DNA of 64,000 nucleotides from Bdellovibrio bacteriovorus (GTDB taxonomy: Bacteria; Bdellovibrionota; Bdellovibrionia; Bdellovibrionales; Bdellovibrionaceae), in contig NZ_CP020946.1 of assembly GCF_002208115.1 (NCBI RefSeq), positions 1,984,001 to 2,048,000 of the forward strand, read 5' to 3'. The notes beneath the pieces are model-generated. The model was not told where the DNA came from and did no database searches. It saw nothing but the letters and a program-made list of their open reading frames with translations. The position numbers were made by a program, and so were the translations under genes. Each line of letters begins with the position of its first letter. Positions within the stretch are counted from its first letter, which is position 1. Below are positions 1-64,000 of the stretch, piece after piece.

Positions 1-1
1 C

Positions 2-280
2 CAGGTGCTAGAAAGCCCCCGCTTGGATGGCTGCGTGATTTACGCCAGCGGACAACCCTGCCCCATGTGTCTGGCAGCGATGCACATGACCGGAATCAAA
101 GAAGTATATTACGCGCTTTCAAACGATGATGGTGAGGCCGTGGGACTTTCCACCGCACGCATTTACGAACAGATGCAAAAACCCCTCGCCGAACAATCCA
201 TTAAAATCACCCACACCCCCCTGGTTGGAGCCAGCGACCGTCTGTACGAAGGATGGAAGCGCCTTCAGCAAAAAACTTAA
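2..280 (+). CDS. Nucleoside/guanine deaminase-like protein, C-terminal fragment (cut by window edge)
   Basis: The visible 92 residues are the C-terminal part of a cytidine/guanine deaminase-fold enzyme; the start lies before the window. The zinc-site motif PCPMC is present near the visible N-terminus, followed by a GuaD-like pattern (VYYALSNDDGEAVGL, IYEQMQKPL). The family deaminates free bases or nucleosides in the cytosol, using one His/Cys and two Cys as zinc ligands. The His-Ala-Glu half of the site must lie upstream. The stop overlaps the stop of the convergent downstream gene by a few bases. Guanine deaminase is the best guess, but a tRNA adenosine deaminase relative cannot be excluded from this part. 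Confidence 0.75.
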   Translation, partial: QVLESPRLDGCVIYASGQPCPMCLAAMHMTGIKEVYYALSNDDGEAVGLSTARIYEQMQKPLAEQSIKITHTPLVGASDRLYEGWKRLQQKT

Positions 281-624
281 GGCGCATAGGCTTCCGGAGG
301 AAGCTCACGGGCACTTTTGCCTGAGCCTGGAAGTTTATCAGCGATCACATCAATCTGCTCGATGCGTGGTTCTGCAGCAAATAAATCCGGCGACTGAGCA
401 AAAAGAGCTTCGGCCACTTTCCCGGCCAAATGAGCTTTGCGACCGGATTCATCCGGGAAGGCATCAAAGATCCCAAATTCATGCGAATTCAGCCTTAAAG
501 CGAACCACGCGGTGGTTTCAGGCTCGTCCTCCACCAGTGCAAGGCCGTTCTTCAAAAATCTTTCCACTTCTGCTTCTTTGCCGGGCTTGGCCTCAAAGCG
601 AACCAACAATGCACATTGAACCAT
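277..624 (-). CDS. Antibiotic biosynthesis monooxygenase (ABM)-fold protein
   Basis: This 115-residue protein begins MVQCALLVRFEAKPG and has the compact ferredoxin-like ABM pattern: an N-terminal strand, a helix with KEAEVERFLKNGL, a central TTAWFALRLN strand and the FGIFDAFPDE segment. ABM proteins are small dimeric oxygenases or quinol-modifying enzymes, and many have no known substrate. I chose the internal ATG at 624 because AGAGAGGTC precedes it by a few bases; an upstream in-frame ATG adds 20 residues without a good site. It is convergent with the deaminase gene, their stops overlapping, and no partner gene suggests a substrate. Confidence 0.75.
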   Translation of the reverse strand: MVQCALLVRFEAKPGKEAEVERFLKNGLALVEDEPETTAWFALRLNSHEFGIFDAFPDESGRKAHLAGKVAEALFAQSPDLFAAEPRIEQIDVIADKLPGSGKSARELPPEAYAP

Positions 625-806
625 AAAAGACCTCTCTTGTTGCCCTTGAGTACATGCTATTTTTCTGCGAACACCAAGGGGCAAGAAGAACCTCTGTCAC
701 CTCTCACGCCAACAACATGGCCGAACTCAAACTTTGGACCTGTGATCTTCGCAAAAATACAAATTGGAACTTGTTAATTGGTTGGCAATGAAAGCAAACT
801 AAGAAC

Positions 807-1178
807 ATGAAAACACTTATCATGATTGCCGCCCTGATTCTTGTTGCGGGCTGTTCAAGTCAGCCTAAATCAAATTCCACCCCAGAGGCCGAGCTGCCAA
901 AAGCCTCACCACCTCCCGGAGGCGGAACGCGCATGTATGAGGGGGCCGCTCCGACAGCGATTGAAGCTTCTCCGTCGAAGTCCATTCCCGTGGTCACAGA
1001 AAAAAGAAGCTGCGACACTCCGCTGGGAACAATTCCAGACGGTGGCAAAGCCACGGGCTGGCTGAAACCAACCGTGCCCCCTGATGAGATCTGCATTTCA
1101 GACACGTTGACTTGCAAAGACGGAACCTGGTCCGGTCAGGCGATCTATCCGACCTGCAAAAAAGAAAAAGCCAAATAG
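807..1178 (+). CDS. Small lipoprotein of unknown function
   Basis: The 123-residue product starts MKTLIMIAALILVAGC, a typical lipoprotein signal with an LVAGC lipobox at Cys16. The next 50 residues are Ser/Pro/Gly-rich and look flexible. The C-terminal 60 residues hold four cysteines (CDTPLG, CISDTLTC, YPTCKK) that could form two disulfides in the periplasm. I recognise no domain. It is convergent with the permease gene, only 8 bp between stops, and no terminator is visible between them. Confidence 0.8.
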   Translation: MKTLIMIAALILVAGCSSQPKSNSTPEAELPKASPPPGGGTRMYEGAAPTAIEASPSKSIPVVTEKRSCDTPLGTIPDGGKATGWLKPTVPPDEICISDTLTCKDGTWSGQAIYPTCKKEKAK

Positions 1179-1186
1179 TTCACTTT

Positions 1187-2449
1187 TCAGGCGCGGCGTC
1201 TGTGCAGCGCCTGATACACCAAAAGCACAAAGATCACGATCCCAAAGCCCACGTAATACACCTGTTCTTCAAAATGAAATAAAAAGAACAAAGCAATTCC
1301 CGCCGCCAACAGAGGCAGCACAGGCCATCCCGCGATGGCCCCCGGAACCCGAAAAGGTCTTTTTCGCGCCGGATCCTTGCGCCGCAGATAAACCACCGCC
1401 GCGTTCACGATAATAAAAACCACTATCGTCACAAACGAAGAAACACTGGCAATAATCTCGATTTTCTTAAGAGGCAAAAACAACAAGGTCAGTGCAAAAA
1501 CCAAAAGCGACGCCAACCACGGGCTTTGTCGCTTGGGTAAAATCGCCGAAAACATTTTCGGCAGATCCCTGCCCCGGGCCATCCCCAGGCAGATCCGACT
1601 GGCAGCCAACAAAGCAATCATCACAGTGTTGGCCGTGGCAAACAAGGCAATGCCCCCCAGAGCCCTCGCCGCCTCCGGCGAATGCCTCATCAGGGCGTCA
1701 CTTAACACAGCATCTGACTTTTCCAAATCATCTGGACTCATCATTGCCAAGGCCGCCAGACCGACAGTCACATACACCACCGTGGTCAGCGCAAGACTGA
1801 TCAATATGGCGCGGGGGATGTTCTTCTCTGGCTCTTTGGCCTCTTCGGCCAGGTTCACCATACTTTCAAATCCCAGGTAGGCAAAAAAGATCAATGAGGC
1901 CCCGTTGACAATCCCCCAGCTTAAAGGCGCCGAGAGGGCTTTGCCGAAATCAGGCTGCTTTAAACCAGCATAAATGAAAATCAACAAACCTGAAAGCTCG
2001 ACCAGGGTGAAGACAATATTCATCCAGCCCGACTCACGCACCCCCCAGATATTCACCAGCGTAAAAAAAATCAGCACGGCGACCGCAATCAGAGCTTCCG
2101 GCGCCTTGAAAAAATCCTGGAGATAGGCCGCAAAAGAAAGAGCCACTGTTGAAGCCGTGCAAATCGCAGCAAATATCATCAGGCAACCACACAAAAAAGA
2201 AAGGATCTTTCGTTGAGGAAAGATCTCTTTCATATAAACATATTCCGCTCCCGCCTTGGGGAACAGGGTCGAAAGCTCAGCGTAAGAAAGAGCCGTCAGC
2301 AAAGCCGCCACTGCAGCCAGCACAAAACTAAGCCACAGCCCCTCGTGAGCGACCCCGGCGGCCTTTCCAATCACCGAATAAACCCCCGCCCCCAGAATCA
2401 TGCCGGTGGCGTAAAAAATCAGCATTAAAAGGCCCAGCGATTTCTGCAC
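1187..2449 (-). CDS. APC-family amino acid permease
   Basis: A 420-residue, highly hydrophobic protein with about twelve membrane segments. The N-terminus carries the APC hallmark GMILGAGVYSVIGKAAG (helix-breaking Gly-rich TM1). The AFFAY-type segment in TM6 appears as LIFFAYLGFESM, followed by NLAEEAKEPEKNIPRAI, also diagnostic. The family imports or exchanges amino acids at the inner membrane. The GTG start overlaps the stop of the upstream secreted-protein gene (TAGTG), so the two are probably translationally coupled. The specific substrate cannot be read from the sequence. Confidence 0.88.
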   Translation of the reverse strand: MQKSLGLLMLIFYATGMILGAGVYSVIGKAAGVAHEGLWLSFVLAAVAALLTALSYAELSTLFPKAGAEYVYMKEIFPQRKILSFLCGCLMIFAAICTASTVALSFAAYLQDFFKAPEALIAVAVLIFFTLVNIWGVRESGWMNIVFTLVELSGLLIFIYAGLKQPDFGKALSAPLSWGIVNGASLIFFAYLGFESMVNLAEEAKEPEKNIPRAILISLALTTVVYVTVGLAALAMMSPDDLEKSDAVLSDALMRHSPEAARALGGIALFATANTVMIALLAASRICLGMARGRDLPKMFSAILPKRQSPWLASLLVFALTLLFLPLKKIEIIASVSSFVTIVVFIIVNAAVVYLRRKDPARKRPFRVPGAIAGWPVLPLLAAGIALFFLFHFEEQVYYVGFGIVIFVLLVYQALHRRRA

Positions 2450-3114
2450 TAGTACCCCTCTTCGATTTCCTGCTTCACGCTCATAACCAGGCGGTCCTTG
2501 TTGTAAATGTATTCCGTCGGATACAGGGCCCCGCCATCAGTTCGCAAAGAGGCCAGAATGCGCGCGTAAAGCTCGGCTGCGTGCAACCCCTGATCAGCCA
2601 CATTTTTAAACTTTGAACGAACCTTGGAGCTGCGCTTGCTGATGTTCACATAAATAATATCCATCCGCAGCTCCACCTCATGCGCCACACAGGGAAGATC
2701 CACGGGCACTCCGCACTTGCTGTCTGCCGGAACAAAGTCCGTCACCTCTTCAGTGAGGTCAGCAATAGGCCCTGCAGGATTGGCGGCCAGATTTTCAAGC
2801 CGGGTGGCGATATACAGAATTTTACCGGCATAGTGATCTTCGCGCTGCTTTTTGTTTTTCAGATAAGTGTGAGTCTGTGCCGCGGAATTGGAATAGGATT
2901 TATAAGCTGTCTTATAACCATTCAGGTCTGACACCAGCAGCAGCCTGTCGATTTCCGTGATCTGTCCTGAATTAAAAAGCCCCTCCACCAGTTGGATCAC
3001 CTTTTGGTGGGCCTGATCCAAAACCAGATCCGCCTCTTTCGGGGTGGCGGCAAAGAGCTGAAAACTGAAAAGAAGAACACCAAGGGTCGTTGAAAGACAA
3101 AGGCCGTGCGCCAT
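2449..3114 (-). CDS. Secreted protein of unknown function
   Basis: A 221-residue protein with a signal peptide (hydrophobic LGVLLFSFQLFAA, likely cleaved after the AA before TPKEAD). The mature part is mostly helical and charged, with one pair of cysteines (SKCGVPVDLPC) that may form a disulfide. AGAGGTGACCT lies just before the ATG. Its stop overlaps the GTG of the APC permease by one base, so the pair forms an operon; a periplasmic accessory role is possible but unproven. No family recognised. Confidence 0.75.
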   Translation of the reverse strand: MAHGLCLSTTLGVLLFSFQLFAATPKEADLVLDQAHQKVIQLVEGLFNSGQITEIDRLLLVSDLNGYKTAYKSYSNSAAQTHTYLKNKKQREDHYAGKILYIATRLENLAANPAGPIADLTEEVTDFVPADSKCGVPVDLPCVAHEVELRMDIIYVNISKRSSKVRSKFKNVADQGLHAAELYARILASLRTDGGALYPTEYIYNKDRLVMSVKQEIEEGY

Positions 3115-3189
3115 AGGTCACCTCTTTTTTTTCTCAGTTTAGTGGCATTATTTGCTGATGCCAGCTTGAAAGAGAAAATACAAGAGCGG

Positions 3190-3498
3190 TTAAAAGTCCT
3201 GCAGGCCCAGAATCTCTTTGCAGGTTTCCATCTGACGATCGATTTCGACAAGCGCCTTTTCAAGCTTCAACATGTCACGATCATCCAGATCGGCTTCCAT
3301 CGCCGCAAGCACAATGGGATGCTTTTTGAGCCATTGCCCCTGGCGGGAAGCGTAGTTTTCAGGAACACCGGATCGCAACGCTGCCATGCGGGCGTCGCGG
3401 TCCTTGAAAAACTCCACTATAAATTTCAACGTCTCCAGGGTCAGAAGCTTTCTGTGGGCCTTCAGACGCGACGAAAATCCCATTTGCCTGATACGCAT
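3190..3498 (-). CDS. Small protein resembling a phage terminase small-subunit DNA-binding domain
   Basis: The 102-residue product (start MRIRQMGFSS) has a central segment FIVEFFKDRDARMAALRSGV followed by PENYASRQGQWLKKHPIV. This fits the terminase small-subunit HTH pattern, where an acidic F-V-E-helix leads into 'A-A-x-R-A-G' and then 'A-x-x-x-x-x-x-L-x-x-x-P-x-V'. Terminase small subunits bind phage packaging sites. No large terminase or phage gene is nearby, so this is either a domesticated regulator or a chance likeness. AGAGGGGAC precedes the ATG at 3498; a GTG 24 bases upstream is less convincing. Confidence 0.6.
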   Translation of the reverse strand: MRIRQMGFSSRLKAHRKLLTLETLKFIVEFFKDRDARMAALRSGVPENYASRQGQWLKKHPIVLAAMEADLDDRDMLKLEKALVEIDRQMETCKEILGLQDF

Positions 3499-3533
3499 GG
3501 ACGTCCCCTCTTGTACGCCCACAGCTTCTCACC

Positions 3534-4073
3534 TCATGCGGATGGACGCAAGCCCTCTGACGGAATCTTACGCATCGGATGGGTGAATATCTCGACATCC
3601 TCTTCAAGAGCATCATCAATCATGGTTTTATAGCGCTCCTTCAGGGCGGTCATCTGTTCCGCGATCTCTTCGGCCTCCGCATCGGAGAAATGCTTTTTAG
3701 CGACCTTGAAGATCTCACCCTCCTCTTCTTCAACGTGATGATCCACAAGCTCACTCAGTACGGTCAGCTTCGCCTTCCAGGCATCCTCGTTGACACTGAT
3801 TCGCGACAATTCATTCAGCAACAACGCAATAACGTGATGTTCCTCCTGGCCTTCCCAACTGAGTTCTTCGGACTTTTCGTCCCGGGCCAGCGCTTTCAGC
3901 GGCTGATAGAAAACCTCTTCCTCGGATTTGGAATGAGCGGTCAGTTCGGTGCGTATTTTATAAAACACCTTTTCCGCCTCAAACAGGTTGCCGTCATCCA
4001 GGGCTCCCTGCGCCTGCTCGAACATCTTTTTCACCTCACGATGATCCTTCTTTAAAAGTTCGTAAATTTGCAT
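3534..4073 (-). CDS. Hemerythrin-like HHE cation-binding protein
   Basis: The 179-residue protein has the two-repeat HHE pattern: KKDHREVKKMF near the N-terminus, AHSKSEEEVFYQPL, then EEHHVIALLLNEL and DHHVEEEEGEIF. These His/Glu positions are the expected di-iron ligands of a four-helix bundle. The family senses or handles O2, NO or iron in the cytosol. AAAGGGGGACTCT gives a strong ribosome binding site. It lies in a run of small minus-strand genes with the look of stress genes. The C-terminal tail (HPMRKIPSEGLRP) is short and probably disordered. Confidence 0.88.
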   Translation of the reverse strand: MQIYELLKKDHREVKKMFEQAQGALDDGNLFEAEKVFYKIRTELTAHSKSEEEVFYQPLKALARDEKSEELSWEGQEEHHVIALLLNELSRISVNEDAWKAKLTVLSELVDHHVEEEEGEIFKVAKKHFSDAEAEEIAEQMTALKERYKTMIDDALEEDVEIFTHPMRKIPSEGLRPSA

Positions 4074-4222
4074 AGAGTCCCCCTTTGCACCTTATGATTT
4101 TACAAAAATCCCCGGCGCCAGGGTGATTAAAACCAGGAATAGTTTTAAACAACAACTGCCGGGACGTTTTTATGTCACACAGGAAAAAACAACGAACTGC
4201 CGGGAGTCAACCCGTGCAGCCG

Positions 4223-4465
4223 TCAGTGCCAGCCATCACCATGCCCACTGCTCCACGACGGCGGATCACTGGCCGGGAAGGAATCCTCTGACGACGTATC
4301 GACTTCCTGCTCTTCGCGCGGATGAGCAGAGTCAGACTCACTCCGTTTGGAATGACGGTACTTGTTGAAAAAATAGAGACCGACGGCCGCCCCGCCAAAA
4401 ACTCCCAGCAGTGCCGTCAGCGGAAAACGTCGGGGTTGGGAAAGGTTCGAAGCAAATTCATCCAT
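4223..4465 (-). CDS. Small single-TM protein ending in a DSFPASDPPSW motif
   Basis: This 80-residue protein (start MDEFASNLSQ) has one membrane helix (LTALLGVFGGAAVGLYFF), a basic juxtamembrane stretch (NKYRHSKRSE) and an acidic tail containing EDSFPASDPPSW. I recall that C-terminal motif from many small proteobacterial proteins of unknown role. GGAGGTGTT sits directly upstream of the ATG at 4465; a further in-frame ATG 30 bases upstream lacks a site. Predicted topology is inner-membrane with a cytoplasmic tail, assuming the positive-inside rule. Confidence 0.75.
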   Translation of the reverse strand: MDEFASNLSQPRRFPLTALLGVFGGAAVGLYFFNKYRHSKRSESDSAHPREEQEVDTSSEDSFPASDPPSWSSGHGDGWH

Positions 4466-4525
4466 AACACCTCCGTAACAAAAGAGAGGCATCAATGCCC
4501 CCCTTTTGCAATTATCAGACTTTCA

Positions 4526-4708
4526 TCACTCTTCCATTTCCTCATCACGTGAGTATCTTTCAGTGGTCGAGCTTGAACTTCTGTTGTCTCCCTGGTTACG
4601 GGAAGGCTGTTGTGATCTTTCGGTTCTTTCCGCAGGTTTGCTGGCAGGCTGTTTTACACTGCTGCTTTTATCCGCGGATGTTTCGTTAAAGTTTTTATTG
4701 GTTGCCAT
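4526..4708 (-). CDS. 60-residue disordered hydrophilic protein
   Basis: The product is made almost wholly of Ser, Lys, Arg, Gln, Asn, Thr and Glu with no hydrophobic core, ending RYSRDEEMEE. AAAGGGAGGTCTTT precedes the ATG, a strong ribosome binding site that argues for real expression. It resembles in size and style the Gln-rich 60-residue protein at 10441-10623 (both carry an NRSS segment near the end). Such proteins may act as desiccation or crowding protectants, but that is only a guess. Confidence 0.65.
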   Translation of the reverse strand: MATNKNFNETSADKSSSVKQPASKPAERTERSQQPSRNQGDNRSSSSTTERYSRDEEMEE

Positions 4709-4810
4709 AAAGACCTCCCTTTAAACCTACCCTATGATAAGCCCCGGAGAGTCAGATGATACTGGACCGCTGTGCAAAAGCAGCGATATCACCAGCCCAG
4801 TGTCCAGAAA

Positions 4811-4839
4811 ATAAAAAAGCCCGCTGCATTAGCGGGCTT
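4811..4839 (-). terminator. Rho-independent terminator
   Basis: An AAGCCCGC/GCGGGCTT stem (4817-4839) is followed on the minus strand by TTTTTTATTTT. It closes the transcript carrying the 25-residue peptide at 4872-4949. Confidence 0.85.
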
Positions 4840-4871
4840 ATTCACGGCCACAGTCTACGGCCTAAGTGGGC

Positions 4872-4949
4872 CTAGTCCAAATGTGCCAGGCATTCTAGTA
4901 CGGATGGTCCGAACAGTTTCACTTTTAGAGATTCAATAAATCCCATCAT
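4872..4949 (-). CDS. 25-residue peptide with a very strong ribosome binding site
   Basis: Reading leftward from the ATG at 4949 gives a 25-residue peptide that starts MMGFIESLKVKLFGP and ends LECLAHLD. AAAAAAGGAGG lies 6 bases before the ATG, close to ideal, and a textbook terminator follows about 35 bases after the stop. The peptide alternates hydrophobic and charged residues and holds one cysteine. It could be a small effector, a membrane-active peptide or a leader peptide, but no long gene follows it on this strand before the terminator, which argues against attenuation. The rest of 4709-5061 is otherwise empty apart from the terminator and an inverted repeat. Confidence 0.6.
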   Translation of the reverse strand: MMGFIESLKVKLFGPSVLECLAHLD

Positions 4950-5030
4950 GGAAGCCTCCTTTTTTCGTCATTGCTTCTTGAAAGCAATATACTCAAAAGT
5001 CCTCCAGACCGCGACTGCGTAGTCGGAATC

Positions 5031-5055
5031 CAGATATGCATGTTTTGCATATCTG
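5031..5055. repeat. Perfect 10-bp inverted repeat
   Basis: CAGATATGCA and TGCATATCTG are separated by 5 bases, seven bases past the stop of the secreted-protein gene on the minus strand. No T-run follows, so this is either a weak 3' hairpin or a protein-binding palindrome upstream of the peptide gene at 4872-4949. Confidence 0.6.
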
Positions 5056-5061
5056 AATGAC

Positions 5062-5445
5062 TTATTGCTTAGCGATCATGCACTGGGCCTGAACCGCTTT
5101 TTTGTTCACCAAAACAGTCTGAACAAATTTGCCGTTTTTATCGGTGTAGGATTTGTAGCCCACAGACTGATCACCGGAAATACCCCAGAACTCAATGATC
5201 TCCAGATCGAAGTCTGTGTAGTACTCGCCCGCTTTGTAGAAGATGTAAGATCCATTGGCATCTGCCTGGAACGCCTCAACGCCGGCACCTGCTGCCGCCA
5301 CAAAACCTGTCACCTTGCGACCTTCAACAATCAGGTTCGCAGTAATCTGGGCGTCACCCCCCACACAGTCCACCTGCATCACAGCGGCTTGCGCCGTCGC
5401 AGACAAAGACAAGAAAGAAACAAAAGCAGTCAGAAGCATTTTCAC
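5062..5445 (-). CDS. Small secreted protein of unknown function
   Basis: The 128-residue product begins with a GTG-initiated signal peptide (VKMLLTAFVSFLSLSATAQA) and has a mature part of about 108 residues with two cysteines (QVDCVGG and QAQCMIA) likely joined by a disulfide. I set the start at the GTG because GAAAGG lies 7 bases upstream and the signal peptide begins there; an in-frame ATG 102 bases upstream would hide the signal. It follows the TIGR02147 gene on the same strand after about 126 bp and may be its target. Predicted periplasmic or extracellular. Confidence 0.7.
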   Translation of the reverse strand: MKMLLTAFVSFLSLSATAQAAVMQVDCVGGDAQITANLIVEGRKVTGFVAAAGAGVEAFQADANGSYIFYKAGEYYTDFDLEIIEFWGISGDQSVGYKSYTDKNGKFVQTVLVNKKAVQAQCMIAKQ

Positions 5446-5571
5446 AGGAAAACCTTTCGTTAAAATTTCCAATTTCCTCTTCACGCCAAAAACTATACGA
5501 ACAATAAATGCCCGGCTCAATAGATGCCGCAGCTCTGAAAAGCGCATTGTGGACGGAAACTCACGGAACGA

Positions 5572-6324
5572 TCAGGTCAGTTTTGAGGAAGACGGAAGAG
5601 TCGCTTCGGTGTCCGGAGCGGACTCCTTCAGCATTGCAAAAACGGCATTCTGGAAGCACACCAGGGACTCCCCGGCCTCAGAGTCAAACTCGGCGATAAA
5701 CTCGCGCTGGAAGGCCCGCAAACGCGCAATAGCCTCTGGCAGGCGCGACCGTTCCATGCGGATGAAGTTGGTCGAATACTGGCGGGACTCTTTGGGAACC
5801 AAATCAAAGGATCGTTCCAGCAGACCCAGAACTTCCTGGTGCATAGATTTGGGATCGGGCCTTTCCGGAACCCCGGGCTCCAAAGCCAGAACCTCCGCGG
5901 TCTTCATCCCGAGGATCGGCCCCAGCATCTCGGCGAGACTTTCGGTGTCCTCAAAGCGAGGCATGCGAAGTCCTTCGCGCACGATATAGCGAGCCAGAGA
6001 GTTTTTCTTATCCCCGTCCAGATGATTCAGAACCATGATTCGCAGGGTGCTGCTTTCGATGGACTTTTCATACTTTACCAGATTGGTGAAATGATTCTTC
6101 TCAAGCTCCGTAAACTCGAAATACTGGCACATGGTCCCCAGCAGCTTGTCACCGATATGTCTTTTGCGGTTCAGGATCATGGACAGGGCCGACGGATACG
6201 AAAGGCCCAGATGACGAGTCCACACGGACAGACTCCAGCCCGCGCGATTTTCACTGCGCCAGTTGTTATAGTCCGCCAGAAAGGCGCGATAATCCTTATA
6301 GTTCAGAATATCAGACTTGTTCAT
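5572..6324 (-). CDS. TIGR02147/DUF4423 family regulator
   Basis: A 250-residue member of the TIGR02147 paralogous family. The N-terminal third (DYRAFLADYNNWRSENRAGW, then LSYPSALSMILNRKRHIGD) is an Xre-like helix-turn-helix in which the protein tests short-spaced helices; the rest is the DUF4423-like helical part with the typical 'ESTRQYSTNFIRM-E-R' type core, here ESRQYSTNFIRMERSRLPEA, which the family shows before the C-terminal strand. The role is inferred to be DNA binding. It is divergent from the secreted protein at 6473 and shares with it an intergenic region holding overlapping TTCAC-N7-GTGAA palindromes. It ends with a Ser/Glu-rich tail unlike the other three copies. Confidence 0.82.
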   Translation of the reverse strand: MNKSDILNYKDYRAFLADYNNWRSENRAGWSLSVWTRHLGLSYPSALSMILNRKRHIGDKLLGTMCQYFEFTELEKNHFTNLVKYEKSIESSTLRIMVLNHLDGDKKNSLARYIVREGLRMPRFEDTESLAEMLGPILGMKTAEVLALEPGVPERPDPKSMHQEVLGLLERSFDLVPKESRQYSTNFIRMERSRLPEAIARLRAFQREFIAEFDSEAGESLVCFQNAVFAMLKESAPDTEATLPSSSKLT

Positions 6325-6357
6325 CGTGGGACCCTTATACCTCAGGGTCCCGCCAAG

Positions 6358-6395
6358 CGTTCACAAGTTTAGTGAACGTTCACAAAGGCTGTGAA
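6358..6395. promoter_or_regulatory. Overlapping TTCAC-N7-GTGAA palindromes in a divergent intergenic region
   Basis: CGTTCAC-N7-GTGAACG (6358-6378) is directly followed by TTCAC-N7-GTGAA (6379-6395), and the junction itself forms the perfect 12-bp palindrome GTGAACGTTCAC (6372-6383). The element lies between the TIGR02147 gene (start 6324, leftward) and the secreted-protein gene (start 6473, rightward). Regular half-site spacing suggests a dimeric regulator bound in tandem, plausibly the adjacent TIGR02147 protein. Confidence 0.65.
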
Positions 6396-6472
6396 AGGTT
6401 TTCATGGAGCACCGCTTGTCCGGGAAAAATATCTATGTCAAACATCTCGACATCAAAACAAAAGGAGTTTTT

Positions 6473-6949
6473 ATGAAACTGATGATCGCTATGCTTATGA
6501 TGTTGCCGACTTTGGCTACTGCTGCCACTGAAATCGTTTACAACAGCTCTTCCAACCCATACATCCCAGCTCGTGGCTATGTTACCGCACAGCAAATCTG
6601 CCTGAACGCAAACAAAGACTCTTTCAAAGTCTTCGTTGCCCAGCACACTGTTGAAACCTGCGAATCTGTAAAAACAGACTACTCTGACTCCACTCGTCCT
6701 AAAAAAGTATGCGTTGGCCGCAAAATGGTCACTGTTCCTGCGACAACAAAAACTGTTTCTGCTTTCACTAAAAAAGAAGTCTGCCAGAAATGGAACCGCA
6801 ATGACTCTGCTTACCCACGTTGCGTAAGCTCTGTTATGAAAGACACCATGTACTCCACTTCCTACACTCAGTACAAATATGAGCAGGCTGACTGGAGACG
6901 TGAACGTCCGATTTCTTCTGTGAACAAATACATCGAAACTTGCAAATAA
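6473..6949 (+). CDS. Small secreted Cys-containing protein
   Basis: The 158-residue product has a signal peptide (MKLMIAMLMMLPTLATA, cleavage near ATA-ATE) and a mature part rich in Tyr, Ser, Thr and Lys with six cysteines that could form disulfides. It contains a Val/Thr-rich stretch VTVPATTKTVSAFTKKEVC that recalls the Cys-rich protein at 44500. AAAAGGAG lies 6 bases before the ATG at 6473. It sits downstream of the palindromic operator and ends in a strong terminator, so it is a monocistronic unit opposite the TIGR02147 gene. The codon choice is uniform and highly T-ending in places (GCT, GTT, TCT), as in strongly expressed genes. Function unknown. Confidence 0.75.
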   Translation: MKLMIAMLMMLPTLATAATEIVYNSSSNPYIPARGYVTAQQICLNANKDSFKVFVAQHTVETCESVKTDYSDSTRPKKVCVGRKMVTVPATTKTVSAFTKKEVCQKWNRNDSAYPRCVSSVMKDTMYSTSYTQYKYEQADWRRERPISSVNKYIETCK

Positions 6950-6976
6950 GCCCCTCTGATCAAGGATCTTTGCAAA

Positions 6977-7006
6977 GGCGCTGGCTGAAAAGTCAGCGCC
7001 TTTTTT
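6977..7006 (+). terminator. Rho-independent terminator
   Basis: GGCGCTG/CAGCGCC stem (6977-7000) followed by TTTTTTATTTT, closing the secreted-protein gene at 6473-6949. Confidence 0.9.
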
Positions 7007-7052
7007 ATTTTCACGATTGCCCAGCCCCCCACACATCTCGTAGGATGCCCTT

Positions 7053-7400
7053 ATGACATCTGAACTGCCTGAAGTAAAAATCACCGACACTGTTATTGGA
7101 ACCGGCCAGACCGCCAGCAAGGGCGCTTTGGTGTTTTGTCATTACGAAGGGTTTCTGGAAGACGGCACCAAGTTTGATTCCAGCTACGACCACGGCCGCC
7201 CTTTTGAGTTTGTGGTGGGGTCCAAAAAGGTGATCGCCGGCTGGAGCCTGGGATTTCTGGGCATGAAAGAAGGCGGAAAACGGACAATCTATGTGCCGTC
7301 ACACCTTGCCTATGGCGAGCGCCAGATTGGACAGTTTATTAAACCTCATTCCAATCTGATCTTTCACGTGGAACTGATCGAGGCCCGCCCGCGCGAATAA
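7053..7400 (+). CDS. FKBP-type peptidyl-prolyl cis-trans isomerase, cytoplasmic
   Basis: The 115-residue protein is a single FKBP domain. It shows the family hallmarks VFCHYEGFLEDGTKFDSSYD, FVVGSKKVIAGWSLG, MKEGGKRTIYVPSHLAYG and FHVELIEA. FKBPs catalyse proline isomerisation and assist folding. There is no signal peptide and no long insert (so it is not a SlyD type). The ATG at 7053 has a modest AGGA upstream. It is convergent with the next TIGR02147 gene, the two stops 12 bp apart. Confidence 0.93.
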   Translation: MTSELPEVKITDTVIGTGQTASKGALVFCHYEGFLEDGTKFDSSYDHGRPFEFVVGSKKVIAGWSLGFLGMKEGGKRTIYVPSHLAYGERQIGQFIKPHSNLIFHVELIEARPRE

Positions 7401-7412
7401 GGGCGGCCCCCA

Positions 7413-8156
7413 TCACTTGACCGGCACGGTCAAAGGGAAGAACTGAATATTCAGGTTGTAGACCTCGGACGGTTCACCCTCTTCTGCCAGCAAAGAAAGA
7501 CGCTGGCGGAACTTTTTAATGAGCGCCTTGACCTCTGTCATCTTCTCGGGATTGAAAGCCAAAGTGATCGCAGAATAATCGCGACGGTCCGGAGTCGTGA
7601 CCTTAAGAACCTCAATGGCTTTATTCATATCAGAAACATGGGCCTGGACCAGGGCATGACTGGGAATATCGGAAGTTGTGCCCAGACTTGCCACTGTGCG
7701 CACGAATATGTTCCCATGCATCTTGATAAAACCAAGATTCATCAGCAGATCCAGACTGTGCTGTACTTTTTCAACCGGAATGCCCAGGCGCTGGCTGATC
7801 CATTTTTCGCTGGATTGAAATTGCGGGATACGCATCAGATTAAGAATCGCAAAATGCTCCCAGCTTGAAAGAAGCTCCAGTTGCTGTTCGGTCAGCCTTT
7901 TTTGCACATTGAATTTGCGGGAGCGGGTCGCAATCATCGCATAAACCTGATTGCGCTCTTCAACCCCCAGTTCCAGACCCAGAACAATCTTGCTGGCATA
8001 GAACTCACTCAAAGGCCGCTTGCCGTGCATGAGCTCATTCAGGCATCCGGGAGAGATCGCGACTTTTTTTGCCAGGGAACGGAAAGAAAAACGTGGATTT
8101 CGTTTTTGAATTTCATCGAGTTTGCTTTTCAAAAAATTACCGAAGGGATTCGACAT
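7413..8156 (-). CDS. TIGR02147/DUF4423 family regulator (second copy)
   Basis: A 247-residue family member (start MSNPFGNFLK). The N-terminal HTH runs through FSFRSLAKKVAISPGCLNEL and the MHGKRPLS turn; the next part (EQQLELLSSWEHFAILNLM, IPQFQSSEKWISQRLGI) is the winged-helix-like DUF4423 core, and the C-terminus (RRDYSAITLAFNPEKM ... YNLNIQFFPLT) is the conserved family end. TTGGAGATGT precedes the ATG at 8156; the reading frame extends 18 codons further without a site. An inverted repeat GTTCC-N15-GGAAC lies upstream. Predicted transcriptional regulator; target unknown, nearest downstream partner is FKBP on the other strand. Confidence 0.85.
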   Translation of the reverse strand: MSNPFGNFLKSKLDEIQKRNPRFSFRSLAKKVAISPGCLNELMHGKRPLSEFYASKIVLGLELGVEERNQVYAMIATRSRKFNVQKRLTEQQLELLSSWEHFAILNLMRIPQFQSSEKWISQRLGIPVEKVQHSLDLLMNLGFIKMHGNIFVRTVASLGTTSDIPSHALVQAHVSDMNKAIEVLKVTTPDRRDYSAITLAFNPEKMTEVKALIKKFRQRLSLLAEEGEPSEVYNLNIQFFPLTVPVK

Positions 8157-8228
8157 ACATCTCCAAAAAAATCTTGAGAAATTCTTCAACTTTTTTGGCT
8201 GCACTTGCAAGCCTTATCTGTTCGTTTA

Positions 8229-8253
8229 GTTCCTCGTGCCCCCGAGAGGGAAC
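8229..8253. promoter_or_regulatory. GTTCC-N15-GGAAC inverted repeat upstream of a TIGR02147 gene
   Basis: GTTCC (8229-8233) and GGAAC (8249-8253), with an inner CTCG/CGAG pair, lie about 75 bp upstream of the start at 8156. Similar GTTCC...GGAAC arms precede the TIGR02147 gene at 22442. Confidence 0.4.
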
Positions 8254-8316
8254 ACATCCTTACTCTCAACGACATTCACGGAACAAAACCATCATGGGAA
8301 AATTGATTTGCGAGAA

Positions 8317-9025
8317 TCACTTCAGCACAGACAGCACGGCCTCCCAATAAGCATCAAACTCAGAGAGATTGTTGTGATCTCCACCCGGAATCAGAACGTA
8401 TGTGCTCCTATTGGACTTTTGAGAAAGTTTATAACCCATCTCGGCGGGAATAACCTGATCGTGATCACCATGCACAACCAAAATGGGTGCTTCCACATTT
8501 TGAATCCACTGGACTGACGGCATCGAGTACTTCAGTAAAACCTGAGGGAACCAGGAAAACCTCAGTTTCGCCATTTCATACAAACTGGTGTAAGGTGTTT
8601 CCAGAATCACCCCATCGACTTTGTTGTCGACGGCTGTTTTCACCGCAATTCCAGAACCAACCGAGCGACCGTAAAGAAACAGTCGAAGACCCGGATAGTC
8701 CCGACGAATCTCGTTCACGAATGCCTGCGCAACATCCAGCAGTTGCGGCTGGGAACGAACCGACCCCGTGCTTTTACCAAATCATCCCTTTAGGCGTAGG
8801 CACTTTGAAAAGCACGCTGTGAACTTGAGCTTCCCCGGCCGTTAGAACTTTTTCCTGATAATCACCGGAAAACTGAAATTTATAAGAAAATCCCAGATTT
8901 TTCATGTTCTCATTGTACGCCGAAACAGTTTTTAATGTAAATTGCTGGTAATATCCAATGACACTCTGTCGCTCTTGGAATCTCAGCATTGACTCCCGAC
9001 ACACCCGCAACAACCATAGAAGCAC
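8317..9025 (-). pseudogene. Alpha/beta hydrolase gene broken by an internal deletion
   Basis: Two consecutive reading frames together make most of a BEM46-like alpha/beta hydrolase. The N-terminal part (8774-9025) has a membrane/FQERQ lead-in, VLTAGEAQVHSVLFKV and PTPKGMIW, then TGG-TAA. The next frame begins at the same bases as FGKSTGSVRSQPQLLDVAQA and runs through the nucleophile elbow YGRSVGSG and the Asp/His part (VVHGDHDQVIPAE, GGDHNN). In intact relatives the YFHGNAG oxyanion segment and about 30 further residues lie between 'KGMIW' and '(DYRG)FGKSTG'. Their absence plus the frame change at TTTGG points to an out-of-frame deletion of roughly 100 bp. The 8317-8718 part alone lacks the oxyanion loop and is unlikely to be active. 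Confidence 0.75.
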
Positions 9026-9046
9026 GTTCCAAACAAGGCAGGTCCT

Positions 9047-9487
9047 ATGAAATCAACATTGTTTGCATTGGTATTGTCCGTAGGCCCGGTCGCCGGGGCC
9101 GACAGTATTGTGTGCACCTCTGAAAACTGGGAAAATGAAAAAATCGTCTTTTCAGCGGATTTCCAGGAACTTCGCCACGATATTTATGATGAAAACGGCA
9201 ACATCTTCAAGTCTGAGATCCTGCACGGCGCAGGACTTGTCGGTGGGATCAACATTCATCCGAAAAACGACTCCTGCGATCAAAGTGTTTTTGAATTTAA
9301 AGGCATCAACCAGGTTCTAACCACCTGCCAGCTCGACAAAGAATCCCACGGTTTTGATTATCTCACCGTGGACTTCCGTTATGATCAGGACAAAAAAGTG
9401 GGATACTATATCGTCAACTCCTATTATCAGTCCGGCACTGGCAATCGCAGCCTTAACTTCAAGGACTGCCGCGAGCAGTCCTTTTAA
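9047..9487 (+). CDS. Small secreted protein of unknown function
   Basis: The 146-residue product has a signal peptide (MKSTLFALVLSVGPVAGA) and a mature beta-rich domain with four cysteines (IVCTSENW, DSCDQS, TTCQLD, FKDCRE). AAGGCAGGTCCT precedes the ATG. Its stop overlaps the stop of the convergent response regulator gene. In size and Cys spacing it looks like a lipocalin-sized periplasmic protein, but no family is recognised. Confidence 0.7.
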   Translation: MKSTLFALVLSVGPVAGADSIVCTSENWENEKIVFSADFQELRHDIYDENGNIFKSEILHGAGLVGGINIHPKNDSCDQSVFEFKGINQVLTTCQLDKESHGFDYLTVDFRYDQDKKVGYYIVNSYYQSGTGNRSLNFKDCREQSF

Positions 9488-10209
9488 AAGTAAGACGAAC
9501 TGAATCGACCATCTGAAGAGCTGACATTGGAAAGCCGCGAAGACGTTCGCAAAGTATACCCGACGCCCCGTACAGTGTATATCATCCGCTGATTAAAGCC
9601 CTTGTCGATCTTTGCGCGCACCCGGCACATCAACACATCCACAATATTTGTGTGCGGATCAAAATGATAACCCCAGATGTGAGACAGAATCAGCTGTTTG
9701 TTCACGATCTTGTCAGGGTGGGACATCAAAAGTTCAACCATGCGATATTCGCGATCCTGAAGATCTATGATCTTTCCTTCGCGCGAGACCTCGCGACGGA
9801 TGCGGTTTAAATGAAGGCCCTGGCAGCGAATTTCAATTTCCTCTGCCTGCGAAGAACGTTTCACCAGATTTCTGACCCGGATTTGCAGCTCAAGAATCGA
9901 AAACGGCTTAGGCAGATAGTCATCCGCACCCCGGCTTAAACCTTCAACCCGGTCACTGGTTGCACTGAGGGCACTGACAACAAGAACCGGCGTGCTGATA
10001 TTATTTTTGCGCAGAGCCTGAATCAAATCACTGCCTTTCATCCCCGGCATAAGCATATCAAGAATGATGATGTCATAACGATCCACCAGGGCCGCTTGCA
10101 AACCCTTGTCACCATCAGCGACGTACTTCACATCATAGCAGATACTCACCAGGCTTTCGATAATGTGACTGGCGATTTCCTGATCATCTTCTATCAATAA
10201 ACACTTCAT
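9484..10209 (-). CDS. OmpR/PhoB-type response regulator, orphan
   Basis: A 241-residue response regulator. The receiver begins MKCLLIEDDQEIA with the acidic pair DD, the phosphorylated Asp is D51 in IIILDMLMPGMKG, and the conserved Lys is in DDYLPKPFS. The C-terminal winged helix (LQDREYRMVELLMSHPDKIV, then VDVLMCRVRAKID and YTVRGVGYTL) is the Trans_reg_C DNA-binding domain. Start chosen at 10209 because AAGGAG lies 7 bases upstream. No histidine kinase is adjacent; the kinase at 46657 is also an orphan. An imperfect palindrome lies about 90 bp upstream and may control it. Confidence 0.92.
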   Translation of the reverse strand: MKCLLIEDDQEIASHIIESLVSICYDVKYVADGDKGLQAALVDRYDIIILDMLMPGMKGSDLIQALRKNNISTPVLVVSALSATSDRVEGLSRGADDYLPKPFSILELQIRVRNLVKRSSQAEEIEIRCQGLHLNRIRREVSREGKIIDLQDREYRMVELLMSHPDKIVNKQLILSHIWGYHFDPHTNIVDVLMCRVRAKIDKGFNQRMIYTVRGVGYTLRTSSRLSNVSSSDGRFSSSYF

Positions 10210-10294
10210 GAAAAACTCCTTGATGCGGGACTGTTCAGTGCGTGCATGAAGCCTACACACAGTTTATGCAAAGAGCTTTTTAAAAATAAAAAAT

Positions 10295-10320
10295 GAATGT
10301 CCACCACAACTGGTGGATTC
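10295..10320. promoter_or_regulatory. GAAT-N2-CCACC-N6-GGTGG-ATTC palindrome
   Basis: An imperfect inverted repeat lies between the response regulator gene (start 10209, leftward) and the Gln-rich protein gene (start 10441, rightward). The minus strand reads CCACCAGTTGTGGTGG at 10317-10302, and 12 of the first 13 bases (CCACCA-N-TTGTGG) recur at 16659-16671 in front of the AAA activator gene. Confidence 0.5.
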
Positions 10321-10440
10321 ATAATAAATAGTCCAGTAAAAGTCGTGAACTCTGTCTGAAATCACGAAGGTAACGATATCACCCAGAGAATAAAAAGATT
10401 AGGCTGACTTCAGAAACCATACAACCACAAGGAGGCAGTT

Positions 10441-10623
10441 ATGGCAGACAATAACCAAAGACCGAATCAAGGGTCCCAGCAGAATCAGGGAAATCAGGAA
10501 AGAGAATCCAACCAAGGGCAGCGTCAACAGCAGCCACAACAGGGCGGTCAGACTTCTGAACGAAGCAGCGGCGGCGGTCAACAGCAGCAGCAACAAGGCA
10601 ACCGCTCCAGCACCAGCAGATAG
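10441..10623 (+). CDS. 60-residue Gln/Asn/Ser-rich disordered protein
   Basis: The product is about one third Gln with many Gly, Asn, Ser and Arg, no hydrophobic segment, and ends GNRSSTSR. ACAAGGAGGCAGTT gives a strong ribosome binding site and a GC-rich hairpin follows the stop, so the gene is probably real despite its low complexity. It is divergent from the response regulator gene. Low-complexity Gln-rich proteins of this kind can act in stress or phase separation, but there is no direct evidence here. Compare the 60-residue protein at 4526-4708. Confidence 0.6.
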   Translation: MADNNQRPNQGSQQNQGNQERESNQGQRQQQPQQGGQTSERSSGGGQQQQQQGNRSSTSR

Positions 10624-10632
10624 ATTGCAACA

Positions 10633-10666
10633 ACAGGACAGGGGGACGAAGACTCCTCTGTCCTGT
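10633..10666 (+). terminator. Stem-loop, probable terminator without a full T-run
   Basis: ACAGGACAG (10633-10641) pairs with CTGTCCTGT (10658-10666), with GGGGA/TCCT extending the stem. Only ACTTTAC follows, so termination would be weak. Confidence 0.5.
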
Positions 10667-10710
10667 ACTTTACCTGGACCTTATTGGGTTAATAGACTGT
10701 GCGCACCCAC

Positions 10711-10750
10711 GACATTTCCGCAGAGCAGTTCCTTACATTTTGGAAATGTC
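10711..10750. promoter_or_regulatory. Nested inverted repeats upstream of a TIGR02147 gene
   Basis: GACATTTCC (10711-10719) and GGAAATGTC (10742-10750) form a perfect 9-bp inverted repeat, and ACATTT-TGG-AAATGT (10735-10749) is an inner palindrome. They lie about 95 bp before the ATG at 10843. Confidence 0.55.
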
Positions 10751-10842
10751 GCCTGTTATAATTTCAAATGCCCGAATGAAAGTGGCTGTTCCCCAATGTA
10801 ATCTTGCTCGAACTTCGAGGGACTGCTACTTCTGCGACCCTT

Positions 10843-11607
10843 ATGTCGGGACTTGAGAATCTGCCTTACTTTGCACTCAAACTTCAGGAACAGTTTCTGG
10901 CCAGGAAAGCCCGGAACAAGCGCTATTCCCTGCGCTCCTATGCGCAGTTTCTAGAGATCAACCCCGGCACCCTGTCTGCGATCATCAAAGGCAAAAGACT
11001 TGTGCCTTTGCAGGAAGCGGCCAAGGTCATGCATAAGCTTTCTTTAGCCCCGAAAGATCAGGAGCAGTTCCTGCTCAGTCTTGGAGTGAACAAACCACCT
11101 GCTGAATCATCTTACAAATTGGATCCCAGCCGCTATGCCGTGCTTTTTGATGAGTGGGAGTATTTTGTAATTCTGGCCGTGTTTCGTCTGGCGGATTTTA
11201 AAAGCACCACAGCCTGGATTGCCAACAAAACCGGAATCACCGAAGCCCGCGTGGATGAGTGCCTCGAAGTCCTGCAGAACCTGCAGGTCATCTCCCGTAA
11301 AGGCCCGACGTGGGAACGCAATCACAAGAGCCTGTATTCACCTCATGACATTCCCTCCCGATCCCTGCAGCAGGCTCATTTAAACTCCCTGGAACTGGCC
11401 CGACAAATGATTTCGCGTGTGCCCGTGACGGAAAGAGACTATTCCTTCCTGACCGTGGCCCTGGATGAAAAAAGATTTAAAAAACTGAAGAAGCTGACCC
11501 TGAAGTTTCGCGATGATGTCTTTGCTCTGGATGAACAATCCAAAAAAGGTCAGCTCTATCGCGTGAACCTGCAGTGTTTCCCCATTCTGACCCCGAAACC
11601 CAAATAG
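10843..11607 (+). CDS. TIGR02147/DUF4423 family regulator (third copy)
   Basis: A 254-residue family member from the ATG at 10843 (MSGLENLPYF). A TTG at 10804 would add 13 residues but has no ribosome binding site, and the ATG has only a distant GAGGGA, so the start is uncertain. The N-terminal HTH is RYSLRSYAQFLEINPGTLSA with IIKGKRLVP; the DUF4423 core has FDEWEYFVILAVFRLADFKS and WIANKTGI; the conserved end is RDYSFLTVALDEKRF ... YRVNLQCFPILT. The next gene starts 10 bp after the stop and is probably co-transcribed, pairing this regulator with a secreted protein. Inverted repeats lie upstream. Confidence 0.85.
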   Translation: MSGLENLPYFALKLQEQFLARKARNKRYSLRSYAQFLEINPGTLSAIIKGKRLVPLQEAAKVMHKLSLAPKDQEQFLLSLGVNKPPAESSYKLDPSRYAVLFDEWEYFVILAVFRLADFKSTTAWIANKTGITEARVDECLEVLQNLQVISRKGPTWERNHKSLYSPHDIPSRSLQQAHLNSLELARQMISRVPVTERDYSFLTVALDEKRFKKLKKLTLKFRDDVFALDEQSKKGQLYRVNLQCFPILTPKPK

Positions 11608-11617
11608 GAGCTTCATC

Positions 11618-12694
11618 ATGACGACACTGATTCATCTTCTTTTTTATTCTGTGATGTCTTTGGCCGGTGGCGACTGGGTCGGTAACGGGGGCAATGTGAT
11701 TGCCTGCGGGGATTCTTTGCGACTGCTGGATTATTATGAAGCCGAAGAGCAGCGCCGCATCCCCCTGGATCTGGGACCGGAACATATGAGCTTTCAGCAA
11801 AAGGTCTATTATGTTCTGCATCGACTCGAGAACGTGAATCCGACCCGGGCTAAAATGTATAAAAAATGGTTCAGGACCTTTGATGAAGAAACCCAGTGGT
11901 TCTTTATCGGAAAATTTCTGCCCATCCGCGATTCCGGCGTGGTGATCATCCCCGAGGAGTGCGAAATCAAGCAGGTCGCAATCCAGCGTCCCAATGCCCT
12001 GATCATGCCCGGGGACCAGCGCTATGTGATTGACCTGCGTTTGTTCGAAAAGCTCAGTGAAGACGACAAAGCCGGTCTGGTGCTGCATGAGCTGATCTAT
12101 CGCGAAGCCATCGAACTGGGCATCGCCTCATCCCCCGGAGTTCGTTATTTCAATCAGGTTATCAGCTCTTACCTGATGAAGTCTTTCGACAGTCGCATGA
12201 TGTTGGATCTGGTGCGCACGGCAGGACTGAGGCACGTCGATTACCACGGATTTGCAGTGGGACTGGAGGCCGCCCAGTATTACGAAGACGGAAATATCAA
12301 AACCGCCATGGTCTGGGGTGGAAACCTGCTGGGGCAGAATATCACCGGGAAGTACGTCAATTTCTATCCAAACGGTAAAATTGAATCCTTCCTGTACACC
12401 AGCGCGGATGAATACAGGTTTACCATCAATGGTCAGGCCCTCCCGATGGACTATGAAGGGCCTTTGTCGCGAATGATTCTGCTGAAATTTCATGAAAACG
12501 GAAGCCTGATGTCGGGATCTGTAAGAAACAAGACCCCGTTCATCTTAAACGGCAAGACGGTTTTGCTGTCGAATCTGAACGGGGCCGTGACCTTCTGGCC
12601 CAATGGTCAACTGCACACAGGAACCATAGAAAGCTCTGAGTACAGCGGCCCCCTGGTTTTAAGCCAGGAAGGTTCCCAGATCGTGAAGCTCTGA
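11618..12694 (+). CDS. Secreted protein with WVGNGGNVIAC N-terminus
   Basis: A 358-residue protein with a short signal peptide (LIHLLFYSVMSLAGG). The segment GGDWVGNGGNVIACGDS plus LLDYYEAEE matches a pattern I recall from a large secreted protein family of Bdellovibrio and relatives. A helix VLHELIYREAIELG resembles the HEXXH site of a metalloprotease but lacks the second His, so activity is doubtful. The C-terminal half has MORN-like or 'YEDGNIKTAMVW ... FYPNGKIESF ... FHENGSL ... FWPNGQLHTG' repeats about 25-45 residues apart, typical of toxin-antitoxin-type YwqK or MORN repeats. It forms an operon with the TIGR02147 gene 10 bp upstream. Confidence 0.72.
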   Translation: MTTLIHLLFYSVMSLAGGDWVGNGGNVIACGDSLRLLDYYEAEEQRRIPLDLGPEHMSFQQKVYYVLHRLENVNPTRAKMYKKWFRTFDEETQWFFIGKFLPIRDSGVVIIPEECEIKQVAIQRPNALIMPGDQRYVIDLRLFEKLSEDDKAGLVLHELIYREAIELGIASSPGVRYFNQVISSYLMKSFDSRMMLDLVRTAGLRHVDYHGFAVGLEAAQYYEDGNIKTAMVWGGNLLGQNITGKYVNFYPNGKIESFLYTSADEYRFTINGQALPMDYEGPLSRMILLKFHENGSLMSGSVRNKTPFILNGKTVLLSNLNGAVTFWPNGQLHTGTIESSEYSGPLVLSQEGSQIVKL

Positions 12695-12713
12695 GCGCCC
12701 CTCCCGCTCAGAG
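12689..12713 (+). terminator. Perfect stem-loop at the end of the secreted-protein gene
   Basis: CTCTGAGCG pairs with CGCTCAGAG around a 7-base loop, and the stop codon lies in the stem. No T-run follows, so it may be a stabiliser or a factor-dependent end. Confidence 0.5.
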
Positions 12714-12724
12714 AACACTCGCTC

Positions 12725-13192
12725 TTAGAAAGCCTGAAGAAATGTGGCCCCATTTCGAGTGGTCACGATGATCTGATAAACCCCACCGTCATGAGCGTAA
12801 AGTTTCAAAAGGAAGTTGCGCTCGCCCGCTGCCAGGGCGTCAGAATAGAATTCCAAAACAACCTGATGAGAGAACTCATTGACGCGGAAGATGCGCGGAG
12901 AAGCCGCGATCGCGTGCACGTCACTCAAATCAGCCAAAGAAGGTTTTGCGAAACGATTGGAGGCCTTGGGAACCACTTTGTTGCCTTTGCATTCCGCATC
13001 CAGCACGTGAAGAATAATCTGGGTGGTGTAAGCCTTTCGGATCACCATAAAAACTGACGGAACCACAAGATCTTTGGCATCCCCCTGTTTTGCACAGTAG
13101 TACTTGGCATACGCAGGAGCATCCAAAGACACTGTCTGAGCGTGGGCAGATAAAGAAATCAAAGCGACGAAAGACAATACAAGAATACGCAT
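12725..13192 (-). CDS. Small secreted protein of unknown function
   Basis: The 155-residue product starts MRILVLSFVALISLSAHAQ, a clear signal peptide. The mature part is beta-rich and holds two cysteines (KYYCAKQGD, DAECKGNK) likely in a disulfide. TGGAGGAAACT is a strong ribosome binding site for the ATG at 13192. It is convergent with the 11618 gene. No known domain; the fold may be an Ig-like sandwich given the regular strands, but this is a guess. Confidence 0.75.
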   Translation of the reverse strand: MRILVLSFVALISLSAHAQTVSLDAPAYAKYYCAKQGDAKDLVVPSVFMVIRKAYTTQIILHVLDAECKGNKVVPKASNRFAKPSLADLSDVHAIAASPRIFRVNEFSHQVVLEFYSDALAAGERNFLLKLYAHDGGVYQIIVTTRNGATFLQAF

Positions 13193-13242
13193 AGTTTCCT
13201 CCAAAAATGTGAACGGAGGAATATCCACGATTCAGGCATCAA

Positions 13243-13272
13243 TAAAGAAAAAACCTGCCAGACAGCAGGTTT
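13243..13272 (-). terminator. Rho-independent terminator
   Basis: AAACCTGC/GCAGGTTT stem (13251-13272) followed on the minus strand by TTTCTTTATT, closing the lipoprotein gene at 13314-13619. Confidence 0.8.
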
Positions 13273-13313
13273 AGGTAATAAAGTCGTTGCAAACACTGGG
13301 GCTTGCAACACTT

Positions 13314-13619
13314 TTAGTTCTTTTCACAAGTGATCTTTTCTTTCTCGCAGAATGACAACAACGTACGGCTTTGGCATTTTCCCATGGCGTCTTTGCGCGC
13401 ATCGTCTTCCGTTTTACCAAACCCAAAAAAGCGTGTGCCCTGGGAAACGAGCTTGCAGGTGAAGGTTTCAACAAGTTTCGGACCATCGCCAGACATATCC
13501 AAAGCCAAAGTCCCCTTGTTGGGATTTTGGTCCGCGGGATTGATGACCTTAAGACCGCACCCGGAAAGTAAACTGCAAAAGACAAAAAACTGCATCACTG
13601 AATTTTTCATAGACTCCAT
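13314..13619 (-). CDS. Small lipoprotein of unknown function
   Basis: The 101-residue product has a lipoprotein signal (MKNSVMQFFVFCSLLSGC) with an LSGC lipobox. The mature part has four more cysteines (FTCKLV, GKCQSR, SFCEKEKITC) and a region FFGFGKTEDDARKDAMGKC that recalls the DUF-type 'T-x-x-x-A-x-x-A-x-x-x-C' pattern of small periplasmic proteins. An AAAGGGG lies 8 bases before the first ATG at 13619; the second ATG, nine bases later, is an equally good signal-peptide start. A terminator follows. Confidence 0.72.
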   Translation of the reverse strand: MESMKNSVMQFFVFCSLLSGCGLKVINPADQNPNKGTLALDMSGDGPKLVETFTCKLVSQGTRFFGFGKTEDDARKDAMGKCQSRTLLSFCEKEKITCEKN

Positions 13620-13651
13620 GCTATCAGCCCCTTTCAGGATTCAAAGACCAG

Positions 13652-13673
13652 AAAAAAGGGGGCCGAAGCCCCC
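13652..13673 (-). terminator. Rho-independent terminator
   Basis: GGGGGC-CGAA-GCCCCC stem (13658-13673) followed on the minus strand by TTTTTT, closing the lipoprotein gene at 13687-14904. Confidence 0.88.
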
Positions 13674-13686
13674 GCCCTGATTTTAG

Positions 13687-14904
13687 TTACTGAACATCAT
13701 TGAAGTTAACACTTGTGAAGCCCAAACCGGTCAACTGGGAAACCCAGGCTTGAGTCGATGTGTACTGCGTGCTTGGATGCAGGTTGAATTTGAAGCTCGC
13801 CTCCTGGGGAAGTTCAATACCAGGATTGGCACTGCAATCCGCCTGATCCGATGCATGAGTATAACAACGGTTGTTCACGACTTCAGAGTATTTGGTCGCA
13901 TCCCCCAGATCCGCACTGGTGTTGGAGTTCACCATGAAATAGCGCGCCTTCAGACCGTTTGCCAGACTGCCTTTGATGGTGGAAACACGAGCCGAGAACC
14001 AGTTGCCGTCGCCATAGATTTCCCCGGCGATAGCTTCGATCTTGGATACGGAGGTGATTTCACCATTGGTCATGCCCACCTGAGCCAGCAGGCGCTCGTG
14101 ACGGGACCAGCCGCAAGTACCACCCTGCTCAGCACACTGGAAGCGATCACCACGACTTTCGTACTTCAGCTCTCCGGTCAGCAAATCAAAGCTCGCTGCA
14201 AATGTGCCGGACTTGTTCGGGCTAACAGATGTCTGGTCGTCCTGGGTCAGGAACTCCATCTTGGTGCCGCTGAGTTTCGCCGCCACTCTGTAAATACCCA
14301 TTCCCGGAATGCTCATGGAAACCCCGGAATCATAATAAGTGTTAAAGAAGGCGGGCTTCGACGCACGCACAGTGACAGTCATCGCCTGCACCTGCATGTT
14401 CTCTAGCTGCTGAGCTGTGAAACAGGACGTATCCGGCGTCACATGAACCTGCCGTTCCTGATCGTCATAAACGATGCCCACTTTTTCAAGCATACAGGAA
14501 ATGGCTTTGATCTGCTGGAACGAGCCCGGAATGGAATCCGGGGAACCGCTGTTTTGAGCAAGCTTACAATAGAACAAACGCGACGGGTAATCCGGCCCCT
14601 GACTGTCCATATAGCCGCCTTGTTCATCCAAAGGCATCGCGTGTTCATTACACAAAGCATTTACATTTTGTGCCTGAATCTTGCCTTGAACGGCCTGTCC
14701 TTGATTGTCGCTGACCAGGCCATTACCCACTTCAACGATAACTCCCTGAACCGCCCCCACCACAGTGGAAGGCTTGTCAGCAGATACCGTGACTGACGGT
14801 GATTCAACGACTTCATCCACTTTACCTTGGCAGGCCACCAGGGTTGCGACATGGAACAAAACAGCTACGGCCAGGACTTTTCTGATTTCGTTATTAAAGA
14901 TCAC
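13687..14904 (-). CDS. Large lipoprotein of unknown function
   Basis: A 405-residue lipoprotein beginning VLAVAVLFHVATLVAC (lipobox LVAC). A GTG at 14904 follows AGGAGAGAGTTC. The mature part is soluble with about eight cysteines, including paired ones (FQCAEQGGTCGW and NRCYTHASDQADCSAN). No domain is recognised. It lies downstream of the activator gene on the same strand, with a GTTGGCGCCAAC palindrome in between, and may be controlled by that activator. It ends with a strong terminator. Confidence 0.75.
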   Translation of the reverse strand: MIFNNEIRKVLAVAVLFHVATLVACQGKVDEVVESPSVTVSADKPSTVVGAVQGVIVEVGNGLVSDNQGQAVQGKIQAQNVNALCNEHAMPLDEQGGYMDSQGPDYPSRLFYCKLAQNSGSPDSIPGSFQQIKAISCMLEKVGIVYDDQERQVHVTPDTSCFTAQQLENMQVQAMTVTVRASKPAFFNTYYDSGVSMSIPGMGIYRVAAKLSGTKMEFLTQDDQTSVSPNKSGTFAASFDLLTGELKYESRGDRFQCAEQGGTCGWSRHERLLAQVGMTNGEITSVSKIEAIAGEIYGDGNWFSARVSTIKGSLANGLKARYFMVNSNTSADLGDATKYSEVVNNRCYTHASDQADCSANPGIELPQEASFKFNLHPSTQYTSTQAWVSQLTGLGFTSVNFNDVQ

Positions 14905-15034
14905 GAACTCTCTCCTTGTTTAAAGTTTCACGCAATTTCGTCTGCGCTACTTTCCTTAAGGCAAGGATCCGGCCAACGGCTAAGTCCACAATTTCACTAC
15001 AGTCTTAAAACAAGACGCCCACCGTGGTTGTCAG

Positions 15035-15046
15035 GTTGGCGCCAAC
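15035..15046. promoter_or_regulatory. GTTGGCGCCAAC palindrome upstream of the lipoprotein gene
   Basis: A perfect 12-bp palindrome lies about 130 bp before the lipoprotein start (14904), just past the stop of the activator gene. GTTGGC half-sites recur twice in front of the activator itself (16615-16640), so the two genes may share a regulator. Confidence 0.5.
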
Positions 15047-15058
15047 TGTTGGTGGGAA

Positions 15059-16594
15059 CTAGGCGGGTTTTTTAATCAGTATCTTTCTAAGACCTTCACG
15101 GGAAACACCCAGGCGACGGGCGGCCTCGGATTTGTTACCCAACGACCCTTGAATGGCCCGCTGGACAAAATCGGATTCAAATGCCTCACGTGCTTCGCGC
15201 AAGCTCAGGTTTTCATAACGTTTCAGCGAGTCTTCCTGAGAATCCGGAACCACGACTAATTGCGGCCGCGCCCTGAACTGGAAATCATCCGGCATCAACA
15301 ACGCCCGGTCACCGGCTGACAGACAGGCACTTTCAATTTTGTTTTCCAGCTCGCGAATATTTCCCGGCCAGTGATAGTCGATCAACCGCTCCAGGGCCTC
15401 GGGACTGATATTTTTAAGCTTCCAGCCGCGCTTGTTGTGCAGTTGTTCTAGGATCGCCTGAGCCAACTCAGGAATGTCTCCTTTGCGTTCTCGTAGTGAC
15501 GGGATCTGCAGATTCACCACGTTGATGCGATAGAACAGGTCTTCCCGGAATTTCTCCTGCTGGATCTGGGTTTCAATATGCTTGTTGGTCGCGCAGATCA
15601 AACGGAAGTCCACAGCCTTCGGAGATTCGGTGGACCCCAGTCTTTGCACTTTCCTTTCCTGCAAAACCCTTAAGAGCTTTGCCTGCATTTCCACCGGCAT
15701 TTCGCCGATTTCATCCAGGAACAGCGTGCCCCGGTGAGCCAGCTCAATCTGCCCCTGTCGAGCCACCGTGCCGGTCGCCGCCCCCTTGACCACCCCGAAG
15801 AGTTCAGCCTCGAACAGGGACTCTGGGATTGCCGCGCAGTTGATCGCGATAAAAGGTCCATCACGGCGGCTGGAATGATGATGCGCAAGTCTTGCGATCA
15901 CCTCTTTCCCGACCCCGCTTTCACCGGTGATCAGGATGTTGGAATCAGACTTTCCGAAGTCCTCGATATGATCATAGATCTTTTGCAATTCAGGAGCTTT
16001 CGAGTGCAGGCTGACCGAAGAAATACTTTTACGCCAGATGTTCTTGCGGTGCTCGATGGCCGATTCAGATTCTTCATTCTTCTGATGAACCTCATAGTTT
16101 TCAAAAGCCACGGCCGCCAGCATGGACAAAGCCTCCAGCGCGTGCTGGTCTGATTCATCAAAGTCCCCGTCGGCTTTATTTAAAACCTCGATCACCCCGA
16201 TGACCTTGCCATCTTTCCAGTGCAAGGGAACAGCCAGAACCTTCTCCGTCTGATAGCCCGTCTTGCTGTCGACACCCAGATAGAAGTCGCTGTCCTGAGC
16301 CACGCAGTTTGAGAAATGACTTTTGCGGGTTCGGAAAACTTTCCCGGCAATTCCCTGATCTGTATTGATCACGATCGTCTGATTGCGGATGCCGGTCGCA
16401 ATATAGCTATTCAGATATTTGAAGTGTTGTTCCAGGTTGATTTGCGAGTCAAAGAAGATGGTCCCGCGATCGGCACCAGTAGCCTGAATACACAGATCCA
16501 AAATTCGCGAAATGAGACTTTCCCCCGCCTGTTGTTCAAAGAAAATTTGCGCAGAGTCGCCTATAAACTTTAGAAGATCATGTGATTTTGACAT
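15059..16594 (-). CDS. GAF-AAA-Fis transcriptional activator with an altered GAFTGA loop
   Basis: A 511-residue NtrC-class activator (start MSKSHDLLKF). Order: GAF sensor (about residues 20-170, RGTIFFDSQ, KVLAVPL, GVIEVLNKADG); AAA+ domain with Walker A GESGVGKE, Walker B GTLFLDEIGEMP and the R-finger region; C-terminal Fis-type HTH (SEAARRLGVSREGLRKIL). The sigma-54 contact loop, normally GAFTGA, reads KGAATGTV, so the Phe that touches sigma-54 is Ala and the last Ala is Thr. The protein may therefore act without sigma-54 or with altered specificity. The ATG at 16594 has a weak site; a longer frame starts at 16651. Confidence 0.9.
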   Translation of the reverse strand: MSKSHDLLKFIGDSAQIFFEQQAGESLISRILDLCIQATGADRGTIFFDSQINLEQHFKYLNSYIATGIRNQTIVINTDQGIAGKVFRTRKSHFSNCVAQDSDFYLGVDSKTGYQTEKVLAVPLHWKDGKVIGVIEVLNKADGDFDESDQHALEALSMLAAVAFENYEVHQKNEESESAIEHRKNIWRKSISSVSLHSKAPELQKIYDHIEDFGKSDSNILITGESGVGKEVIARLAHHHSSRRDGPFIAINCAAIPESLFEAELFGVVKGAATGTVARQGQIELAHRGTLFLDEIGEMPVEMQAKLLRVLQERKVQRLGSTESPKAVDFRLICATNKHIETQIQQEKFREDLFYRINVVNLQIPSLRERKGDIPELAQAILEQLHNKRGWKLKNISPEALERLIDYHWPGNIRELENKIESACLSAGDRALLMPDDFQFRARPQLVVVPDSQEDSLKRYENLSLREAREAFESDFVQRAIQGSLGNKSEAARRLGVSREGLRKILIKKPA

Positions 16595-16606
16595 GTTCTT
16601 GTTATC

Positions 16607-16671
16607 GGCAGGTCCTGCCAACCAAAGTAGGCTGCCAACTGCACTTTCCACATTTAAGCCACCAATTGTGG
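16607..16671 (-). promoter_or_regulatory. Upstream region of the activator gene with repeated operator-like sites
   Basis: On the minus strand this region reads a CCACAATTGGTGG element (16671-16659), then two GTTGGCAG copies about 18 bp apart, the second joined to the 13-bp palindrome GGCAGGACCTGCC (16619-16607). These lie 13-77 bp before the ATG at 16594. No convincing -24/-12 sigma-54 promoter is visible. Confidence 0.45.
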
Positions 16672-16773
16672 GCGTTCCATTTTAAGACCTAAAAGTTTTC
16701 AAGCCCTTACAGATCGGCCCGGGATTAGCAGTTTAAGTTCATGAAACTTTGGAAATAAACAAAAGGAATAAAT

Positions 16774-16956
16774 ATGAATAAAGAAAACATCCCCCAACAA
16801 TTAGATCGCATGGACCGCGAACTGAGATTCCTGTGGCAGGAAGCCCACGAAGAAACCGTTCAAAGCATCAAAGAACGAAAGCTGAAGCAATACTATGAAC
16901 TGTTCAAAGCCTACAAAAAACAAAAGCAGTTTCTGACCGCTCTTGAGGCCAAATAA
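16774..16956 (+). CDS. 60-residue charged helical protein
   Basis: The product is a run of charged residues predicted to form one or two long helices (LDRMDRELRFLWQEAHEE, KLKQYYELFKAYKKQKQF), with a regular heptad-like spacing of Leu and Tyr consistent with a coiled coil. AAAGGAATAAAT precedes the ATG. It is divergent from the activator gene. No family is recognised; it could be a small adaptor or a DNA/RNA-binding helper, but nothing in the sequence proves this. Confidence 0.6.
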   Translation: MNKENIPQQLDRMDRELRFLWQEAHEETVQSIKERKLKQYYELFKAYKKQKQFLTALEAK

Positions 16957-17017
16957 TGAGCACGGTTCATGCACTTTAGACGACTGATTGAGTTTAAATT
17001 AAAACAAAGGTTGTCTT

Positions 17018-17434
17018 ATGAGAGCGTCGATTGCCGCTTTTTGTCTATTGGCTATTTCTTCTACATCCCTGGCTTCCACGGTGAAGGTCATGGATCTGGG
17101 GTTCAATTGCGAACCTTCCGTTTCGGATGTGTTTTGTCTGGAGCAGGCCAAGAAACCTAATTCAGGATACCTGAACGGAAAAGTCAAAAGCGCCACGCTG
17201 GTCAGCAACGCCGACTTTTACAACAAGTCCGGGGACTTGATCAATGCCTCCCCGGCGATCGTCGTCGTCACTGAAAAAGGCAAAATCGTTCTGACCAAAG
17301 AAAGCGCCCTTCGCCTGGGCATGACCATGGGTGATTTGCTGAATGAATTCGCTTCCCCAAAGTCGAACATCATTCTTCGCTATAACGACGACAGCAGAAT
17401 CTTAGGATTGGTCTTAGCCATCGAGAAAAAATAA
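17018..17434 (+). CDS. Small secreted protein of unknown function
   Basis: The 138-residue product begins with a signal peptide (MRASIAAFCLLAISSTSLAS) and has a mature domain with two cysteines (FNCEPS and VFCLEQ) ten residues apart. The later part (IVVVTEKGKIVLTKESALRL) is beta-rich. An AAAGG lies upstream of the ATG. It follows the 60-residue protein by about 60 bp and may share its transcript. No family recognised. Confidence 0.7.
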   Translation: MRASIAAFCLLAISSTSLASTVKVMDLGFNCEPSVSDVFCLEQAKKPNSGYLNGKVKSATLVSNADFYNKSGDLINASPAIVVVTEKGKIVLTKESALRLGMTMGDLLNEFASPKSNIILRYNDDSRILGLVLAIEKK

Positions 17435-17452
17435 GTCCGCGCCGGTCCAATT

Positions 17453-17511
17453 GACTAAATTGCTTTAGTCCTCAGTAAGTTTCGGGGTCATATTCTGCGC
17501 CCCAGAAACTT
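17453..17511 (+). repeat. Two adjacent stem-loops after the secreted-protein gene
   Basis: GACTAA-N6-TTAGTC (17453-17470) is followed by a strong hairpin, AAGTTTCGGGG pairing with CCCC-A-GAAACTT (17477-17511). No T-run follows. They probably mark the 3' end of the 17018 transcript. Confidence 0.5.
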
Positions 17512-17620
17512 GCTTCCAAAGGCACAAACCCGCCGTCTCTACCTGAGACATGAAAATGAAAAAAAACTCAATAGATCCTTAATAACTAATTAAAGCCGAA
17601 TAAAAGTCCGAAAAGAAAGC

Positions 17621-20242
17621 ATGGACGTATCTGGAACTTTGTACACCTATTTGCGTGCTTTTCTATTATATTTGGGAACCGTCTTCGTTTTTGCTGGCTG
17701 CACTCTCAGTGCGAGCTTTACCGATTTAACAGGCACAGCCGAAGCCCCCTCCGCTCCCTCCGGAAGCAACTTTTTAGGACAACTATCAAAAACCAGCGCA
17801 ATAAACTGGAGTTATGAATTCGACGCCGCTGAATCATTGGAACGCGCCATCCTGAGTGCCTCGGGCGACAGAATTGTCGCTGCTGTAGTGAATAGTGGAC
17901 CCGTCGTGATGCGAATTCGCCCTGACGGCAGTGTCAACACGGCGTTTGGTAACAATGGTCTAATCTCGCTACCAACCGTTCCAACATACAACGGATTCAA
18001 CGCGATCTATGTCAGTGAGGACTCCAATCAAAACATTCTTGTGGGCTGGAGTCTGGAAGGTGACTGGAATGCCAACGGACGTAACTACGCCATTGCGATA
18101 GCCAGATTTAGTTCATCTGGAAGCCTTGACCTCAACTTTGGCAACAGCGGACTTTTCGTTTTTGAGCTACCCGAGCCGATCTATGTCAGAGGAATTCTGG
18201 CGGATGCCTCAGGATACTTCATAATAGGTCCCGGCAACTTTAATGGCACTGGATACCTAGGGTATATCTTTAAAATTAAAGAAGACGGTACGTTTGACAC
18301 CAACTACGCTAACAATGGCCGACTGATTTTCAATCCTCCCGTTGTCGCTGGGGAGAATTTTCGGGATATGCATTTGAGTGCCGCATCTATTGCTCCCGAT
18401 AGTTCACTCTATGTCACCGGGCAGATATATGGCGACATTTCGGGATACTCTGGTGTAATCTACAAAGTTCTAGCTACGGGCGCCATCGACGTTACCTGGG
18501 GTAATTCAGGCCTTGTACGCTATGACAGCCCCGCCCAGGCCTGGGACACATTCCACGACATCAAAATTCACGACAATAAAATTTATATCGCAGGCGAAGG
18601 CCCCAACTTCCCAGATCTGGATGGAGTTATCTTGCGATACAATCTTAATGGCACATTAGATAACACTTTTGACGGCGACGGCGTACAAAGGTTAAAAGAC
18701 GTCGCGGGATTTGGCGGTGGAGCCGACTATGCGAGAATATTGGCTATCGACTCTGCAGGAAACATATTCATCCACGGCACCTCTCTGGACGCTGCCGATT
18801 CAAATTACACCTTTATCGCCAAGCTTTTACCCAATGGAAGCCTTGACGCCTCTTATGGAATCGCCGGAATCGCATTTATAGATTTCGAAAGAGAAGCCTG
18901 GGACTATCCCCGTGCTGCCGTCTTCAACAGTGACGAATCCATTACAGTTTTCAATAATTCCATCATCAGAGATGCATCGATGAACCAAAAAGGCAATCTG
19001 GTTTCTGCAAAGCTTTTAACCTCAGGAACCATGGACAATACGTATGGAGATAACGGATTCAAAGAAAACTCTGAAAAGTACCTGCAGAAAGTCAACTTGG
19101 AGCCAACGCACTCACAATTCCATGATGGCGCATTTTATGCCGTTTACTCTGCACAGACCGGCAATGACGGCCCTGTTTTGGTAATTCATAAAACACTTCC
19201 CAATGGAAACTCAGACACAACTTTTGGTGACTCAGGATTCTTCGTTGTCAAAAGAGTTCTCGCGGCAAAGATGATCATCAGTGATGGCATCTATTTGTTG
19301 GCCGATTACTTTGACAGCAATTCTAACGAATTAAGCCTCAGAATCTTTAAGTACTCGGTTGATGGCAGTCCGGATTCTAACTTTGGCGTCGGAGGCATCA
19401 TGGAACTGCCCTGGGACGAGGACTTCGAGACCTCAACCAGAAACGGTCAAATGGCGATGGGACCTGATCTACATCTGTATGTGACAGCATATATCTTTGA
19501 TATTGCTAACGGAGAACCTCATACCGCCCTTTGGAAAGTCCACTCGCAGACCGGAGCGCCCTGGGAAGATCCCCAAACATCAAAAACGATTAAGATCCTT
19601 GCACCCGCAGACAATGGGCGCAGTAACGATCCCACGATCATAGTGGATGATATCCATAACAAGGTTTACCTTATGAGTGGCGACGCACCGGGAAGCGAGA
19701 CCATGATCATACGACGGTATAATTTAGACCTCTCTCCGGACACAGACTTCAATTCAACTGGAGCTCTTGCAGAAACTGAATTTTCCGGACAATTTACAGA
19801 ATTCGTTGAGATCAACAAGATACATCTGTTCAATGGCGATCTTTATGTTTCGGTCTATGAACAAAACGAAGACTTTGGGGTGAGTGCTTTAGTGAAGCTT
19901 ACGAACACAGGCGCGGTGGACACGAGTTTTGGAGAAGATGGCCTTGTGCACCCGGGTGGAAATCTAACAGACAGAATCTGGCATAGTGCCGATTTTTATT
20001 ACGACGAAGTCCGAAAGAACATTATTGCTGCTAACTACACAGAAACTGAAGACGAGAACTTCTTAATGTCCTTCAGCCAAATAAATATCACTTCAGCACC
20101 AGTATCGACCACATTTGTGACCGGGGTGGCGAATCCCGTATATTTTAACAATTGCTCTTTCTCAAGTATTCACGGCCTACACTGCATAAGAAACGAATGG
20201 AGTCCTAGCAAAACAGAAACCTCACTGTCGATATTTAAATAA
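17621..20242 (+). CDS. Delta-60 repeat lipoprotein
   Basis: An 873-residue surface lipoprotein. The signal ends in VFVFAGC (lipobox Cys27), followed by a Ser/Pro-rich linker. The rest contains about eleven delta-60 repeats, each marked by a 'G-x-x-D-x-x-[FYW]-G-x-x-G' core: GSVNTAFGNNG, GSLDLNFGNSG, GTFDTNYANNG, GAIDVTWGNSG, GTLDNTFDGDG, GSLDASYGIAG, GTMDNTYGDNG, GNSDTTFGDSG, GSPDSNFGVGG, LSPDTDFNSTG and GAVDTSFGEDG. Such repeats build beta-propellers. The base composition looks more AT-rich than its neighbours, with codons such as CTA, AAT and AGA more frequent, which may mean transfer. The ribosome binding site is weak. Confidence 0.85.
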   Translation: MDVSGTLYTYLRAFLLYLGTVFVFAGCTLSASFTDLTGTAEAPSAPSGSNFLGQLSKTSAINWSYEFDAAESLERAILSASGDRIVAAVVNSGPVVMRIRPDGSVNTAFGNNGLISLPTVPTYNGFNAIYVSEDSNQNILVGWSLEGDWNANGRNYAIAIARFSSSGSLDLNFGNSGLFVFELPEPIYVRGILADASGYFIIGPGNFNGTGYLGYIFKIKEDGTFDTNYANNGRLIFNPPVVAGENFRDMHLSAASIAPDSSLYVTGQIYGDISGYSGVIYKVLATGAIDVTWGNSGLVRYDSPAQAWDTFHDIKIHDNKIYIAGEGPNFPDLDGVILRYNLNGTLDNTFDGDGVQRLKDVAGFGGGADYARILAIDSAGNIFIHGTSLDAADSNYTFIAKLLPNGSLDASYGIAGIAFIDFEREAWDYPRAAVFNSDESITVFNNSIIRDASMNQKGNLVSAKLLTSGTMDNTYGDNGFKENSEKYLQKVNLEPTHSQFHDGAFYAVYSAQTGNDGPVLVIHKTLPNGNSDTTFGDSGFFVVKRVLAAKMIISDGIYLLADYFDSNSNELSLRIFKYSVDGSPDSNFGVGGIMELPWDEDFETSTRNGQMAMGPDLHLYVTAYIFDIANGEPHTALWKVHSQTGAPWEDPQTSKTIKILAPADNGRSNDPTIIVDDIHNKVYLMSGDAPGSETMIIRRYNLDLSPDTDFNSTGALAETEFSGQFTEFVEINKIHLFNGDLYVSVYEQNEDFGVSALVKLTNTGAVDTSFGEDGLVHPGGNLTDRIWHSADFYYDEVRKNIIAANYTETEDENFLMSFSQINITSAPVSTTFVTGVANPVYFNNCSFSSIHGLHCIRNEWSPSKTETSLSIFK

Positions 20243-20268
20243 TGATCGCAGGAGAGGACTCATACGGA

Positions 20269-20355
20269 GTTTTCTGCCGTCGGCAGAAAACGACAAAACC
20301 CAAAACGAAAATCGAAGGCGGGAAACTTCAGAAACTACTCCTGCGAAGCAGGAGT
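20269..20355. repeat. Two perfect stem-loops downstream of the delta-60 lipoprotein
   Basis: GTTTTCTGCC-GTC-GGCAGAAAAC (20269-20291) and ACTCCTGC-GAA-GCAGGAGT (20337-20355) are two perfect hairpins with 3-base loops, 45 bases apart, in a region without a gene. Neither has a T-run. Confidence 0.7.
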
Positions 20356-20370
20356 GCAGACAGATAAAAT

Positions 20371-20398
20371 AAAAAAAGCCGACAGTTGTCGGCTCTTT
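20371..20398. terminator. Bidirectional rho-independent terminator
   Basis: GCCGAC-N4-GTCGGC (20378-20393) has an A-run before it and TCTTTTT after it, so it can end both the delta-60 gene (plus) and the tRNA-Leu transcript (minus). Confidence 0.85.
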
Positions 20399-20403
20399 TT
20401 ATT

Positions 20404-20490
20404 TGGTGCGCGAGGGGGGACTTGAACCCCCACAGCCTTGCGGCCACAGGCTTCTGAGACCTGCGTGTCTACCAATTCCACCACCCGCGC
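20404..20490 (-). tRNA. tRNA-Leu (anticodon CAG)
   Basis: On the minus strand the 87-nt sequence runs from GCGCGGG to CTCGCGCACCA. The anticodon loop CTCAGAA between CAGGT and GCCTG gives CAG. The acceptor stem pairs with one G-T pair, the long variable arm is present (class II), the T-loop reads GTTCAAGTC, and the CCA end is encoded. Confidence 0.95.
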
Positions 20491-20595
20491 GTTGGAATGA
20501 AGAACTATCTTGTACGCTTTCCCACACTTTGAAAACAGTTTTCGCAGAAGGTCATAAAAGGATTTCCAAGTTGCCCAAGTTTTAGGCTTTTAGAC

Positions 20596-22062
20596 TCACC
20601 AATACCCCAAAACCTTCCACCAGATCGCACAACCTCCGGCAAAAATCAGCAGATTCAGAAGTGTCACCACAAAGCCCCACTTCCACCACTCTCCCATTGT
20701 CACATATCCAGCACCAAACAGCACCGGAGCCGACCCTGTCCCGTAGTGGGTTAAAGAGGCACACAACGAGGAAGCAAAGCCCAGAAACAGACCAAACATC
20801 AATGGCGGAGCCCCCAAGGCCACGCCCACCCCAAAGAACGACGCAAACAGTGCCGAGATGTGAGCCGTATTACTGGCAAAGAAGTAATGAATGAACACAT
20901 AAAGCAGAACCAAAATAGCGGCCGCTTCCATCCACCCCAGACCCCAATGCGCGATCGAGGATTCGACGGTTTTAGAGAACCAGGCCACCACGCCCAGTTT
21001 GTTCAGGAACGTCGCCATCATCACCAGGGACGAGAACCAGGTCACTGTGTCCCAGGCGCCTTTTTCCTTCAAAAGGTCATCCCAGGTAAGGACTCCACTA
21101 AACAGAAGCACCCCAAGCCCCACAAACGCTCCAGCGGTTGCATCCACCTTGAACAGAGGATCTGACGACAACAACTCAGGTCCGCCTGCCCAGATGAACA
21201 GAAGCAGGAAGAAGACACCAATCAGAATCTTTTCGTCCAGTCGGAGCGGCCCCAGCTCTTGCAATTTTTTATTGGCATAACCAGCCGCATCCGGAGTTTC
21301 TTTGATTTGCGGAGGATAAAGCTTAAACAACACCCACGGGATGATCAAAATCGCCAGCAGACCCGGCACAAAAGCTGCCATCGCCCACTGCGCCCAGGAC
21401 ACATCGATCTTGGCAATATCCCGAATCCCCGCCGTCACTAAAGGATTGGGCGCGGTCGCCGTGATGAACATCGCCGACGTGATCACGTTGATCTGATAGG
21501 CCACCAAAGTCAGGAACGCGCCGACCTTCAAACGAGTCGCCTCATCCGGAAGTGACCCCATGGATTCTGAGATGGAGCGATTGATGGGATAAAGAACACC
21601 ACCGCCACGAGCGGTGTTGCTTGGCATAACCGGAGAAAGCACCAGTTCAGCAAAAGACAGCCCGTAACTGATCCCCAGGGTCTTTTTCCCAATGGCGCGA
21701 ACAAAGTAATAAGCCACGCGGGAACCAAGACCGGTCTTAATGAAAGCGCGGGAAATAAAGAACGAAATACCAATCAGCCAGATCAGGGTGTTGGAATACC
21801 CACTGAGCGCATCGCCCATGGCTTTACCAGGATTTCCGGGATTGGTGACTTGAGTGATACCCACCAGCAGGATCCCGATCATGGCGGCACCTCCGATCGG
21901 AAGCGCTTTACCGATGATGGCGGTGATGGTGCCTACGAAGATCCCCAGCAAGCGCCAGGCGTTGATGTCCACCCCTTCCGGCGGAGAAATCACGAACCAG
22001 AAAAGACAGGTCACAAGAAATGCAATAACGGCCGGTACAATCTTCACATGAGGTAGCTTCAT
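20596..22062 (-). CDS. DASS-family (SLC13-type) dicarboxylate/anion:sodium symporter
   Basis: A 488-residue membrane protein with about 11-12 helices. It carries the two inverted-repeat SNT signatures of the DASS family, PSNTARGGGV and ASNTAHISAL, which bind sodium and substrate carboxylates, plus TATAPNPL and the conserved GTGSAPVLFGAGY near the end. Homologues import C4-dicarboxylates, citrate, malate/2-oxoglutarate or sulphate. The ATG at 22062 has GGGG 6 bases upstream; another ATG 6 bases earlier and a longer N-terminal extension are possible but have no site. A 22-residue hydrophobic peptide is encoded just upstream on the same strand. Confidence 0.87.
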   Translation of the reverse strand: MKLPHVKIVPAVIAFLVTCLFWFVISPPEGVDINAWRLLGIFVGTITAIIGKALPIGGAAMIGILLVGITQVTNPGNPGKAMGDALSGYSNTLIWLIGISFFISRAFIKTGLGSRVAYYFVRAIGKKTLGISYGLSFAELVLSPVMPSNTARGGGVLYPINRSISESMGSLPDEATRLKVGAFLTLVAYQINVITSAMFITATAPNPLVTAGIRDIAKIDVSWAQWAMAAFVPGLLAILIIPWVLFKLYPPQIKETPDAAGYANKKLQELGPLRLDEKILIGVFFLLLFIWAGGPELLSSDPLFKVDATAGAFVGLGVLLFSGVLTWDDLLKEKGAWDTVTWFSSLVMMATFLNKLGVVAWFSKTVESSIAHWGLGWMEAAAILVLLYVFIHYFFASNTAHISALFASFFGVGVALGAPPLMFGLFLGFASSLCASLTHYGTGSAPVLFGAGYVTMGEWWKWGFVVTLLNLLIFAGGCAIWWKVLGYW

Positions 22063-22147
22063 CCACATCCCCGGTTTGAAATTTGCAAACAGGATATGCT
22101 TTAAGCACCTTTCGCGCCAGCAGGAAAACACCAAAACTGTGCAATCT

Positions 22148-22216
22148 TTACCAAAAAGCCGTGGACAAAAACAGCAGAACCAGCAGCACGGAAACAGATG
22201 ATTTCAAAGATTTCAT
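22148..22216 (-). CDS. Possible 22-residue hydrophobic peptide
   Basis: From the ATG at 22216 the frame reads MKSLKSSVSVLLVLL then FLSTAFW and stops. It resembles a bare signal peptide or a small membrane peptide of the type I toxin kind: two Lys, a Val/Leu core, and a Trp end. GAAGGTGG lies 4-10 bases before the ATG. The 22063-22441 interval holds only this peptide and the inverted repeat at 22325-22360. Confidence 0.4.
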   Translation of the reverse strand: MKSLKSSVSVLLVLLFLSTAFW

Positions 22217-22324
22217 AGGCCACCTTCGGGAGGCAAAAACACCGTCTTATCGCATTTAATGAGCCTCCATCACGCAACTGAGCTGTCCTTGCAATTCTTA
22301 CTTAAGTGTCTAGATTCACGACAG

Positions 22325-22360
22325 GTTCCAAAATCGGAATCTCATGGAAACTTTTGGAAC
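22325..22360. promoter_or_regulatory. Perfect inverted repeat GTTCCAAAA-N18-TTTTGGAAC
   Basis: A perfect 9-bp inverted repeat lies about 80 bp before the TIGR02147 gene at 22442. Its outer GTTCC/GGAAC arms match those at 8229-8253 in front of another TIGR02147 gene. Confidence 0.6.
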
Positions 22361-22441
22361 AAAATGCAGGACTAGAGTCACTCCTCTAGATGACACAGCG
22401 AAATTCAGATATATAAAGGGCGTCACAAAAGAGGAGCTCTT

Positions 22442-23245
22442 ATGACCAAAAAACATCATTACAGAGACTTTATCCTGAAAGAACTTGAACGTCGCCAGCG
22501 CAAAAATCCTTCTTATTCTCTTCGCGCATTTTCCCGTGACCTGGAAGTTCCATGCTCTCGCCTGTCTGAGATCCTGAATGGCAAAGTCGGCTTGTCCGAA
22601 AGCCGCGCCGTGAATCTGGCAACCAAACTGAACCTTTCCCCTTCCGAGCGCGAATTCTTCGTGGATCTGGCTTTGTCAGAGCATGCGCGCAGCGCGGTTC
22701 TTCGTGAAATGGCTTTACAGCGTGTAAACGCCCGTGAAGAAGCTTTTGAGAAAATCGGTGAAGACCAATTTGCAGTGATTTCTGACTGGTACTATTCAGC
22801 CATCACGCAGATTCTGCAATTGAAAGACTTTGATCCGACAGTTGAAAACATCGCACAACGCCTGGGCCTGACTCTGGATGTGGCCGAAAAAGCCATCGAA
22901 CGCCTTGAAGCCATGAAGCTGGTTGAAAAGAACGCCGAAGGCAAGTGGTCCTCTAGCGATGCGAAGTATTCATCCACCTATGGCAGCTCTTCCGTGGCGG
23001 CCCGCAATTACTTCCTGCAAATGCAAACCAAAGCCACAGAGGCCATGAGTGCGGATAACAAACGCCGCTGGGACATGGGTTGCACGATGGTTCCAACCAA
23101 CCGTGAAAAAGCCAAAGAAGTGGCTGCAAAAATCCGCCAGTTCCGCCTGGAAGTGATGCAAGAGCTGCAAAACATCGACAACAAAGATGCCCTGTTTGCC
23201 CTTTCAACAAGCTTCTTTGAAATGACAGACGTACAACCCCACTAA
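22442..23245 (+). CDS. TIGR02147/DUF4423 family regulator (fourth copy)
   Basis: A 267-residue family member with a strong ribosome binding site (AAAGAGGAGCTCTT). The N-terminal HTH is SYSLRAFSRDLEVPCSRLSE with ILNGKVGLSE; the middle has ISDWYYSAITQILQLKDFD and IAQRLGLTLDVAEKAIE; the end has RRWDMGCTMVPTNREKA and LFALSTSFFEMT. It is the only one of the four closed by its own strong terminator, so it is monocistronic. T-rich codon endings in its 5' part suggest good expression. Inferred DNA-binding regulator; the inverted repeat upstream may be an autoregulatory site. Confidence 0.87.
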   Translation: MTKKHHYRDFILKELERRQRKNPSYSLRAFSRDLEVPCSRLSEILNGKVGLSESRAVNLATKLNLSPSEREFFVDLALSEHARSAVLREMALQRVNAREEAFEKIGEDQFAVISDWYYSAITQILQLKDFDPTVENIAQRLGLTLDVAEKAIERLEAMKLVEKNAEGKWSSSDAKYSSTYGSSSVAARNYFLQMQTKATEAMSADNKRRWDMGCTMVPTNREKAKEVAAKIRQFRLEVMQELQNIDNKDALFALSTSFFEMTDVQPH

Positions 23246-23253
23246 ATAAAAAA

Positions 23254-23280
23254 GGCGCAGGAGACTGCGCCTTTTCTTTT
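23254..23280 (+). terminator. Rho-independent terminator
   Basis: GGCGCAG-GAGA-CTGCGCC (23254-23271) followed by TTTTCTTTTT, closing the TIGR02147 gene. Confidence 0.9.
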
Positions 23281-23304
23281 TCAAACCATCCTGTTTAACA
23301 AACA

Positions 23305-23781
23305 CTACTTCACCGCGGCTTCAAGCTGGGCGATATCAATTTTTTGCATCGTCATCATGGACTCAAAAGCCCTCTTGGCTTTGTCAGCATCCTTGCTGGT
23401 CGTCAGGTCCAGCAGAATTCTTGGTGTGATCTGCCAGGAAAAGCCCCAGCGGTCCTTGCACCAGCCGCAGTCGCTGGCAGCACCACCGTTATTGATGATG
23501 GCATTCCAGTAGCGGTCGGTTTCTTCCTGATTTTCAGTGATCACCATGAAGCTGACCGATTCATTGGGCTTAAAAATCGGCCCCCCATTCAGGCCCACAA
23601 ACTTGCGACCCAGAACGGTGAATTCCACCGTCAGCTCCGTCCCCTGTTTTCCACCGGGAAAATCCCCCGGAGCGGTATTCACGCGACCCACTTCGCTATT
23701 GGGGAAAGTCTTTGCATAGAATGCGGCGGCCTTACTGGCCTCGCCGTGATCGAACCAAACACAAGTCACTAACTCCGTCAT
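23305..23781 (-). CDS. PhnB-like VOC family protein (3-dmu-9_3-mt type)
   Basis: A 158-residue glyoxalase/VOC-fold protein. It starts with the family pattern [20 protein letters not shown], has [19 protein letters not shown] and [19 protein letters not shown], then [20 protein letters not shown] near the end. Family members are widespread, often called PhnB or 3-demethylubiquinone methyltransferase-like; the substrate is rarely known. The ATG at 23781 follows AAGGAGAATCC. Cytosolic; no operon partner. Confidence 0.9.
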
Positions 23782-23902
23782 GGATTCTCCTTGGTGAACG
23801 ATTTAAGAAGCTGAAAACCCTTTCAGGGTCGCTGAGCCTGCCCGGTGATGGCAACTGATCTTTACGCAACGTTCAGGGGGCACTTTTTAATGAAAACATT
23901 TT

Positions 23903-24211
23903 TTACATCTCGAACAAGACCAAAATCAAACCAACAACACCCAGGCCCACGACCACGCGAAAACGCAGCATGAACGCGGGAATAACAGTTTCGATTTTAT
24001 TCAGCAGTTGCTTCGAGGCCGCCGATCCCACTTGGGAATGAATCTCGCGGGCTCTTTTCACACCTTGCAGGGATTCATCCAGACGAAGACCTGATCTGTG
24101 TGCGACTTTTTCCATTTCACCCATCAGGCGACGGTATTGAATCGTGGAGGCAATATAGATCACCACCGCAACACTGAATATCACCGCATAGATCACAGAA
24201 AACAGTCCCAC
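23903..24211 (-). CDS. Small membrane protein with two TM helices
   Basis: A 102-residue protein: an N-terminal membrane helix (VIYAVIFSVAVVIYIAST), a 50-residue charged helical middle (RLMGEMEKVAHRSGLRLDES, HSQVGSAASKQLLNKIETVI) and a C-terminal helix (VVVGLGVVGLILVLF). AAAGGAG lies 8 bases before a GTG start at 24211. No family recognised. Confidence 0.65.
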   Translation of the reverse strand: MGLFSVIYAVIFSVAVVIYIASTIQYRRLMGEMEKVAHRSGLRLDESLQGVKRAREIHSQVGSAASKQLLNKIETVIPAFMLRFRVVVGLGVVGLILVLFEM

Positions 24212-24256
24212 GACAGAGGCTCCTTTGTTGTTTTTAAGAATACGGGATTTTGGGAA

Positions 24257-24295
24257 TAAAAAAACCCCTGAAGTTGAAGTTTCCTTCAGGGGTTT
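24257..24295 (-). terminator. Rho-independent terminator after tRNA-Gly
   Basis: AAACCCCTGAAG pairs with CTTCAGGGGTTT (24262-24295) around a 10-base loop; the minus strand continues with TTTTTATT. It would end the tRNA-Gly transcript. Confidence 0.85.
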
Positions 24296-24356
24296 AAAAT
24301 TTTTTAGAATATCTCTAGAATTACTCTGATGCGGTCACTCCAATTTAAAGAAAAAT

Positions 24357-24432
24357 TGGAGCGGGAGACGGGGCTCAAACCCGCGACCTATGCCTTGGCA
24401 AGGCATCGCTCTATCAACTGAGCTACTCCCGC
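24357..24432 (-). tRNA. tRNA-Gly (anticodon GCC)
   Basis: The 76-nt minus-strand sequence runs from GCGGGAG to CTCCCGCTCCA. The anticodon stem ATGCC/GGCAT closes the loop TTGCCAA, giving GCC. D-arm AGCTCAGTTGATAGAGC, T-arm CGGGTTTGAGCCCCG (with mismatch), and encoded CCA are all present. Confidence 0.95.
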
Positions 24433-24450
24433 ATCGTTTCGAGAGAACCA

Positions 24451-24479
24451 AAATTACTGTTGCCTGACCCTATTGTCAA
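24451..24479 (-). promoter_or_regulatory. Sigma-70 promoter of tRNA-Gly
   Basis: On the minus strand TTGACA (24479-24474) is followed after exactly 17 bases by TAATTT (24456-24451), placing transcription start around 24444, about 12 bases before the mature tRNA 5' end. The -35 box is a perfect consensus. Confidence 0.75.
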
Positions 24480-24497
24480 CGGGTAAAAATCAAAAAA

Positions 24498-24644
24498 ATG
24501 AAAACTTTGTTGGTCGGTCGCATCAAAAAATGGATGATCTTTGCTCTCATAGGCTGTGTTGCCTATTTTACAGGCTATATTTGGGGGCAACACCAAAAAC
24601 AAAAGACTCCGCCTCCCCCACCCGTTCTGAGCAACCCTGAATAG
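24498..24644 (+). CDS. Possible 48-residue single-TM protein
   Basis: An ATG at 24498 opens a 48-codon frame: a basic start (MKTLLVGRIKKW), one hydrophobic segment (MIFALIGCVAYFTGYIWG), then a Gln/Lys-rich and five-Pro tail (PPPPPVLSNPE). The amino-acid layout is that of a real small inner-membrane protein, but the ribosome binding site is poor (AAAAATCAAAAAA). Confidence 0.45.
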   Translation: MKTLLVGRIKKWMIFALIGCVAYFTGYIWGQHQKQKTPPPPPVLSNPE

Positions 24645-24737
24645 ACCTGTCGAAAACGTCATCTAGGTTACCTGCTAAAAAGATGACTCTTGCTTGTGAT
24701 CGCATAAAAGGTCCCTAAACACATTTTAGGAGACCCC

Positions 24738-25238
24738 ATGCTGAAGCTATGGCTGTGCACTTTGACCTTTCTGACTGCCGCGCCACCCGCAAACGCGGCG
24801 CTTTTTTCCAACATGGAAGGCACCTATCGTGTGCTCTCCTGTGAAAATCTGGGAGCCAATCCTCATGAATCCCTGTGTGAATATTCGCAGATGACCGTGC
24901 ATCCGATGAACGATGCCACGGCCCTGTATTTCTCTCGCTGGGAAAACGAACAGGAACACGTCCGATCTTTCGGATTGCCAGTTTCCACGCGCCACCACCC
25001 GCACAGTCGCTACTGCGAAAAGGGCGACGTCTATGCAGCCTACGAACGCCTTTCTCAGGGTCATGGTGAAGTCATGATCATGAAGCGCACCACAGATGAC
25101 CTGTTTCATCTGTCCATCCATTTGCGCGCCGACGACTATGGCACACTGGATGTGATCGAAATGGATCTGGAGCGTCTGACAACCATGTCCCGTCCCGTTC
25201 CGGAGCTGAACCCGGGGGTTATGACAGCGTCGTTTTAA
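24738..25238 (+). CDS. Small secreted protein of unknown function
   Basis: A 166-residue protein with a signal peptide (MLKLWLCTLTFLTAAPPANA). The mature part has three cysteines (LSCENL, SLCEYS, RYCEKG) and a beta-rich layout, with HHPHSR and HLSIHLRADD near the end. TTTTAGGAGACCCC gives a good ribosome binding site. Its 3' end overlaps the 3' end of the convergent ABC permease gene by 20 bp. No family recognised. Confidence 0.75.
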   Translation: MLKLWLCTLTFLTAAPPANAALFSNMEGTYRVLSCENLGANPHESLCEYSQMTVHPMNDATALYFSRWENEQEHVRSFGLPVSTRHHPHSRYCEKGDVYAAYERLSQGHGEVMIMKRTTDDLFHLSIHLRADDYGTLDVIEMDLERLTTMSRPVPELNPGVMTASF

Positions 25239-26295
25239 AGCGGCGCCAGCTTGCGGTGATGGCAATCACAGCCATCGCCACAAGAATCAGAACATTCGTC
25301 GTAATCAGCCGCAAATCCCCGCCCTTAAGCATTATGTTGCGCAGAAGTTCAATAAAATAAGTCAGCGGATTGATGTAGGAAAAAATCCGCATCACCCATG
25401 GCATGTTTTCCACCGGAAACACCATGCCGGAAAGCAGCACAGAGGGGAACAGGTATAAAAAACCACCCATCATGGACTGCTGCTGGTTCTTTGCGATCGT
25501 CGAAATGAAAAGACCGATTCCCACGGTGCAAAACACGAAAGCCACTGCTGCCAGCAAAAGCATCCACAGACTTCCCCGCAAAGGCATATCAAACAACGCC
25601 ACCGCCACCCCGACAATCAAGGGAATATTGCTCAACCCCAACAGCACAAAGGGCACCGTCTTACCCAGAATGACCTCCTCGGGCGACACGGGGGCTGAGA
25701 TCAGTGTTTCAAAAGTGCCCATCTCTTTTTCTTTTGTTATCGACATACTGGTCAGCAAAATCGTGATCAGGCACACCAGCATGCTCATCACCCCGGGAAC
25801 CAGAAACAAAGCCGAACGCATCGCTGGATTATACAGAACCCGCACATCAAATCGCAGCGGAGGATCCTGCGGATACAGCGAACGCACAACACTTCCCATA
25901 TAGCGCTCAATTCCCTGAGCGCGCGTGACGTTGGTGGCATTAATCAGAAGCTGCACTTCCCCCTCGCCGCGCCCCCTGCTGCGATCAAGGCCCCCCGTCG
26001 GCGCCACCAAAACGGCATCGGCTTCGCCTTTTTGAATCTGCTCATAAGGATTCGTCGTCTGAGTCCTGGCCGGAATAAACCAACCCGACGCCAGAGCTTT
26101 ACGGTGAATCTCTTGCAGGGCGCTGTCATGGGGCGCACCAAACAACCCCAGGCGGATGTTCTTGGCCTCCGTGGACAAGGCCACGCCAAAGATGGTGAGC
26201 TGAACACACGGGGCCAGGAAAAGCAAAATACGCATGCGCGGATCGCGCAAGGTCTGAAGAAACTCTTTTCGGATAAATCCCAGCAGTGTTTTCAT
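25219..26295 (-). CDS. ABC-2 type export permease (YbhR-like), last gene of efflux operon
   Basis: A 358-residue permease of the ABC-2/YbhR family. It begins with a cytoplasmic FIRKEFLQTLRDPRMRILLF (the common 'KE-x-x-x-x-x-RDP' lead), one TM, a large periplasmic part, then five C-terminal helices including MGTFETLISAPVSPEEVILG and LSGMVFPVENMPWVMRIFSY, typical of this family. It pairs with the permease encoded just upstream (ATGA overlap) to form the membrane channel, driven by the two ATPases of the operon. Likely exports drugs or hydrophobic compounds. Confidence 0.9.
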   Translation of the reverse strand: MKTLLGFIRKEFLQTLRDPRMRILLFLAPCVQLTIFGVALSTEAKNIRLGLFGAPHDSALQEIHRKALASGWFIPARTQTTNPYEQIQKGEADAVLVAPTGGLDRSRGRGEGEVQLLINATNVTRAQGIERYMGSVVRSLYPQDPPLRFDVRVLYNPAMRSALFLVPGVMSMLVCLITILLTSMSITKEKEMGTFETLISAPVSPEEVILGKTVPFVLLGLSNIPLIVGVAVALFDMPLRGSLWMLLLAAVAFVFCTVGIGLFISTIAKNQQQSMMGGFLYLFPSVLLSGMVFPVENMPWVMRIFSYINPLTYFIELLRNIMLKGGDLRLITTNVLILVAMAVIAITASWRRFKTTLS

Positions 26296-27398
26296 GGTTC
26301 GACGTCTCTTTTAAATTTCCTGGTGGCCAGGGTGATCATCAAAGTAAAAAGCCCGCACAGGGCTAAGAACGACGGCAGAATACTGAAAAATCCGGCCCCT
26401 TGTAAAAACAGCGCGCGGCTGATTTCGATAAACCACCGTGCCGGCAACAGCATCGTGAAATAGAAAAAGAACTTCGGCATATGCTCGACGGGAAAGATAA
26501 AACCTGAAAGCAGTATCGTGGGCAAAAGCCCGGACAACATCGCAAACTGCATGCTGAGCTGCTGCTTGCGCGTGACCACCGAAATCAAAAGCCCCTGAGC
26601 CAGATAAGTCGAAAGGAAAATCAAACAGGCCAGTAAATACAAAATAAAATTTCCCCTGAAGGGGACAGAAAAAACCACCTGCGACATCAGAAACACAAAA
26701 AACACCGCGATGATTCCCATCACCGAATAAGGCAACAATTTTCCCAGGATGATTTCGATCGGACGCACCGGGGTGGAAAGCAAAAGCTCCATCGAGCCAT
26801 TTTCCCATTCCCGGGCCACGGTCAAGGCGGTCAGCAAAATGGACAAGATAGCGATGATCGCGGCAGCAAGCCCCGGCACGACAAACCAGCGACTGTTCAG
26901 TTCGGGATTAAACAGGTAGCGCGTTTTGATTTCGACCGGTTCGCGAAATGTTCCAAATTCATTTTGCAACGCCCTTTTTTGAACCCCGCCCAGATAACCC
27001 AGTATCGATCCCGCTGAGGAATTATCAGCCCCATCAATCAGTATCTGAACCGCACTTTCATGCAAAGGCTTCAGGTCCCGCGCATAAGATGGCGGCACCA
27101 AAAGGACGGCATGCGCCCGCCCCTCATCCAGATACTGCAAGGCCTCTGCAGGGCTGTGCACATAGCGCGACTGAAAATATCCAGAGCTTGTAAAAACCCG
27201 TTCCAACAAGCGGGAATTCTGCGTTTTGCTGGCGTCATGGATCGCCAATGAAATGCGCTCCATATTAAACTCTATGGCAAACCCGAAAAACAGCACCATG
27301 ACAACCGGCATTCCCAAAGCCAGGGCCAGTGTGAAAGGGTCCCGCACAATATGAAAAACTTCTTTCTGTGCAATGGCCCAGACGGAACGAATTCTCAT
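26292..27398 (-). CDS. ABC-2 type export permease (YbhS-like)
   Basis: A 368-residue permease starting MRIRSVWAIAQKEVFHIVRD, the same layout as its partner: N-terminal TM, periplasmic domain, and a C-terminal five-helix block with GSMELLLSTPVRPIEIILGK and LSGFIFPVEHMPKFFFYF. I chose the ATG at 27398 because GGAGG lies upstream and it overlaps the stop of the ATPase gene (ATGA); a 47-residue upstream extension is only readthrough of the other gene's frame. Forms a heterodimer with the YbhR-like permease. Confidence 0.9.
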   Translation of the reverse strand: MRIRSVWAIAQKEVFHIVRDPFTLALALGMPVVMVLFFGFAIEFNMERISLAIHDASKTQNSRLLERVFTSSGYFQSRYVHSPAEALQYLDEGRAHAVLLVPPSYARDLKPLHESAVQILIDGADNSSAGSILGYLGGVQKRALQNEFGTFREPVEIKTRYLFNPELNSRWFVVPGLAAAIIAILSILLTALTVAREWENGSMELLLSTPVRPIEIILGKLLPYSVMGIIAVFFVFLMSQVVFSVPFRGNFILYLLACLIFLSTYLAQGLLISVVTRKQQLSMQFAMLSGLLPTILLSGFIFPVEHMPKFFFYFTMLLPARWFIEISRALFLQGAGFFSILPSFLALCGLFTLMITLATRKFKRDVEP

Positions 27399-28135
27399 CG
27401 TCCCTCCACTTCGGCAATAAAGACCTCTTCCAGGCTGACATCGTGAGGGTTGCGATCCGGAAAGTTCGCCGCCTTCAAACCTTCCGGAGAATTCAGTGCA
27501 ATCAACTCTCCGGATCTCATCAAGGCAATGCGGTGGCACTGCTCGGCCTCATCCATATAGTGAGTCGTGACAAAAACGGTTTTGCCTTCTTTACCCAGGG
27601 CCCGAATCAGCGACCAGAACCGCTGACGGTAGGCCGGACTGACACCGGCGGTAGGTTCATCCAAAAACACGATCTCGGGATCATGCAACAGCGATGACAC
27701 CAGACTGACTTGTTGTTTGATCCCGCCGGGCAGGTCTTTCACCAGGGTCTTTTCAGAGGCTTTAAAACGGATGAATTCAAGCAGTCGTTCTTTTTGTACT
27801 TTTAGCTGCTGCTCAGGAAGCTTTCTTAAAGACGCGGTGAATGTCAGATTTTCCGCCACGGTCATATCATCATAAAGCGTGAATTTCTGGGACATGTACC
27901 CGACCTTCTTCTTCACCTCGAAGGCCTGCCGTTGCACGTCCAGCCCGCAAACCCGGGTTTCCCCTTGGGAAGGCAGCAGCAGTCCGCAAAGGACCCGAAT
28001 CGTCGTCGTCTTCCCCGCGCCATTGGCCCCAAGAAAACCAAAGATCTCCCCCTTCTCAACCGTAAAACTGATATCCTTCACGGCATAATAGTCACCGAAC
28101 TTCACTGAAAGATTTTGCACCTCGACGGAGTTCAT
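27395..28135 (-). CDS. ABC transporter ATP-binding protein (second of two)
   Basis: A 246-residue ATPase. Walker A is GANGAGKTT, the Q-loop region is KVGYMSQKFTLYDDMTV, the signature is degenerate (LPGGIKQQVS rather than LSGGQ), Walker B is IVFLDEPTAGVSP and the H-switch is VFVTTHYMDEAEQC. In E. coli YbhF the two ATPase halves are fused; here they are separate genes with ATGA overlap, this being the C-terminal half. Cytoplasmic motor of the exporter. Confidence 0.93.
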   Translation of the reverse strand: MNSVEVQNLSVKFGDYYAVKDISFTVEKGEIFGFLGANGAGKTTTIRVLCGLLLPSQGETRVCGLDVQRQAFEVKKKVGYMSQKFTLYDDMTVAENLTFTASLRKLPEQQLKVQKERLLEFIRFKASEKTLVKDLPGGIKQQVSLVSSLLHDPEIVFLDEPTAGVSPAYRQRFWSLIRALGKEGKTVFVTTHYMDEAEQCHRIALMRSGELIALNSPEGLKAANFPDRNPHDVSLEEVFIAEVEGR

Positions 28136-28875
28136 GGCGCCTCCTCGAGGGCGTCGTATTGCAGAAACACCTCATCAAAGGTGCGACACTGACGTTCCTT
28201 TAAAATCTGCTCCGGAGTTCCCTCCAACAAGGCTTTGCCATCAAATAACAGATGAACTTCATCACACTTCAAGGCTTCATCCATATAGGAGGTCGTGACC
28301 AGGATCAGAATATCCTCATCGCGGATCAGCTCATGCAAAAGCTCCCAGAAATCACGACGGCTTAAGGGGTCCACGCCATTGGTTGGCTCATCCAGCAACA
28401 ACACCTTTGGTGATGACAGCAGCGAGCAGATCAAACCCAGCTTCTTGTACATCCCGCCGGAAAGCTGTGAAGCCAGACGGTCGGTGAACTCTTCAAGCCT
28501 TGCCATGCGCAGAAGCTTGTCCCGGCGTGACCGATAGACCTGATCGGGCACCTGAAAAAGCGTGCGAAAAAATTCAAGATGTTCATGAATGCTCAGCTCC
28601 GGATAAAGACTTTGGGTCTGAGGCATATAAGCTATGTGTTCGCGCAAGTCTGAAAAAGACACCGGCTGATCTTCGCGCCGAAAGATGATCTTGCCGCCGT
28701 CGGCCTTTAAAAGACCCATCAAATGGCGCAGGAAGGTGGTTTTACCCGCCCCCTCAGGTCCAATAACCCCATGAATGACCCCCGGAGAAAAGCTCATCGT
28801 CAGGCCTTTTAAGGCCTCCGTCGTGCGCAATTTTTTAGTGAGGCTTTCGACGGCGATGGCGATAGTTCCAGACAT
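28132..28875 (-). CDS. ABC transporter ATP-binding protein (first of two)
   Basis: A 247-residue ATPase. Walker A is GPEGAGKTT, Q-loop IAYMPQTQSLYPELSI, signature LSGGMYKKLGLI, Walker B VLLLDEPTNGVDPLSR, H-loop region ILVTTSYMDEALKCD, where Ser replaces the usual His of the H-switch (LVTTSYMDEA vs TTHYMDEA). That Ser suggests this half has a degenerate catalytic site, as in the N-terminal half of YbhF-like proteins. Start at 28875 overlaps the membrane-fusion gene stop (TGATG) with GGAGG upstream. Confidence 0.92.
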   Translation of the reverse strand: MSGTIAIAVESLTKKLRTTEALKGLTMSFSPGVIHGVIGPEGAGKTTFLRHLMGLLKADGGKIIFRREDQPVSFSDLREHIAYMPQTQSLYPELSIHEHLEFFRTLFQVPDQVYRSRRDKLLRMARLEEFTDRLASQLSGGMYKKLGLICSLLSSPKVLLLDEPTNGVDPLSRRDFWELLHELIRDEDILILVTTSYMDEALKCDEVHLLFDGKALLEGTPEQILKERQCRTFDEVFLQYDALEEAP

Positions 28876-29609
28876 CAATCCTCCGCCATCCACTCCAGAG
28901 TCATTCCGGGCTTCAGAATGCCTTCGGGGTTTTCAAAACGGATCTTCACCGCATAAACCAGCCTTGTTCTTTCGTCCCGGGTCTGCACGTTTTTAGGTGT
29001 GAACTCGGCTTCCGGATTGATGTAAGCAATCACCCCGGAAAATTTTTTATCGTCCATCTCCGGCAGGCGCGCTGAAACTTTTTGATCCATCTTCAACGGA
29101 GAGATCCGGTCATGGGGCAGATAGAAATAAGCGTAAACTTCAGAAAGGTCCCCCAGCGTCAGTAACTTCGCTCCGGGTAAAACCATTTCACCGGGTTCGA
29201 AGTACGTCGTCAGCACGGTGCCTTGGATGGGCGCTGCGACTTCGCACCACTTGAAGCGGGTCTCGATTTCATCTTTGCGATTTTTGATCTGATCGTAACT
29301 TTCCTGGGCGATGCTGCCACCGCGATAAAGTCTTACGGCGCGGTCATAATTCTTTCTGGCAAGGTCATAGCCCAGACGAATTTCTTCGCAATCCAGTTTC
29401 ACCAGGGACTGACCTTTTGTAACTATCTGTCCTTCTTTGACAGGAAATTCAGAAATCACGGATGACACCCGGGCAGGGATGTCCACTTTGGTCACCTCGA
29501 CGGTGCCGGCATAGGAAAAATCAGATCGGAACAGGAAGGTTTTGGCGAGATACGCCAGAAGCAAAAGAAGAAGAACTGCGACAAGAGGTATCAGCTTTTT
29601 CTTAGACAT
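28875..29609 (-). CDS. HlyD-family membrane fusion protein (YbhG-like), first gene of efflux operon
   Basis: A 244-residue periplasmic adaptor anchored by an N-terminal helix (KKKLIPLVAVLLLLLLAYLA). It shows the lipoyl/barrel-sandwich split typical of the family (VTKVDIPARVSSVISEFPVK, EGQIVTKGQSLVKLD), a short coiled-coil hairpin (NYDRAVRLYRGG ... SYDQIKNRKDEIETR), then VAAPIQGTVLTTYFEPGEMV and the beta-barrel. It should link the inner-membrane ABC exporter to an outer-membrane channel encoded elsewhere. Start at 29609 (MSKKKLIP) has a weak ribosome binding site; an upstream extension adds 30 residues without a site. Confidence 0.88.
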   Translation of the reverse strand: MSKKKLIPLVAVLLLLLLAYLAKTFLFRSDFSYAGTVEVTKVDIPARVSSVISEFPVKEGQIVTKGQSLVKLDCEEIRLGYDLARKNYDRAVRLYRGGSIAQESYDQIKNRKDEIETRFKWCEVAAPIQGTVLTTYFEPGEMVLPGAKLLTLGDLSEVYAYFYLPHDRISPLKMDQKVSARLPEMDDKKFSGVIAYINPEAEFTPKNVQTRDERTRLVYAVKIRFENPEGILKPGMTLEWMAED

Positions 29610-29625
29610 AGGAAAAAGCCTAAAA

Positions 29626-29653
29626 TAAAAAAAGCCGGGGGTCACCCGGCTTT
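29626..29653 (-). terminator. Rho-independent terminator
   Basis: AAAGCCGGG/CCCGGCTTT stem (29631-29653) with TTTTTATTTT following on the minus strand; closes the HEXXH-protein gene at 29675. Confidence 0.85.
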
Positions 29654-29674
29654 CATGACGAAATGTCGTAAGTC

Positions 29675-30571
29675 CTAGTTGGCAGGTGCGAACCAGCAAC
29701 GAGGGCGAACACCCGCGGTATCACGAGGTGCATAGCAAGAACCGGATTTGTAATCGGAGTTGCTCAGCTTTTCGCTTTCTTTAGCCACACACAACATACC
29801 CGCAAAGTAAGTGTCCAGACGGCACTGAGTCGCAGGGTGTCTGTCGTCAGTGCGGGAAACCACGTTCTTATCCGGAGTACCGAATGTCGGAGCGGAGGTT
29901 TCTTTACGCAAAGCCTGGAACAGGTTTGCCACAGATTGACCCGCCAAAGAAGTTCTTAGACAGATCAGACGATCTTGCTCATCCGGGAACTGAGCAGTAC
30001 AAGCTGCTTCAGCCGTTGGATCCAAATCAAGATCCTTCAGGATTGCTGCGTTGTCGTCTTCAGCAAAGAAACGACGCAAGCACTTCAAAGAAGCGTAGTA
30101 GTCAGAGCCACCTTCGTTGGTCGCCCAAGCGCCACCGAACCAGCTTTGCATTTTTGGAGCACCACCGTTGTGGTGACCGAACTCGTGGCACGCTACCAAA
30201 GCGAAACCTTCGATGTTCGTCGCCGGGTGACGAGCCAAACCACCATACATGTTCAACACTTGAGTGTTGCCGGATCTTTGTGCGGAAGCATTTACAGTAC
30301 CATCATTCCAAAGACGGTTGATTTTCAAGCGATCCCCCATCGCTTCAACGTCCTTCGCAAACAATCTTTCAAGACGGTCCAAAACCATGTTGAATTGTTG
30401 TTCGGTGATACCACCCACGGTGAAAACACCAGCTGGGATGTACAAATTGTTCTCTGGAACGAATCCGGAGCACAGTGTCACAGATTCAGATGTCGCTGTT
30501 TGGTGTGTGAAGCCTACAGTTGCAACCAATGCAACAACGGCCAACGCACGACGTAGTGTCGTTTTTGTCAT
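29675..30571 (-). CDS. Secreted HEXXH metalloprotease-like protein
   Basis: A 298-residue protein with a signal peptide (LRRALAVVALVATVGFTHQ). The segment ALVACHEFGHHNGGAPKMQS holds HEFGH, the zinc-binding HEXXH, with an extra His and a Gly three residues on; EGGSDYYASLKC about 30 residues later supplies an acidic third ligand candidate (as in gluzincins, E in 'EGGSDY'). Eight further cysteines suggest disulfides. It is a periplasmic or exported protease, plausibly used in prey degradation. TCAAGGAGGGGAAAGTC is a strong ribosome binding site and a terminator follows. Family unnamed to me. Confidence 0.75.
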   Translation of the reverse strand: MTKTTLRRALAVVALVATVGFTHQTATSESVTLCSGFVPENNLYIPAGVFTVGGITEQQFNMVLDRLERLFAKDVEAMGDRLKINRLWNDGTVNASAQRSGNTQVLNMYGGLARHPATNIEGFALVACHEFGHHNGGAPKMQSWFGGAWATNEGGSDYYASLKCLRRFFAEDDNAAILKDLDLDPTAEAACTAQFPDEQDRLICLRTSLAGQSVANLFQALRKETSAPTFGTPDKNVVSRTDDRHPATQCRLDTYFAGMLCVAKESEKLSNSDYKSGSCYAPRDTAGVRPRCWFAPAN

Positions 30572-30700
30572 GACTTTCCCCTCCTTGAGTCTAGACGTTA
30601 AAAAAGCCTATCAACATGATGCGGACAAACTCAAACATTTAAATAAGTTATGAAGCGCTGCACCTTGGTCTGGAAATCAGTCAACCGATTTTGATTAAAG

Positions 30701-30715
30701 AATTGCAGTGCAATT
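30701..30715. promoter_or_regulatory. AATTGCA-G-TGCAATT palindrome upstream of the chemoreceptor
   Basis: A perfect 7+1+7 palindrome lies 50 bp before the chemoreceptor ATG, with TTGACG just after it; it could be an operator over the promoter. Confidence 0.5.
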
Positions 30716-30765
30716 GACGAACAGAATCAAGTCAAAGTTTTTCCAACACTTATTAGGAGTCGTCC

Positions 30766-32418
30766 ATGAATTCTTCCTCGTCTTGGTTCCGCGGTTTGCG
30801 CGGGCGTCTGTTGTTCTCGGCCATCTTGCCCGTGATCGCATTCGCTGTCCTCACCACCATCTCTTGGCGCTCAATGAACAGCCTGGGAACCATGCTGACA
30901 GGCGCTTACACCGAAGTCGTACCGAACATGGACGCTCTGGGTCAGTTGGGCATGCAGCGTGCCCGTATTGGATATTTCATCTGGGCCGCCCTGGCCAACG
31001 ATGAAGACCAAAAATCCCGTGAAAGCTTTATCAAACGCGCCCGCAGTGCCTTTGATGAATTCAAAAAGTTTGAAGAAGTTTATGCCAGCACCAAGTTCAC
31101 TGAAGACGAAGCCAGGAACTGGGCGAAACCTCAGGCCATCAAAGACTCCTTCTATAAGTTAACAGAACAGATGATCTATCTGCTCGATCAAAATAATGCT
31201 GTCGCCAACAAACAAGTTCACACGGCAATGAATGGTGGTGAATGGCACGTGATGGCCATCGCCTATCAGGATGCTATCGCCGCCAACATGAAGCTTTACC
31301 GCGAAATCTCCGCAGCCAATGACAAGCTACAACAGGACGAGCGCAAGTTTCAGGCTCAACTGCTGATGTTGATCTCGGCTTTGTGTGCGACACTGGTGTT
31401 CGGTATTTTAATGTGGATCGCTTACCGCGTTTCCAACACAGTCAGCACTATCGCCACGGGTCTTTCTGAGGCCGGCACTCAGGTTTCCGGTGCGATCACG
31501 CAGTTGACGGCGGCGGGACAGACCCTTTCCCAGTCCTCCACTGAAGCGGCGGCCTCCCTGGAAGAAACTGTCGCTTCTTTGGAAGAAATGTCCTCGATGG
31601 TTAAAATGAACTCCGACAATGCAAAGCAAGCGGCGTCGCTGTCCCAGTCCTCCAAAGACTCGGCAGAACAAGGTCAAAACGAAATCACTCTGTTGATTTC
31701 CTCCATGAACGATATTTCCCATTCCTCCAAAAAGATTGAGGAAATCATCAGCGTCATTGATGACATCGCCTTCCAGACCAACCTTCTGGCATTGAATGCG
31801 GCGGTTGAGGCCGCTCGCGCTGGCGAACAAGGTAAAGGCTTTGCCGTGGTGGCTGAAGCCGTTCGCGCACTGGCGCAACGCTCCGCAGTTGCTGCAAAAG
31901 ACATCACTGTTTTGATCAAAGACAGCGTTGAAAAAGTGGACCGCGGCTCACAAATCGCCGATCGCTCTGGCGAAGTTCTTCAGACCATCGTGACCTCCGT
32001 GAAAAAGGTCGCTGACCTGAACAACGAAATCGCCGCGGCAAGTTCGGAGCAAACCACCGGCATTCAGCAAATCAGCAAGGCCATGAACCAACTGGATCAG
32101 GGGTCTCAGGCAAATGCGGCCTCTTCTGAGGAGATTGCGGCGTCGTCTGAAGAAATCAGCGCCCAGGCCCAGCAAATGCAAACCATGGTTGTCAGTCTGA
32201 ATGAAGTCATCCAGGGCGCCGGCAAACACGAACCGGCACCAGCCGCGGCAGCCCCTGCACGCCCGTCTGCTGACAAAAAAATCATTCCGTTTGCGAAGAA
32301 AGCAACCAAATCTGCGACTCCGACTCCACGCGTGGAGAAAAAGTCACAGGGCAGCTCCGTCATCCCGTTTGATGATGACGAGCCCCGTGGCAAAGTAGGC
32401 ACCACCGACGGCTTTTAA
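30766..32418 (+). CDS. Methyl-accepting chemotaxis protein
   Basis: A 550-residue chemoreceptor: TM1 (LLFSAILPVIAFAVLTTI), a four-helix-bundle periplasmic sensor of about 150 residues, TM2 (LMLISALCATLVFGILMWIA), HAMP-like region, then the cytoplasmic signalling coiled coil with the hallmark hairpin tip DDIAFQTNLLALNAAVEAAR and AGEQGKGFAVVAEAVRALAQ. The C-terminal tail is Ala/Pro-rich and ends in Asp/Glu without the NWETF docking pentapeptide, so adaptation enzymes must bind otherwise. TAGGAGTCGTCC precedes the ATG. No che genes lie in the window. Confidence 0.95.
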   Translation: MNSSSSWFRGLRGRLLFSAILPVIAFAVLTTISWRSMNSLGTMLTGAYTEVVPNMDALGQLGMQRARIGYFIWAALANDEDQKSRESFIKRARSAFDEFKKFEEVYASTKFTEDEARNWAKPQAIKDSFYKLTEQMIYLLDQNNAVANKQVHTAMNGGEWHVMAIAYQDAIAANMKLYREISAANDKLQQDERKFQAQLLMLISALCATLVFGILMWIAYRVSNTVSTIATGLSEAGTQVSGAITQLTAAGQTLSQSSTEAAASLEETVASLEEMSSMVKMNSDNAKQAASLSQSSKDSAEQGQNEITLLISSMNDISHSSKKIEEIISVIDDIAFQTNLLALNAAVEAARAGEQGKGFAVVAEAVRALAQRSAVAAKDITVLIKDSVEKVDRGSQIADRSGEVLQTIVTSVKKVADLNNEIAAASSEQTTGIQQISKAMNQLDQGSQANAASSEEIAASSEEISAQAQQMQTMVVSLNEVIQGAGKHEPAPAAAAPARPSADKKIIPFAKKATKSATPTPRVEKKSQGSSVIPFDDDEPRGKVGTTDGF

Positions 32419-32424
32419 TTCTTT

Positions 32425-32459
32425 GCTCCCCCATACCCCTTGCGCTACTATGGGGGAGC
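32425..32459 (+). promoter_or_regulatory. Hairpin that covers the wecE ribosome binding site
   Basis: GCTCCCCCAT (32425-32434) pairs perfectly with ATGGGGGAGC (32450-32459), and the ATG of wecE begins at 32460. The 3' arm contains the only purine-rich stretch, so the hairpin may block ribosome loading or act as a T-run-free terminator. Confidence 0.6.
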
Positions 32460-33596
32460 ATGAAAATTCCATTCAATTTACCGCCTAAAAGCTCGAACGA
32501 AGAGAAGTACATTTCTCAAGCCATCTCCAATAAAAAACTCAGCGGAGAAGGTCAGTTCAACAAAAAATGCACCGAGTGGTTCAATAAGAATCTTCCGACT
32601 TTGATGACCGTGATCACCCCGTCCTGCACCTCGGCCCTTGAAATGGCCATGGTTCTGGCTGACATCGGTCCGGGCGATGAAGTCATTCTGCCCTCTTTCA
32701 CCTTCACCTCCACCGCCAACGTCGTGGCCCTGTATGGCGCCATTCCGGTTTTCGTGGATGTGGATCCCAAGACCATGAACATCGATGTTGATGCTATTGC
32801 CAAAGCCATCACCGCCCGCACGCGCGTCATCATGCCGGTTCACTATGCCGGCGTGGGCTGCGAGATGGACAAAATCATGGAGCTTGCGAACAAGCACAAC
32901 ATCTGGGTGGTTGAAGACGCGGCTCAGGGTATCTTTGCTTCCTACAAGGGCAAAGCCTTGGGAGCTTGGGGACATATGGCGGCTTTCAGCTTCCATGAAA
33001 CCAAAAACATCGTCTGCGGTGAAGGGGGCGCCCTGACCATCAACGATCCCCGCCTGGTGGCGCGTGCGGAAATCGTGCGTGACAAAGGGACCAACCGTCA
33101 GCAGTTCCTAAACGGTCAAGTGGACAAGTACACCTGGCAGGACAAGGGATCTTCCTATTTGCTTTCTGAACTTTCCGCCGCCTTCCTGTTGTCGCAACTG
33201 GAAGAGGGCGAAAAGATCACGGCTCGCCGTATGGCGATCTGGAAGCAATACTACGACGGCATGGCGGATCTGGAAGCCGCTGGCAAAGTTCAGCGCATGA
33301 CGGTGCCTGCGGATGCCAAAGCCAACGCGCATATCTTCTATTTCCTGCTGCCGACCATGCAAACACGCATTGAACTGTGGTCCTACCTGAAGGATGCCGG
33401 TATCCAGTCCACGTTCCATTACGTGCCTTTGCATTCCGCGCCTGCGGGTTTGAAGTACGGAAAGGTCAGCGGCAGCATGGCTGTCACTGATGATCACTCG
33501 GCCCGCTTGCTGCGACTGCCTTTGTGGGCGGATATGACAGCGGCGGATGCTCAATTCGTCCTGGACGAAGTTAATAAATTTTTTAAGGGGAAATAA
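32460..33596 (+). CDS. wecE: dTDP-4-amino-4,6-dideoxygalactose transaminase
   Basis: A 378-residue DegT/AHBA-type PLP aminotransferase. Segments such as IPFNLPPKS, VITPSCTSALEMAMVLADIG, PGDEVILPSFTFTSTANVVA, FVDVDPKTMNID, PVHYAGVGCEMDKIMELANK, VEDAAQGI, SFHETKNIVCGEGGA (PLP Lys in HETKN) and YTWQDKGSSYLLSELSAAFL match WecE/RffA closely. It converts dTDP-4-keto-6-deoxyglucose plus glutamate to dTDP-Fuc4N. rfbA starts at the base after its stop (TAA-ATG) and rfbB supplies the substrate, so the pathway is encoded in reverse order. WecD, the acetyltransferase, is not seen here. Confidence 0.92.
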   Translation: MKIPFNLPPKSSNEEKYISQAISNKKLSGEGQFNKKCTEWFNKNLPTLMTVITPSCTSALEMAMVLADIGPGDEVILPSFTFTSTANVVALYGAIPVFVDVDPKTMNIDVDAIAKAITARTRVIMPVHYAGVGCEMDKIMELANKHNIWVVEDAAQGIFASYKGKALGAWGHMAAFSFHETKNIVCGEGGALTINDPRLVARAEIVRDKGTNRQQFLNGQVDKYTWQDKGSSYLLSELSAAFLLSQLEEGEKITARRMAIWKQYYDGMADLEAAGKVQRMTVPADAKANAHIFYFLLPTMQTRIELWSYLKDAGIQSTFHYVPLHSAPAGLKYGKVSGSMAVTDDHSARLLRLPLWADMTAADAQFVLDEVNKFFKGK

Positions 33597-34484
33597 ATGA
33601 AGGGTATTATTCTTGCCGGCGGAGCCGGTTCTCGCCTTTACCCAATGACCCGGGTCATGACCAAACAGCTTCAGTCCATCTATGACAAGCCGATGATCTA
33701 TTATCCACTGAGCATTCTGATGCTGGGTGGGATCAAAGACATTCTGATCATTACGTCGCCGGATGATCAGCCCTTGTTCAAAAAACTGTTGGGTGATGGC
33801 TCCCAGTTCGGTATCAAACTTTCTTACGTGGTTCAGGAAAAGCCAAACGGTCTGCCTGAAGCCTTCGTTTTGGGTGAAGACTTTATCGGGAACGACGATG
33901 TCTGCCTGATGCTGGGGGATAATCTGTTCTATGGAGACTTGACCTTCTTCCGCGATGCAATCAAGGCCCAGAAAGAAAAAGCTGGCGGCCTGAATGGCCG
34001 TGTGTTTGCCTACTACGTGGCGGATCCTTCCGCTTACGGCGTGGTTGAATTCGACAAGACCACCAAAAAAGTCAAATCCATCGAGGAAAAACCCAAAGTT
34101 CCAAAATCCCAGTACGCCATTCCGGGCCTGTACCTGTTTGACAAAACAGTGGCCAAACGCGCGAAAGCGCTGAAGCCCTCCCCGCGTGGTGAAACCGAGA
34201 TCGTGGACCTGATCCTGAGCTATCACAATGAAGACACTCTGGGAGTGGAAATGATGTACCGTGGTCTGGCATGGCTGGACACGGGCACTCCACGTTCACT
34301 TCTGGATGCGGCTTCATTCATCGGCGCCATCGAGGAACGTCAGGGCATGAAAGTAGCCTGCCTGGAAGAGGTCGCTTACCGCATGAAATTCATCACTCTG
34401 GACCAACTGCAAAAGATCACGGCTGATTTGCCGAAATGTTCTTACCGCAGCTATCTTGAAAAAATCATCTCTGAGGAAATCTAG
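33597..34484 (+). CDS. rfbA: Glucose-1-phosphate thymidylyltransferase
   Basis: A 295-residue RmlA/RfbA. It begins with the nucleotide-binding loop MKGIILAGGAGSRLYPMTR, then KQLQSIYDKPMIYYPLS, the metal/substrate segments LGDNLFYG and EEKPKVPKSQYAIPGLYLFD, and EIVDLILSYHNE ... WLDTGTPRSLLDA. It makes dTDP-glucose from dTTP and glucose-1-phosphate, the first step of this pathway. The start codon directly abuts the wecE stop, so translation is coupled. Length is normal for the family. Confidence 0.95.
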   Translation: MKGIILAGGAGSRLYPMTRVMTKQLQSIYDKPMIYYPLSILMLGGIKDILIITSPDDQPLFKKLLGDGSQFGIKLSYVVQEKPNGLPEAFVLGEDFIGNDDVCLMLGDNLFYGDLTFFRDAIKAQKEKAGGLNGRVFAYYVADPSAYGVVEFDKTTKKVKSIEEKPKVPKSQYAIPGLYLFDKTVAKRAKALKPSPRGETEIVDLILSYHNEDTLGVEMMYRGLAWLDTGTPRSLLDAASFIGAIEERQGMKVACLEEVAYRMKFITLDQLQKITADLPKCSYRSYLEKIISEEI

Positions 34485-34487
34485 TTC

Positions 34488-35474
34488 ATGAAACAGACTG
34501 TTCTGCTGACCGGTTGCGCCGGCTTTATCGGATCGAACTTTATCAAGACCATCACCTGCCGCGACAGCATCAAGGCCCAGTATGACTTTGTCATTCTGGA
34601 TGCTTTGACTTATGCCGGACGCCTGGAAAACATTCAAGCCCACTTGGATGCACACAAGCACCTGACTTTCGTGAAAGGCGACATCCGCGACACCAAGCTG
34701 GTTCATGAACTGTTCCAGAAATACAACTTCAGCGGAGTTTTGAATTTCGCGGCCGAATCCCACGTGGATCGCTCGATTGAAAACCCGAACATCTTCGTGG
34801 AAACGAATGTTCTGGGCACTTTGAATCTTCTTAAAGAAAGCTTGAATCTTTTTGAAAAGAATCCGGCCTTCAAATACCTGCAAGTTTCCACCGATGAAGT
34901 CTATGGCACCTTGCAAATGGAAGACCCGGCATTCACTGAAGACACGCCGATTTCCCCTAACAGCCCGTACAGTGCTTCCAAAGCCAGTGCGGATTTGATG
35001 TGCCGTGCGTTCTTTGAAACTTATAAAATGCCAGTGGTGATCACCCGCTGCTCGAACAACTATGGTCCTTATCAGGTAGAAGAAAAATTCATTCCACTGA
35101 TGATCAAACGTGCTTTGGCCAACGAAAAGTTACCTATCTATGGCACGGGCATGAACATCCGTGACTGGATCTATGTGGATGACCACAATGAGGGCGTATG
35201 GCTGGCCTTCACCAAAGGCAAAGCCGGTGAAGTCTATAATCTGGGTGGAAACTCGGAACGCCAAAACCTGGATGTGGCGAAAATGATTCTGAAACACCTG
35301 GGTAAGCCAGAGTCTTTGTTAAGCTTTGTCACAGATCGCAAAGGCCATGATTTCCGCTATGCGATCAATTATTCCAAAGCGCAGAAAGAACTGGGATGGA
35401 ATCCGACCGTGCGCTTTGAAGAAGAAGGCCTTGGCAAGACCATCGAACACTTTAAATCCCTATGGGCGAAATAA
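34488..35474 (+). CDS. rfbB: dTDP-glucose 4,6-dehydratase
   Basis: A 328-residue short-chain dehydrogenase of the RmlB type. NAD motif TGCAGFIGSNF at the N-terminus, then NFAAESHVDRSIENPNIFVE, VSTDEVYGTL, and the catalytic YSASKASADLM (Tyr-Lys) with the expected Thr-Asp-Glu triad in STDE, then VITRCSNNYGPYQ. It turns dTDP-glucose into dTDP-4-keto-6-deoxyglucose for WecE. Only 3 bp separate it from rfbA and its end overlaps the glycosyltransferase gene by 13 bp. No rmlC or rmlD is nearby, so the locus is for Fuc4N rather than rhamnose. Confidence 0.95.
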   Translation: MKQTVLLTGCAGFIGSNFIKTITCRDSIKAQYDFVILDALTYAGRLENIQAHLDAHKHLTFVKGDIRDTKLVHELFQKYNFSGVLNFAAESHVDRSIENPNIFVETNVLGTLNLLKESLNLFEKNPAFKYLQVSTDEVYGTLQMEDPAFTEDTPISPNSPYSASKASADLMCRAFFETYKMPVVITRCSNNYGPYQVEEKFIPLMIKRALANEKLPIYGTGMNIRDWIYVDDHNEGVWLAFTKGKAGEVYNLGGNSERQNLDVAKMILKHLGKPESLLSFVTDRKGHDFRYAINYSKAQKELGWNPTVRFEEEGLGKTIEHFKSLWAK

Positions 35475-36628
35475 AGGTTCTTCACTGCATCCAGTCCTTA
35501 AGCTGGGGCGGGCTTGAAATTTACACGACGGAACTGATTCAGAAGCTGGCCGAGACCGGCCTGAATCAACGCGTGCTGTGTTCGGCCCACTCGCGTGTGG
35601 CCGAAGAGCTGAAAAAAACCTCGGTGGAAGTCATCACCTTCCCCCAGAAAAAAATCTCGAAGCTGCAGGAAGCACGTTTGATTCGCAAGATCGTGCGGGA
35701 AAACGGAATCACTCACCTGCAGTCCCACACCCGACTGGATATGTGGGCTTGCGTGCTGGCACGCTGGAACTCGTCCACCCCCAAACACGTTTATAATCTG
35801 TACATGAATGCTCCGGCAAAGAAGGACTTGTTCCACCGCTGGATGTTTTCCAAAGTCGATGCTTTGTGTTCATCATCTGAGTTTGTATTAAGCGAGGCTC
35901 GCAAAAACTTCCCGATTGATCCATCCAAGCTGACTTTGATGCGCTATGGGCGCAAAACGGAAGAGTTCAACTCCAACCCGGAGGCCCGCCTTACTTTGCG
36001 TGAAAAGCTGGGGCTGAAACCTTCCGAGCTGGCCTTTGGAACTTTGTGCCGCCTGGATGCCGGTAAAGGCGTGCGCGAGCTGGTTGAAGCTTTGGACCAT
36101 CTGACCGATGATGAAGTACAAAAGATTCATATGGTGATCGTGGGTGATCCCACGATTGAAAGCCGCGACAGCAACGGTCAGGTGACTTACGAAGCTCAGT
36201 CTTTGGAACTCAAAAACTGGATTGAACAAAAACAGCAAGAGCCGCGCCTGAAAGGCCACTTGCACCGCATTCCTTTCCAACGCGACTACATCCCGTACAT
36301 TGATGCTTTGGATGTGTTCATCCTGGCTTCTTACAACGAAACCTATTCGTTAAGTGTGCTGGACGCCATGCTGATGGAAAAGCCTGTGATTGGCACTGAT
36401 GCCGGTGGAACGACCGAACAGGTCGGTAAAAATGAACGCGGCTATCTGGTTCAGCCCAAAGATCCCAAGAGCCTTGCTCAGGCTTTGAAGTTTTATATTC
36501 AGAATCCAGAAATGGCCCGCGAACAGGGCAAAAAAGCCCGCGCCTGGACGCTGACCCAGCACCGCTGGCAAAGCACCCAAGAACAGACCCTTAAATTGTA
36601 CAAAGATTTGATGAAGGGCGTCCGCTAA
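35462..36628 (+). CDS. Glycosyltransferase family 4 protein
   Basis: A 388-residue GT-B fold enzyme. The N-terminal domain has SLSWGGLEIYTTELIQKLAE; the C-terminal GT4 domain has FGTLCRLDAGKGVRELVEAL, then ILASYNETYSLSVLDAMLME with PVIGTDAGGTTEQV, where the usual E-x7-E motif reads E-x7-D. It overlaps rfbB by 13 bp, so it is in the same operon and most likely transfers the dTDP-sugar-derived residue, or builds its acceptor, for a surface glycan at the membrane. Convergent with feoB, the stops overlapping. Confidence 0.88.
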   Translation: MGEIKVLHCIQSLSWGGLEIYTTELIQKLAETGLNQRVLCSAHSRVAEELKKTSVEVITFPQKKISKLQEARLIRKIVRENGITHLQSHTRLDMWACVLARWNSSTPKHVYNLYMNAPAKKDLFHRWMFSKVDALCSSSEFVLSEARKNFPIDPSKLTLMRYGRKTEEFNSNPEARLTLREKLGLKPSELAFGTLCRLDAGKGVRELVEALDHLTDDEVQKIHMVIVGDPTIESRDSNGQVTYEAQSLELKNWIEQKQQEPRLKGHLHRIPFQRDYIPYIDALDVFILASYNETYSLSVLDAMLMEKPVIGTDAGGTTEQVGKNERGYLVQPKDPKSLAQALKFYIQNPEMAREQGKKARAWTLTQHRWQSTQEQTLKLYKDLMKGVR

Positions 36629-38541
36629 GGAACGCCCAGGAATCTCAAAGACTGAACCACGACTACGACCAAAACGTAGGCTGCGACGTTAAAGACCACA
36701 AGCTGCATCATCGCAAACTTCCAGGAGCCGGATTCACGAATCTGCACACCCACCGTGGACATACACTGTAAAGCAATCAGGAAGAAGATCATAAGACCAA
36801 TCACCGAGCTGACGGTGAAGATCTTTTCACCGGCGGCATTGGTGGCTGTGCTCATCTGAGTCAGCAAGGCCTGCTGCTGGGAATCCTCATCGGTGTCCGT
36901 GATATTGAAAGTCACTGCCATAGAGGACACAAACACCTCACGCGCGGCAAAGGCTGAAATCAGACCCACACCCACACGCCAGTCCACGCCCATCGGCTGA
37001 ACCACCGGCTCGATAAACTTACCCGCACGCCCCACATAACTTTCTTCCAGCTTTTGGTGCGCATCTTCTGTTTGATAATTCGGGAAGGTTGTCCCCACCC
37101 AGATGATCACCGCAAACGTGAAGATGATCGGGCCTGCGCGCTTTACGTAGGACAAAGTGCGAGTCCACGCCTGACGCAAAATCACGCGCAACTTAGGACG
37201 GCGATAGATCGGCAGCTCCATCATAAAGAAGGACGGCTCGGTGCGCGGGATGAATTTGCTAATGATACCCGCAGCAAAAGCGCCCACCACGATGGAACCC
37301 AGATAAAGTCCCGCCATCGCAAGGCCGGCATACAGCGCCGACTGACCATGGAACAGGAACGCAATACACAAAGCATACACCGGCAAACGCGCCGAACAGC
37401 TCATCAAAGGCACCACAAAGGCCGTGATCAGACGATCTTTGGTGGATGGGATATTACGAGTGGCGATGATCGCAGGCACCGCACAGGCAAAACCTGACAG
37501 CAAAGGCACAAACGAACGACCGCTCATTCCCAAGGCCGAGAACGGACGATCAATCAAAGTCGCTGCGCGCGCCAGATACCCCGTGCTTTCAAGCAGGCCG
37601 ATGGCCACAAACAAAATAAAGATCTGCGGAACAAAGACCATGAACGCAGCAAAGCTGGTCACCACGCCGTTTGCCAGGAAGTCCGCCCACAGCGCACCCG
37701 GCCCCCAAGCTGCCACAGTTTCAGCAAAACTTGTGAACCATCCGTCGATCAGATCCATAAACGGAGTTGCCAGCCAGAACACGCTGGCAAACAAACCACC
37801 CATAATCAGAATAAAGAACAAAATACCAAACCAAGGATGCAGCAAAACGCGATCCAGTTTTTCCGTGGTCGCAACGATGCGGTTCAGACGCTCTTGCGCA
37901 TGATCGGTTTTATGCTGAAGAGCTTCCTGCGCAATGCGCTCGCACTCTTTCAGTTTTTCTTCCTGCTGGGCAAAACCCCATGGCACAGGACGGGAGGGCT
38001 TATGGGACGAGCCCAGTTTTTTCGCTTCAGCCACGATCTCAAGCAGCCCCCCTGCCAGCAGACCATCGAAAGCCAGAACCTTGCAGCCAAATGTTTTTTC
38101 AAGGTAAGCCAAATCCAGATCGACCCCTTCGCGACGAAGCAGGTCGGACATGGTCACAACCACCAGCATCGGGAATCCGGTTTCTTTCATCTGCATCACC
38201 AACTGCAGATGACGGGACAACTGAGTGCCGTCGACCACCACGATGATGCCATCGATTTTATCGACCTTGGGATTTTCATAGATAGAGCGAAGAGTCACCC
38301 ACTCGTCAGCACTTTTCGGGTGCAGACTGTACGTACCCGGCGTGTCCATGGCTTGCAGTCCTTCACCCAAGTGAGAAGCCAGATGCCCCAGGGAAAACTC
38401 CACAGTGGCTCCAGGATAGTTCACGGTTTTAAAACGGGAGCCCGTCAGCCAGTTATAAAGTGTCGTCTTGCCGGAATTTGGAGCCCCAACAAGGGCCACA
38501 CATTTTTCTGCGATTGCTACTTCAGCGTCACCAGAGCGCAT
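36625..38541 (-). CDS. feoB: Ferrous iron transport protein B
   Basis: A 638-residue FeoB: an N-terminal G domain followed by a membrane part with the Gate repeats (GYLARAATLIDRPFSALGMS, GRSFVPLLSGFACAVPAIIA, FVVPLMSCSARLPVYALCIA). G1 is GAPNSGKTT, G2 NYPGATVE, G3 DTPGTYSL. The G4 motif, which should be NxxD, reads TMSD, and the G5 region (AFDGLLAGG) is also unlike the usual. It may bind guanine nucleotides poorly. Shorter than E. coli FeoB because the C-terminal cytoplasmic part is missing. It overlaps feoA by 25 bp. Confidence 0.95.
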   Translation of the reverse strand: MRSGDAEVAIAEKCVALVGAPNSGKTTLYNWLTGSRFKTVNYPGATVEFSLGHLASHLGEGLQAMDTPGTYSLHPKSADEWVTLRSIYENPKVDKIDGIIVVVDGTQLSRHLQLVMQMKETGFPMLVVVTMSDLLRREGVDLDLAYLEKTFGCKVLAFDGLLAGGLLEIVAEAKKLGSSHKPSRPVPWGFAQQEEKLKECERIAQEALQHKTDHAQERLNRIVATTEKLDRVLLHPWFGILFFILIMGGLFASVFWLATPFMDLIDGWFTSFAETVAAWGPGALWADFLANGVVTSFAAFMVFVPQIFILFVAIGLLESTGYLARAATLIDRPFSALGMSGRSFVPLLSGFACAVPAIIATRNIPSTKDRLITAFVVPLMSCSARLPVYALCIAFLFHGQSALYAGLAMAGLYLGSIVVGAFAAGIISKFIPRTEPSFFMMELPIYRRPKLRVILRQAWTRTLSYVKRAGPIIFTFAVIIWVGTTFPNYQTEDAHQKLEESYVGRAGKFIEPVVQPMGVDWRVGVGLISAFAAREVFVSSMAVTFNITDTDEDSQQQALLTQMSTATNAAGEKIFTVSSVIGLMIFFLIALQCMSTVGVQIRESGSWKFAMMQLVVFNVAAYVLVVVVVQSLRFLGVP

Positions 38542-38747
38542 GCCGCCTCCTCTTTTCTCAGGGCCAGGAAACTGGTGTTAAAACGAATCAGCAAAGGACC
38601 TCCGAATGGAGCTTTCCCCAAAATAGTGATGATAGAGCCAACTCTTAAACCCATTTCGTGCAGACGTTCACGCAAAACATCCTCACCGGCAAAACCGGTG
38701 ATTTCGACGGACTGGCCTGACTTGATTGTCATGTCGTGTAAATTCAT
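38517..38747 (-). CDS. feoA: Ferrous iron transport protein A
   Basis: A 76-residue SH3-like FeoA: KSGQSVEITGFAGEDVLRER, LHEMGLRVGSIITILGKAPF, then the core strand GPLLIRFNTSFLALRKEEAA. It binds the FeoB G domain. CAGGGGAAAAC precedes the ATG. The 5' leader (38773-38817) can form an outer TAAGGGG/CCCCTTA stem with an inner AAAGG/CCTTT stem. I looked for a Fur box in 38748-38932 and found nothing convincing. Confidence 0.93.
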   Translation of the reverse strand: MNLHDMTIKSGQSVEITGFAGEDVLRERLHEMGLRVGSIITILGKAPFGGPLLIRFNTSFLALRKEEAACALVTLK

Positions 38748-38932
38748 GTTTTCCCCTGACGATATGCTTAGTTAAGGGGTCCAGAGCCTAAAGGGAAGTC
38801 CTTTGACCACCCCCTTAGCCATTGAAAGCCAATTGAAAATAACTATTAAGAAGACTCACATTCCTGAGGCTTAAGTCTGGTTTTTAGGACCTTTGGTTAA
38901 GTTCAAACCCAGCCTACCGATCCGAAGTCTAT

Positions 38933-39991
38933 ATGGATTTTGGTATTAAGACTTCAATCGGTATTGGCAGCTTGATCCTAATAACTTCCCTCACTGCGGG
39001 AGCTTCGCAGGTGTTTTACAGCCCCTCGCTGTGCGCCCCGGAACACCTGACCTTGTTTGTCACCAACAAAACAAATGAACCACAGCGCGTATGGACCCAA
39101 GTGCGCTATGGCGCCGAGATCGACGAACGCCACAACGACCTGGAAGCCAAAGCCCAGATCAAAATCCGCGGCACCAGCTTCCTTCCGGAAGCTCAGGCTT
39201 TTTCCGTCAAAGCCTGGGATAAAAATGTCATTCAAGTCACAAGCTCCTGCGATGATTCTTTCAGCACTCCTTTAACCGACACGGCATCGCCTGAAGTCAC
39301 GCACTGGCTGCCGTCTTCGGTTCAAAGCGTGAAGCTTCACTTGTTGAACCTTTACTTAAAACCAAACGCTGTCCGCCTGAAAGCCTTCAACCGCATGGGC
39401 GCCGTGATTGGCGAAAAAGAACTCAAGCTTGAGAAGTATTATGATACATCAGTATTCAAGTGGAACTTAAACCAATCCATCGCCCGCATTGAAGTTCAGG
39501 GCGCAGAACGTCTGCATTCAGTGCTTAGTTATGACAATGGCTCGAGCGAACAAGTCAGCCCCCCGGTGGCGCTGAAACCTGTGACGTTGCCGGTGGATAC
39601 CACAAAAACTTACTTCCTGGTTTCAACCAAAGATCCGCAAGCAGACGAGGCCTTTGTGATTGCTTTGGACAAGCCAGAAACTATCGCCACGGCTCGCGAA
39701 CAGATTCGTAACCCGAATCTGGAAAAAATCGTGGTGGCTGGAATTGAACTGGGAAATGGCGGGTTCAACCGTGCGTTTCTTTCCCGCGACAAGGCCCCTT
39801 ATTCGTGGTCGGTGAACCGCGTGGACGCCTTTGCAGACTTTGCACATATTGACTGTGATGGCAGCCCCGAACTGACTGAAGAACGCCTTGAACAGAAGCT
39901 GAATGAAGGCGGACGTATTTGTTTCTGGCGCTACCGTGTGGTGCGCGAACTGACCGCCGGCGAAGTTGCCAGCGGCAAACTCAAGCCCTAG
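38933..39991 (+). CDS. Secreted protein with a C-terminal BP74-like domain
   Basis: A 352-residue secreted protein (signal IGIGSLILITSLTAGAS). The N-terminal two thirds are beta-rich, likely Ig-like, with few cysteines. Residues about 225-340 resemble the BP74 N-terminal domain known mainly from eukaryotes and secreted bacterial proteins: AFVIALDKPETIATAREQI, then IVVAGIEL, APYSWSVNRVDAFADFA and FWRYRVVRELTAGE. The role of that domain is unknown. The 3' end overlaps the convergent PTPS gene by 11 bp. Confidence 0.65.
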   Translation: MDFGIKTSIGIGSLILITSLTAGASQVFYSPSLCAPEHLTLFVTNKTNEPQRVWTQVRYGAEIDERHNDLEAKAQIKIRGTSFLPEAQAFSVKAWDKNVIQVTSSCDDSFSTPLTDTASPEVTHWLPSSVQSVKLHLLNLYLKPNAVRLKAFNRMGAVIGEKELKLEKYYDTSVFKWNLNQSIARIEVQGAERLHSVLSYDNGSSEQVSPPVALKPVTLPVDTTKTYFLVSTKDPQADEAFVIALDKPETIATAREQIRNPNLEKIVVAGIELGNGGFNRAFLSRDKAPYSWSVNRVDAFADFAHIDCDGSPELTEERLEQKLNEGGRICFWRYRVVRELTAGEVASGKLKP

Positions 39992-40475
39992 ACGGCACCA
40001 CCGTAGAGGCGCCCTGCCCTGCGGTTTCTGCGACATAGACGCGCACACTTTTCACACCATACTGTTTGAACTCCGCAAAGAATTCTTCAGCCAGCAGGCG
40101 GGACAACTGTTCCACGCTGGTGTTGGTCACTGGCAGCAATGACACTTCTTTGGCCGGGAACACATAAAAACGATCACGGAAAGTCACTTCCAGCGAATTG
40201 CCGTTTTTTTTGAATTTCATGTCCTTTTGATTTTCCGGCAACAGCACCATCTCGTCCCACTGATCCAGGCGGGCTTTGATGTATTTTTTAAACACATTGA
40301 AATCGATGAAGTACCCGTCAGAATGCAATTCTTCTTCGGAAGGCGTTTTGATGTCGACTTTAACCTGGTAGTTATGACCATGCAGGCGCTCTGCGTGTGT
40401 TTCATCAAAGATCAGAAAGTGCGCGGCAGAGAACTTGAAATTTTGTTTTGCCAAATGCAATGTGGTCGTGGACAT
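39981..40475 (-). CDS. PTPS-family pterin enzyme with Glu in place of the catalytic Cys
   Basis: A 164-residue 6-pyruvoyl-tetrahydropterin synthase/QueD-fold protein. Zinc ligands are visible as FSAAHFLIFDET and HAERLHGHNYQV, but the catalytic Cys four residues before the HGH is Ala, and a Glu sits next to it, giving EXXHGH. That is the PTPS-III pattern, in which the enzyme makes 6-hydroxymethyl-dihydropterin and replaces FolB in folate synthesis. The rest (FIDFNVFKKYIKARLD, NTSVEQLSRLLAEEFF) is typical. GAGGTGAGT precedes the ATG at 40475. Divergent from queD with 29 bp between the starts. Confidence 0.82.
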   Translation of the reverse strand: MSTTTLHLAKQNFKFSAAHFLIFDETHAERLHGHNYQVKVDIKTPSEEELHSDGYFIDFNVFKKYIKARLDQWDEMVLLPENQKDMKFKKNGNSLEVTFRDRFYVFPAKEVSLLPVTNTSVEQLSRLLAEEFFAEFKQYGVKSVRVYVAETAGQGASTVVPSRA

Positions 40476-40504
40476 ACTCACCTCGGAATGACTATAGTAT
40501 TAGC

Positions 40505-40867
40505 ATGAAATTCGAACTGAAACAGCATTTTCAAATTGAATCGGCGCGATTCCTGCCTCACCTTCCGGCAAGCCATCCGTGCTCTCGTATGCACGGGCAC
40601 AGCTTTAAACTGATTCTGACTCTGGTGGGCGATCTTGATCCCAAAATTGGCTGGGTGATCGATTACAACGACATCCAGGCCCTGATGAAGCCCTTCTTGG
40701 ACCAGATTGATCATCGCGTTTTGAACGAAGTTCCGGGCCTTGAAAACCCGACTTCCGAACTTTTGGCAAAATGGCTGTATGACAAGGCCCGCCCGGTTCT
40801 GCCGACGCTGGTGAAAGTCACAGTGGCGGAAACTCCAGCCACCGAGTGCTCTTACCCTGTAATTTAA
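40505..40867 (+). CDS. queD: 6-carboxy-tetrahydropterin synthase
   Basis: A 120-residue QueD. It has HPCSRMHGHSF with the catalytic Cys, WVIDYNDIQALMKPFLDQID, HRVLNEVPGLENPTSELLAK and a terminal VKVTVAETPATECSYP. The first zinc-site His (AAH in E. coli) is Arg here (SARFLP), a variation I recall from other bacterial QueD proteins. QueD converts dihydroneopterin triphosphate to 6-carboxy-tetrahydropterin for queuosine. Start at MKFELKQHF; a longer frame has no ribosome binding site. Confidence 0.88.
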   Translation: MKFELKQHFQIESARFLPHLPASHPCSRMHGHSFKLILTLVGDLDPKIGWVIDYNDIQALMKPFLDQIDHRVLNEVPGLENPTSELLAKWLYDKARPVLPTLVKVTVAETPATECSYPVI

Positions 40868-40913
40868 GCACCCCTCTGTCCCGGTGAAATCGCCCCATGA
40901 AATACTGGGGTCC

Positions 40914-41861
40914 ATGCCGGGACTTCTGATTTTTCTTTTGATCCTGTTTCCATTTCATAGCTTCGCAGATCATCTGGATCTGCTGATCTATCGTGCGCCC
41001 GCCCCGCTAAACTGGCAAAGCCCCGGCCGCCTGGTGCGCAGTATGACCAAAAATCTGAGTGCTCAAGTCGATGGAAAAGACTATCCCCACCCGATTTCCC
41101 ACGTGAACATCCGCCTGCAATGTGGCTGGGAAAAACCGGTCTATCGAGGCATGACTTCCATCAAGTCCAATGGCGCATATCTGTGGGATTTTCTGATGAA
41201 AGGCGTTTCCCTGGACACGATGCTGATCAACCAGACCGGACGCAGCTACACAGAACAAGAAATCCTGACTTGGTTGAAGCCTTTGACGGAAAAAGGTTAT
41301 GTCCGACAGTTTCGATTGATTCTGAATTCAGACCAATGCACACGTCTGCGCCGTTATGTGGATCTTTACCAGTCCACGGGCTTAATCAACATTTACGGCG
41401 GACTGCGATCTGATCCCTTGCTGGGACAGGGTGCGGGATGCTCGGCCTTTGCGGCAAGTTTCTTGCGCGTTCTGGATCTGGATTCCACAAAATTACGTCA
41501 GGCCTGGCAGCGAACGTTGCGCATCCCTTTAGAGCTGTTGAGTGTTAAACACGAGCGGGCCCGCATCAGCTTCCTGGGATACCTGCGCGGCAAAGACCGC
41601 CCCTGGGCTTCGCCTCAAGAGCCCCACATCCTCTTGAAATTCTGGGATCCTGAAAAGATGTTTCACTGGGTCGGTGGTTCATATCGCGAATGGGACGTCC
41701 GAGACCATAACTCGCCGTCAAAGCCCCTTTTACCCTGGTCACGCGAGGTCTTTGAAAACACAGTGCAGTACCACTTCACCAACCGGCGCAGGCTTCTAAC
41801 AAAAGAGGAGGTGCTTAACACCTCCTCTAAAACATGTCGTAATTTTCAAAAATGCCCGTAA
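40914..41861 (+). CDS. Secreted protein, possible permuted NlpC/P60-like peptidase
   Basis: A 315-residue protein with a signal peptide (MPGLLIFLLILFPFHSFA). A conserved-looking SHVNIRLQCGW near residue 60 and a later GQGAGCSAFAASFLRVLDL could be the His and Cys of a circularly permuted NlpC/P60 (YiiX-like) papain-fold peptidase, where the His comes first. That is inference from motif order only. The start is set at the ATG at 40914 (TGGGG upstream); a GTG 30 bases earlier is possible. It ends with a hairpin (41804-41828) inside the coding sequence and is convergent with psd. Confidence 0.55.
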   Translation: MPGLLIFLLILFPFHSFADHLDLLIYRAPAPLNWQSPGRLVRSMTKNLSAQVDGKDYPHPISHVNIRLQCGWEKPVYRGMTSIKSNGAYLWDFLMKGVSLDTMLINQTGRSYTEQEILTWLKPLTEKGYVRQFRLILNSDQCTRLRRYVDLYQSTGLINIYGGLRSDPLLGQGAGCSAFAASFLRVLDLDSTKLRQAWQRTLRIPLELLSVKHERARISFLGYLRGKDRPWASPQEPHILLKFWDPEKMFHWVGGSYREWDVRDHNSPSKPLLPWSREVFENTVQYHFTNRRRLLTKEEVLNTSSKTCRNFQKCP

Positions 41862-41867
41862 ATGAGT

Positions 41868-42701
41868 TTATGGATTTTTAATCAAATCCGCATTCACACG
41901 CACGGAAGGTCCCAGATTCATGTGACCTTCAAACTTCTGACGGAAGCTTGGAGGATACAACATCACCACGGTGGAACCCATGCGGAACATGCCCAGCTCG
42001 GATCCTTTGTGAACCGGGATCTCGGGGCTGTAGTGTTTATGCTCAAAGATATGAGGGCCTTTTTGATTGCCCCGGATTTTTTCATCAAAGCTCAGCACAA
42101 TGTGACCGACGTTGGTGGCGCCAACAAAGACCACACCCACCGGGCCCAGATCCGTTTCAATCTCCACCAGCACGCGCTCGTTCACAGAGAACAAATCCGG
42201 AACGTTCGTGGTGCTCCACTCATTTACCGGCCACAATTCACCTGGCATGTAGCGCACATCGGTGATGTTGCCTTCCACCGGGGAATGCACACGGTGATAG
42301 TCCGTCGGGCAAAGATAGTAGGTCATAAAGAAGCCGCCCGCCCACTTTTTGTCGCAGTCCGGGTCTTGCGTGAAATCCTTCAGCTTGTAAGTCAGACCCT
42401 TGGCCTGAATCAGAGTGCCGTTATCAATCGCCGCAGCCTGAGTGATTTTACTGTCTGCCGGATGAACCGCCCAGCCCGTGCCCACAGGACGAATGCCTGC
42501 TTTCAGGCGGCGAACGAAGAACTCGCCAATGGAAGGATACTGGTCATAGGACTTTTCAGCCTCGGCCAGATCGATGTTATAAAGCCACGCAAAGCCCCGG
42601 ATGGACAGGCGTGCCCACAAAGAAGGCCCCTTCCAGTGCATAAAGTGACCGACCCAGCGGCTAAGACGACGTTTTGGTAGAATTCTGGTAATTGCTGACA
42701 T
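41868..42701 (-). CDS. psd: Phosphatidylserine decarboxylase proenzyme
   Basis: A 277-residue Psd. It has the PSSD pattern: SIGEFFVRRLKAGIRPVG, HPADSKITQAAAID, GLTYKLKDF, YYLCPTDYHRVHSPVEG and NVGHIVLSFDEKI. The self-cleavage site near the C-terminus reads MGSTVVMLYP (the family usually has LGST), where the Ser becomes the pyruvoyl group. The enzyme makes phosphatidylethanolamine at the inner membrane. Start at 42701 (MSAITRILPK) has a weak site; a longer frame adds 12 residues. Confidence 0.93.
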   Translation of the reverse strand: MSAITRILPKRRLSRWVGHFMHWKGPSLWARLSIRGFAWLYNIDLAEAEKSYDQYPSIGEFFVRRLKAGIRPVGTGWAVHPADSKITQAAAIDNGTLIQAKGLTYKLKDFTQDPDCDKKWAGGFFMTYYLCPTDYHRVHSPVEGNITDVRYMPGELWPVNEWSTTNVPDLFSVNERVLVEIETDLGPVGVVFVGATNVGHIVLSFDEKIRGNQKGPHIFEHKHYSPEIPVHKGSELGMFRMGSTVVMLYPPSFRQKFEGHMNLGPSVRVNADLIKNP

Positions 42702-42809
42702 AGAAATCTTTATATCTGCAATAGACCCCTTTGTCACCTAAAGGACTTTCTAGTACAGTGTATTGAAATCAGACCCTAATTTGGACCCTAAAAAGGTCCC
42801 GGAGGCAGA

Positions 42810-44354
42810 ATGTCCAAGATTATTCAAAATCTTGAAATCCCTATTGATAAAGACCTTGAAGAAAAGCTGCAGTGGCTTGTCCCTGAACATGGTCCTTACC
42901 GCATTCTGCGCCAATCCGTGGATGCCCGTCGCTCGCACTCCCCGCATTTCGTTTATACCGTTGAGGTCGCCGAAAAAGGCGAGACTTTACAGCTGCCAGA
43001 ATTCAAGCTGGAGAAAACTGAAAATCCCAAAGAAAAACCCCTGATCGTCGGCACAGGTCCGGCGGGTCTGTTTGCGGCTTTGCGTTTTGTGGAAAGAGGC
43101 GTTCCGTGCGTGCTGTTTGAGCGCGGCTCTGACAGTGGCGAACGCATCAAAGGGATCAATCAATACTGGCGCTATGGCAAACTCGACCCGCGCAATAACG
43201 TTTGCTTCGGCGAAGGTGGGGCCGGTCTTTATTCTGACGGCAAGCTGATCACCCGTATCAAGTCCCCGCACATCCCTTATGTGATGAACCGTCTGGTGCA
43301 GTTCGGTGCCCCGGAAGAAATCCAGTGGCTATCAAATCCGCACGTGGGTTCAGACCGTATACGCCGGGTCATTCCGAAACTGCGTGAATTCCTGCGCGCC
43401 AATGGTTGTGAAATTCATTTCAACACCCAGGTCACCGAAGTTCTGACAGAAGGCACGCAAGTGGTGGGCGTGCGCACCGAACACGGCACTGAGTTCAGAT
43501 CCCCGCACGTGGTGATGGCGACGGGCCACTCTGCCGAAGACATGATCAATCACCTGCGTGATATCGGTGTAAAACTGGATGGCAAATCCTTTGCCATGGG
43601 CCTTCGTGTGGAACACTCCCAAGCGTCCATCAATAAAATTCAATACCGCCAGTTCTCGGAACATCCCAAGCTGGGTGCTGCCAACTATAAACTGGCCCAC
43701 CACGATAACAAGACCGGCATCGGGGTTTACTCTTTCTGTATGTGCCCGGGTGGTTACGTTCTTTCTTCCGGCACTGAAGCCGACGGCATCGTCTGCAACG
43801 GGATGAGCAACTACAACCGCAATTCTCCGTATGCCAATGCGGCGATCGTGGTCAGCATTGATCACGACAAAAACTTTGGTGATGATGTGTTCGGAGGCAT
43901 GAAAATGCGCCGGGAACTTGAAACCCGCGCCTTTAATTCGGTTGTGGCTGCGGGAGGAACACGTGAACTTCCTGCGCAGAACCTGATGGACTTCCTGCAA
44001 GGAACAAACTCCAAGACAGGTCCACGCCCTTTGCGCCCGGGTTCTTCCCCATCGGGAGCATTGAACATTCGTCTGGACGAGCTGCTGCCCAAGAACATGG
44101 TGACTCGCCTGCGTGAAGGCTTTGAAAAATTCCAAGGCAGCATGAAGGGCTTTTTGACCGAAGACGCTCAAGTGTACGGAATCGAGTCCCGCACCAGTTG
44201 CCCGGTTCGCGTGACCCGTGACGATGAAACCTTGGAAAGCGTATCACACAAAGGTCTTTACCCCGCAGGTGAAGGCGCGGGTTACGCCGGCGGAATCACC
44301 TCTGCCGCCTGCGACGGCATCCGCATCGCCGAAAAAATCATCGCCCAACTATAA
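42810..44354 (+). CDS. COG2509-type FAD-dependent oxidoreductase
   Basis: A 514-residue flavoprotein of the NAD(FAD)-utilising dehydrogenase family (COG2509). An N-terminal RNA-binding-like extension is followed by the FAD motif IVGTGPAGLFAALRFVERG, then GEGGAGLYSDGKLITRIKSP, VVMATGHSAEDMINHL, the CMCPGGYVL Cys segment and a C-terminal LYPAGEGAGYAGGITSAACD with the second dinucleotide site. Substrate unknown; members are scattered among bacteria. CCCGGAGGCAGA gives a strong ribosome binding site. A repeat element follows. Confidence 0.88.
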   Translation: MSKIIQNLEIPIDKDLEEKLQWLVPEHGPYRILRQSVDARRSHSPHFVYTVEVAEKGETLQLPEFKLEKTENPKEKPLIVGTGPAGLFAALRFVERGVPCVLFERGSDSGERIKGINQYWRYGKLDPRNNVCFGEGGAGLYSDGKLITRIKSPHIPYVMNRLVQFGAPEEIQWLSNPHVGSDRIRRVIPKLREFLRANGCEIHFNTQVTEVLTEGTQVVGVRTEHGTEFRSPHVVMATGHSAEDMINHLRDIGVKLDGKSFAMGLRVEHSQASINKIQYRQFSEHPKLGAANYKLAHHDNKTGIGVYSFCMCPGGYVLSSGTEADGIVCNGMSNYNRNSPYANAAIVVSIDHDKNFGDDVFGGMKMRRELETRAFNSVVAAGGTRELPAQNLMDFLQGTNSKTGPRPLRPGSSPSGALNIRLDELLPKNMVTRLREGFEKFQGSMKGFLTEDAQVYGIESRTSCPVRVTRDDETLESVSHKGLYPAGEGAGYAGGITSAACDGIRIAEKIIAQL

Positions 44355-44359
44355 AAGCT

Positions 44360-44439
44360 ATTCCCAAAAGGTATTCCCAAAAGGTGCCTGGTGACTTTTT
44401 CTTATGCGCTTCAGCAAAAGTAAGCAGGTACCTTTTGGG
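44360..44439. repeat. Tandem 13-mer plus long imperfect stem-loop (REP-like element)
   Basis: ATTCCCAAAAGGT is repeated twice in tandem (44360-44385). The second copy opens an inverted repeat: CCCAAAAGGTGCCTGGTGAC faces GTAAGCAGGTACCTTTTGGG (ends 44376 and 44439), and ACTTTT/AAAAGT extends the stem around a loop of about 18 bases. Between two plus-strand genes; no T-run. Confidence 0.7.
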
Positions 44440-44499
44440 CATTTTGGGTTGGCTTGATGATTGCAAACTCCTTCGATTGTCCAAATTGGAGGAGGAAAC

Positions 44500-46113
44500 A
44501 TGCACTTTAAACCACTAATCGGAGCCATTGTGACTCTGATAATCGGAGTCACTGCTTCTGCAGCTCCGACCGAGAAGACCCAAGACCTGCTGACCCGCAC
44601 ATCTGACACCGCACTGACTGTTCGCGGTGAACTTTCCAAAAACGTCTATCGCCAGGAACCTTATCAGGACAATTACACCGAGAAAGTTCCCTATCAGGCT
44701 GAAGAAACCTATTATGTAGACGTTCCTTATCAGACCACTGAGACCTACTACGAACAGGTTCCTTACACGGAGCGTGTTTCCTATACCGACTATGAGGAAT
44801 ACTGGGACTCTGAATACCAGTGTCGCAACGTCACTAAATATCGTCAGGAATGTTCCAACGAAAGACTGTGTGAGCCTGGTGGCCGCACCTGCCAACCGAT
44901 CACGGAGTGTGGCACCAACGCCCGCGGCGAGCGCATCTGCAAAACCCGCAACGAATGCACCGACGGACCTCGTGTTTGCCGTGATGTTCCTTCCTGCCGT
45001 CAGGTTCCATACACCGACCGTGAATGCGGATACGAGCGCGTTCGCAAAACTCGCACGGTGACCAAATGGCGTGATGAAGTTCGCTATCGCCAAGAACAGC
45101 GCACTCGCACCGTGACCAAGTACCGTTCCGAGGCCCGCACCCGCACTGTCACCAAGTACCGTGACGAAGTTCGCTGCTGCGTGACTCGTTACCGTGATGT
45201 GTTTGATCATCAGTACACTCAACCAGTGGCTGTGATCTTCCCTCAGGAAGCAGCTTTGCTGGCAGGCGAAAAAGAAACCGTTCAGGTTGTTCTGCGTGGC
45301 ACTGAAGCAGCTCCGGAAGTTCAGATTAAAGTGAACTCTTCGATCTTTGCCTACGAGATTGCTGAAGTTCGTCAGGATGGTCGTGAAAAAGTCTTCGTTC
45401 TTAAAACATCCCCGAAATGGAACGAAACCAACGCCGGAACAAAAACCGTTGTTGGCCTGAAATTGCAGTTCAATAAAGGTCAGGGACAGATTCTGTTCAC
45501 AGAAACCGTGGCCGCTCCTCGTGTGACTTCCGTGTATACTTTGGAAGTTCGCGATCAGCAAAGCCAGGCCGTGTTGTTTGAACAGCGCCTGCAATCCACC
45601 GAAGCCAAGGCTTTTGCAGTGGCAGCTCCGGGCCTGGCTCGTGAAGGCAAGTACACGGTGCAACTGCATGTTGAACGCCATGGCGCCAACATTGCGTCGG
45701 GCGCATTGAGCTTTGACCAGACCGTCAGCTACGAGAAAAAAGAGCTGGATCAGGACGAGGTTCAGTCTTTGAAGAGTTCTGCCCTGGTTCAACTGGTTCG
45801 CATTGATGGAGCGGGCGCCGAACGCGTGGTGATCATCCGCGATCAGACCGCCGCTTTGGAAGAGGTTCAGTCCCAGTACAAACTGGTTGTGTGGAAAAAG
45901 CTTTCCAGCGGCAAACTTGAATGGCTGGCGGAAAAGAACTTCACTCGTGAAGCCATCACTTTGGCCAATGGCGAGCTGGGCATTGCCCTGAAAGCCATCC
46001 CGGTGAATCCGGCGGCAGGCACGAAGCTTTACATGGACCTTGTGGTTCGTCGTGACAGCGCTCAGTACCTGGGTTCTCAAAAAGTTCAATTTATCGTGAA
46101 TAAAACCTTCTAA
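44500..46113 (+). CDS. Secreted Cys-rich protein with PY and RTRTVTKYR repeats
   Basis: A 537-residue protein with a signal peptide (IGAIVTLIIGVTASA). Three parts follow: a Tyr-rich region with repeated PYQ/PYT units (VPYQAEETYYVD, VPYQTTETYYEQ, VPYTERVSYTDY); a Cys-rich centre (12 or so Cys, ERLCEPGGRTCQP, ECGTNARGERICK); and a run of basic repeats RTVTKWRDEVRYR, RTVTKYRSEAR, RTVTKYRDEVR. The last 300 residues are a beta-rich C-terminal domain. Strong ribosome binding site (TTGGAGGAGGAAAC) and terminator. I recognise no family; a surface or matrix role is likely. Confidence 0.75.
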   Translation: MHFKPLIGAIVTLIIGVTASAAPTEKTQDLLTRTSDTALTVRGELSKNVYRQEPYQDNYTEKVPYQAEETYYVDVPYQTTETYYEQVPYTERVSYTDYEEYWDSEYQCRNVTKYRQECSNERLCEPGGRTCQPITECGTNARGERICKTRNECTDGPRVCRDVPSCRQVPYTDRECGYERVRKTRTVTKWRDEVRYRQEQRTRTVTKYRSEARTRTVTKYRDEVRCCVTRYRDVFDHQYTQPVAVIFPQEAALLAGEKETVQVVLRGTEAAPEVQIKVNSSIFAYEIAEVRQDGREKVFVLKTSPKWNETNAGTKTVVGLKLQFNKGQGQILFTETVAAPRVTSVYTLEVRDQQSQAVLFEQRLQSTEAKAFAVAAPGLAREGKYTVQLHVERHGANIASGALSFDQTVSYEKKELDQDEVQSLKSSALVQLVRIDGAGAERVVIIRDQTAALEEVQSQYKLVVWKKLSSGKLEWLAEKNFTREAITLANGELGIALKAIPVNPAAGTKLYMDLVVRRDSAQYLGSQKVQFIVNKTF

Positions 46114-46127
46114 CGGTCCTGAAGGTT

Positions 46128-46168
46128 ACGGCCCCGTTCCTCCACCTATGGGAACGGGGCCGTTTTTA
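46128..46168 (+). terminator. Rho-independent terminator
   Basis: ACGGCCCCGTTC pairs with GAACGGGGCCGT (46128-46163), followed by TTTTATTTC. Confidence 0.92.
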
Positions 46169-46256
46169 TTTCAGGACTGATCTTCCACATATTCCATCAA
46201 GTTCCTCTGACAACACGCGGTCCCGATTTTACAGTGAACACTCCCAAGGAGGCTTC

Positions 46257-46502
46257 ATGCATATTATCTGGACCATCATCATCGGTTTCATCGTGGGTCT
46301 TGTGGCCAAATTCCTGATGCCTGGCAAAGACCGGGGTGGCTTTATTCTAACGACTATTTTGGGGATCATCGGCGCCGTGGTCGGAACCTACGTCGGCAGC
46401 GCTCTGGGGTGGTATCAAGAGGGCGAAGGAGCCGGCTTTATTGCCTCGGTTTTGGGGGCGATGATTGTTCTTTTCCTAGCCCGCATGTTGGCCAAACGCT
46501 AG
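46257..46502 (+). CDS. GlsB/YeaQ/YmgE family membrane protein
   Basis: An 81-residue, three-helix glycine-rich membrane protein: IIGFIVGLVAKFLMPGKDRG, TTILGIIGAVVGTYVGSALG and FIASVLGAMIVLFLARMLA. This is the transglycosylase-associated/YeaQ family, linked in other bacteria to general stress. CAAGGAGGCTTC precedes the ATG. Confidence 0.92.
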   Translation: MHIIWTIIIGFIVGLVAKFLMPGKDRGGFILTTILGIIGAVVGTYVGSALGWYQEGEGAGFIASVLGAMIVLFLARMLAKR

Positions 46503-46656
46503 ACCTTTTCATCTCAAAACAAGACAAACACTCTGGTTAGACCCTTGGGAAGAAGGAAGATCGGGGCTTTCCACAAACACTCAACAATTGTGGCTTTAAA
46601 TTTATGATGAGTGGAATGAATTTTCATCCGATACTCTTCATGAAGGTGTTTCAGCC

Positions 46657-48219
46657 ATGAACAAAAGTGCATTAATCAAAGCTTCAATCTTCGGCGTTAC
46701 AGTTGCGGTGATCCTAAGCCTGATTTCGCTTTTGTTTATGAACCGTTTCATGAATATTCAGGGCGCAAGATTCCGTGATGATTTCCTAAGATTCTATGCT
46801 TCCTCCATCGAACAAAAACTTCACAAAGTTCCACTGGATCAGGTTTCTCGGCAAAAAGACCTGCTGCGCATGGATCGTGATTTCCGTCCGCCAATGGGTC
46901 CACCACCTCCCAACGGTCCGATGATGGGGCCTCCACCACCAATGGGAGGAATGATGCCGCCACCTCCTCCTCCGCGAGGAGATGACCATCGTCCCCGTCC
47001 TCCTTTCAAAGGACCCGGACCGGGGCCTGGTGGTCACCGTCCCCCGCACATGGATATGGACGCCTGGGTTGTGAATTCTCAAGGACAGGTATTGATCTAT
47101 AAGAAATCACCAACTCTGGCCCAAAACTGGGACGAACTGCCGCGCCCGAAAACCAGCAAAGAGATCCTGACAACAGAGAACTTCTTCCGCATTGGCAATC
47201 CAACAATCGTAATCAGATTGGACACCGAGGCCGAACTTTATCTGGTGATCAAAGAACCTGCCCGTCCGATGCTGGGAAATCTGATCATCACTCAGGCTGT
47301 ACTGACGGCGGCGATGATCGTGATTGCCTTGATTCTGGCCATCGCCGCGATCTTTTTCTATATGCGCAAGAAATCCCTGGAAGCCCGCTCGGTCCTGCGC
47401 CGACTGGAAGAGGGCGATCTTAAAGCGCGCTTTGAAATTCACCGTCTGGATGAATTCGGCGGTTTGATGCTGGACTTCAACCGCATGGCCGAAGAAATCG
47501 AAAAACTGGTGGGCCGTATCCACGCCACCGAAAGAACCCGCAAACAATTGCTGCAGGAAATGGGTCATGATCTGCGCACGCCGCTGACCAGTTTAAAAAC
47601 TTCGTTTGAGACCTTGCAGATCCATCACGACAAGCTGTCAGCGGAAAAACGCGGCGAACTGTTTGATGTCCTGATTCGTGAAATTGACTACTTCAAGGAT
47701 CTGATTGAACAACTGATGACCATTGCGTCTTTGGATGAACCGCACTTCAAGGCCAGCACCGAACGCATTGACGTGATGAACCTGTTGACCCAGGAAGTGC
47801 GCCATCGCCAGCACAGCGACACGAAAATCAAATGGAGTCTTGAAGGCGGCACCGTGCCTCCGGTTCTGGGTGACAGCCACCTGATTCAGCGCCTGATCCG
47901 CAACGGTCTTGAAAATGCCGAGCGTTATGCGGACTCCACCGTGGATGTGCGTATTCATGAAGGCACTGATTCATTGACCATTGAGATTTCCGATAACGGA
48001 CAAGGGCTGGATGCCGAAGCCCTCAAGAGCTTCGGTCAGCGCCGCGAATTCCGCGGCAGAAAAATAACCAAGAACGGACACTTCTCTTTGGGACTGGGTT
48101 CTGTGATCATGAAAGCCATCACCGATCTTCACAACGGAACCCTGACAATCGAAAACAATACCACCAACGGTGAAATCAAGGGTGCCACCCTGAAAATCAC
48201 CCTGCCCACTTCCAAATAA
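46657..48219 (+). CDS. Sensor histidine kinase with a Pro/Met/His-rich periplasmic insert, orphan
   Basis: A 520-residue kinase: TM1 (SIFGVTVAVILSLISLLFM), a periplasmic part of about 180 residues, TM2 (AMIVIALILAIAAIFFYM), HAMP, then HisKA with MGHDLRTPLTSLKTSF (phosphorylated His304) and HATPase_c with N-box LIRNGLENAERYAD and G1 DNGQGLD. Residues about 78-133 of the periplasmic part are almost wholly Pro, Met, Gly and His (PPMGPPPPNGPMMGPPPPMG), a composition typical of metal- or copper-binding regions. GAAGGTG precedes the ATG. No response regulator is adjacent. Its target is unknown. Confidence 0.9.
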   Translation: MNKSALIKASIFGVTVAVILSLISLLFMNRFMNIQGARFRDDFLRFYASSIEQKLHKVPLDQVSRQKDLLRMDRDFRPPMGPPPPNGPMMGPPPPMGGMMPPPPPPRGDDHRPRPPFKGPGPGPGGHRPPHMDMDAWVVNSQGQVLIYKKSPTLAQNWDELPRPKTSKEILTTENFFRIGNPTIVIRLDTEAELYLVIKEPARPMLGNLIITQAVLTAAMIVIALILAIAAIFFYMRKKSLEARSVLRRLEEGDLKARFEIHRLDEFGGLMLDFNRMAEEIEKLVGRIHATERTRKQLLQEMGHDLRTPLTSLKTSFETLQIHHDKLSAEKRGELFDVLIREIDYFKDLIEQLMTIASLDEPHFKASTERIDVMNLLTQEVRHRQHSDTKIKWSLEGGTVPPVLGDSHLIQRLIRNGLENAERYADSTVDVRIHEGTDSLTIEISDNGQGLDAEALKSFGQRREFRGRKITKNGHFSLGLGSVIMKAITDLHNGTLTIENNTTNGEIKGATLKITLPTSK

Positions 48220-48220
48220 A

Positions 48221-48244
48221 AAAAGCCACCCGTTAAAGGTGGCT
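48221..48244 (-). terminator. Hairpin that can terminate minus-strand transcripts
   Basis: AGCCACC-N7-GGTGGCT (48224-48244) has TTTTTTATTT following on the minus strand; on the plus strand only CAAAAA follows. It can end the icmF transcript. Confidence 0.65.
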
Positions 48245-48259
48245 CAAAAAGGTTCAGAT

Positions 48260-48351
48260 GCGAGGCGGAGGCGGATCCTCGCAGCGCAGGCGTGCTTCAA
48301 GCACGTCGTAGCGAGAAGGTCCACCGACAACGAAGTCAGATGGACCTTTTT
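48260..48351 (+). terminator. Three-hairpin region ending in a rho-independent terminator
   Basis: GCGAGG/CCTCGC (48260-48282), CGTGCTT-C-AAGCACG (48291-48305) and AAGGTCCA/TGGACCTT with TTTTT (48316-48351) follow one another behind the kinase gene. The last stem is a plausible plus-strand terminator; the first two may belong to a small structured RNA. Confidence 0.6.
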
Positions 48352-48361
48352 CAGCCGCCGA

Positions 48362-51300
48362 CTACAGATTTCTTCTGTATTGGCCGCCGACTTCGTATAA
48401 CGCCTGAGTCATTTGATATAGACTGCAGTATCTTGCAGCTGTCATCAGAGCGCCGAAGATGTTGCCGCCGCTGAGGACGGTGTCTTTCAGATTCTGCAAC
48501 GACTTGGCACCTTCGGAGGCATGATCTTCCTGGTACTTGTGGACGTTATCCAACTGAGCGTTTTTCTCTTCGTAAGACGCGCGCGCCAGTTCAATCTTTG
48601 GTGGAACGTAATCGGCCGCCATCGTTTTAGGATCAATGAAGGTGTTTACACCAATGATCGGCAACGTGCCATCATGTTTCAGGCGCTCATAGTACAGGGA
48701 CTCTTCCTGGATTTTGGAACGCTGGTACTGCGTTTCCATTGCACCCAGAACACCACCGCGTTCGTTGATTTTCTTAAATTCATTCAAGACCGCTTCTTCA
48801 ACCAGGTCCGTCAGCTCGTCGATGAAGAATGAACCCTGCATTGGGTTTTCATTCATGGTCATGCCGAATTCACGGTTAATAATCAGCTGAATCGCCATCG
48901 CACGACGAACAGATTCTTCCGTCGGAGTGGTGATCGCTTCATCGTAGGCGTTCGTGTGCAAGCTGTTGCAGTTGTCATAAAGAGCAATCAATGCCTGCAA
49001 AGTTGTGCGGATGTCATTAAAGTCAATTTCCTGCGCATGCAGGGAACGACCCGACGTCTGAATGTGGTACTTCAACTTCTGAGAACGATCGTTACCCTTA
49101 TACAGGTCACGCATCGCCACAGCCCAGATACGACGAGCCACACGGCCCAATACGGAATATTCCGGATCTAGACCGTTAGAGAAGAAGAAGGACAGATTCG
49201 GAGCAAAGTCGTCCACTTTCAAACCGCGCGCCAGATAGTATTCAACAAACGTGAAACCATTGGACAGCGTGAAGGCCAACTGAGAAATCGGATTCGCGCC
49301 CGCTTCCGCAATGTGGTACCCGGAGATACTGACAGAGTAGAAGTTACGGATCTTGCTGCGAACGAAGTATTCCTGAATATCGCCCATCATCTTCAAGGCG
49401 AAGTTGATAGAGAAGATGCAAGTGTTCTGACCCTGGTCTTCCTTCAGGATGTCCGCCTGAACCGTCCCACGCACCTGTTGCAGAGTCCAGACAGCCAGAT
49501 CATTCCATTCGCTTTCAGTCAGCTTGCGACCCAGTTCTTTTTCTTTCTTTTCAACCTGCTGATCGATAGCAGTATTGAAATAGAAGGCCAGAATCATGGG
49601 TGCCGGGCCATTGATAGTCATGGATACAGATGTATTTGGATTGATCAGATCAAAACCCGCATACAACTTTTTCATGTCGTTCAAAGTACAGATACTAACA
49701 CCAGACTCCCCGACTTTACCGAAGATATCCGGACGCTGATCTGGATCCTGACCGTACAAGGTCACGGAATCAAATGCCGTGGAAAGACGGTGTGCCGTCT
49801 CGCCTTTTGTAAGGTAATGGAAACGACGATTCGTGCGCTCAGGAGTTCCTTCGCCCGCGAACATGCGCTTCGGATCTTCATCGGCGCGTTTTAGCTGGAA
49901 CACACCGGCCGTGAACGGGAATTCCCCCGGCACGTTTTCAAGTTTCAGATAACGGAAGCGATCGCCCCAGTCTTTGAACTTAGGAACCACCACACGGCGG
50001 ATTTTCGTGCCGGACAGGGATTCACGCACCATTGGTTGACGCAGTTCTTTGTCACGGACTTTGAACACCAGTTCATCACCGGAATAGGTCTTGATCAGAC
50101 CCTCGAAGTTTTTCAGTTGATCCAGTTCTTCCGCAGTGAACTCAGAGCTTAAGTCCGCTTCCACTTTTTTCACAGTGGCAGGATCTGCGTTCAATAAAGG
50201 CGCGACTTTTTGCAAGCCACCCAATTGGGATGCTTTTTCCGCCAGAGTTTCTGTGCGCTTTTTGTATTTATGAATTGTCGAAGTGATTTCCGCCAAATAG
50301 TTCTGACGGTCTGCCGGGATGATCACATGCTCTTCCGCAGACAGGATGTTGTTCTTGTACTGGGCATTGACAACCCATTTGCCCGGCTGCTTGCTTTCCA
50401 GGATGTCAGCCAAACGGAAGAACAATTTATTCACACCGCCATCATTGAACTGGGAGGCTTGAGTCAAGAAGACCGGAACCTCGACCTTTTCATCAAAGAT
50501 CTTGCGAGAACGTTTGTATTGTTTGGTCACATCACGAAGAGCATCCAGCGCCCCACGACGGTCGGCTTTATTCACCGCCACCAGGTCCGCGAAGTCGATC
50601 ATGTCAATCTTCTCTAACTGTGATTGCGCTCCGAAATCAGAGGTCATCACATACATGGACATATCACTGACTTCGGTGATCGCCATATTCCCCTGACCGA
50701 TACCAGAGGTTTCAGCGATGACGAAATCAAAGTCCAGTTGACGGATGAATTTCAGAATGTCCGGCAAAGAAGAAGCGATCTCGCGGCCTGAACCACGGGA
50801 CGCCACCGAGCGCATGAACACGCGGTTGCGGGACAAAGAGTTCATACGAATACGATCCCCCAGCAGGGAACCACCGGTTTTGCGCTTGGACGGATCCACG
50901 CACACCACGGCGATTTTCTTGTCTGGATATGCATTCAGGTATCTTTGCACCATTTCATCGATCAAAGAGGACTTACCCGCACCACCCGTTCCGGTGATAC
51001 CCAGAACCAGAGGTTCTTTGTTGGCTTTGAAGGATTCCAGCCCAAAAGCGTTCAAAGAGAAATCCTTGTGACCGTTTTCAATCGCGGTCAAAGCCACACC
51101 CAGTTCCACCGAAGGAACGGTGTCGCCGTTAAAGATGTTCTTTTTGGTTTTGAATTCTTTTTGCTTTTCCAGCAGGTCGAAATCACAACCCTTGATGATC
51201 ATTTCGATCATGCCCTCAAGACCCATGCGACGACCGTCTTCCGGGTGGAAGATCTGGGCGATGCCATAGGCCTCAAGTTCTTTTTTCTCGTCAAAGACAA

Positions 51301-51601
51301 TCACACCGCCGCCGCCGCCGTAGATTTTCACGTAACCGGCACCGGCTTCATCCAGAAGATCCTTCATGTACTTGAAGTACTCCATGTGGCCCCCTTGATA
51401 GGAGCTGATGCAGACGCCCTGGGCGCCTTCCTGCAACACGGCCTTCACCACATCACTCACCGAGCGGTTGTGCCCCAGGTGAATGACTTCCGCACCCATA
51501 TCCTGAAGGATACGGCGCATGATATTGATGCTGGCGTCATGGCCGTCAAACAGAGCGGCTGCAGTGACAATTCGGATCGGATTCTTCGGTGTGTATGCCA
51601 T
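48362..51601 (-). CDS. icmF: Fused isobutyryl-CoA mutase IcmF
   Basis: A 1079-residue fusion: B12-binding domain (residues about 8-140, with cobalamin ligand H21 in [11 protein letters not shown] and [12 protein letters not shown]), a MeaI-type GTPase (Walker [10 protein letters not shown] about 204-212, [19 protein letters not shown]), and the TIM-barrel mutase ([45 protein letters not shown]). It interconverts isobutyryl-CoA and butyryl-CoA, with built-in chaperoning of its cofactor. It is the last gene of the hbd-crotonase-icmF operon. The DxHxxG motif ends in Ser (DGHDAS), as I recall for IcmF. Confidence 0.93.
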
Positions 51602-51606
51602 ATGTC

Positions 51607-52404
51607 TTATCGACCTTTAAATTCAGCTTTGCGTTTCTCGATGAAGGCACCTGTGCCTTCTTTAACGTCTTCAGAAGTGAAAAGTTCCGCAAAGATTCTT
51701 GCTTCATTTTTCTGCGCTTCTTCAACGTCCATGTCCCAAGCCTGATTGATAGAGAACTTCGCAGAACCCACGGCAATCGGCGCTTTGGCCAAAATAGCTT
51801 CAACAGTTTTCATCACAGTGTTCATCAGTTCCGCCTGAGGAACGACTTTGTTCACCAGGCCGCAAGTCAAGGCTTCAGCCGCCGTGATCATGCCACCTGT
51901 ATAGGTCAATTCACGCGCACGACGGGAACCCACGGCACGCGCCATACGAACCGTCCCGCCGAAGCCTGGGATCAATCCCAAAGAGACTTCCGGCAAACCG
52001 AATTTCGCATTTTCAGCGGCATAGATGAAATCACAACCCAGCGCCAGTTCACAGCCGCCACCCAGAGCAAAGCCATTCACCGCTGCGATCACCGGGATTT
52101 TCAAAAGTGTCAGTTCATGGAAGATGCTCTGACCACGCTGAGCAAAGACCAGCGCCTTTTCTTCGTCCAGATCATGGATTTCCTTGATGTCAGCACCCGC
52201 CACGAAAGCTTTTTCACCAGCCCCCGTGATGATCAATGCGCGGGCATCAGCATAGTCCATCTCACCGATCTGACGAAGGGCTTCACCCATTTCATTCAAA
52301 ACCGTGGAGTTCAGGGCGTTCAAAGATTCCGGACGATTGATCGTCAGAACCCAAACACCGTGTGTTTTTTGTTCCAGAAGAATTGTTTTATAGTTGCTTG
52401 CCAT
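51607..52404 (-). CDS. Enoyl-CoA hydratase (crotonase family)
   Basis: A 265-residue crotonase: [54 protein letters not shown] with the oxyanion glycines, and [20 protein letters not shown] with the catalytic Glu of both helices. It hydrates short-chain enoyl-CoA, most likely crotonyl-CoA given the hbd gene upstream. The gap to icmF is 5 bp. Cytosolic. Confidence 0.93.
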
Positions 52405-52417
52405 TATCAGACCTCAA

Positions 52418-53278
52418 TTACTTTGCAGAGTAGTCGTAGAAACCACGACCTGTTTTGCGACCCAACCAGCCGGCTTCAACGTATTTCACCAGCAGCGGGC
52501 ACGGACGGTACTTGGAATCACCCAGACCATCATGCAGAACGTTCATGATCGCAAGGCAAGTATCCAAACCGATGAAGTCAGCCAAAGTCAAAGGACCCAT
52601 AGGCTGGTTCGTTCCCAATTTCATCGCATTGTCGATAGCGTCCACGGAAGCAATACCCTCGTGAAGAGTGTAAACAGCTTCGTTGATCATCGGCATAAGA
52701 ATGCGGTTCACGATAAAGCCCGGCATGTCTTTCACGGACTCTACGAAAACTTTGTCCATTTTTTCAGCCAGAGATTTAACAATGGCGAAAGTTTCATCGG
52801 AAGTCTGAAGACCACGGATGCCTTCCACAAGTTTCATCAACGGAACAGGATTCATGAAGTGCATACCCGCCACTTTTGTTGGACGTTTGGTCACGCCGGC
52901 AATTTTAGTGATGGAGATGGAAGATGTATTGGACACCAACAATGCTTCCGGTTTTACGGTCGCGTCCAGGTCCTTGAAGATCTTGAGTTTCAGGTCGATA
53001 TTTTCAGTCGCAGCTTCGATCACGATATCGCAATCTTTCAAACCCGCCGTTTCCTGAGCGGTCTTGATACGACCCAACAGAGTGGTCTTATCAGCCTCAG
53101 TCATAGCACCTTTTTTGATGATACGATCACAGCTTGCGGAAATAGTCGCGATCCCTTTTTCAAGAGCTGCGCCGCTCACGTCCATCATGATGACGTTAAA
53201 ACCAAAGTTTGCCGCCACTTGTGCGATGCCATTACCCATCTGTCCTGCGCCTACGACGCCGATCGTTTTGATATTCAT
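52418..53278 (-). CDS. hbd: 3-hydroxybutyryl-CoA dehydrogenase
   Basis: A 286-residue short 3-hydroxyacyl-CoA dehydrogenase. NAD motif [20 protein letters not shown], then [34 protein letters not shown] (catalytic His/Glu), [20 protein letters not shown] and the C-terminal [12 protein letters not shown]. It interconverts 3-hydroxybutyryl-CoA and acetoacetyl-CoA. First gene of the operon with crotonase and IcmF, a set suited to moving carbon between butyryl- and isobutyryl-CoA. A hairpin (53334-53359) lies upstream. Confidence 0.93.
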
Positions 53279-53333
53279 TTATCACTCCGCGTTAATATGT
53301 ATTTAAAACAGCCTGATTTAGATACTTTACTTT

Positions 53334-53359
53334 AGGCCAGAGGTCAAAACTTCTGGCCT
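53334..53359. repeat. AGGCCAGA/TCTGGCCT inverted repeat between divergent genes
   Basis: A perfect 8-bp inverted repeat with a 10-base loop lies between hbd (start 53278) and the secreted protein (start 53395). No T-run; possible operator or RNA hairpin. Confidence 0.5.
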
Positions 53360-53394
53360 TGAGAGCACCGAGCCTAAAGCCTCAAAATAGAACG

Positions 53395-54771
53395 ATGCGG
53401 TCAGCCTTTTTTCTCTCGTTGTCGTTCATTTTCAGCTCTCCCAGCACTTTTGCGGCCTTAGCCACGGATGCATCGAAAGCCGTGTCGTTTTATCGCAGTA
53501 AAACCAGCGCTTTTCCCTCTGGCCAGGTGAGTCGAACATCTCTGGAAAACTCTCTTCGTCGCACCGAGATGGAGGCCTCATTCACCGTCTCTTGGGACCG
53601 AAAGAGCTATTCTCTTTCGGGGGATCGCCTGATTCGCGACATTCAAGTAGCCCGCTTCGTGGAAACCCGCAGCCCGGTGACCTTGCTCAGCCTGAATCGC
53701 AGTGACTCTTCCCTGGTGAAATCCGTTCCCGGAGGTCATCAACTGGAACTTCTGGAGTGTGACGATTACTGGGCGCGAGTGAAAGAAAGAAATTCAACCA
53801 CGCAAGGCTGGCTGCCTTTGCATCTGCTGACCACACGTCATGACGATCCCGGCGTGTACATGAATCTGATCGACACTTATGTGCGCACCGAGCCTTCCAG
53901 TTTCGGAAAAGTCCTGACCACATTGCCACGCCTGAAACGCGTGATTCCACTGGAAGTGACCGCGAGCTTTTTGAAAATCCAATACAACGGCAAAGTGGGC
54001 TTTGTCGACATCACGCATTTTGTGAACCGCGCCGACTTTGCGACTTTGGCTTATCATCCGAAGAAAAACTGGATGACCGTGGCGTTTAGAAACAACAACA
54101 AGATCCTGACCAAAAAAGGTGAAAACGTCGACATGTCCGAGGTGCTGGGGTATGTGACCAGCCCTTTGCGTGCGATTGTAATCCGCCCGGATTCCACCAG
54201 CTACGGCCCACCCCTGCGCGCCCGCGTGGAGATTCAAAAACCCGAAGCCGTCATCTGGGGTATCAGCCGCGTCGATGGTCACGGCGACGTCTGGTGGAAA
54301 AAAACAGATTTGCTGCTGCCGCAAAACCCAGTGGTGGAACCTTCCAAACAAATCCTGACCGACACGCTTTTAAAGCGCGAAATCTATTCCATCGCCTTTG
54401 AAAGCAAAACCTCGGTGCGTGGTTTGGTGTCGTCGGAAGGAATTTATCGCACAGATGATGGCCTGACCTGGACCGCGATTCCACAGTTTGGAAAACAGAA
54501 TTATCCCGTCAGCATTCACCCCAGTGGTGTGTGGTTTGTGGGATCTTTCAAGTCCACGAATCAGGGAAAAAGTTTTGAGCCCTTCATCCGCTGGGACAAA
54601 CTGGCCCAAGCCATTGAATCCTCCTATCACCGCAATCCAAAAATCCTGCGCCTGACGCAGATTGAAGCTCTGCCCAATTCACAGATTCAAATTTCTGTGG
54701 ACACCGGAAGCTCGCGCGTGAAACTGCGCAGTTCTTTGGAAGGCACAACCTGGAATGTGGTTCGCAACTAA
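53395..54771 (+). CDS. Secreted protein with SH3-like repeats and a BNR-type segment
   Basis: A 458-residue protein with a signal peptide (AFFLSLSFIFSSPSTFA). The middle has two SH3b-like parts (WARVKERNSTTQGWLPLHLL, YVRTEPSSFGKVLTTLPRLK). The last third carries an Asp-box/BNR-like strand IYRTDDGLTWTAIP and similar SFKSTNQGKSF, as in Ycf48-type propellers. SH3b domains often bind cell-wall peptides. The start at 53395 is preceded by a poor site; no better start is visible. Confidence 0.65.
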   Translation: MRSAFFLSLSFIFSSPSTFAALATDASKAVSFYRSKTSAFPSGQVSRTSLENSLRRTEMEASFTVSWDRKSYSLSGDRLIRDIQVARFVETRSPVTLLSLNRSDSSLVKSVPGGHQLELLECDDYWARVKERNSTTQGWLPLHLLTTRHDDPGVYMNLIDTYVRTEPSSFGKVLTTLPRLKRVIPLEVTASFLKIQYNGKVGFVDITHFVNRADFATLAYHPKKNWMTVAFRNNNKILTKKGENVDMSEVLGYVTSPLRAIVIRPDSTSYGPPLRARVEIQKPEAVIWGISRVDGHGDVWWKKTDLLLPQNPVVEPSKQILTDTLLKREIYSIAFESKTSVRGLVSSEGIYRTDDGLTWTAIPQFGKQNYPVSIHPSGVWFVGSFKSTNQGKSFEPFIRWDKLAQAIESSYHRNPKILRLTQIEALPNSQIQISVDTGSSRVKLRSSLEGTTWNVVRN

Positions 54772-54815
54772 AAAAAGCCCCTAACGATAATCCCACAAAA
54801 GGGATTCAGGGGCTT
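54770..54815. terminator. Shared bidirectional terminator overlapping a coding end
   Basis: AAGCCCC (54775-54781) pairs with GGGGCTT (54809-54815), with an inner ATCCC/GGGAT pair. The minus strand continues with TTTTTTTAG; the plus strand with CTTTC. The stem covers the last codons of the minus-strand gene 54781-55164. Confidence 0.75.
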
Positions 54816-55164
54816 CTTTCACTTCGCCGGTTTTATTTAGCAAAAAGCCCTCAGCAAAGACCTTCCCGACGCCGCCCAAAGAAATAAAATTTGGAAACTT
54901 CCACGTTGAATAATAGGCCTGAATCACCAACAGGGATTCTTCCTGCGGCAGACGATCGTGAAACACAGTCATCAGGACTTCGCGACCGTTGATTTCCATA
55001 ATTTCGCTGTGATCCAGAGGGAAACTTTTCAAGAATACGGGATCAGAGGACTTCAAAGCCTCCAGCTTTTCCAAAAGAATACGACAGACTTCCTGCACTT
55101 GCGGATCTTTGCTTTTGTTATCACGACAAGAGGCCGACCCCAGCGCCAGACGGAATTTGCTCAT
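54781..55164 (-). CDS. Small protein of unknown function in a lipid-gene operon
   Basis: A 127-residue soluble protein (MSKFRLALGSASC...). It is charged and helical at the N-terminus, with EVLMTVFHDRLPQEESLLVI and YYSTWKFPNFISLGGVGKVF later. Two early cysteines. The ATG at 55164 overlaps the stop of the DUF962 gene (ATGA), so it is the last gene of that operon. I do not recognise a family. Confidence 0.6.
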   Translation of the reverse strand: MSKFRLALGSASCRDNKSKDPQVQEVCRILLEKLEALKSSDPVFLKSFPLDHSEIMEINGREVLMTVFHDRLPQEESLLVIQAYYSTWKFPNFISLGGVGKVFAEGFLLNKTGEVKEAPESLLWDYR

Positions 55165-55454
55165 GACCACAGCTTTCCTGTGCACATCTGATAGAACATT
55201 TTAAAATCCCCACGCAAAGACCACAAAGGGTGTTTAAACGTCGCAGGACGGTTTTTCTCGACAACAAAGTGACCAACCCAGGCAAAGCCATAGCCAATCA
55301 CCGGAAGTCCCCACAGCAGGCTCCATTGCTTTGAGAACAAGGCCGCTAGAATCAGCAGATGCACCAGCAGTGTTCCGGCGAAATGCAGACGACGGTTGAA
55401 GGGGTTGGAATGTTCCTGCAGATAAAAAGGCCAGAACTCCTGAAAGCTTTTCAC
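55161..55454 (-). CDS. DUF962/Mpo1-like membrane protein
   Basis: A 97-residue protein with the DUF962 (YGL010w) pattern: FQEFWPFYLQEHSNPFNRRL, HFAGTLLVHLLILAALFS, GYGFAWVGHFVVEKNRPATF and HPLWSLRGDF. The conserved His and Asp/Glu residues are those of the yeast Mpo1 family, which oxidises 2-hydroxy fatty acids with Fe(II). A GTG at 55454 is the start. Coupled with the downstream gene. Role in fatty-acid metabolism is inferred from the yeast relative. Confidence 0.82.
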   Translation of the reverse strand: MKSFQEFWPFYLQEHSNPFNRRLHFAGTLLVHLLILAALFSKQWSLLWGLPVIGYGFAWVGHFVVEKNRPATFKHPLWSLRGDFKMFYQMCTGKLWS

Positions 55455-55494
55455 CCAAACCCCCGCTTGGAAATTGAAAATTCGAAATTGGACG

Positions 55495-56232
55495 TTAGAA
55501 GTTGTCCACTGCGAAATAAGGCTCCATCATTTTGCGAACCTTTTCCTGCAGCACGGGACGATCTTCAATAGTGTATCCTTCGGTGCTGACCGGAGGAAGA
55601 ACCTCCAGCGTGATTGTGCGACTCCACACGCCCCAGTTTGGAACAAGCTGCCCTTTGGACATGATCGCAGCAGCGCCTTTCACAACGACCGGCACAATCG
55701 GCGCCTTGGCGCTGATGGCGAAGATGAACGGACCGGACTTGAAAGGCCCCAGAGTTTCGGTTTTCTGGCGCGTGCCTTCCGGCGCCAATGCAAAACGCTC
55801 TCCGGCTTTGATGCGGGCTTCGGCGGCCTGATAGACTTTGAAAACCTCGTCACGGCGATTTCTGGCGATGGGCAAAATGCCGGCGCGTCTCATGCCGGCG
55901 CCAAACACCGGAATGCTGAAAAGTTCAATTTTTGCCCCGAAACGGAAAGATCCCAACCAGCCGTTCATGGCAAAGATGTCGAAGAAGCTGGTGTGGTTAA
56001 AGACGTACAGGAAGCCGCCTTCGGGACGGTTTTCCAGGCCTTTGACTTCCACTTTGACGTTGAACATGCGACAGCAGTTGCGGGTCCAGAACTCGACGAT
56101 GTGGTCTTCCAGCTTGCGGTTGTTAAACAGAATATTGCAGATGACCATCGCCGCAGAACACAGCACCGTGTGAATCGGCAGCAGAAGCGCACCCAGCAAA
56201 GAACGAGGATATGAAAGAAGTTTTAAAAACAT
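55495..56232 (-). CDS. plsC: 1-acyl-glycerol-3-phosphate acyltransferase family protein
   Basis: A 245-residue LPLAT-family enzyme. It has the catalytic NHTSFFDIFAM (H-x4-D), the FRFGAKIELFSIPVFGAGMR segment, the binding motif ALAPEGTRQKTE and PIVPVVVKGA. An N-terminal membrane helix (LGALLLPIHTVLCSAAMV) anchors it. It acylates lysophosphatidic acid to phosphatidic acid. It follows the TIGR04552-like gene by 2 bp in the same operon. Confidence 0.92.
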   Translation of the reverse strand: MFLKLLSYPRSLLGALLLPIHTVLCSAAMVICNILFNNRKLEDHIVEFWTRNCCRMFNVKVEVKGLENRPEGGFLYVFNHTSFFDIFAMNGWLGSFRFGAKIELFSIPVFGAGMRRAGILPIARNRRDEVFKVYQAAEARIKAGERFALAPEGTRQKTETLGPFKSGPFIFAISAKAPIVPVVVKGAAAIMSKGQLVPNWGVWSRTITLEVLPPVSTEGYTIEDRPVLQEKVRKMMEPYFAVDNF

Positions 56233-56234
56233 AA

Positions 56235-57332
56235 TTAACCTGGATCCGGGAACAGACGCTTTCTGGCGGCCGTTCGTTGACGTTCCTTATAAGCCTGATG
56301 TTCACTGGGACCGGACAAAATACGGTCGTGAGCGGACTTGTCCATGATCTGAACCTCGAACGGATAGAAGAAGCTGAAAGCCTCTTTGCCCCCTTGAGGT
56401 TTGATATGAATCAGCTTACGGGAAATGAATTTGATAAATTTATAATCCTGCCCAGAAAAGAAATTCTCTTTGCGCAGGAACTTGGCGTTGTCGCCCTCTT
56501 CGATCAGCTTTTGATCGAAGGCCTCTTGAATGCTCTTTTCATCCAGAGTGTCCAGACGATGGGAAAGATCGTCACACACACTCATAAACAGATTCACCGG
56601 GTAAAGATTGTTCGAGCTTTGATCCGGCATGATGTGCGGGAAGCTGATGATATCCTCTTTGATCAGGAAGCGCACGACCTGGAAGGAATCAAACAGATTG
56701 CGGGTCACAAAGCGAACACCCAGCTTGTCAAAGATCTTCATCGCCAAAGCGTCAGGCTTTGCCAGAAGTTTGATCACGGTGCTGGAAGATGTTTTGAACG
56801 GCTTGACTTCAAAACCCATCAGCTCGACCTGATCCAATTGATCGGTGGGACTTTTCATAAACGTGCGATGGGTGTTTCCGTCATGCAAAATACAGTTCTG
56901 GAACGGGGTCAGAATCTGGGACTGGATTTCTTCAGAGAATGAACTGAACAGGTCATTTTCAGCATGCACAAAGACGTGCATGCAGCGGATGATCGCACAG
57001 GCCCAGCGCTGCAGTTGCTGTTCTTCCGGGTTCTGAGAGCTTGCAAAAATCAAAAGCTGGCGGATGTCGCCCAGTTTTTTACGATCCCGGAAAACTTCCG
57101 GAAGGTCCGTGTCCTGAAAACCCAGCTTTTCCAGCATTAACACCAAAGCACGACGGTGGAAGTACCACAGTCTTTCCAGGTCATCTTCGCGGGTGATATC
57201 AAAGCCATAGCTTAAAAGGAAGGAACTGGCAGCCTCGAGGGTGTGAATATTCAGCCTTGGGATATCGATGGCTGAATGTCCTCCGACAACGGAGTCTAAA
57301 ATGGATGATTCGAAAATGAAACGTTGAGGCAT
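56235..57332 (-). CDS. TIGR04552-like deltaproteobacterial protein
   Basis: A 365-residue soluble protein that matches, as I recall it, the TIGR04552/TIGR04562 family of deltaproteobacteria: SVVGGHSAIDIPRLNIHTLE, FRDRKKLGDIRQLLIFASSQ, WACAIIRCMHVFVHAENDL, and STVIKLLAKPDALAMKIFDK followed by LGVRFVTRNLFDSFQVVRFL. The 'D-K-L-G-V-R-F-V' part looks like the D-x-x-G-x-R core of RelA/SpoT-type nucleotidyltransferases, so a nucleotide-transferring fold is possible but unproven. First gene of the lipid operon. A hairpin abuts the start codon. Confidence 0.65.
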   Translation of the reverse strand: MPQRFIFESSILDSVVGGHSAIDIPRLNIHTLEAASSFLLSYGFDITREDDLERLWYFHRRALVLMLEKLGFQDTDLPEVFRDRKKLGDIRQLLIFASSQNPEEQQLQRWACAIIRCMHVFVHAENDLFSSFSEEIQSQILTPFQNCILHDGNTHRTFMKSPTDQLDQVELMGFEVKPFKTSSSTVIKLLAKPDALAMKIFDKLGVRFVTRNLFDSFQVVRFLIKEDIISFPHIMPDQSSNNLYPVNLFMSVCDDLSHRLDTLDEKSIQEAFDQKLIEEGDNAKFLRKENFFSGQDYKFIKFISRKLIHIKPQGGKEAFSFFYPFEVQIMDKSAHDRILSGPSEHQAYKERQRTAARKRLFPDPG

Positions 57333-57333
57333 T

Positions 57334-57358
57334 CCCCTATCTTCAAACTCGATAGGGG
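57334..57358 (-). promoter_or_regulatory. CCCCTATC/GATAGGGG hairpin over the start of the TIGR04552-like gene
   Basis: A perfect 8-bp stem with a 9-base loop ends one base before the ATG at 57332. The GGGG arm is the only ribosome-binding-site-like sequence, so folding would hide it. Confidence 0.5.
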
Positions 57359-57377
57359 GTGAAGCAAGACGCGGCGC

Positions 57378-58052
57378 TTATTTGATCAAGGAACAAGCAT
57401 ACATGCGGAAGCTGCCCAGAGTACCGCTGGTTGGCTGGTAACCAGCAACCGCTGTGTAGTTCTGGTAGTATACAGTGCCTTCGGCGATGCTGTTATCGTA
57501 AGCACCTTGGAAGATGATCTCACCATAACCGTCTCTGAACTTAACCTGGAATTGACGCGTGTTGCGATCAATCATGCCCTCAGAAGCCTGAGAGAAGGAC
57601 ACAGAGTAAGGCTGGATCACCTGACCGTTGTAGACCTGATTCGCATAAGAGTCGAAGATCTTGATCAACATATTGGATTCAGCCGCAACCAGGCTGCCCG
57701 CGCTGTCAAACTTGAAGGTCGCAAACAGATCCACACCGGTTCTGTCGTTGATGTTACCACTTACAGAGCCCAATGATTGTGGGTCCAAAGTAGCGGAAAC
57801 AAAGTTCTTCACCTGAGTTTCGAATTGAGGGGAAGCATACTGATCAAAGATTTTACCGGCGGAGGAAGTACCGCAAGTACCACTTGCCGTCGTTCCACCC
57901 TGACTGACACCACCACCAGAAGTTGTTCCGGTGTTGGTTGTGCGGCCTGCGACGCGAACAGAGCTGCTATCCTTCTTGGCACATGCACTGAGGGAAAGAA
58001 CCGCCAGCAGCAGAACACCCAGCATTTTATTTTTAAAGATAGAGTTTGTCAT
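57378..58052 (-). CDS. Lipoprotein of unknown function
   Basis: A 224-residue lipoprotein: signal MLGVLLLAVLSLSAC (lipobox LSAC), a Gly/Thr/Ser-rich linker (TTNTGTTSGGGVSQGG), then a beta-rich domain of about 160 residues. TAGGAGGCGATT is a strong ribosome binding site. No known domain; a single disulfide (SGTCGTSS with YACSLIK) is possible. Confidence 0.75.
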   Translation of the reverse strand: MTNSIFKNKMLGVLLLAVLSLSACAKKDSSSVRVAGRTTNTGTTSGGGVSQGGTTASGTCGTSSAGKIFDQYASPQFETQVKNFVSATLDPQSLGSVSGNINDRTGVDLFATFKFDSAGSLVAAESNMLIKIFDSYANQVYNGQVIQPYSVSFSQASEGMIDRNTRQFQVKFRDGYGEIIFQGAYDNSIAEGTVYYQNYTAVAGYQPTSGTLGSFRMYACSLIK

Positions 58053-58232
58053 AATCGCCTCCTACATATCCCTAAGGCAAGAGGTGGACCAGCCGTGCCA
58101 ATGCTATATTGGATCTGGCACCCATTTTTCGTTTCGCGCTGATACGAAGAAGCCAAGGGCGCCATTTCCGGGAATCAGGCGCAAAAACTTTCGACAGTCC
58201 CCGGACCGCGTCTCGCTTTGAGACAAATAAAA

Positions 58233-58259
58233 AAGGCCGGCGCAATGCCGGCCTTTTTT
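58233..58259. terminator. Bidirectional rho-independent terminator
   Basis: AAGGCCGGC-N5-GCCGGCCTT (58233-58255) with TTTTTT on the plus side and TTTTTATTT on the minus side; ends the metzincin gene on the minus strand. Confidence 0.88.
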
Positions 58260-58283
58260 GGGAAGTCACTCTATATATAGAGG

Positions 58284-60974
58284 CTATTGAATCTTGTTAA
58301 GGACGTTTAGAACTTCGATCTCCGCCTTCAACCAGGCCGCGGCTGCTGCATCCACCAGACCGCTGGTTAGCAGACGCTGTGGCAGTGTGTTCAAATTCGC
58401 CTCGGTCACAGGATCCAAAGACGGATCAATTTCAGTCAAAAGACCTGCGATCTTTTGCAACTGTTCAGAGCGGGCTTTCGCCACACGCAAAGTCATATCA
58501 AAGCGCAAACCTTGGGAAGACAACAGCTTGCCGAAGTAAGCCTTTTCATCGGCCTTCAGCCAGGAATACGGCAAAGTCACCTCTTTGGAAAGCCCCGGGC
58601 CCAGTTTCACAACAATCGTGCCCGTCGCCGCCTGAGCCAGATCCAGATACAGCGCCGTCAGAGATTCCGCTTCAGATTCGTCCAGCAGATTCTGACCCAG
58701 CACCGAGGTCACGACGGATTTCGCGCCATTGGCGTCTTCCACCACTTCGTTCATTTTTGGCAAAAGCGCTGCGCCAGCCACAAGCAGAACCTTGTCATTC
58801 ACCGGACGAATGCTGTCCATGAACTTCAGGATCTTTCGTTGTTGAGCATCGCTCAGAGCATACTCACGCCCCCCCAGAGTTTTCCCCTGAGCCAGGTAAG
58901 GAGCGGCTTTCAGCTCATCAATCTGCTGATCCAGCCACTTCATATTGATGTTGCCGTTTTTATCACGCATCAACCCGTTCAACAAAGCGGCATAACCGCC
59001 CGCCTCTTTTAGGGAGGCCGCACGCTCTTTCATCAACTGTTCATCCAGCCCCAGACGCGCATACATGATCTTGCCGGTTTTCACCGCCGCCAAAGAGGCA
59101 AAGCTGGCTGCCGGCTGGCTGGCCTTGGTGCTGTCAAACAGAACCTGAGAAACAAAGGACAGATCGATATTGGCACGGCCCCATTTTACGGTATCAGCCA
59201 AAACCGCATCCAGATCACGAACCACACTCGGCTTGTCCGCCGGATACATGCGTCCGATGATAGAGGCAAAAAGAACTTTCACCAGATCATCACGCTCATC
59301 CACCGCATCCAGATACTTGCGCAGCAATGGGTTGTTGCCAGCATCAAAACGCTCACAGCCATAAATCTGCAAACCTTGAGAGTTCGCCACGGCGATATCG
59401 TCATCCGTGCAATAAAGGCTGACTTTTTCATCCAAAGCGGTGTTGTTATCAGAATAGGCCCAGTCCATCGCCATCTTGTCATAAGAAAGCGCCGCATACT
59501 TGATACGGCCCGACATCAGGATGTCATCGATACCACTGACATAGTCCATGATACTGGTGGAAGTTTCCAGGCCCTGGTGATTGGGATCACGCAGGTAAGT
59601 TTTTGCCGACTCATAGATTTCCTGAGTGGACACTTTCGCAGACGAAGAACCCGCAAAGTTATGGCGCAGTCCCAGCGCATGTCCCAGTTCGTGAGCCACT
59701 GTCGCACGCACGCTGTCCTGAGCCAGTCTGAGGCGTTGAGAATCCCCCGCTTCACGGGCGATTTTGTTTAACGCATTCAAGGACTCCGTCAGATCACAGG
59801 CAATGGCCCCTGCTGCCACCACCGGCACATCACCATTGAGTTTCACCAGATCAGCCGAGCCCACCGACGTGAACACAGAAGGCATAAACACCTGAGCGCG
59901 CAAAAGCTCGCCCGTCAATGGATCGGACTGACCAATTGCATAGGCCGCTCCGGAATCAAGCCAGGGAATCCAGCGCACGATGATGCTGCGATCTTCCGGT
60001 TTGGCGTCCACAGGAACACCGGTCACCACTTGAATCACATCACGGCCAAAGACTTTGTTCCAGTAAAGCGCCCCTTCGGTCACCGCGGCCAGATAGTCCT
60101 CCGGAACCGCTTCAGAAATGCGCACCTTGATCGGGCCCTTTTCAGGGGAAATATCCCACTTGGTGATCAGATTCGTCATTTCCTTGCTGTAGCCCAGCTT
60201 ACGGTATTTGGTAACGAAGAAACCCACACGGCGTGAGCTGTCGTATTCTTTGGCCTTGAAGTTCTTGGAAAGATCATAGGCGCGGATCTGAATGTTCATA
60301 TTCAGAGTTTCTTCGCGCGGCTCGTGATTCAGGGATTTGTCAGAACCGACCTTGATGTTGTCGCTGCGGATCTTGGACAACTGATTCAGCTCGATGTTCT
60401 TTTCATCAAACTTGATCCCGGTCACAAAAGAGTCAATCACCGGCAAAGACGCCAATGAGCTGTCGGTCAGATCCACATTTCCACGAGGTGCATCAACGTC
60501 ATAGGAACGCTGAAGGACAAAACTTTTAAGGCCCTGTCCCCAATCAAACGTGATGGATGTTGCGTCTTCCGAGATCACTTCGAAGCTCTGAATCAGATTC
60601 ACGGTGCGGATTTCAGAATAAATGCTGTTGTAGTTTTCGCCGATCAAAGCCAGGCGGTTGCCGGACTTTTCAAAGCTCACCACCAAAGGTTTCAAGTCGT
60701 ACCACTGTGGCGTCATCCCGGAAGTGATACCGGAAGCCATCAGCAGGAAGATCTTACCCAAAGAGCTTTTTTGAATGGTCACGCAGGAAGCCTGTTTGCA
60801 CGCGGCATTTGCCGGGATGTCAGCGGGGTTACTGAAGGTGCTCAGAGAGTTTGCCGGAGCCTGCTTAGCCTGGATGATTTGATCCAGAGGCTTTGCCTCG
60901 AACTGGGTGCAGGCGGAAAGAAGCGTCGAAGAAAGCAATGCGCCCACAACCAGGATGTTCTTATTAACTGCCAT
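58284..60974 (-). CDS. Large zinc metalloprotease lipoprotein (metzincin-type)
   Basis: An 896-residue lipoprotein (signal VVGALLSSTLLSAC). The protease core near residues 420-510 has VRATVAHELGHALGLRHNFA, giving HELGHxxGLRH as three zinc His, and a Met-turn TSIMDYVSGIDD downstream, the metzincin signature. N-terminal and C-terminal regions fit the DUF5117/DUF4953 layout of large periplasmic proteases (GAAYAIGQSDPLTGELLRAQ, IIVRWIPW). It should cut proteins in the periplasm or outer membrane, perhaps during prey use. Ribosome binding site GGGGGG; terminator follows. Confidence 0.88.
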   Translation of the reverse strand: MAVNKNILVVGALLSSTLLSACTQFEAKPLDQIIQAKQAPANSLSTFSNPADIPANAACKQASCVTIQKSSLGKIFLLMASGITSGMTPQWYDLKPLVVSFEKSGNRLALIGENYNSIYSEIRTVNLIQSFEVISEDATSITFDWGQGLKSFVLQRSYDVDAPRGNVDLTDSSLASLPVIDSFVTGIKFDEKNIELNQLSKIRSDNIKVGSDKSLNHEPREETLNMNIQIRAYDLSKNFKAKEYDSSRRVGFFVTKYRKLGYSKEMTNLITKWDISPEKGPIKVRISEAVPEDYLAAVTEGALYWNKVFGRDVIQVVTGVPVDAKPEDRSIIVRWIPWLDSGAAYAIGQSDPLTGELLRAQVFMPSVFTSVGSADLVKLNGDVPVVAAGAIACDLTESLNALNKIAREAGDSQRLRLAQDSVRATVAHELGHALGLRHNFAGSSSAKVSTQEIYESAKTYLRDPNHQGLETSTSIMDYVSGIDDILMSGRIKYAALSYDKMAMDWAYSDNNTALDEKVSLYCTDDDIAVANSQGLQIYGCERFDAGNNPLLRKYLDAVDERDDLVKVLFASIIGRMYPADKPSVVRDLDAVLADTVKWGRANIDLSFVSQVLFDSTKASQPAASFASLAAVKTGKIMYARLGLDEQLMKERAASLKEAGGYAALLNGLMRDKNGNINMKWLDQQIDELKAAPYLAQGKTLGGREYALSDAQQRKILKFMDSIRPVNDKVLLVAGAALLPKMNEVVEDANGAKSVVTSVLGQNLLDESEAESLTALYLDLAQAATGTIVVKLGPGLSKEVTLPYSWLKADEKAYFGKLLSSQGLRFDMTLRVAKARSEQLQKIAGLLTEIDPSLDPVTEANLNTLPQRLLTSGLVDAAAAAWLKAEIEVLNVLNKIQ

Positions 60975-61066
60975 GAATGGCCCCCCTAAAACTGATGCAT
61001 TTAATTTCAGTGCATTTATGCCAAATAGTTGCCAAGATCAAAAGAGTTCTGAAAAAAAGAAAATTG

Positions 61067-61083
61067 CAATGTTCATTACATTG
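61067..61083. promoter_or_regulatory. CAATGT/ACATTG hairpin in the leader of the peptide transporter
   Basis: A perfect 6-bp inverted repeat with a 5-base loop lies directly before the ACAGGAG ribosome binding site of the POT gene. Confidence 0.4.
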
Positions 61084-61094
61084 ACAGGAGTTTC

Positions 61095-62453
61095 ATGGGA
61101 GCAAATTCCACCACCTTCATGGGGCATCCACGAGGACTTTTTACACTCTTCTTCACTGAGATGTGGGAGAGATTCTCATATTACGGCATGAGAGTGCTTC
61201 TGGTGCTTTACATGACTCAGTACCTGTTCCTGGAAGCTCAGCACGGCAAAGAAATTTGGGGCTTTGCGACCCTTAAATCCGTTCTGGGTTACTTCTATGG
61301 CGAGATGTCCGTTCAGGCGATGTCGTCCCAAATTTACGGGCTGTATACGGGCCTTGTTTATTTTACACCCTTTTTCGGCGGAATTATCGCTGATCGCTTC
61401 ATCGGACAGCGCCGTTCGGTGTATATCGGTGGCTTTTTGATGGCCATCGGCCACTTCCTGATGGCGGTGGAAAGCCTGTTCTTCCCGGCTTTGCTTTTCC
61501 TGATTGTCGGGAACGGGTTCTTTAAACCCAACATCTCCACCCAAGTGGGCGGCCTCTATGCCCAGGGCGACAACCGCCGCGACGGAGCTTACACGATATT
61601 CTATATGGGCATCAACCTGGGGGCGATTTTGTCGCCGCTGATCTGCGGAACTCTGGGGCAAAAAGTCGGCTGGCACTGGGGCTTTGGTGCGGCAGGCGTG
61701 GGCATGCTTTTGTCCATGGCCATTTACCACTTTGGCGGAAAGCACCTGCCGGAAACCGAGCACAAAAAATCCATCAAGGAAGTCGAAGCCACCGCTCACA
61801 AGCCGATGACCCGTGAAGAATGGACCCGCACCATCGCTTTAACCTTCCTGTGTATGGTGACGATCTTCTTCTGGGGTGTTTACGAACAACAGGGCAACAC
61901 CATGCAGTTGTGGGCGGATCAACAGACCGACTGGAACTTCTTCGGTTGGGAGATCCCCTCGACCTGGTATCAAAGCTTCAATCCGCTGGTGATCGTGCTG
62001 TTTGCGCCGCTTTTGGACCGTTTCTGGGCATGGCAGGCCAAGTTCGGCAAAGCTCCTTCCACCGTCACGAAGATGGCCTTGGGTTGCGTGCTGGGCGCGG
62101 TGGCTTTGGTGGTGATGTACTTCGCGGCAAAAATCGTGGGCGGCGGCCAGGGCTCGGTGATGTGGCTCTTGGGTTCGACCTTCCTGCTGACGATGGCGGA
62201 ACTTTACATTTCCCCTATTGGCCTTTCTGTAGTGACGAAAGTTTCTCCGGCCAAGATTGTGTCGATGATGATGGGGGTGTGGTTCCTGGCGGCGTTCTTT
62301 GGAAACTACGTCGCGGGTTACGTGGGGATGTTCTATGAGACCATGGGGAAAGACCAGTTCTGGCTGCTGCTTGCAGTCTTAAGTCTGATCCCCGGAGTTT
62401 TGTTCTTTGCCTGTCATAAATTCCTGACCCAAGCCCTGGGGAAAGAGATTTAG
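61095..62453 (+). CDS. POT/PTR family proton-dependent oligopeptide transporter
   Basis: A 452-residue major-facilitator protein with the POT signature EMWERFSYYGMRVLLVLYM (ExxERFxYYG) in TM1 and NIGNGFFKPNISTQVGGLYA-like LIVGNGFFKPNISTQVGGLY in TM4, then AYTIFYMGINLGAILSPLIC. The family imports di- and tripeptides with protons. TGACAGGAGTTTC gives a good ribosome binding site. Peptide uptake would suit a predator living on prey protein. No partner gene. Confidence 0.95.
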   Translation: MGANSTTFMGHPRGLFTLFFTEMWERFSYYGMRVLLVLYMTQYLFLEAQHGKEIWGFATLKSVLGYFYGEMSVQAMSSQIYGLYTGLVYFTPFFGGIIADRFIGQRRSVYIGGFLMAIGHFLMAVESLFFPALLFLIVGNGFFKPNISTQVGGLYAQGDNRRDGAYTIFYMGINLGAILSPLICGTLGQKVGWHWGFGAAGVGMLLSMAIYHFGGKHLPETEHKKSIKEVEATAHKPMTREEWTRTIALTFLCMVTIFFWGVYEQQGNTMQLWADQQTDWNFFGWEIPSTWYQSFNPLVIVLFAPLLDRFWAWQAKFGKAPSTVTKMALGCVLGAVALVVMYFAAKIVGGGQGSVMWLLGSTFLLTMAELYISPIGLSVVTKVSPAKIVSMMMGVWFLAAFFGNYVAGYVGMFYETMGKDQFWLLLAVLSLIPGVLFFACHKFLTQALGKEI

Positions 62454-62469
62454 CTGCTGTTTTTTAGCA

Positions 62470-62523
62470 GGCCTTCTTTGCTTGTTCATTGAGATTTCAG
62501 ACAATGAGGGAAGAAAGAAGGCC
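62470..62523 (+). promoter_or_regulatory. Inverted repeat covering the ribosome binding site of the CPXCG gene
   Basis: GGCCTTCTTT (62470-62479) and AAAGAAGGCC (62514-62523) are perfectly complementary around a 34-base loop. The 3' arm holds AAGAAGG just before the ATG at 62526. Confidence 0.5.
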
Positions 62524-62525
62524 CT

Positions 62526-62729
62526 ATGGACTATAAAGTCATCTGCCCGCACTGCCGGGAAAAATTTGCGATGACCCTTTACCATGAGGACGGCGACGAT
62601 CAGGAATTTATCTATGACTGCGAAGTGTGCTGCCACCCTATTGCCATTCAGGCACACTGGGACCCGGAGCATCGTCGTTTCTCCCTGAACGTCGGCCGCG
62701 GCGAAGGCTATGACGAAATGCCCATATAA
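62526..62729 (+). CDS. CPXCG-motif cysteine-rich zinc-ribbon protein
   Basis: A 67-residue protein with VICPHCREKF and DCEVCCHPIAI, the two Cys pairs of the CPXCG zinc-ribbon family. Acidic HEDGDDQEFIYD lies between them, as usual. Function unknown across the family. Its ribosome binding site is in a potential hairpin. Co-oriented with the GNAT gene 36 bp downstream. Confidence 0.88.
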   Translation: MDYKVICPHCREKFAMTLYHEDGDDQEFIYDCEVCCHPIAIQAHWDPEHRRFSLNVGRGEGYDEMPI

Positions 62730-62765
62730 CTTGACCCCGTTTTCGGGATATGAGTTTATGGGGGC

Positions 62766-63317
62766 ATGAAACTGCGCCCGCTGGAACTGACCGATCTGCC
62801 TCTGGTGAAAGCTTTTACCGATTCTACAATCGGCCTGGGTTATTTTTCCGAAAGCGAACTGCAGGACTGTTATCAGAAATCCCAATCAAAAGGTGTGATG
62901 TGCTCTTTTGTGCTGGTTGATGATCAGAATCAAATCAAGGGCTTCCGTTTGGCTTACCCTCCCGGGGCCTGGAGCAAAGGCAAAGGCTCTAAACTGCACC
63001 CGGAACTTTGGAATGTACCGCTGGAAAGTGCCGCTTATTTCCAAAGTCTTTTCATTGCTCCGGATGTCCAGGGCGGCGGCTGGGGACCGAAGCTGTCTGA
63101 TGCCGCGTTAGAATGTTTCCGCAAGCTGGGCGCCAAGGCCGTGGTGACCCACGCGTGGAAAGAATCCCCGAACAATTCCTCGATCCGTTATCTGACGAAA
63201 TATGGTTTCACCAGTGTGGCGACACACCCGAATTACTGGATAGATGTTGACTACACCTGCATCCGCGACGGCAAACCCTGCCGTTGTACCGCCGAAGAAA
63301 TGATCAAGTATCTTTAA
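62766..63317 (+). CDS. GNAT family N-acetyltransferase
   Basis: A 183-residue acetyltransferase-fold protein: MKLRPLELTDLPLVKAFT, the core strand SFVLVDDQNQIKGFRLAYPP, and the CoA-binding block FQSLFIAPDVQGGGWGPKLS followed by AVVTHAWKESPNNSSIRYLT and KYGFTSVATHPNYW. The usual Q/R-x-x-G-x-G/A reads QGGGWG. The C-terminal tail holds two extra cysteines (YTCIRDGKPCRC). Substrate not deducible. Confidence 0.85.
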   Translation: MKLRPLELTDLPLVKAFTDSTIGLGYFSESELQDCYQKSQSKGVMCSFVLVDDQNQIKGFRLAYPPGAWSKGKGSKLHPELWNVPLESAAYFQSLFIAPDVQGGGWGPKLSDAALECFRKLGAKAVVTHAWKESPNNSSIRYLTKYGFTSVATHPNYWIDVDYTCIRDGKPCRCTAEEMIKYL

Positions 63318-63325
63318 GGACTTTT

Positions 63326-64000
63326 ATGAGTATCTCGCTGTGGCTCGATCAATCCGCCTCCCAAAAACCAAAACAGTTTGATGTCGTCATCGTGGGTGCC
63401 GGCATTGCCGGCCTTTCCACAGCGTACTGGCTGGAAAAAGAGAATCCTTCGATAAAAATCGCCCTTCTTGAAAAACACCGCGTGGCCTTCGGGGCCTCGG
63501 GCCGCAATGCGGGTTACGTGACCTGCGGGTCGACGGAACACTTCATGAAACTGCAGGAACAATTCGGCTTGGAAAAAGCCGCCGAGATCTGGAAGTTTTC
63601 TGAAGAAAACCGCCGTCTGCTGTTGGAGGAAATCATCGGCAAAGACCTGGATGCCGTCGATTTCCGCCACACGGGATCCTGCACGGTGGCCCCGAGCGCC
63701 GCCCATTGGGAAAAATATCAGAAGGCAGCCCGGACCATGCGCTCGGTCGGCATTGACGTTGTGGAAGTGGGACCTGCGGAAATGGAGCGCGACTATGGCG
63801 TGACGGGCTTTGACGGCGGCATCCAGTACACGGGGGATGGCTATGTCCATCCGGTAAAGCTGCTTGAAAAACTGCGTGCTCGCTTGAAGGCTGAAATCTT
63901 TGAAAGCACGGAAGTGTTCTCGGTGGTTCACCAAGGCCAAGGCCATGTGCTGCAAACCGATCGCGATCTGTTCAGCGCACCGAAAGTGCTTTTAACTTTG
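63326..64000 (+). CDS. FAD-dependent oxidoreductase of the DAO family, N-terminal part (cut by window edge)
   Basis: The frame from the ATG at 63326 (AAGGA upstream) runs off the window after 225 codons. It has the FAD motif DVVIVGAGIAGLSTAYWLEK, then RVAFGASGRNAGYVTCGSTE, the family pattern SGRNAG, and YTGDGYVHPVKLLEKLR. The family oxidises amines or amino acids (glycine/D-amino acid oxidase, gamma-glutamylputrescine oxidase). It starts 8 bp after the GNAT stop, so the two probably share an operon. Confidence 0.9.
   Translation, partial: MSISLWLDQSASQKPKQFDVVIVGAGIAGLSTAYWLEKENPSIKIALLEKHRVAFGASGRNAGYVTCGSTEHFMKLQEQFGLEKAAEIWKFSEENRRLLLEEIIGKDLDAVDFRHTGSCTVAPSAAHWEKYQKAARTMRSVGIDVVEVGPAEMERDYGVTGFDGGIQYTGDGYVHPVKLLEKLRARLKAEIFESTEVFSVVHQGQGHVLQTDRDLFSAPKVLLTL

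Follow-up and report, generated by a model that had tools for sequence, protein, structure and literature searches.

What is the role of the two inverted repeats with the pattern TTCAC-N7-GTGAA that lie between a predicted regulatory gene and the divergently oriented gene for a small cysteine-containing secreted protein in Bdellovibrio bacteriovorus? The window analysed is a stretch of 64 kb from a genome of 3.77 Mb (G000), and these two repeats, here called A and B, are the sole exact matches to the pattern within it. The relevant features, with coordinates in the window, are as follows.

5572-6324, minus strand: TIGR02147 regulator gene, 250 aa (NCBIfam TIGR02147, 58.6 bits against a cut-off of 50)
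6334-6339, minus strand: putative -10 box (TATAAG) of the regulator gene, 9 nt before the ATG; GGTATA in 9/9 loci
6360-6376: candidate operator A, TTCACAAGTTTAGTGAA, exact TTCAC-N7-GTGAA; second tandem site, lineage-specific
6372-6383: 12-bp palindrome GTGAACGTTCAC, seen in the sequence, made up of the inner arms of A and B with CG between them
6379-6395: candidate operator B, TTCACAAAGGCTGTGAA, exact TTCAC-N7-GTGAA; conserved primary site
6416-6421, plus strand: putative -35 box (TTGTCC) of the secreted-protein gene, 20 nt after B; CTTG in 9/9 loci at 20-21 nt
6438-6443, plus strand: putative -10 box (TCAAAC) of the secreted-protein gene, 16 nt after the -35-like box; TCAAA in 8/9 loci
6473-6949, plus strand: secreted-protein gene, 158 aa, signal peptide by inspection, six cysteines
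6974-7003, plus strand: terminator of the secreted-protein gene, 13-bp stem, loop of 4, T-tract

The initial annotation had described two overlapping palindromes sharing a 7-base spacer length and a perfect central palindrome of 12 bp, placed between a TIGR02147 gene and the gene for a secreted protein containing cysteines. Both palindromes are exact, the 12-bp palindrome is present and the divergent arrangement was borne out, but the palindromes do not overlap and are in fact in tandem, separated by 2 bp and 19 bp apart when measured centre to centre. The palindrome GTGAACGTTCAC is a by-product of this 2-bp spacing, and it was rejected as a binding unit as it is not conserved beyond the closest relatives, outside of which only site B survives. 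The fuller operator consensus is TTCACAAGnCTTGTGAA. Another inverted repeat, GGGACCC-N10-GGGTCCC at 6328-6351, encloses the putative -10 box of the regulator gene and is lost in more distant relatives.

Conservation of the locus was examined in a set of 24 Bdellovibrio genomes. An orthologue of the regulator, nearly full length and sharing 59-100 % identity, was found in nine of them, the remainder yielding weak, partial matches, and the secreted protein is encoded in exactly the same nine genomes (9/9 with the regulator and 0/15 without; Fisher p=8e-7, uncorrected for relatedness). In each of these genomes the regulator gene and the secreted-protein gene lie next to each other in divergent orientation, and in all nine orthologous loci a palindrome is kept together with the regulator in the shared intergenic region, as is characteristic of an autoregulatory divergent operator. 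Persistence of the sites in close relatives had been set as a test of the initial proposal, and at site B all ten arm columns are invariant in the nine species, compared with two of the seven spacer columns and 31 of the 158 other intergenic columns (for the invariant arms, p=3e-7, a value that, like the one above, ignores relatedness and overstates independence). An exact site A is present in just G000, G002 and G006; the site has one arm mismatch in G018 and is degenerate in G010, and six of the nine cis loci have a single exact site only. The link between regulator and operator is not the signature of a single clade, because in an rpoB tree the regulator-bearing genomes fall into three separate groups with regulator-less sisters. 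Judged from these comparisons, the operator site is real and under selection.

The secreted protein had no NCBIfam or Pfam match at threshold and belongs to no known family. In G011, G012 and G023 the protein encoded in cis is shorter, with a gap mid-protein, and the operator is kept. Those of G012 and G023 (L104:1038-1418 and L105:1038-1418) are without approximately 32 internal residues that include two of the cysteines, and the operator and the promoter spacing are retained. Paralogues of the secreted protein are also present in regulator-bearing genomes only (L039, L041-L043, L045-L047, L050 and L051). As candidate targets the paralogues were rejected; no operator was found in the 250 bp upstream of any of the nine examined, with up to two mismatches allowed. 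Hence, the regulator does not control the whole family of secreted-protein genes.

The regulator passes the curated cut-off for TIGR02147, and each of the nine orthologues has an E value of 0.01 or lower against the model. In this respect, and in a C-terminal tail that weakly resembles DUF4423 (25.7 bits against a cut-off of 30 for the window protein, 30.4 for the G012 orthologue, in both cases over the last ~70 positions only), it is like the TIGR02147/DUF4423 regulators of Fibrobacter and Bdellovibrio. It differs from them in that the TIGR02147 match, which comes from the N-terminal helix-turn-helix (HTH), covers residues 4-92 of the model only and in that the central winged-helix part found in its paralogues is shortened; the family matches are partial because part of this central region is absent. 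A first structure model, built from an alignment of the nine orthologues, was poor. A second AlphaFold model, built from a broader alignment, reached a mean pLDDT of 80 (about 77-91 over residues 11-90) and places N-terminal helices at residues 12-26, 32-38, 44-51, 59-69 and 73-88. When used to search the sequences of solved structures, the nine orthologues returned spurious matches only, and the broader alignment returned weak XRE and winged-helix matches. In fold comparisons the best Z scores were 8-9, to HigA-type chains over ~80 residues, but the Foldseek E values were 0.35 or worse. The protein is thus predicted to consist of an N-terminal lambda-repressor-like HTH (residues about 10-85) and a shortened DUF4423-type C-terminal part. 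Residues S45-N52 and K54-H56, in the predicted recognition helix and the loop that follows it, are invariant in the orthologues, as are the arms of the operator.

Dimers of XRE/HigA-type proteins bind palindromic operators close to their own gene. The predicted residues 10-96 of the regulator resemble the helical HTH fold of this group (HigA, GraA and PA4674), a likeness of protein fold that makes no claim for related operator sequences, but the regulator has no toxin partner, being accompanied instead by the divergent secreted-protein gene, and it carries a long C-terminal extension. A literature search found no operator for the TIGR02147/DUF4423 family, with TIGR02147 not named and DUF4423 mentioned by one paper in passing, and the locus did not turn up in searches on the regulons of Bdellovibrio or on small, cysteine-containing secreted proteins.

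Two more TIGR02147/DUF4423 regulators are encoded no more than 5 kb away in the window (7413-8210, minus strand, and 10804-11607, plus strand) and, unlike the regulator at 5572-6324, include full DUF4423 domains. In G012, an exact copy of TTCACAAGCTCAGTGAA (L135:1474-1490) is intergenic and precedes another TIGR02147-like paralogue by ~105 bp, which may reflect cross-regulation or chance.

The position of the operator relative to the predicted promoters bears on the mode of regulation. The distance from the end of the proximal operator to a conserved -35-like TTG is 20 nt in eight of the nine cis promoters and in four of the five promoters of a second candidate target, gene 2, described below (12/14 in all). 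Both exceptions are in G010, where the distance is 21 nt in cis and 30 nt at gene 2, the latter being about one helical turn more. The interval from this TTG to the start codon of the cis gene ranges from 56 to 76 nt and, because the spacing is held while the leader length varies, the operator-to-promoter distance looks constrained. Given standard promoter spacing, the centre of the operator is predicted to lie near -63/-64 of the secreted-protein gene and gene 2 promoters. Sites for class I activators, of which that for Escherichia coli CRP near -61.5 is an example, are similarly placed, and the operator likewise has a fixed, helically phased position upstream of the predicted -35 box, at 20, 21 or 30 nt. 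However, the half-sites of CRP are TGTGA..TCACA rather than TTCAC..GTGAA, and contact with RNA polymerase is putative here. On the other side, the ATG of the regulator gene lies 61-63 bp away from the operator centre in all nine loci. If the putative -10 box of the regulator gene is real, its mRNA would be leaderless or near-leaderless, with the operator at about the same position as on the other side; a possible alternative reading of this region is as a Shine-Dalgarno sequence (AAGG). The -35 and -10 boxes of the secreted-protein gene are weak predictions. The attack-phase FliA (sigma28) promoters of B. bacteriovorus have the sequence TTAAG-N16-CCGATA (PMC3627812), and by inspection this is absent from both predicted promoters.

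The best explanation for the whole, to which we assign a probability of roughly 0.66, is that the repeats are a TIGR02147 operator that most likely serves upstream activation of the secreted-protein gene together with autoregulation. A dimer of the regulator would bind TTCAC-N7-GTGAA via its N-terminal lambda-repressor-like HTH. Operator B would be the ancestral site, and from this position, ~63 bp upstream of the predicted transcription start of the secreted-protein gene, the bound regulator would most likely activate that gene in a class-I-like manner and would also control its own. Site A, apparently gained in the B. bacteriovorus-like lineage, would put a second dimer beside the regulator promoter, and in another lineage this regulator would have gained a target in trans that encodes another small secreted cysteine protein and is preceded by two operators. 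If the regulator does bind, then activation is probable, and the upstream, phased positions would suit activation better than steric repression.

The foremost competing explanation retains the same regulator and operator but has the protein acting as a repressor of itself, of the secreted-protein gene or of both, for example with a pair of dimers that bridges the divergent promoters or obstructs them. XRE-type proteins are very commonly used as divergent autoregulatory repressors, and the centre of the window's site A lies 44 bp from the ATG of the regulator gene, close to the expected place of that gene's -35 box. However, the universally conserved site B is upstream of both predicted -35 boxes at a fixed and helically phased distance, a second exact site is absent from six cis loci, and the predicted -35 and -10 boxes of the secreted-protein gene match poorly, as is usual for promoters that depend on an activator. 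We therefore consider repression unlikely.

Whether the adjacent protein is the factor that binds can be approached through gene 2. A scan of the relatives with the fuller motif identified an intergenic site upstream of this gene in G010, G011, G012, G022 and G023. Gene 2 is unlinked to the regulator and encodes a secreted cysteine protein of ~100 aa beside a glutathione-peroxidase-like gene (both names by inspection of translations). All five of these homologues, which are from regulator-bearing genomes, are preceded by two exact sites, 23-24 bp apart centre to centre. In seven regulator-less genomes, the upstream stretch that was read for the gene 2 homologue includes no site, even with two mismatches, though the negatives from G001 and G019 (start offset by ~1 residue) and G035 (locus read from the wrong end) are of lesser weight. 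The four regulator-less homologues whose start is clear nevertheless have TTGACT or TTGACC in their promoter region. The five genomes with the sites form one clade, and the contrast at gene 2 is therefore in essence the product of one evolutionary gain. With both promoters considered, which are not homologous, tandem double sites are found in eight of the nine genomes with the regulator and in 0 of the 15 without it; the ninth, G018, has one exact site and a copy of A with one mismatch. The cooperative binding of dimers proposed in the initial annotation is plausible, as tandem sites recur at the second promoter, but cooperativity is not required, because the spacing differs (19 bp versus 23-24 bp) and most cis loci have only one exact site.

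That the repeats form an operator for the neighbouring TIGR02147 protein, as also proposed initially, has held up, with the arms kept in all nine regulator species and the tandem sites confined to regulator-bearing genomes. On this comparative evidence, the palindromes very probably constitute an operator region for which the adjacent TIGR02147 protein is the factor, and we infer with high confidence that this protein binds them. Neighbourhood is not in itself proof of binding, and G000 encodes other regulators, including the two TIGR02147 proteins nearby; an unlinked transcription factor could instead bind the operator, the TIGR02147 gene being a mere regulated neighbour. However, such a factor would need an identical patchy distribution, as the tandem sites occur only together with the regulator, even at an unlinked gene, and the gene 2 homologues in genomes without the regulator are also without sites. 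This makes an unlinked factor improbable. Less probable again is that the inverted repeats form RNA or DNA hairpins (a terminator or attenuator) and are not sites for a protein; the sites at the second locus do lie ~40 bp past the glutathione-peroxidase-like gene, but there is no T-tract, the palindromes are not reported by the terminator scan, the window sites are upstream of the promoters of both divergent genes, and the arm sequence is invariant and the promoter spacing fixed.

Genome-wide, the single pattern TTCAC-N7-GTGAA has 19 exact copies in G000 compared with four for a reversed-pattern control. A and B are the only intergenic exact copies and, because the 17 others are all in ORFs (one straddles the stop end of an ORF), the raw excess is a coding (codon) effect and not the mark of a regulon. 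The genome search proposed in the initial annotation, for sites near other genes for exported proteins, found no further intergenic exact copy in G000, which argues against a broad exported-protein regulon; the subset of one-mismatch matches that was fetched is also in ORFs. An annotation-independent scan for exact tandem pairs recovered them in eight of the 24 genomes, always at one of the two promoters, and none with the reversed-pattern control. A scan of the 24 genomes for the operator with a TTG at 20 nt identified mainly the two known promoters in the regulator-bearing genomes, and the extra matches examined, which leave out further ones in G002 and G011, are in ORFs. Though single exact matches are not rare in the genome, the copies elsewhere are in ORFs, tandem pairs occur at only two promoters and the arms are conserved across nine species, and this conservation refutes chance as the origin of the palindromes.

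The element described here is of an ordinary kind, and the novelty lies in a candidate operator, a spacing rule and a mini-regulon for a family that is essentially unstudied. We put at about even odds the broader reading that this would be the first operator, and with it the first small regulon, of the TIGR02147/DUF4423 family, with an activator dedicated to secreted cysteine proteins of small size and a double operator that lies in cis in one lineage and before an unlinked target in another. Proteins of this family are numerous (expanded) in predatory Bdellovibrio, and the TIGR02147 family can be put directly to the test now that an operator and a spacing rule are defined and two genes stand as candidate targets. 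Taken together, the data suggest that this bacterial predator has a small circuit controlling secreted cysteine proteins.

Follow-up and report, generated by a model that had tools for sequence, protein, structure and literature searches.

The window, by which we mean the whole stretch of 64,000 nucleotides analysed here, harbours a real open reading frame on the plus strand that runs from an ATG at 44500 to a stop codon at 46113. It encodes 537 amino acids and is present as a single copy in its own genome (features are given in Table 1). The N-terminal hydrophobic segment of the product ends in ASA-AP and, as judged by eye, carries no lipobox cysteine. It fits a Sec signal peptide, for which we placed the cut using the A-X-A rule, and bears out an earlier note made from the DNA sequence, in which the protein was taken to be secreted. 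No DNA tandem array was found at the gene by Tandem Repeats Finder, so the repeats in the arms of the protein are repeats at the protein level. Relatives that are 24-79% identical to the window protein retain these repeats, and the length of the arms varies in steps of 12 residues, so the repeats do not result from chance.

Table 1. Features of the gene and of the encoded protein
Feature	Residues	Position in window	Strand	Basis or remark
AGGAGG ribosome-binding site		44490..44495	+	Sequence
Probable Sec signal peptide	1-22	44500..44565	+	Cleavage site chosen by eye; signal not of the lipoprotein type
Short segment ahead of the predicted hairpin	23-49	44566..44646	+	Two short strands in the AlphaFold model
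Predicted outgoing strand (acidic Tyr/Pro arm)	50-108	44647..44823	+	12-residue units (VPYQAEETYYVD, VPYQTTETYYEQ, ...)
Cysteine-ladder half of the predicted hairpin	108-176	44821..45027	+	Mirror-spaced Cys
Tip turn CGTNARGERIC	137-147	44908..44940	+	Conserved N..G beta-turn; palindrome centre
Predicted returning strand (basic RTVTKYR arm)	176-226	45025..45177	+	Repeat TRTVTKYRSEAR, 12 aa
Conserved Cys-Cys at base of predicted hairpin	226-227	45175..45180	+	No mirror partner
C-terminal beta-rich region	236-537	45205..46110	+	Model
FnIII/Ig-like beta-sandwich	about 316-417	45445..45750	+	VIA-align Z 10.8, rmsd 2.0, 92 aligned
Intrinsic terminator-like hairpin		46128..46163	+	14 pairs, followed by a T run; strong

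When the flanking genes of 16 neighbourhoods were compared to those of the window, common genes were found only for L031 and L067; one of the neighbours, which resembles a histidine kinase, matches distant kinases too. As the neighbouring genes are not common beyond close Bdellovibrio, the gene appears to stand alone. Downstream of it, a histidine kinase is encoded (46657-48219, plus strand) with a Pro/Met/Gly/His-rich stretch (PPMGPPPPNGPMMGPPPPMGG...) in its predicted sensor part, and this kinase is possibly a metal sensor.

Searches of Pfam, NCBIfam and PHROGs gave no family at a meaningful score for the window protein. Against PDB sequences, the best phmmer match had an E-value of 0.74 and no relative was found, also not with a profile of 31 rows; the protein thus has no known family in these collections, in line with the note, the author of which knew of none like it. 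CopC (PF04234) was rejected as a candidate, its 15.3 and 16.4 bits lying below the curated cut-off of 23.3. Plasmid and viral collections contained no match to the protein.

Arm lengths and cysteine spacing

To compare relatives, the acidic arm was measured from a conserved Tyr-Arg to the first ladder cysteine and the basic arm from the last ladder cysteine to the CC pair. Anchors were set by hand in 36 of 56 family ORFs. Left out were six ORFs at contig ends or with a missing arm (L024, L034, L036, L039, L042 and L063), three of other make-up (L046, L049 and L051) and 11 of the type termed f12. The acidic arm exceeds the basic arm by exactly 8 residues in all 31 measurable rows that are CC-anchored and free of N. 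In 34 of the 36 rows the acidic/basic lengths are 35/27, 47/39, 59/51 or 71/63; the exceptions are L045 (60/51, one extra residue) and L021, which holds a run of N and could not be measured. L040, L041 and L047 fit the same lock with the end of the basic arm set post hoc, at a fixed offset from an FP motif. Among the measured rows, none has one arm a unit longer without the other. A maximum-likelihood tree built from the C-terminal region, with 18 of 32 inner branches well supported, requires no fewer than 12 length changes, a minimum that is equal for both arms. A paired hairpin would require such joint changes by 12 residues at two distant sites.

A second regularity lies in the centre of the protein. 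The ten cysteines found here fall into predicted cross-strand pairs (108/176, 118/166, 124/160, 131/153 and 137/147), each summing to 284, a pattern suggestive of a cross-strand disulfide ladder. Among the 12 ORF products of the window with at least 8 cysteines, this protein alone has at least 80% of them in one mirror register, the others reaching at most 44%. Of the 36 measured rows, two hold the bounding pair only and are uninformative. A complete nested ladder was found in 32 of the remaining 34 rows, which have more than two cysteines, when a slip of one residue was allowed, and in 27 without slip. No such ladder was obtained for L041, the tip of which is very short and which has no mirror pattern, or for L021, which is masked. 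The number of mirror-nested cysteines in relatives ranges from 2 to 18, bounding pair included.

Among distinct cysteine-gap patterns with at least 5 gaps, 23 of 26 are perfect palindromes and the other three are off at one place by one residue. Shuffling the order of the gaps gave p-values of 0.0005-0.07 per pattern. The patterns themselves vary among lineages, for instance 10,6,7,6,10,6,7,6,10 in one, 8,6,8,6,8,6,9,6,10,... in another and 10,9,8,10,9,9,10,9,9,10,8,9,10 in a third. If both strands acquire or shed matching units together, the sequence becomes a palindrome of cysteine spacings. The centre had been labelled 'Cys knot-like' in the note, which is wrong, as the spacing of the cysteines is mirrored on either side of a turn. 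A cystine knot was also rejected as a candidate: we found no fixed six-cysteine framework with a threaded third disulfide, and ten mirror-nested cysteines in the window protein.

The mirror rule was furthermore applied to proteins that had not been used in forming the idea, namely those matched by the profile of the more distant f12 cousins. Of 44 such ORFs 42 were evaluated; the run finder dropped L135, the printed gaps of which look palindromic, and the second ORF of L154. Twenty extra regions had been selected from many f12 matches for long frames or other families. Because the outermost cysteine pair of the f12 type is offset by 1-2 residues, its outermost gaps (11 or 12, and 13) were stripped ahead of the palindrome test. 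Perfect palindromes were found in 37 of the 42 proteins; when each distinct pattern is counted once, 17 of 20 are perfect. Two imperfect patterns have one or two deviations. The third is that of L143, in which 5 of 48 mirrored gaps differ, by 7 residues in sum compared to a shuffle average of 43. The ladders count 30 cysteines in L148, 36 in L147 and 98 in L143. The latter protein (G116:C72:84500-90500) is encoded by an ORF of 1345 residues with 101 cysteines, of which those 98 form the near-palindromic ladder, and has 433 residues per predicted strand. It is possibly the largest such hairpin here; with the usual rise of 3.3 Å per residue, it would be about 145 nm long.

At the middle of the palindrome lies a turn, such as CRNGEC, CNPRGC, CRTVNGRQEC or CGTNARGERIC. 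Glycine is in the middle of all 45 eleven-residue centres, and Asn and Gly together make up 26% of short centres versus 2% of the arms. Many relatives keep CGTNAxGExIC; others have loops of 17-112 residues rich in Gly, Pro, Asp and Arg. In L017, L043, L038, L016, L022 and L057, the tip ladder has partly given way to long loops of low complexity (RPDRPDRPG, HPPPGGG and the like). From its sequence, the tip looks as if it were an exchangeable module.

Repeats of Tyr, Pro, Thr, Val and Cys are also a trait of the YTV-domain proteins (PF07639), which are exported as well. It is conceivable that the window protein is a planctomycete-like cell-wall protein with Tyr/Val repeats, the cysteines of which would link separate molecules to give a wall of protein. 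PF07639 did not match the window protein, L031 or L032 at E-values up to 1, nor ten f12 cousins at E-values up to 0.01; a search of the own genome was silent too, though so were the control genomes. Moreover, mirror spacing implies pairs within one chain. YTV proteins are described as cysteine-rich wall proteins and as confined to Planctomycetales (PMC8567305). Taken together, we regard a YTV-type wall as very unlikely.

We infer that the mirror-spaced cysteines form disulfides. The own genome of the window protein (G000) has several DsbA-like matches and no DsbB family match was found in it; another quinone-linked oxidant, for instance a VKOR-type protein, may serve there. The conserved Cys-Cys 226-227 may form a vicinal or an intermolecular disulfide.

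Inter-arm coupling, strand faces and structure models

APC-corrected mutual information between the arms, computed over 30 rows, is highest at register 0 whichever anchor is used. With the tip as anchor, the coupling is 0.092 at shift 0 compared to 0 ± 0.014, and with the base as anchor 0.097 compared to 0 ± 0.016; none of 20,000 column permutations reached the coupling of register 0. The second-highest value lies at -2 for each of the anchors, followed closely by +2 in the case of the tip anchor, and background is reached beyond about 3-4 residues. The result was unchanged with 25 diverse rows. In addition, prolines of the acidic arm stand opposite an aromatic residue at register 0 in 96 of 108 cases.

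The strands are two-faced. One face is an uncharged strip of T, Y, Q and P. On the other, the acidic strand has 37% D/E, 31% aromatic residues and 23% V/I/L/M, and the basic strand 57% K/R and 20% V/I/L/M. The net charge of the arms is -2 to +6 for 11-38 charges (35 rows), and therefore near neutral. With the arms as opposite strands of one predicted hairpin, the acidic and basic charges neutralise on one face. For directly opposed charges, the expected maximum at register 0 is absent (0.083, versus 0.159 at -2 and 0.176 at +4). As the peaks at -2 and +4 lie on the same face, salt bridges are probably diagonal.

These data bear on the reading put forward in the note, in which the Tyr-rich repeats and the basic ones are distinct parts on either side of a Cys knot-like centre and could serve to cross-link, or to bind polymers of the envelope. 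Tyr/Pro-rich, cysteine-rich and basic repeat regions and a beta-rich domain are indeed present, and the composition of the arms would suit such repeats. They are, however, not three separate regions, as the arms are opposite hairpin strands that are locked in length, coupled residue by residue and balanced in charge. The cysteines nest and vary in number among relatives, with no fixed knot framework. Nothing was found in favour of Tyr cross-linking or polymer binding by the arms, and we consider separate repeats to be improbable in the extreme.

An AlphaFold model from an alignment of three sequences (the window protein, L031 and L032) gave strands at residues 50-139 and 145-235 with a turn at 140-144. 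Its confidence is low (pLDDT 60.6, pTM 0.30). The strand ends sum to 284-285, which is the register of the cysteines. Residues 236-537 modelled alone reached moderate confidence (pLDDT 67, pTM 0.44). An FnIII/Ig-like fold was matched over a whole domain at residues 81-182 of this base model, with several FnIII entries at Z 9.7-10.2; the VIA-align matches listed cover mainly base-model residues 72-181.

For the whole model, Foldseek searches of PDB and BFVD revealed no overall shape match, with TM-scores of at most 0.19. The best matches by E-value were pore proteins with long hairpins, such as CDTb, which could mean that the long hairpin takes part in an oligomeric beta-barrel, as do the stems in pore-forming proteins. 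The TM-scores of those matches are 0.07-0.16. Moreover, neither face is hydrophobic: V/I/L/M make up 3-4% of one and 20-23% of the other, and the latter is 39-73% charged. The one hydrophobic, membrane-facing side of a pore-type barrel stem was thus not found in the face composition, and there is hardly any likelihood of such a stem.

The arm-length lock, the mirror spacing, the register coupling and, at low confidence, the AlphaFold strands all point to a giant two-stranded beta-hairpin, and we hold this architecture to be very probable. The N-terminal half of the exported protein would then be a single antiparallel hairpin with about 90 residues per strand and a length of about 30 nm (3.3 Å per residue). 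Its base-near half would be held by an E/D/Y/V face opposite R/K/V, through salt bridges and Tyr/Arg contacts. The tip-near half would be stapled by the five predicted cross-strand disulfides, with the GTNARGE turn closing the hairpin.

How such hairpins are used is a separate matter. The main rival to a stalk is that they are subunits of a polymer, in which two-faced ribbons stack, either by their faces or by their sides, into an amyloid-like or sheath-like fibre and the lock sets the width of the fibre, not the length of a stalk. A lone two-stranded ribbon exposes both its faces, the uncharged T/Y/Q/P strip and the charged strip seen in 35 rows, and further strands can attach at the edges of a sheet. 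Molecules could be joined through the conserved unpaired CC. However, a proline every 12 residues in one strand and predicted staples within each molecule favour a closed unit, and the Gly/Pro/Asp-rich tips of 40-110 residues in several relatives would hinder stacking. Overall, we regard the polymer as unlikely.

Our best explanation, which we consider probable, is that the exported giant hairpin works as a stalk on an Ig-like base. It would stand on the C-terminal base with its FnIII/Ig-like domain and present the exchangeable tip, and a protease-resistant rod would fix the spacing between this tip and the base. We infer a place in the envelope, either at the cell surface or across the periplasm. 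Taken by itself, the role of a rigid stalk or strut outside the cytoplasm is a tentative, if quite reasonable, assignment.

Known systems and distribution

Cystine-ladder beta-hairpin peptides, namely theta-defensins, tachyplesin and protegrin, have about 18-30 residues and 2-3 parallel cross-strand disulfides. The parallel cross-strand layout would be alike here, but the predicted pairs number 5-49 and the folded base is large. In the alpha-helical coiled-coil hairpins of HlyD-type adaptors and SMC proteins, the arms keep equal length and units change on both. Those are coiled coils with heptads, whereas the protein described here has 12-residue units and predicted beta-strands and disulfides.

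By analogy, the protein would work most like the stalk of bovine ultralong CDR-H3, several times longer and with disulfides in the stalk. The bovine antibodies have a two-stranded beta-ribbon stalk on an immunoglobulin-type domain with a disulfide-rich or exchangeable tip (PMC8602281), a layout also proposed here. There, the whole CDR has 50-70 residues and its disulfides lie in the knob; when the stalk was made two or three times as long, stability and secretion fell (PMC8602281). Unlike in the bovine stalk, strands here have about 90 residues (433 in L143), the predicted disulfides staple the stalk and evolution extends it. The MAT fibres of Bdellovibrio (PMC10769870 and, for the tips, PMC12034629) are likewise fibrous exported proteins with exchangeable tips from the same organism group. 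MAT proteins are trimeric, and nothing in the hairpin protein suggests a trimeric phage-fibre fold.

The hairpin architecture was not found described in open-access literature on giant hairpins, disulfide ladders or zippers and cystine ladders, nor in that on cysteine-rich, disulfide, spike or Tyr-rich repeat proteins of Bdellovibrio, Bacteriovorax or Bdellovibrionota. The small cystine-ladder motif is already known; its fibre-scale version with matched-step growth was not found in the open-access literature searched. Most natural rigid spacers are built as coiled coils, beta-helices, trimeric fibres or chains of Ig domains. If our reading is true, a stapled two-strand rod that can grow by matched steps would add a further way to make a rigid spacer, the beta-strand counterpart of coiled-coil stalks, with 3D contacts that can be read from sequence alone. 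It would make testable how 5 to 49 nested disulfides fold in the correct order and how evolution places matching repeats at two distant sites. For engineering, it would offer a very thin, genetically tunable rod. In predatory bacteria, it hints at an undescribed surface or periplasmic structure.

The homology search within Bdellovibrionota that the note had proposed was run with the single sequence and found relatives in 24 of 59 near genomes and in 52 of 368 genomes of the phylum. The 31-row profile found them in 47 of 368, and the f12 profile, which recovers the window protein at an E-value of 3.4e-10, matched 116 of 368. It is likely that these proteins make up a Bdellovibrionota-wide class of secreted zip-fastener rods, that is beta-ribbons of about 13 to 145 nm with up to 49 disulfides, growth by matched units, a beta-sandwich base and an exchangeable tip. 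Within the genus, 7 of the 23 other genomes (G010-G013, G015, G022 and G023) have no detectable copy, so the gene is not essential genus-wide. Two relatives, L049 and L051 (family code f15), have Trp/His-rich arms, only 5 cysteines and no mirror ladder; these have retained the base domain but combine it with another kind of stalk.
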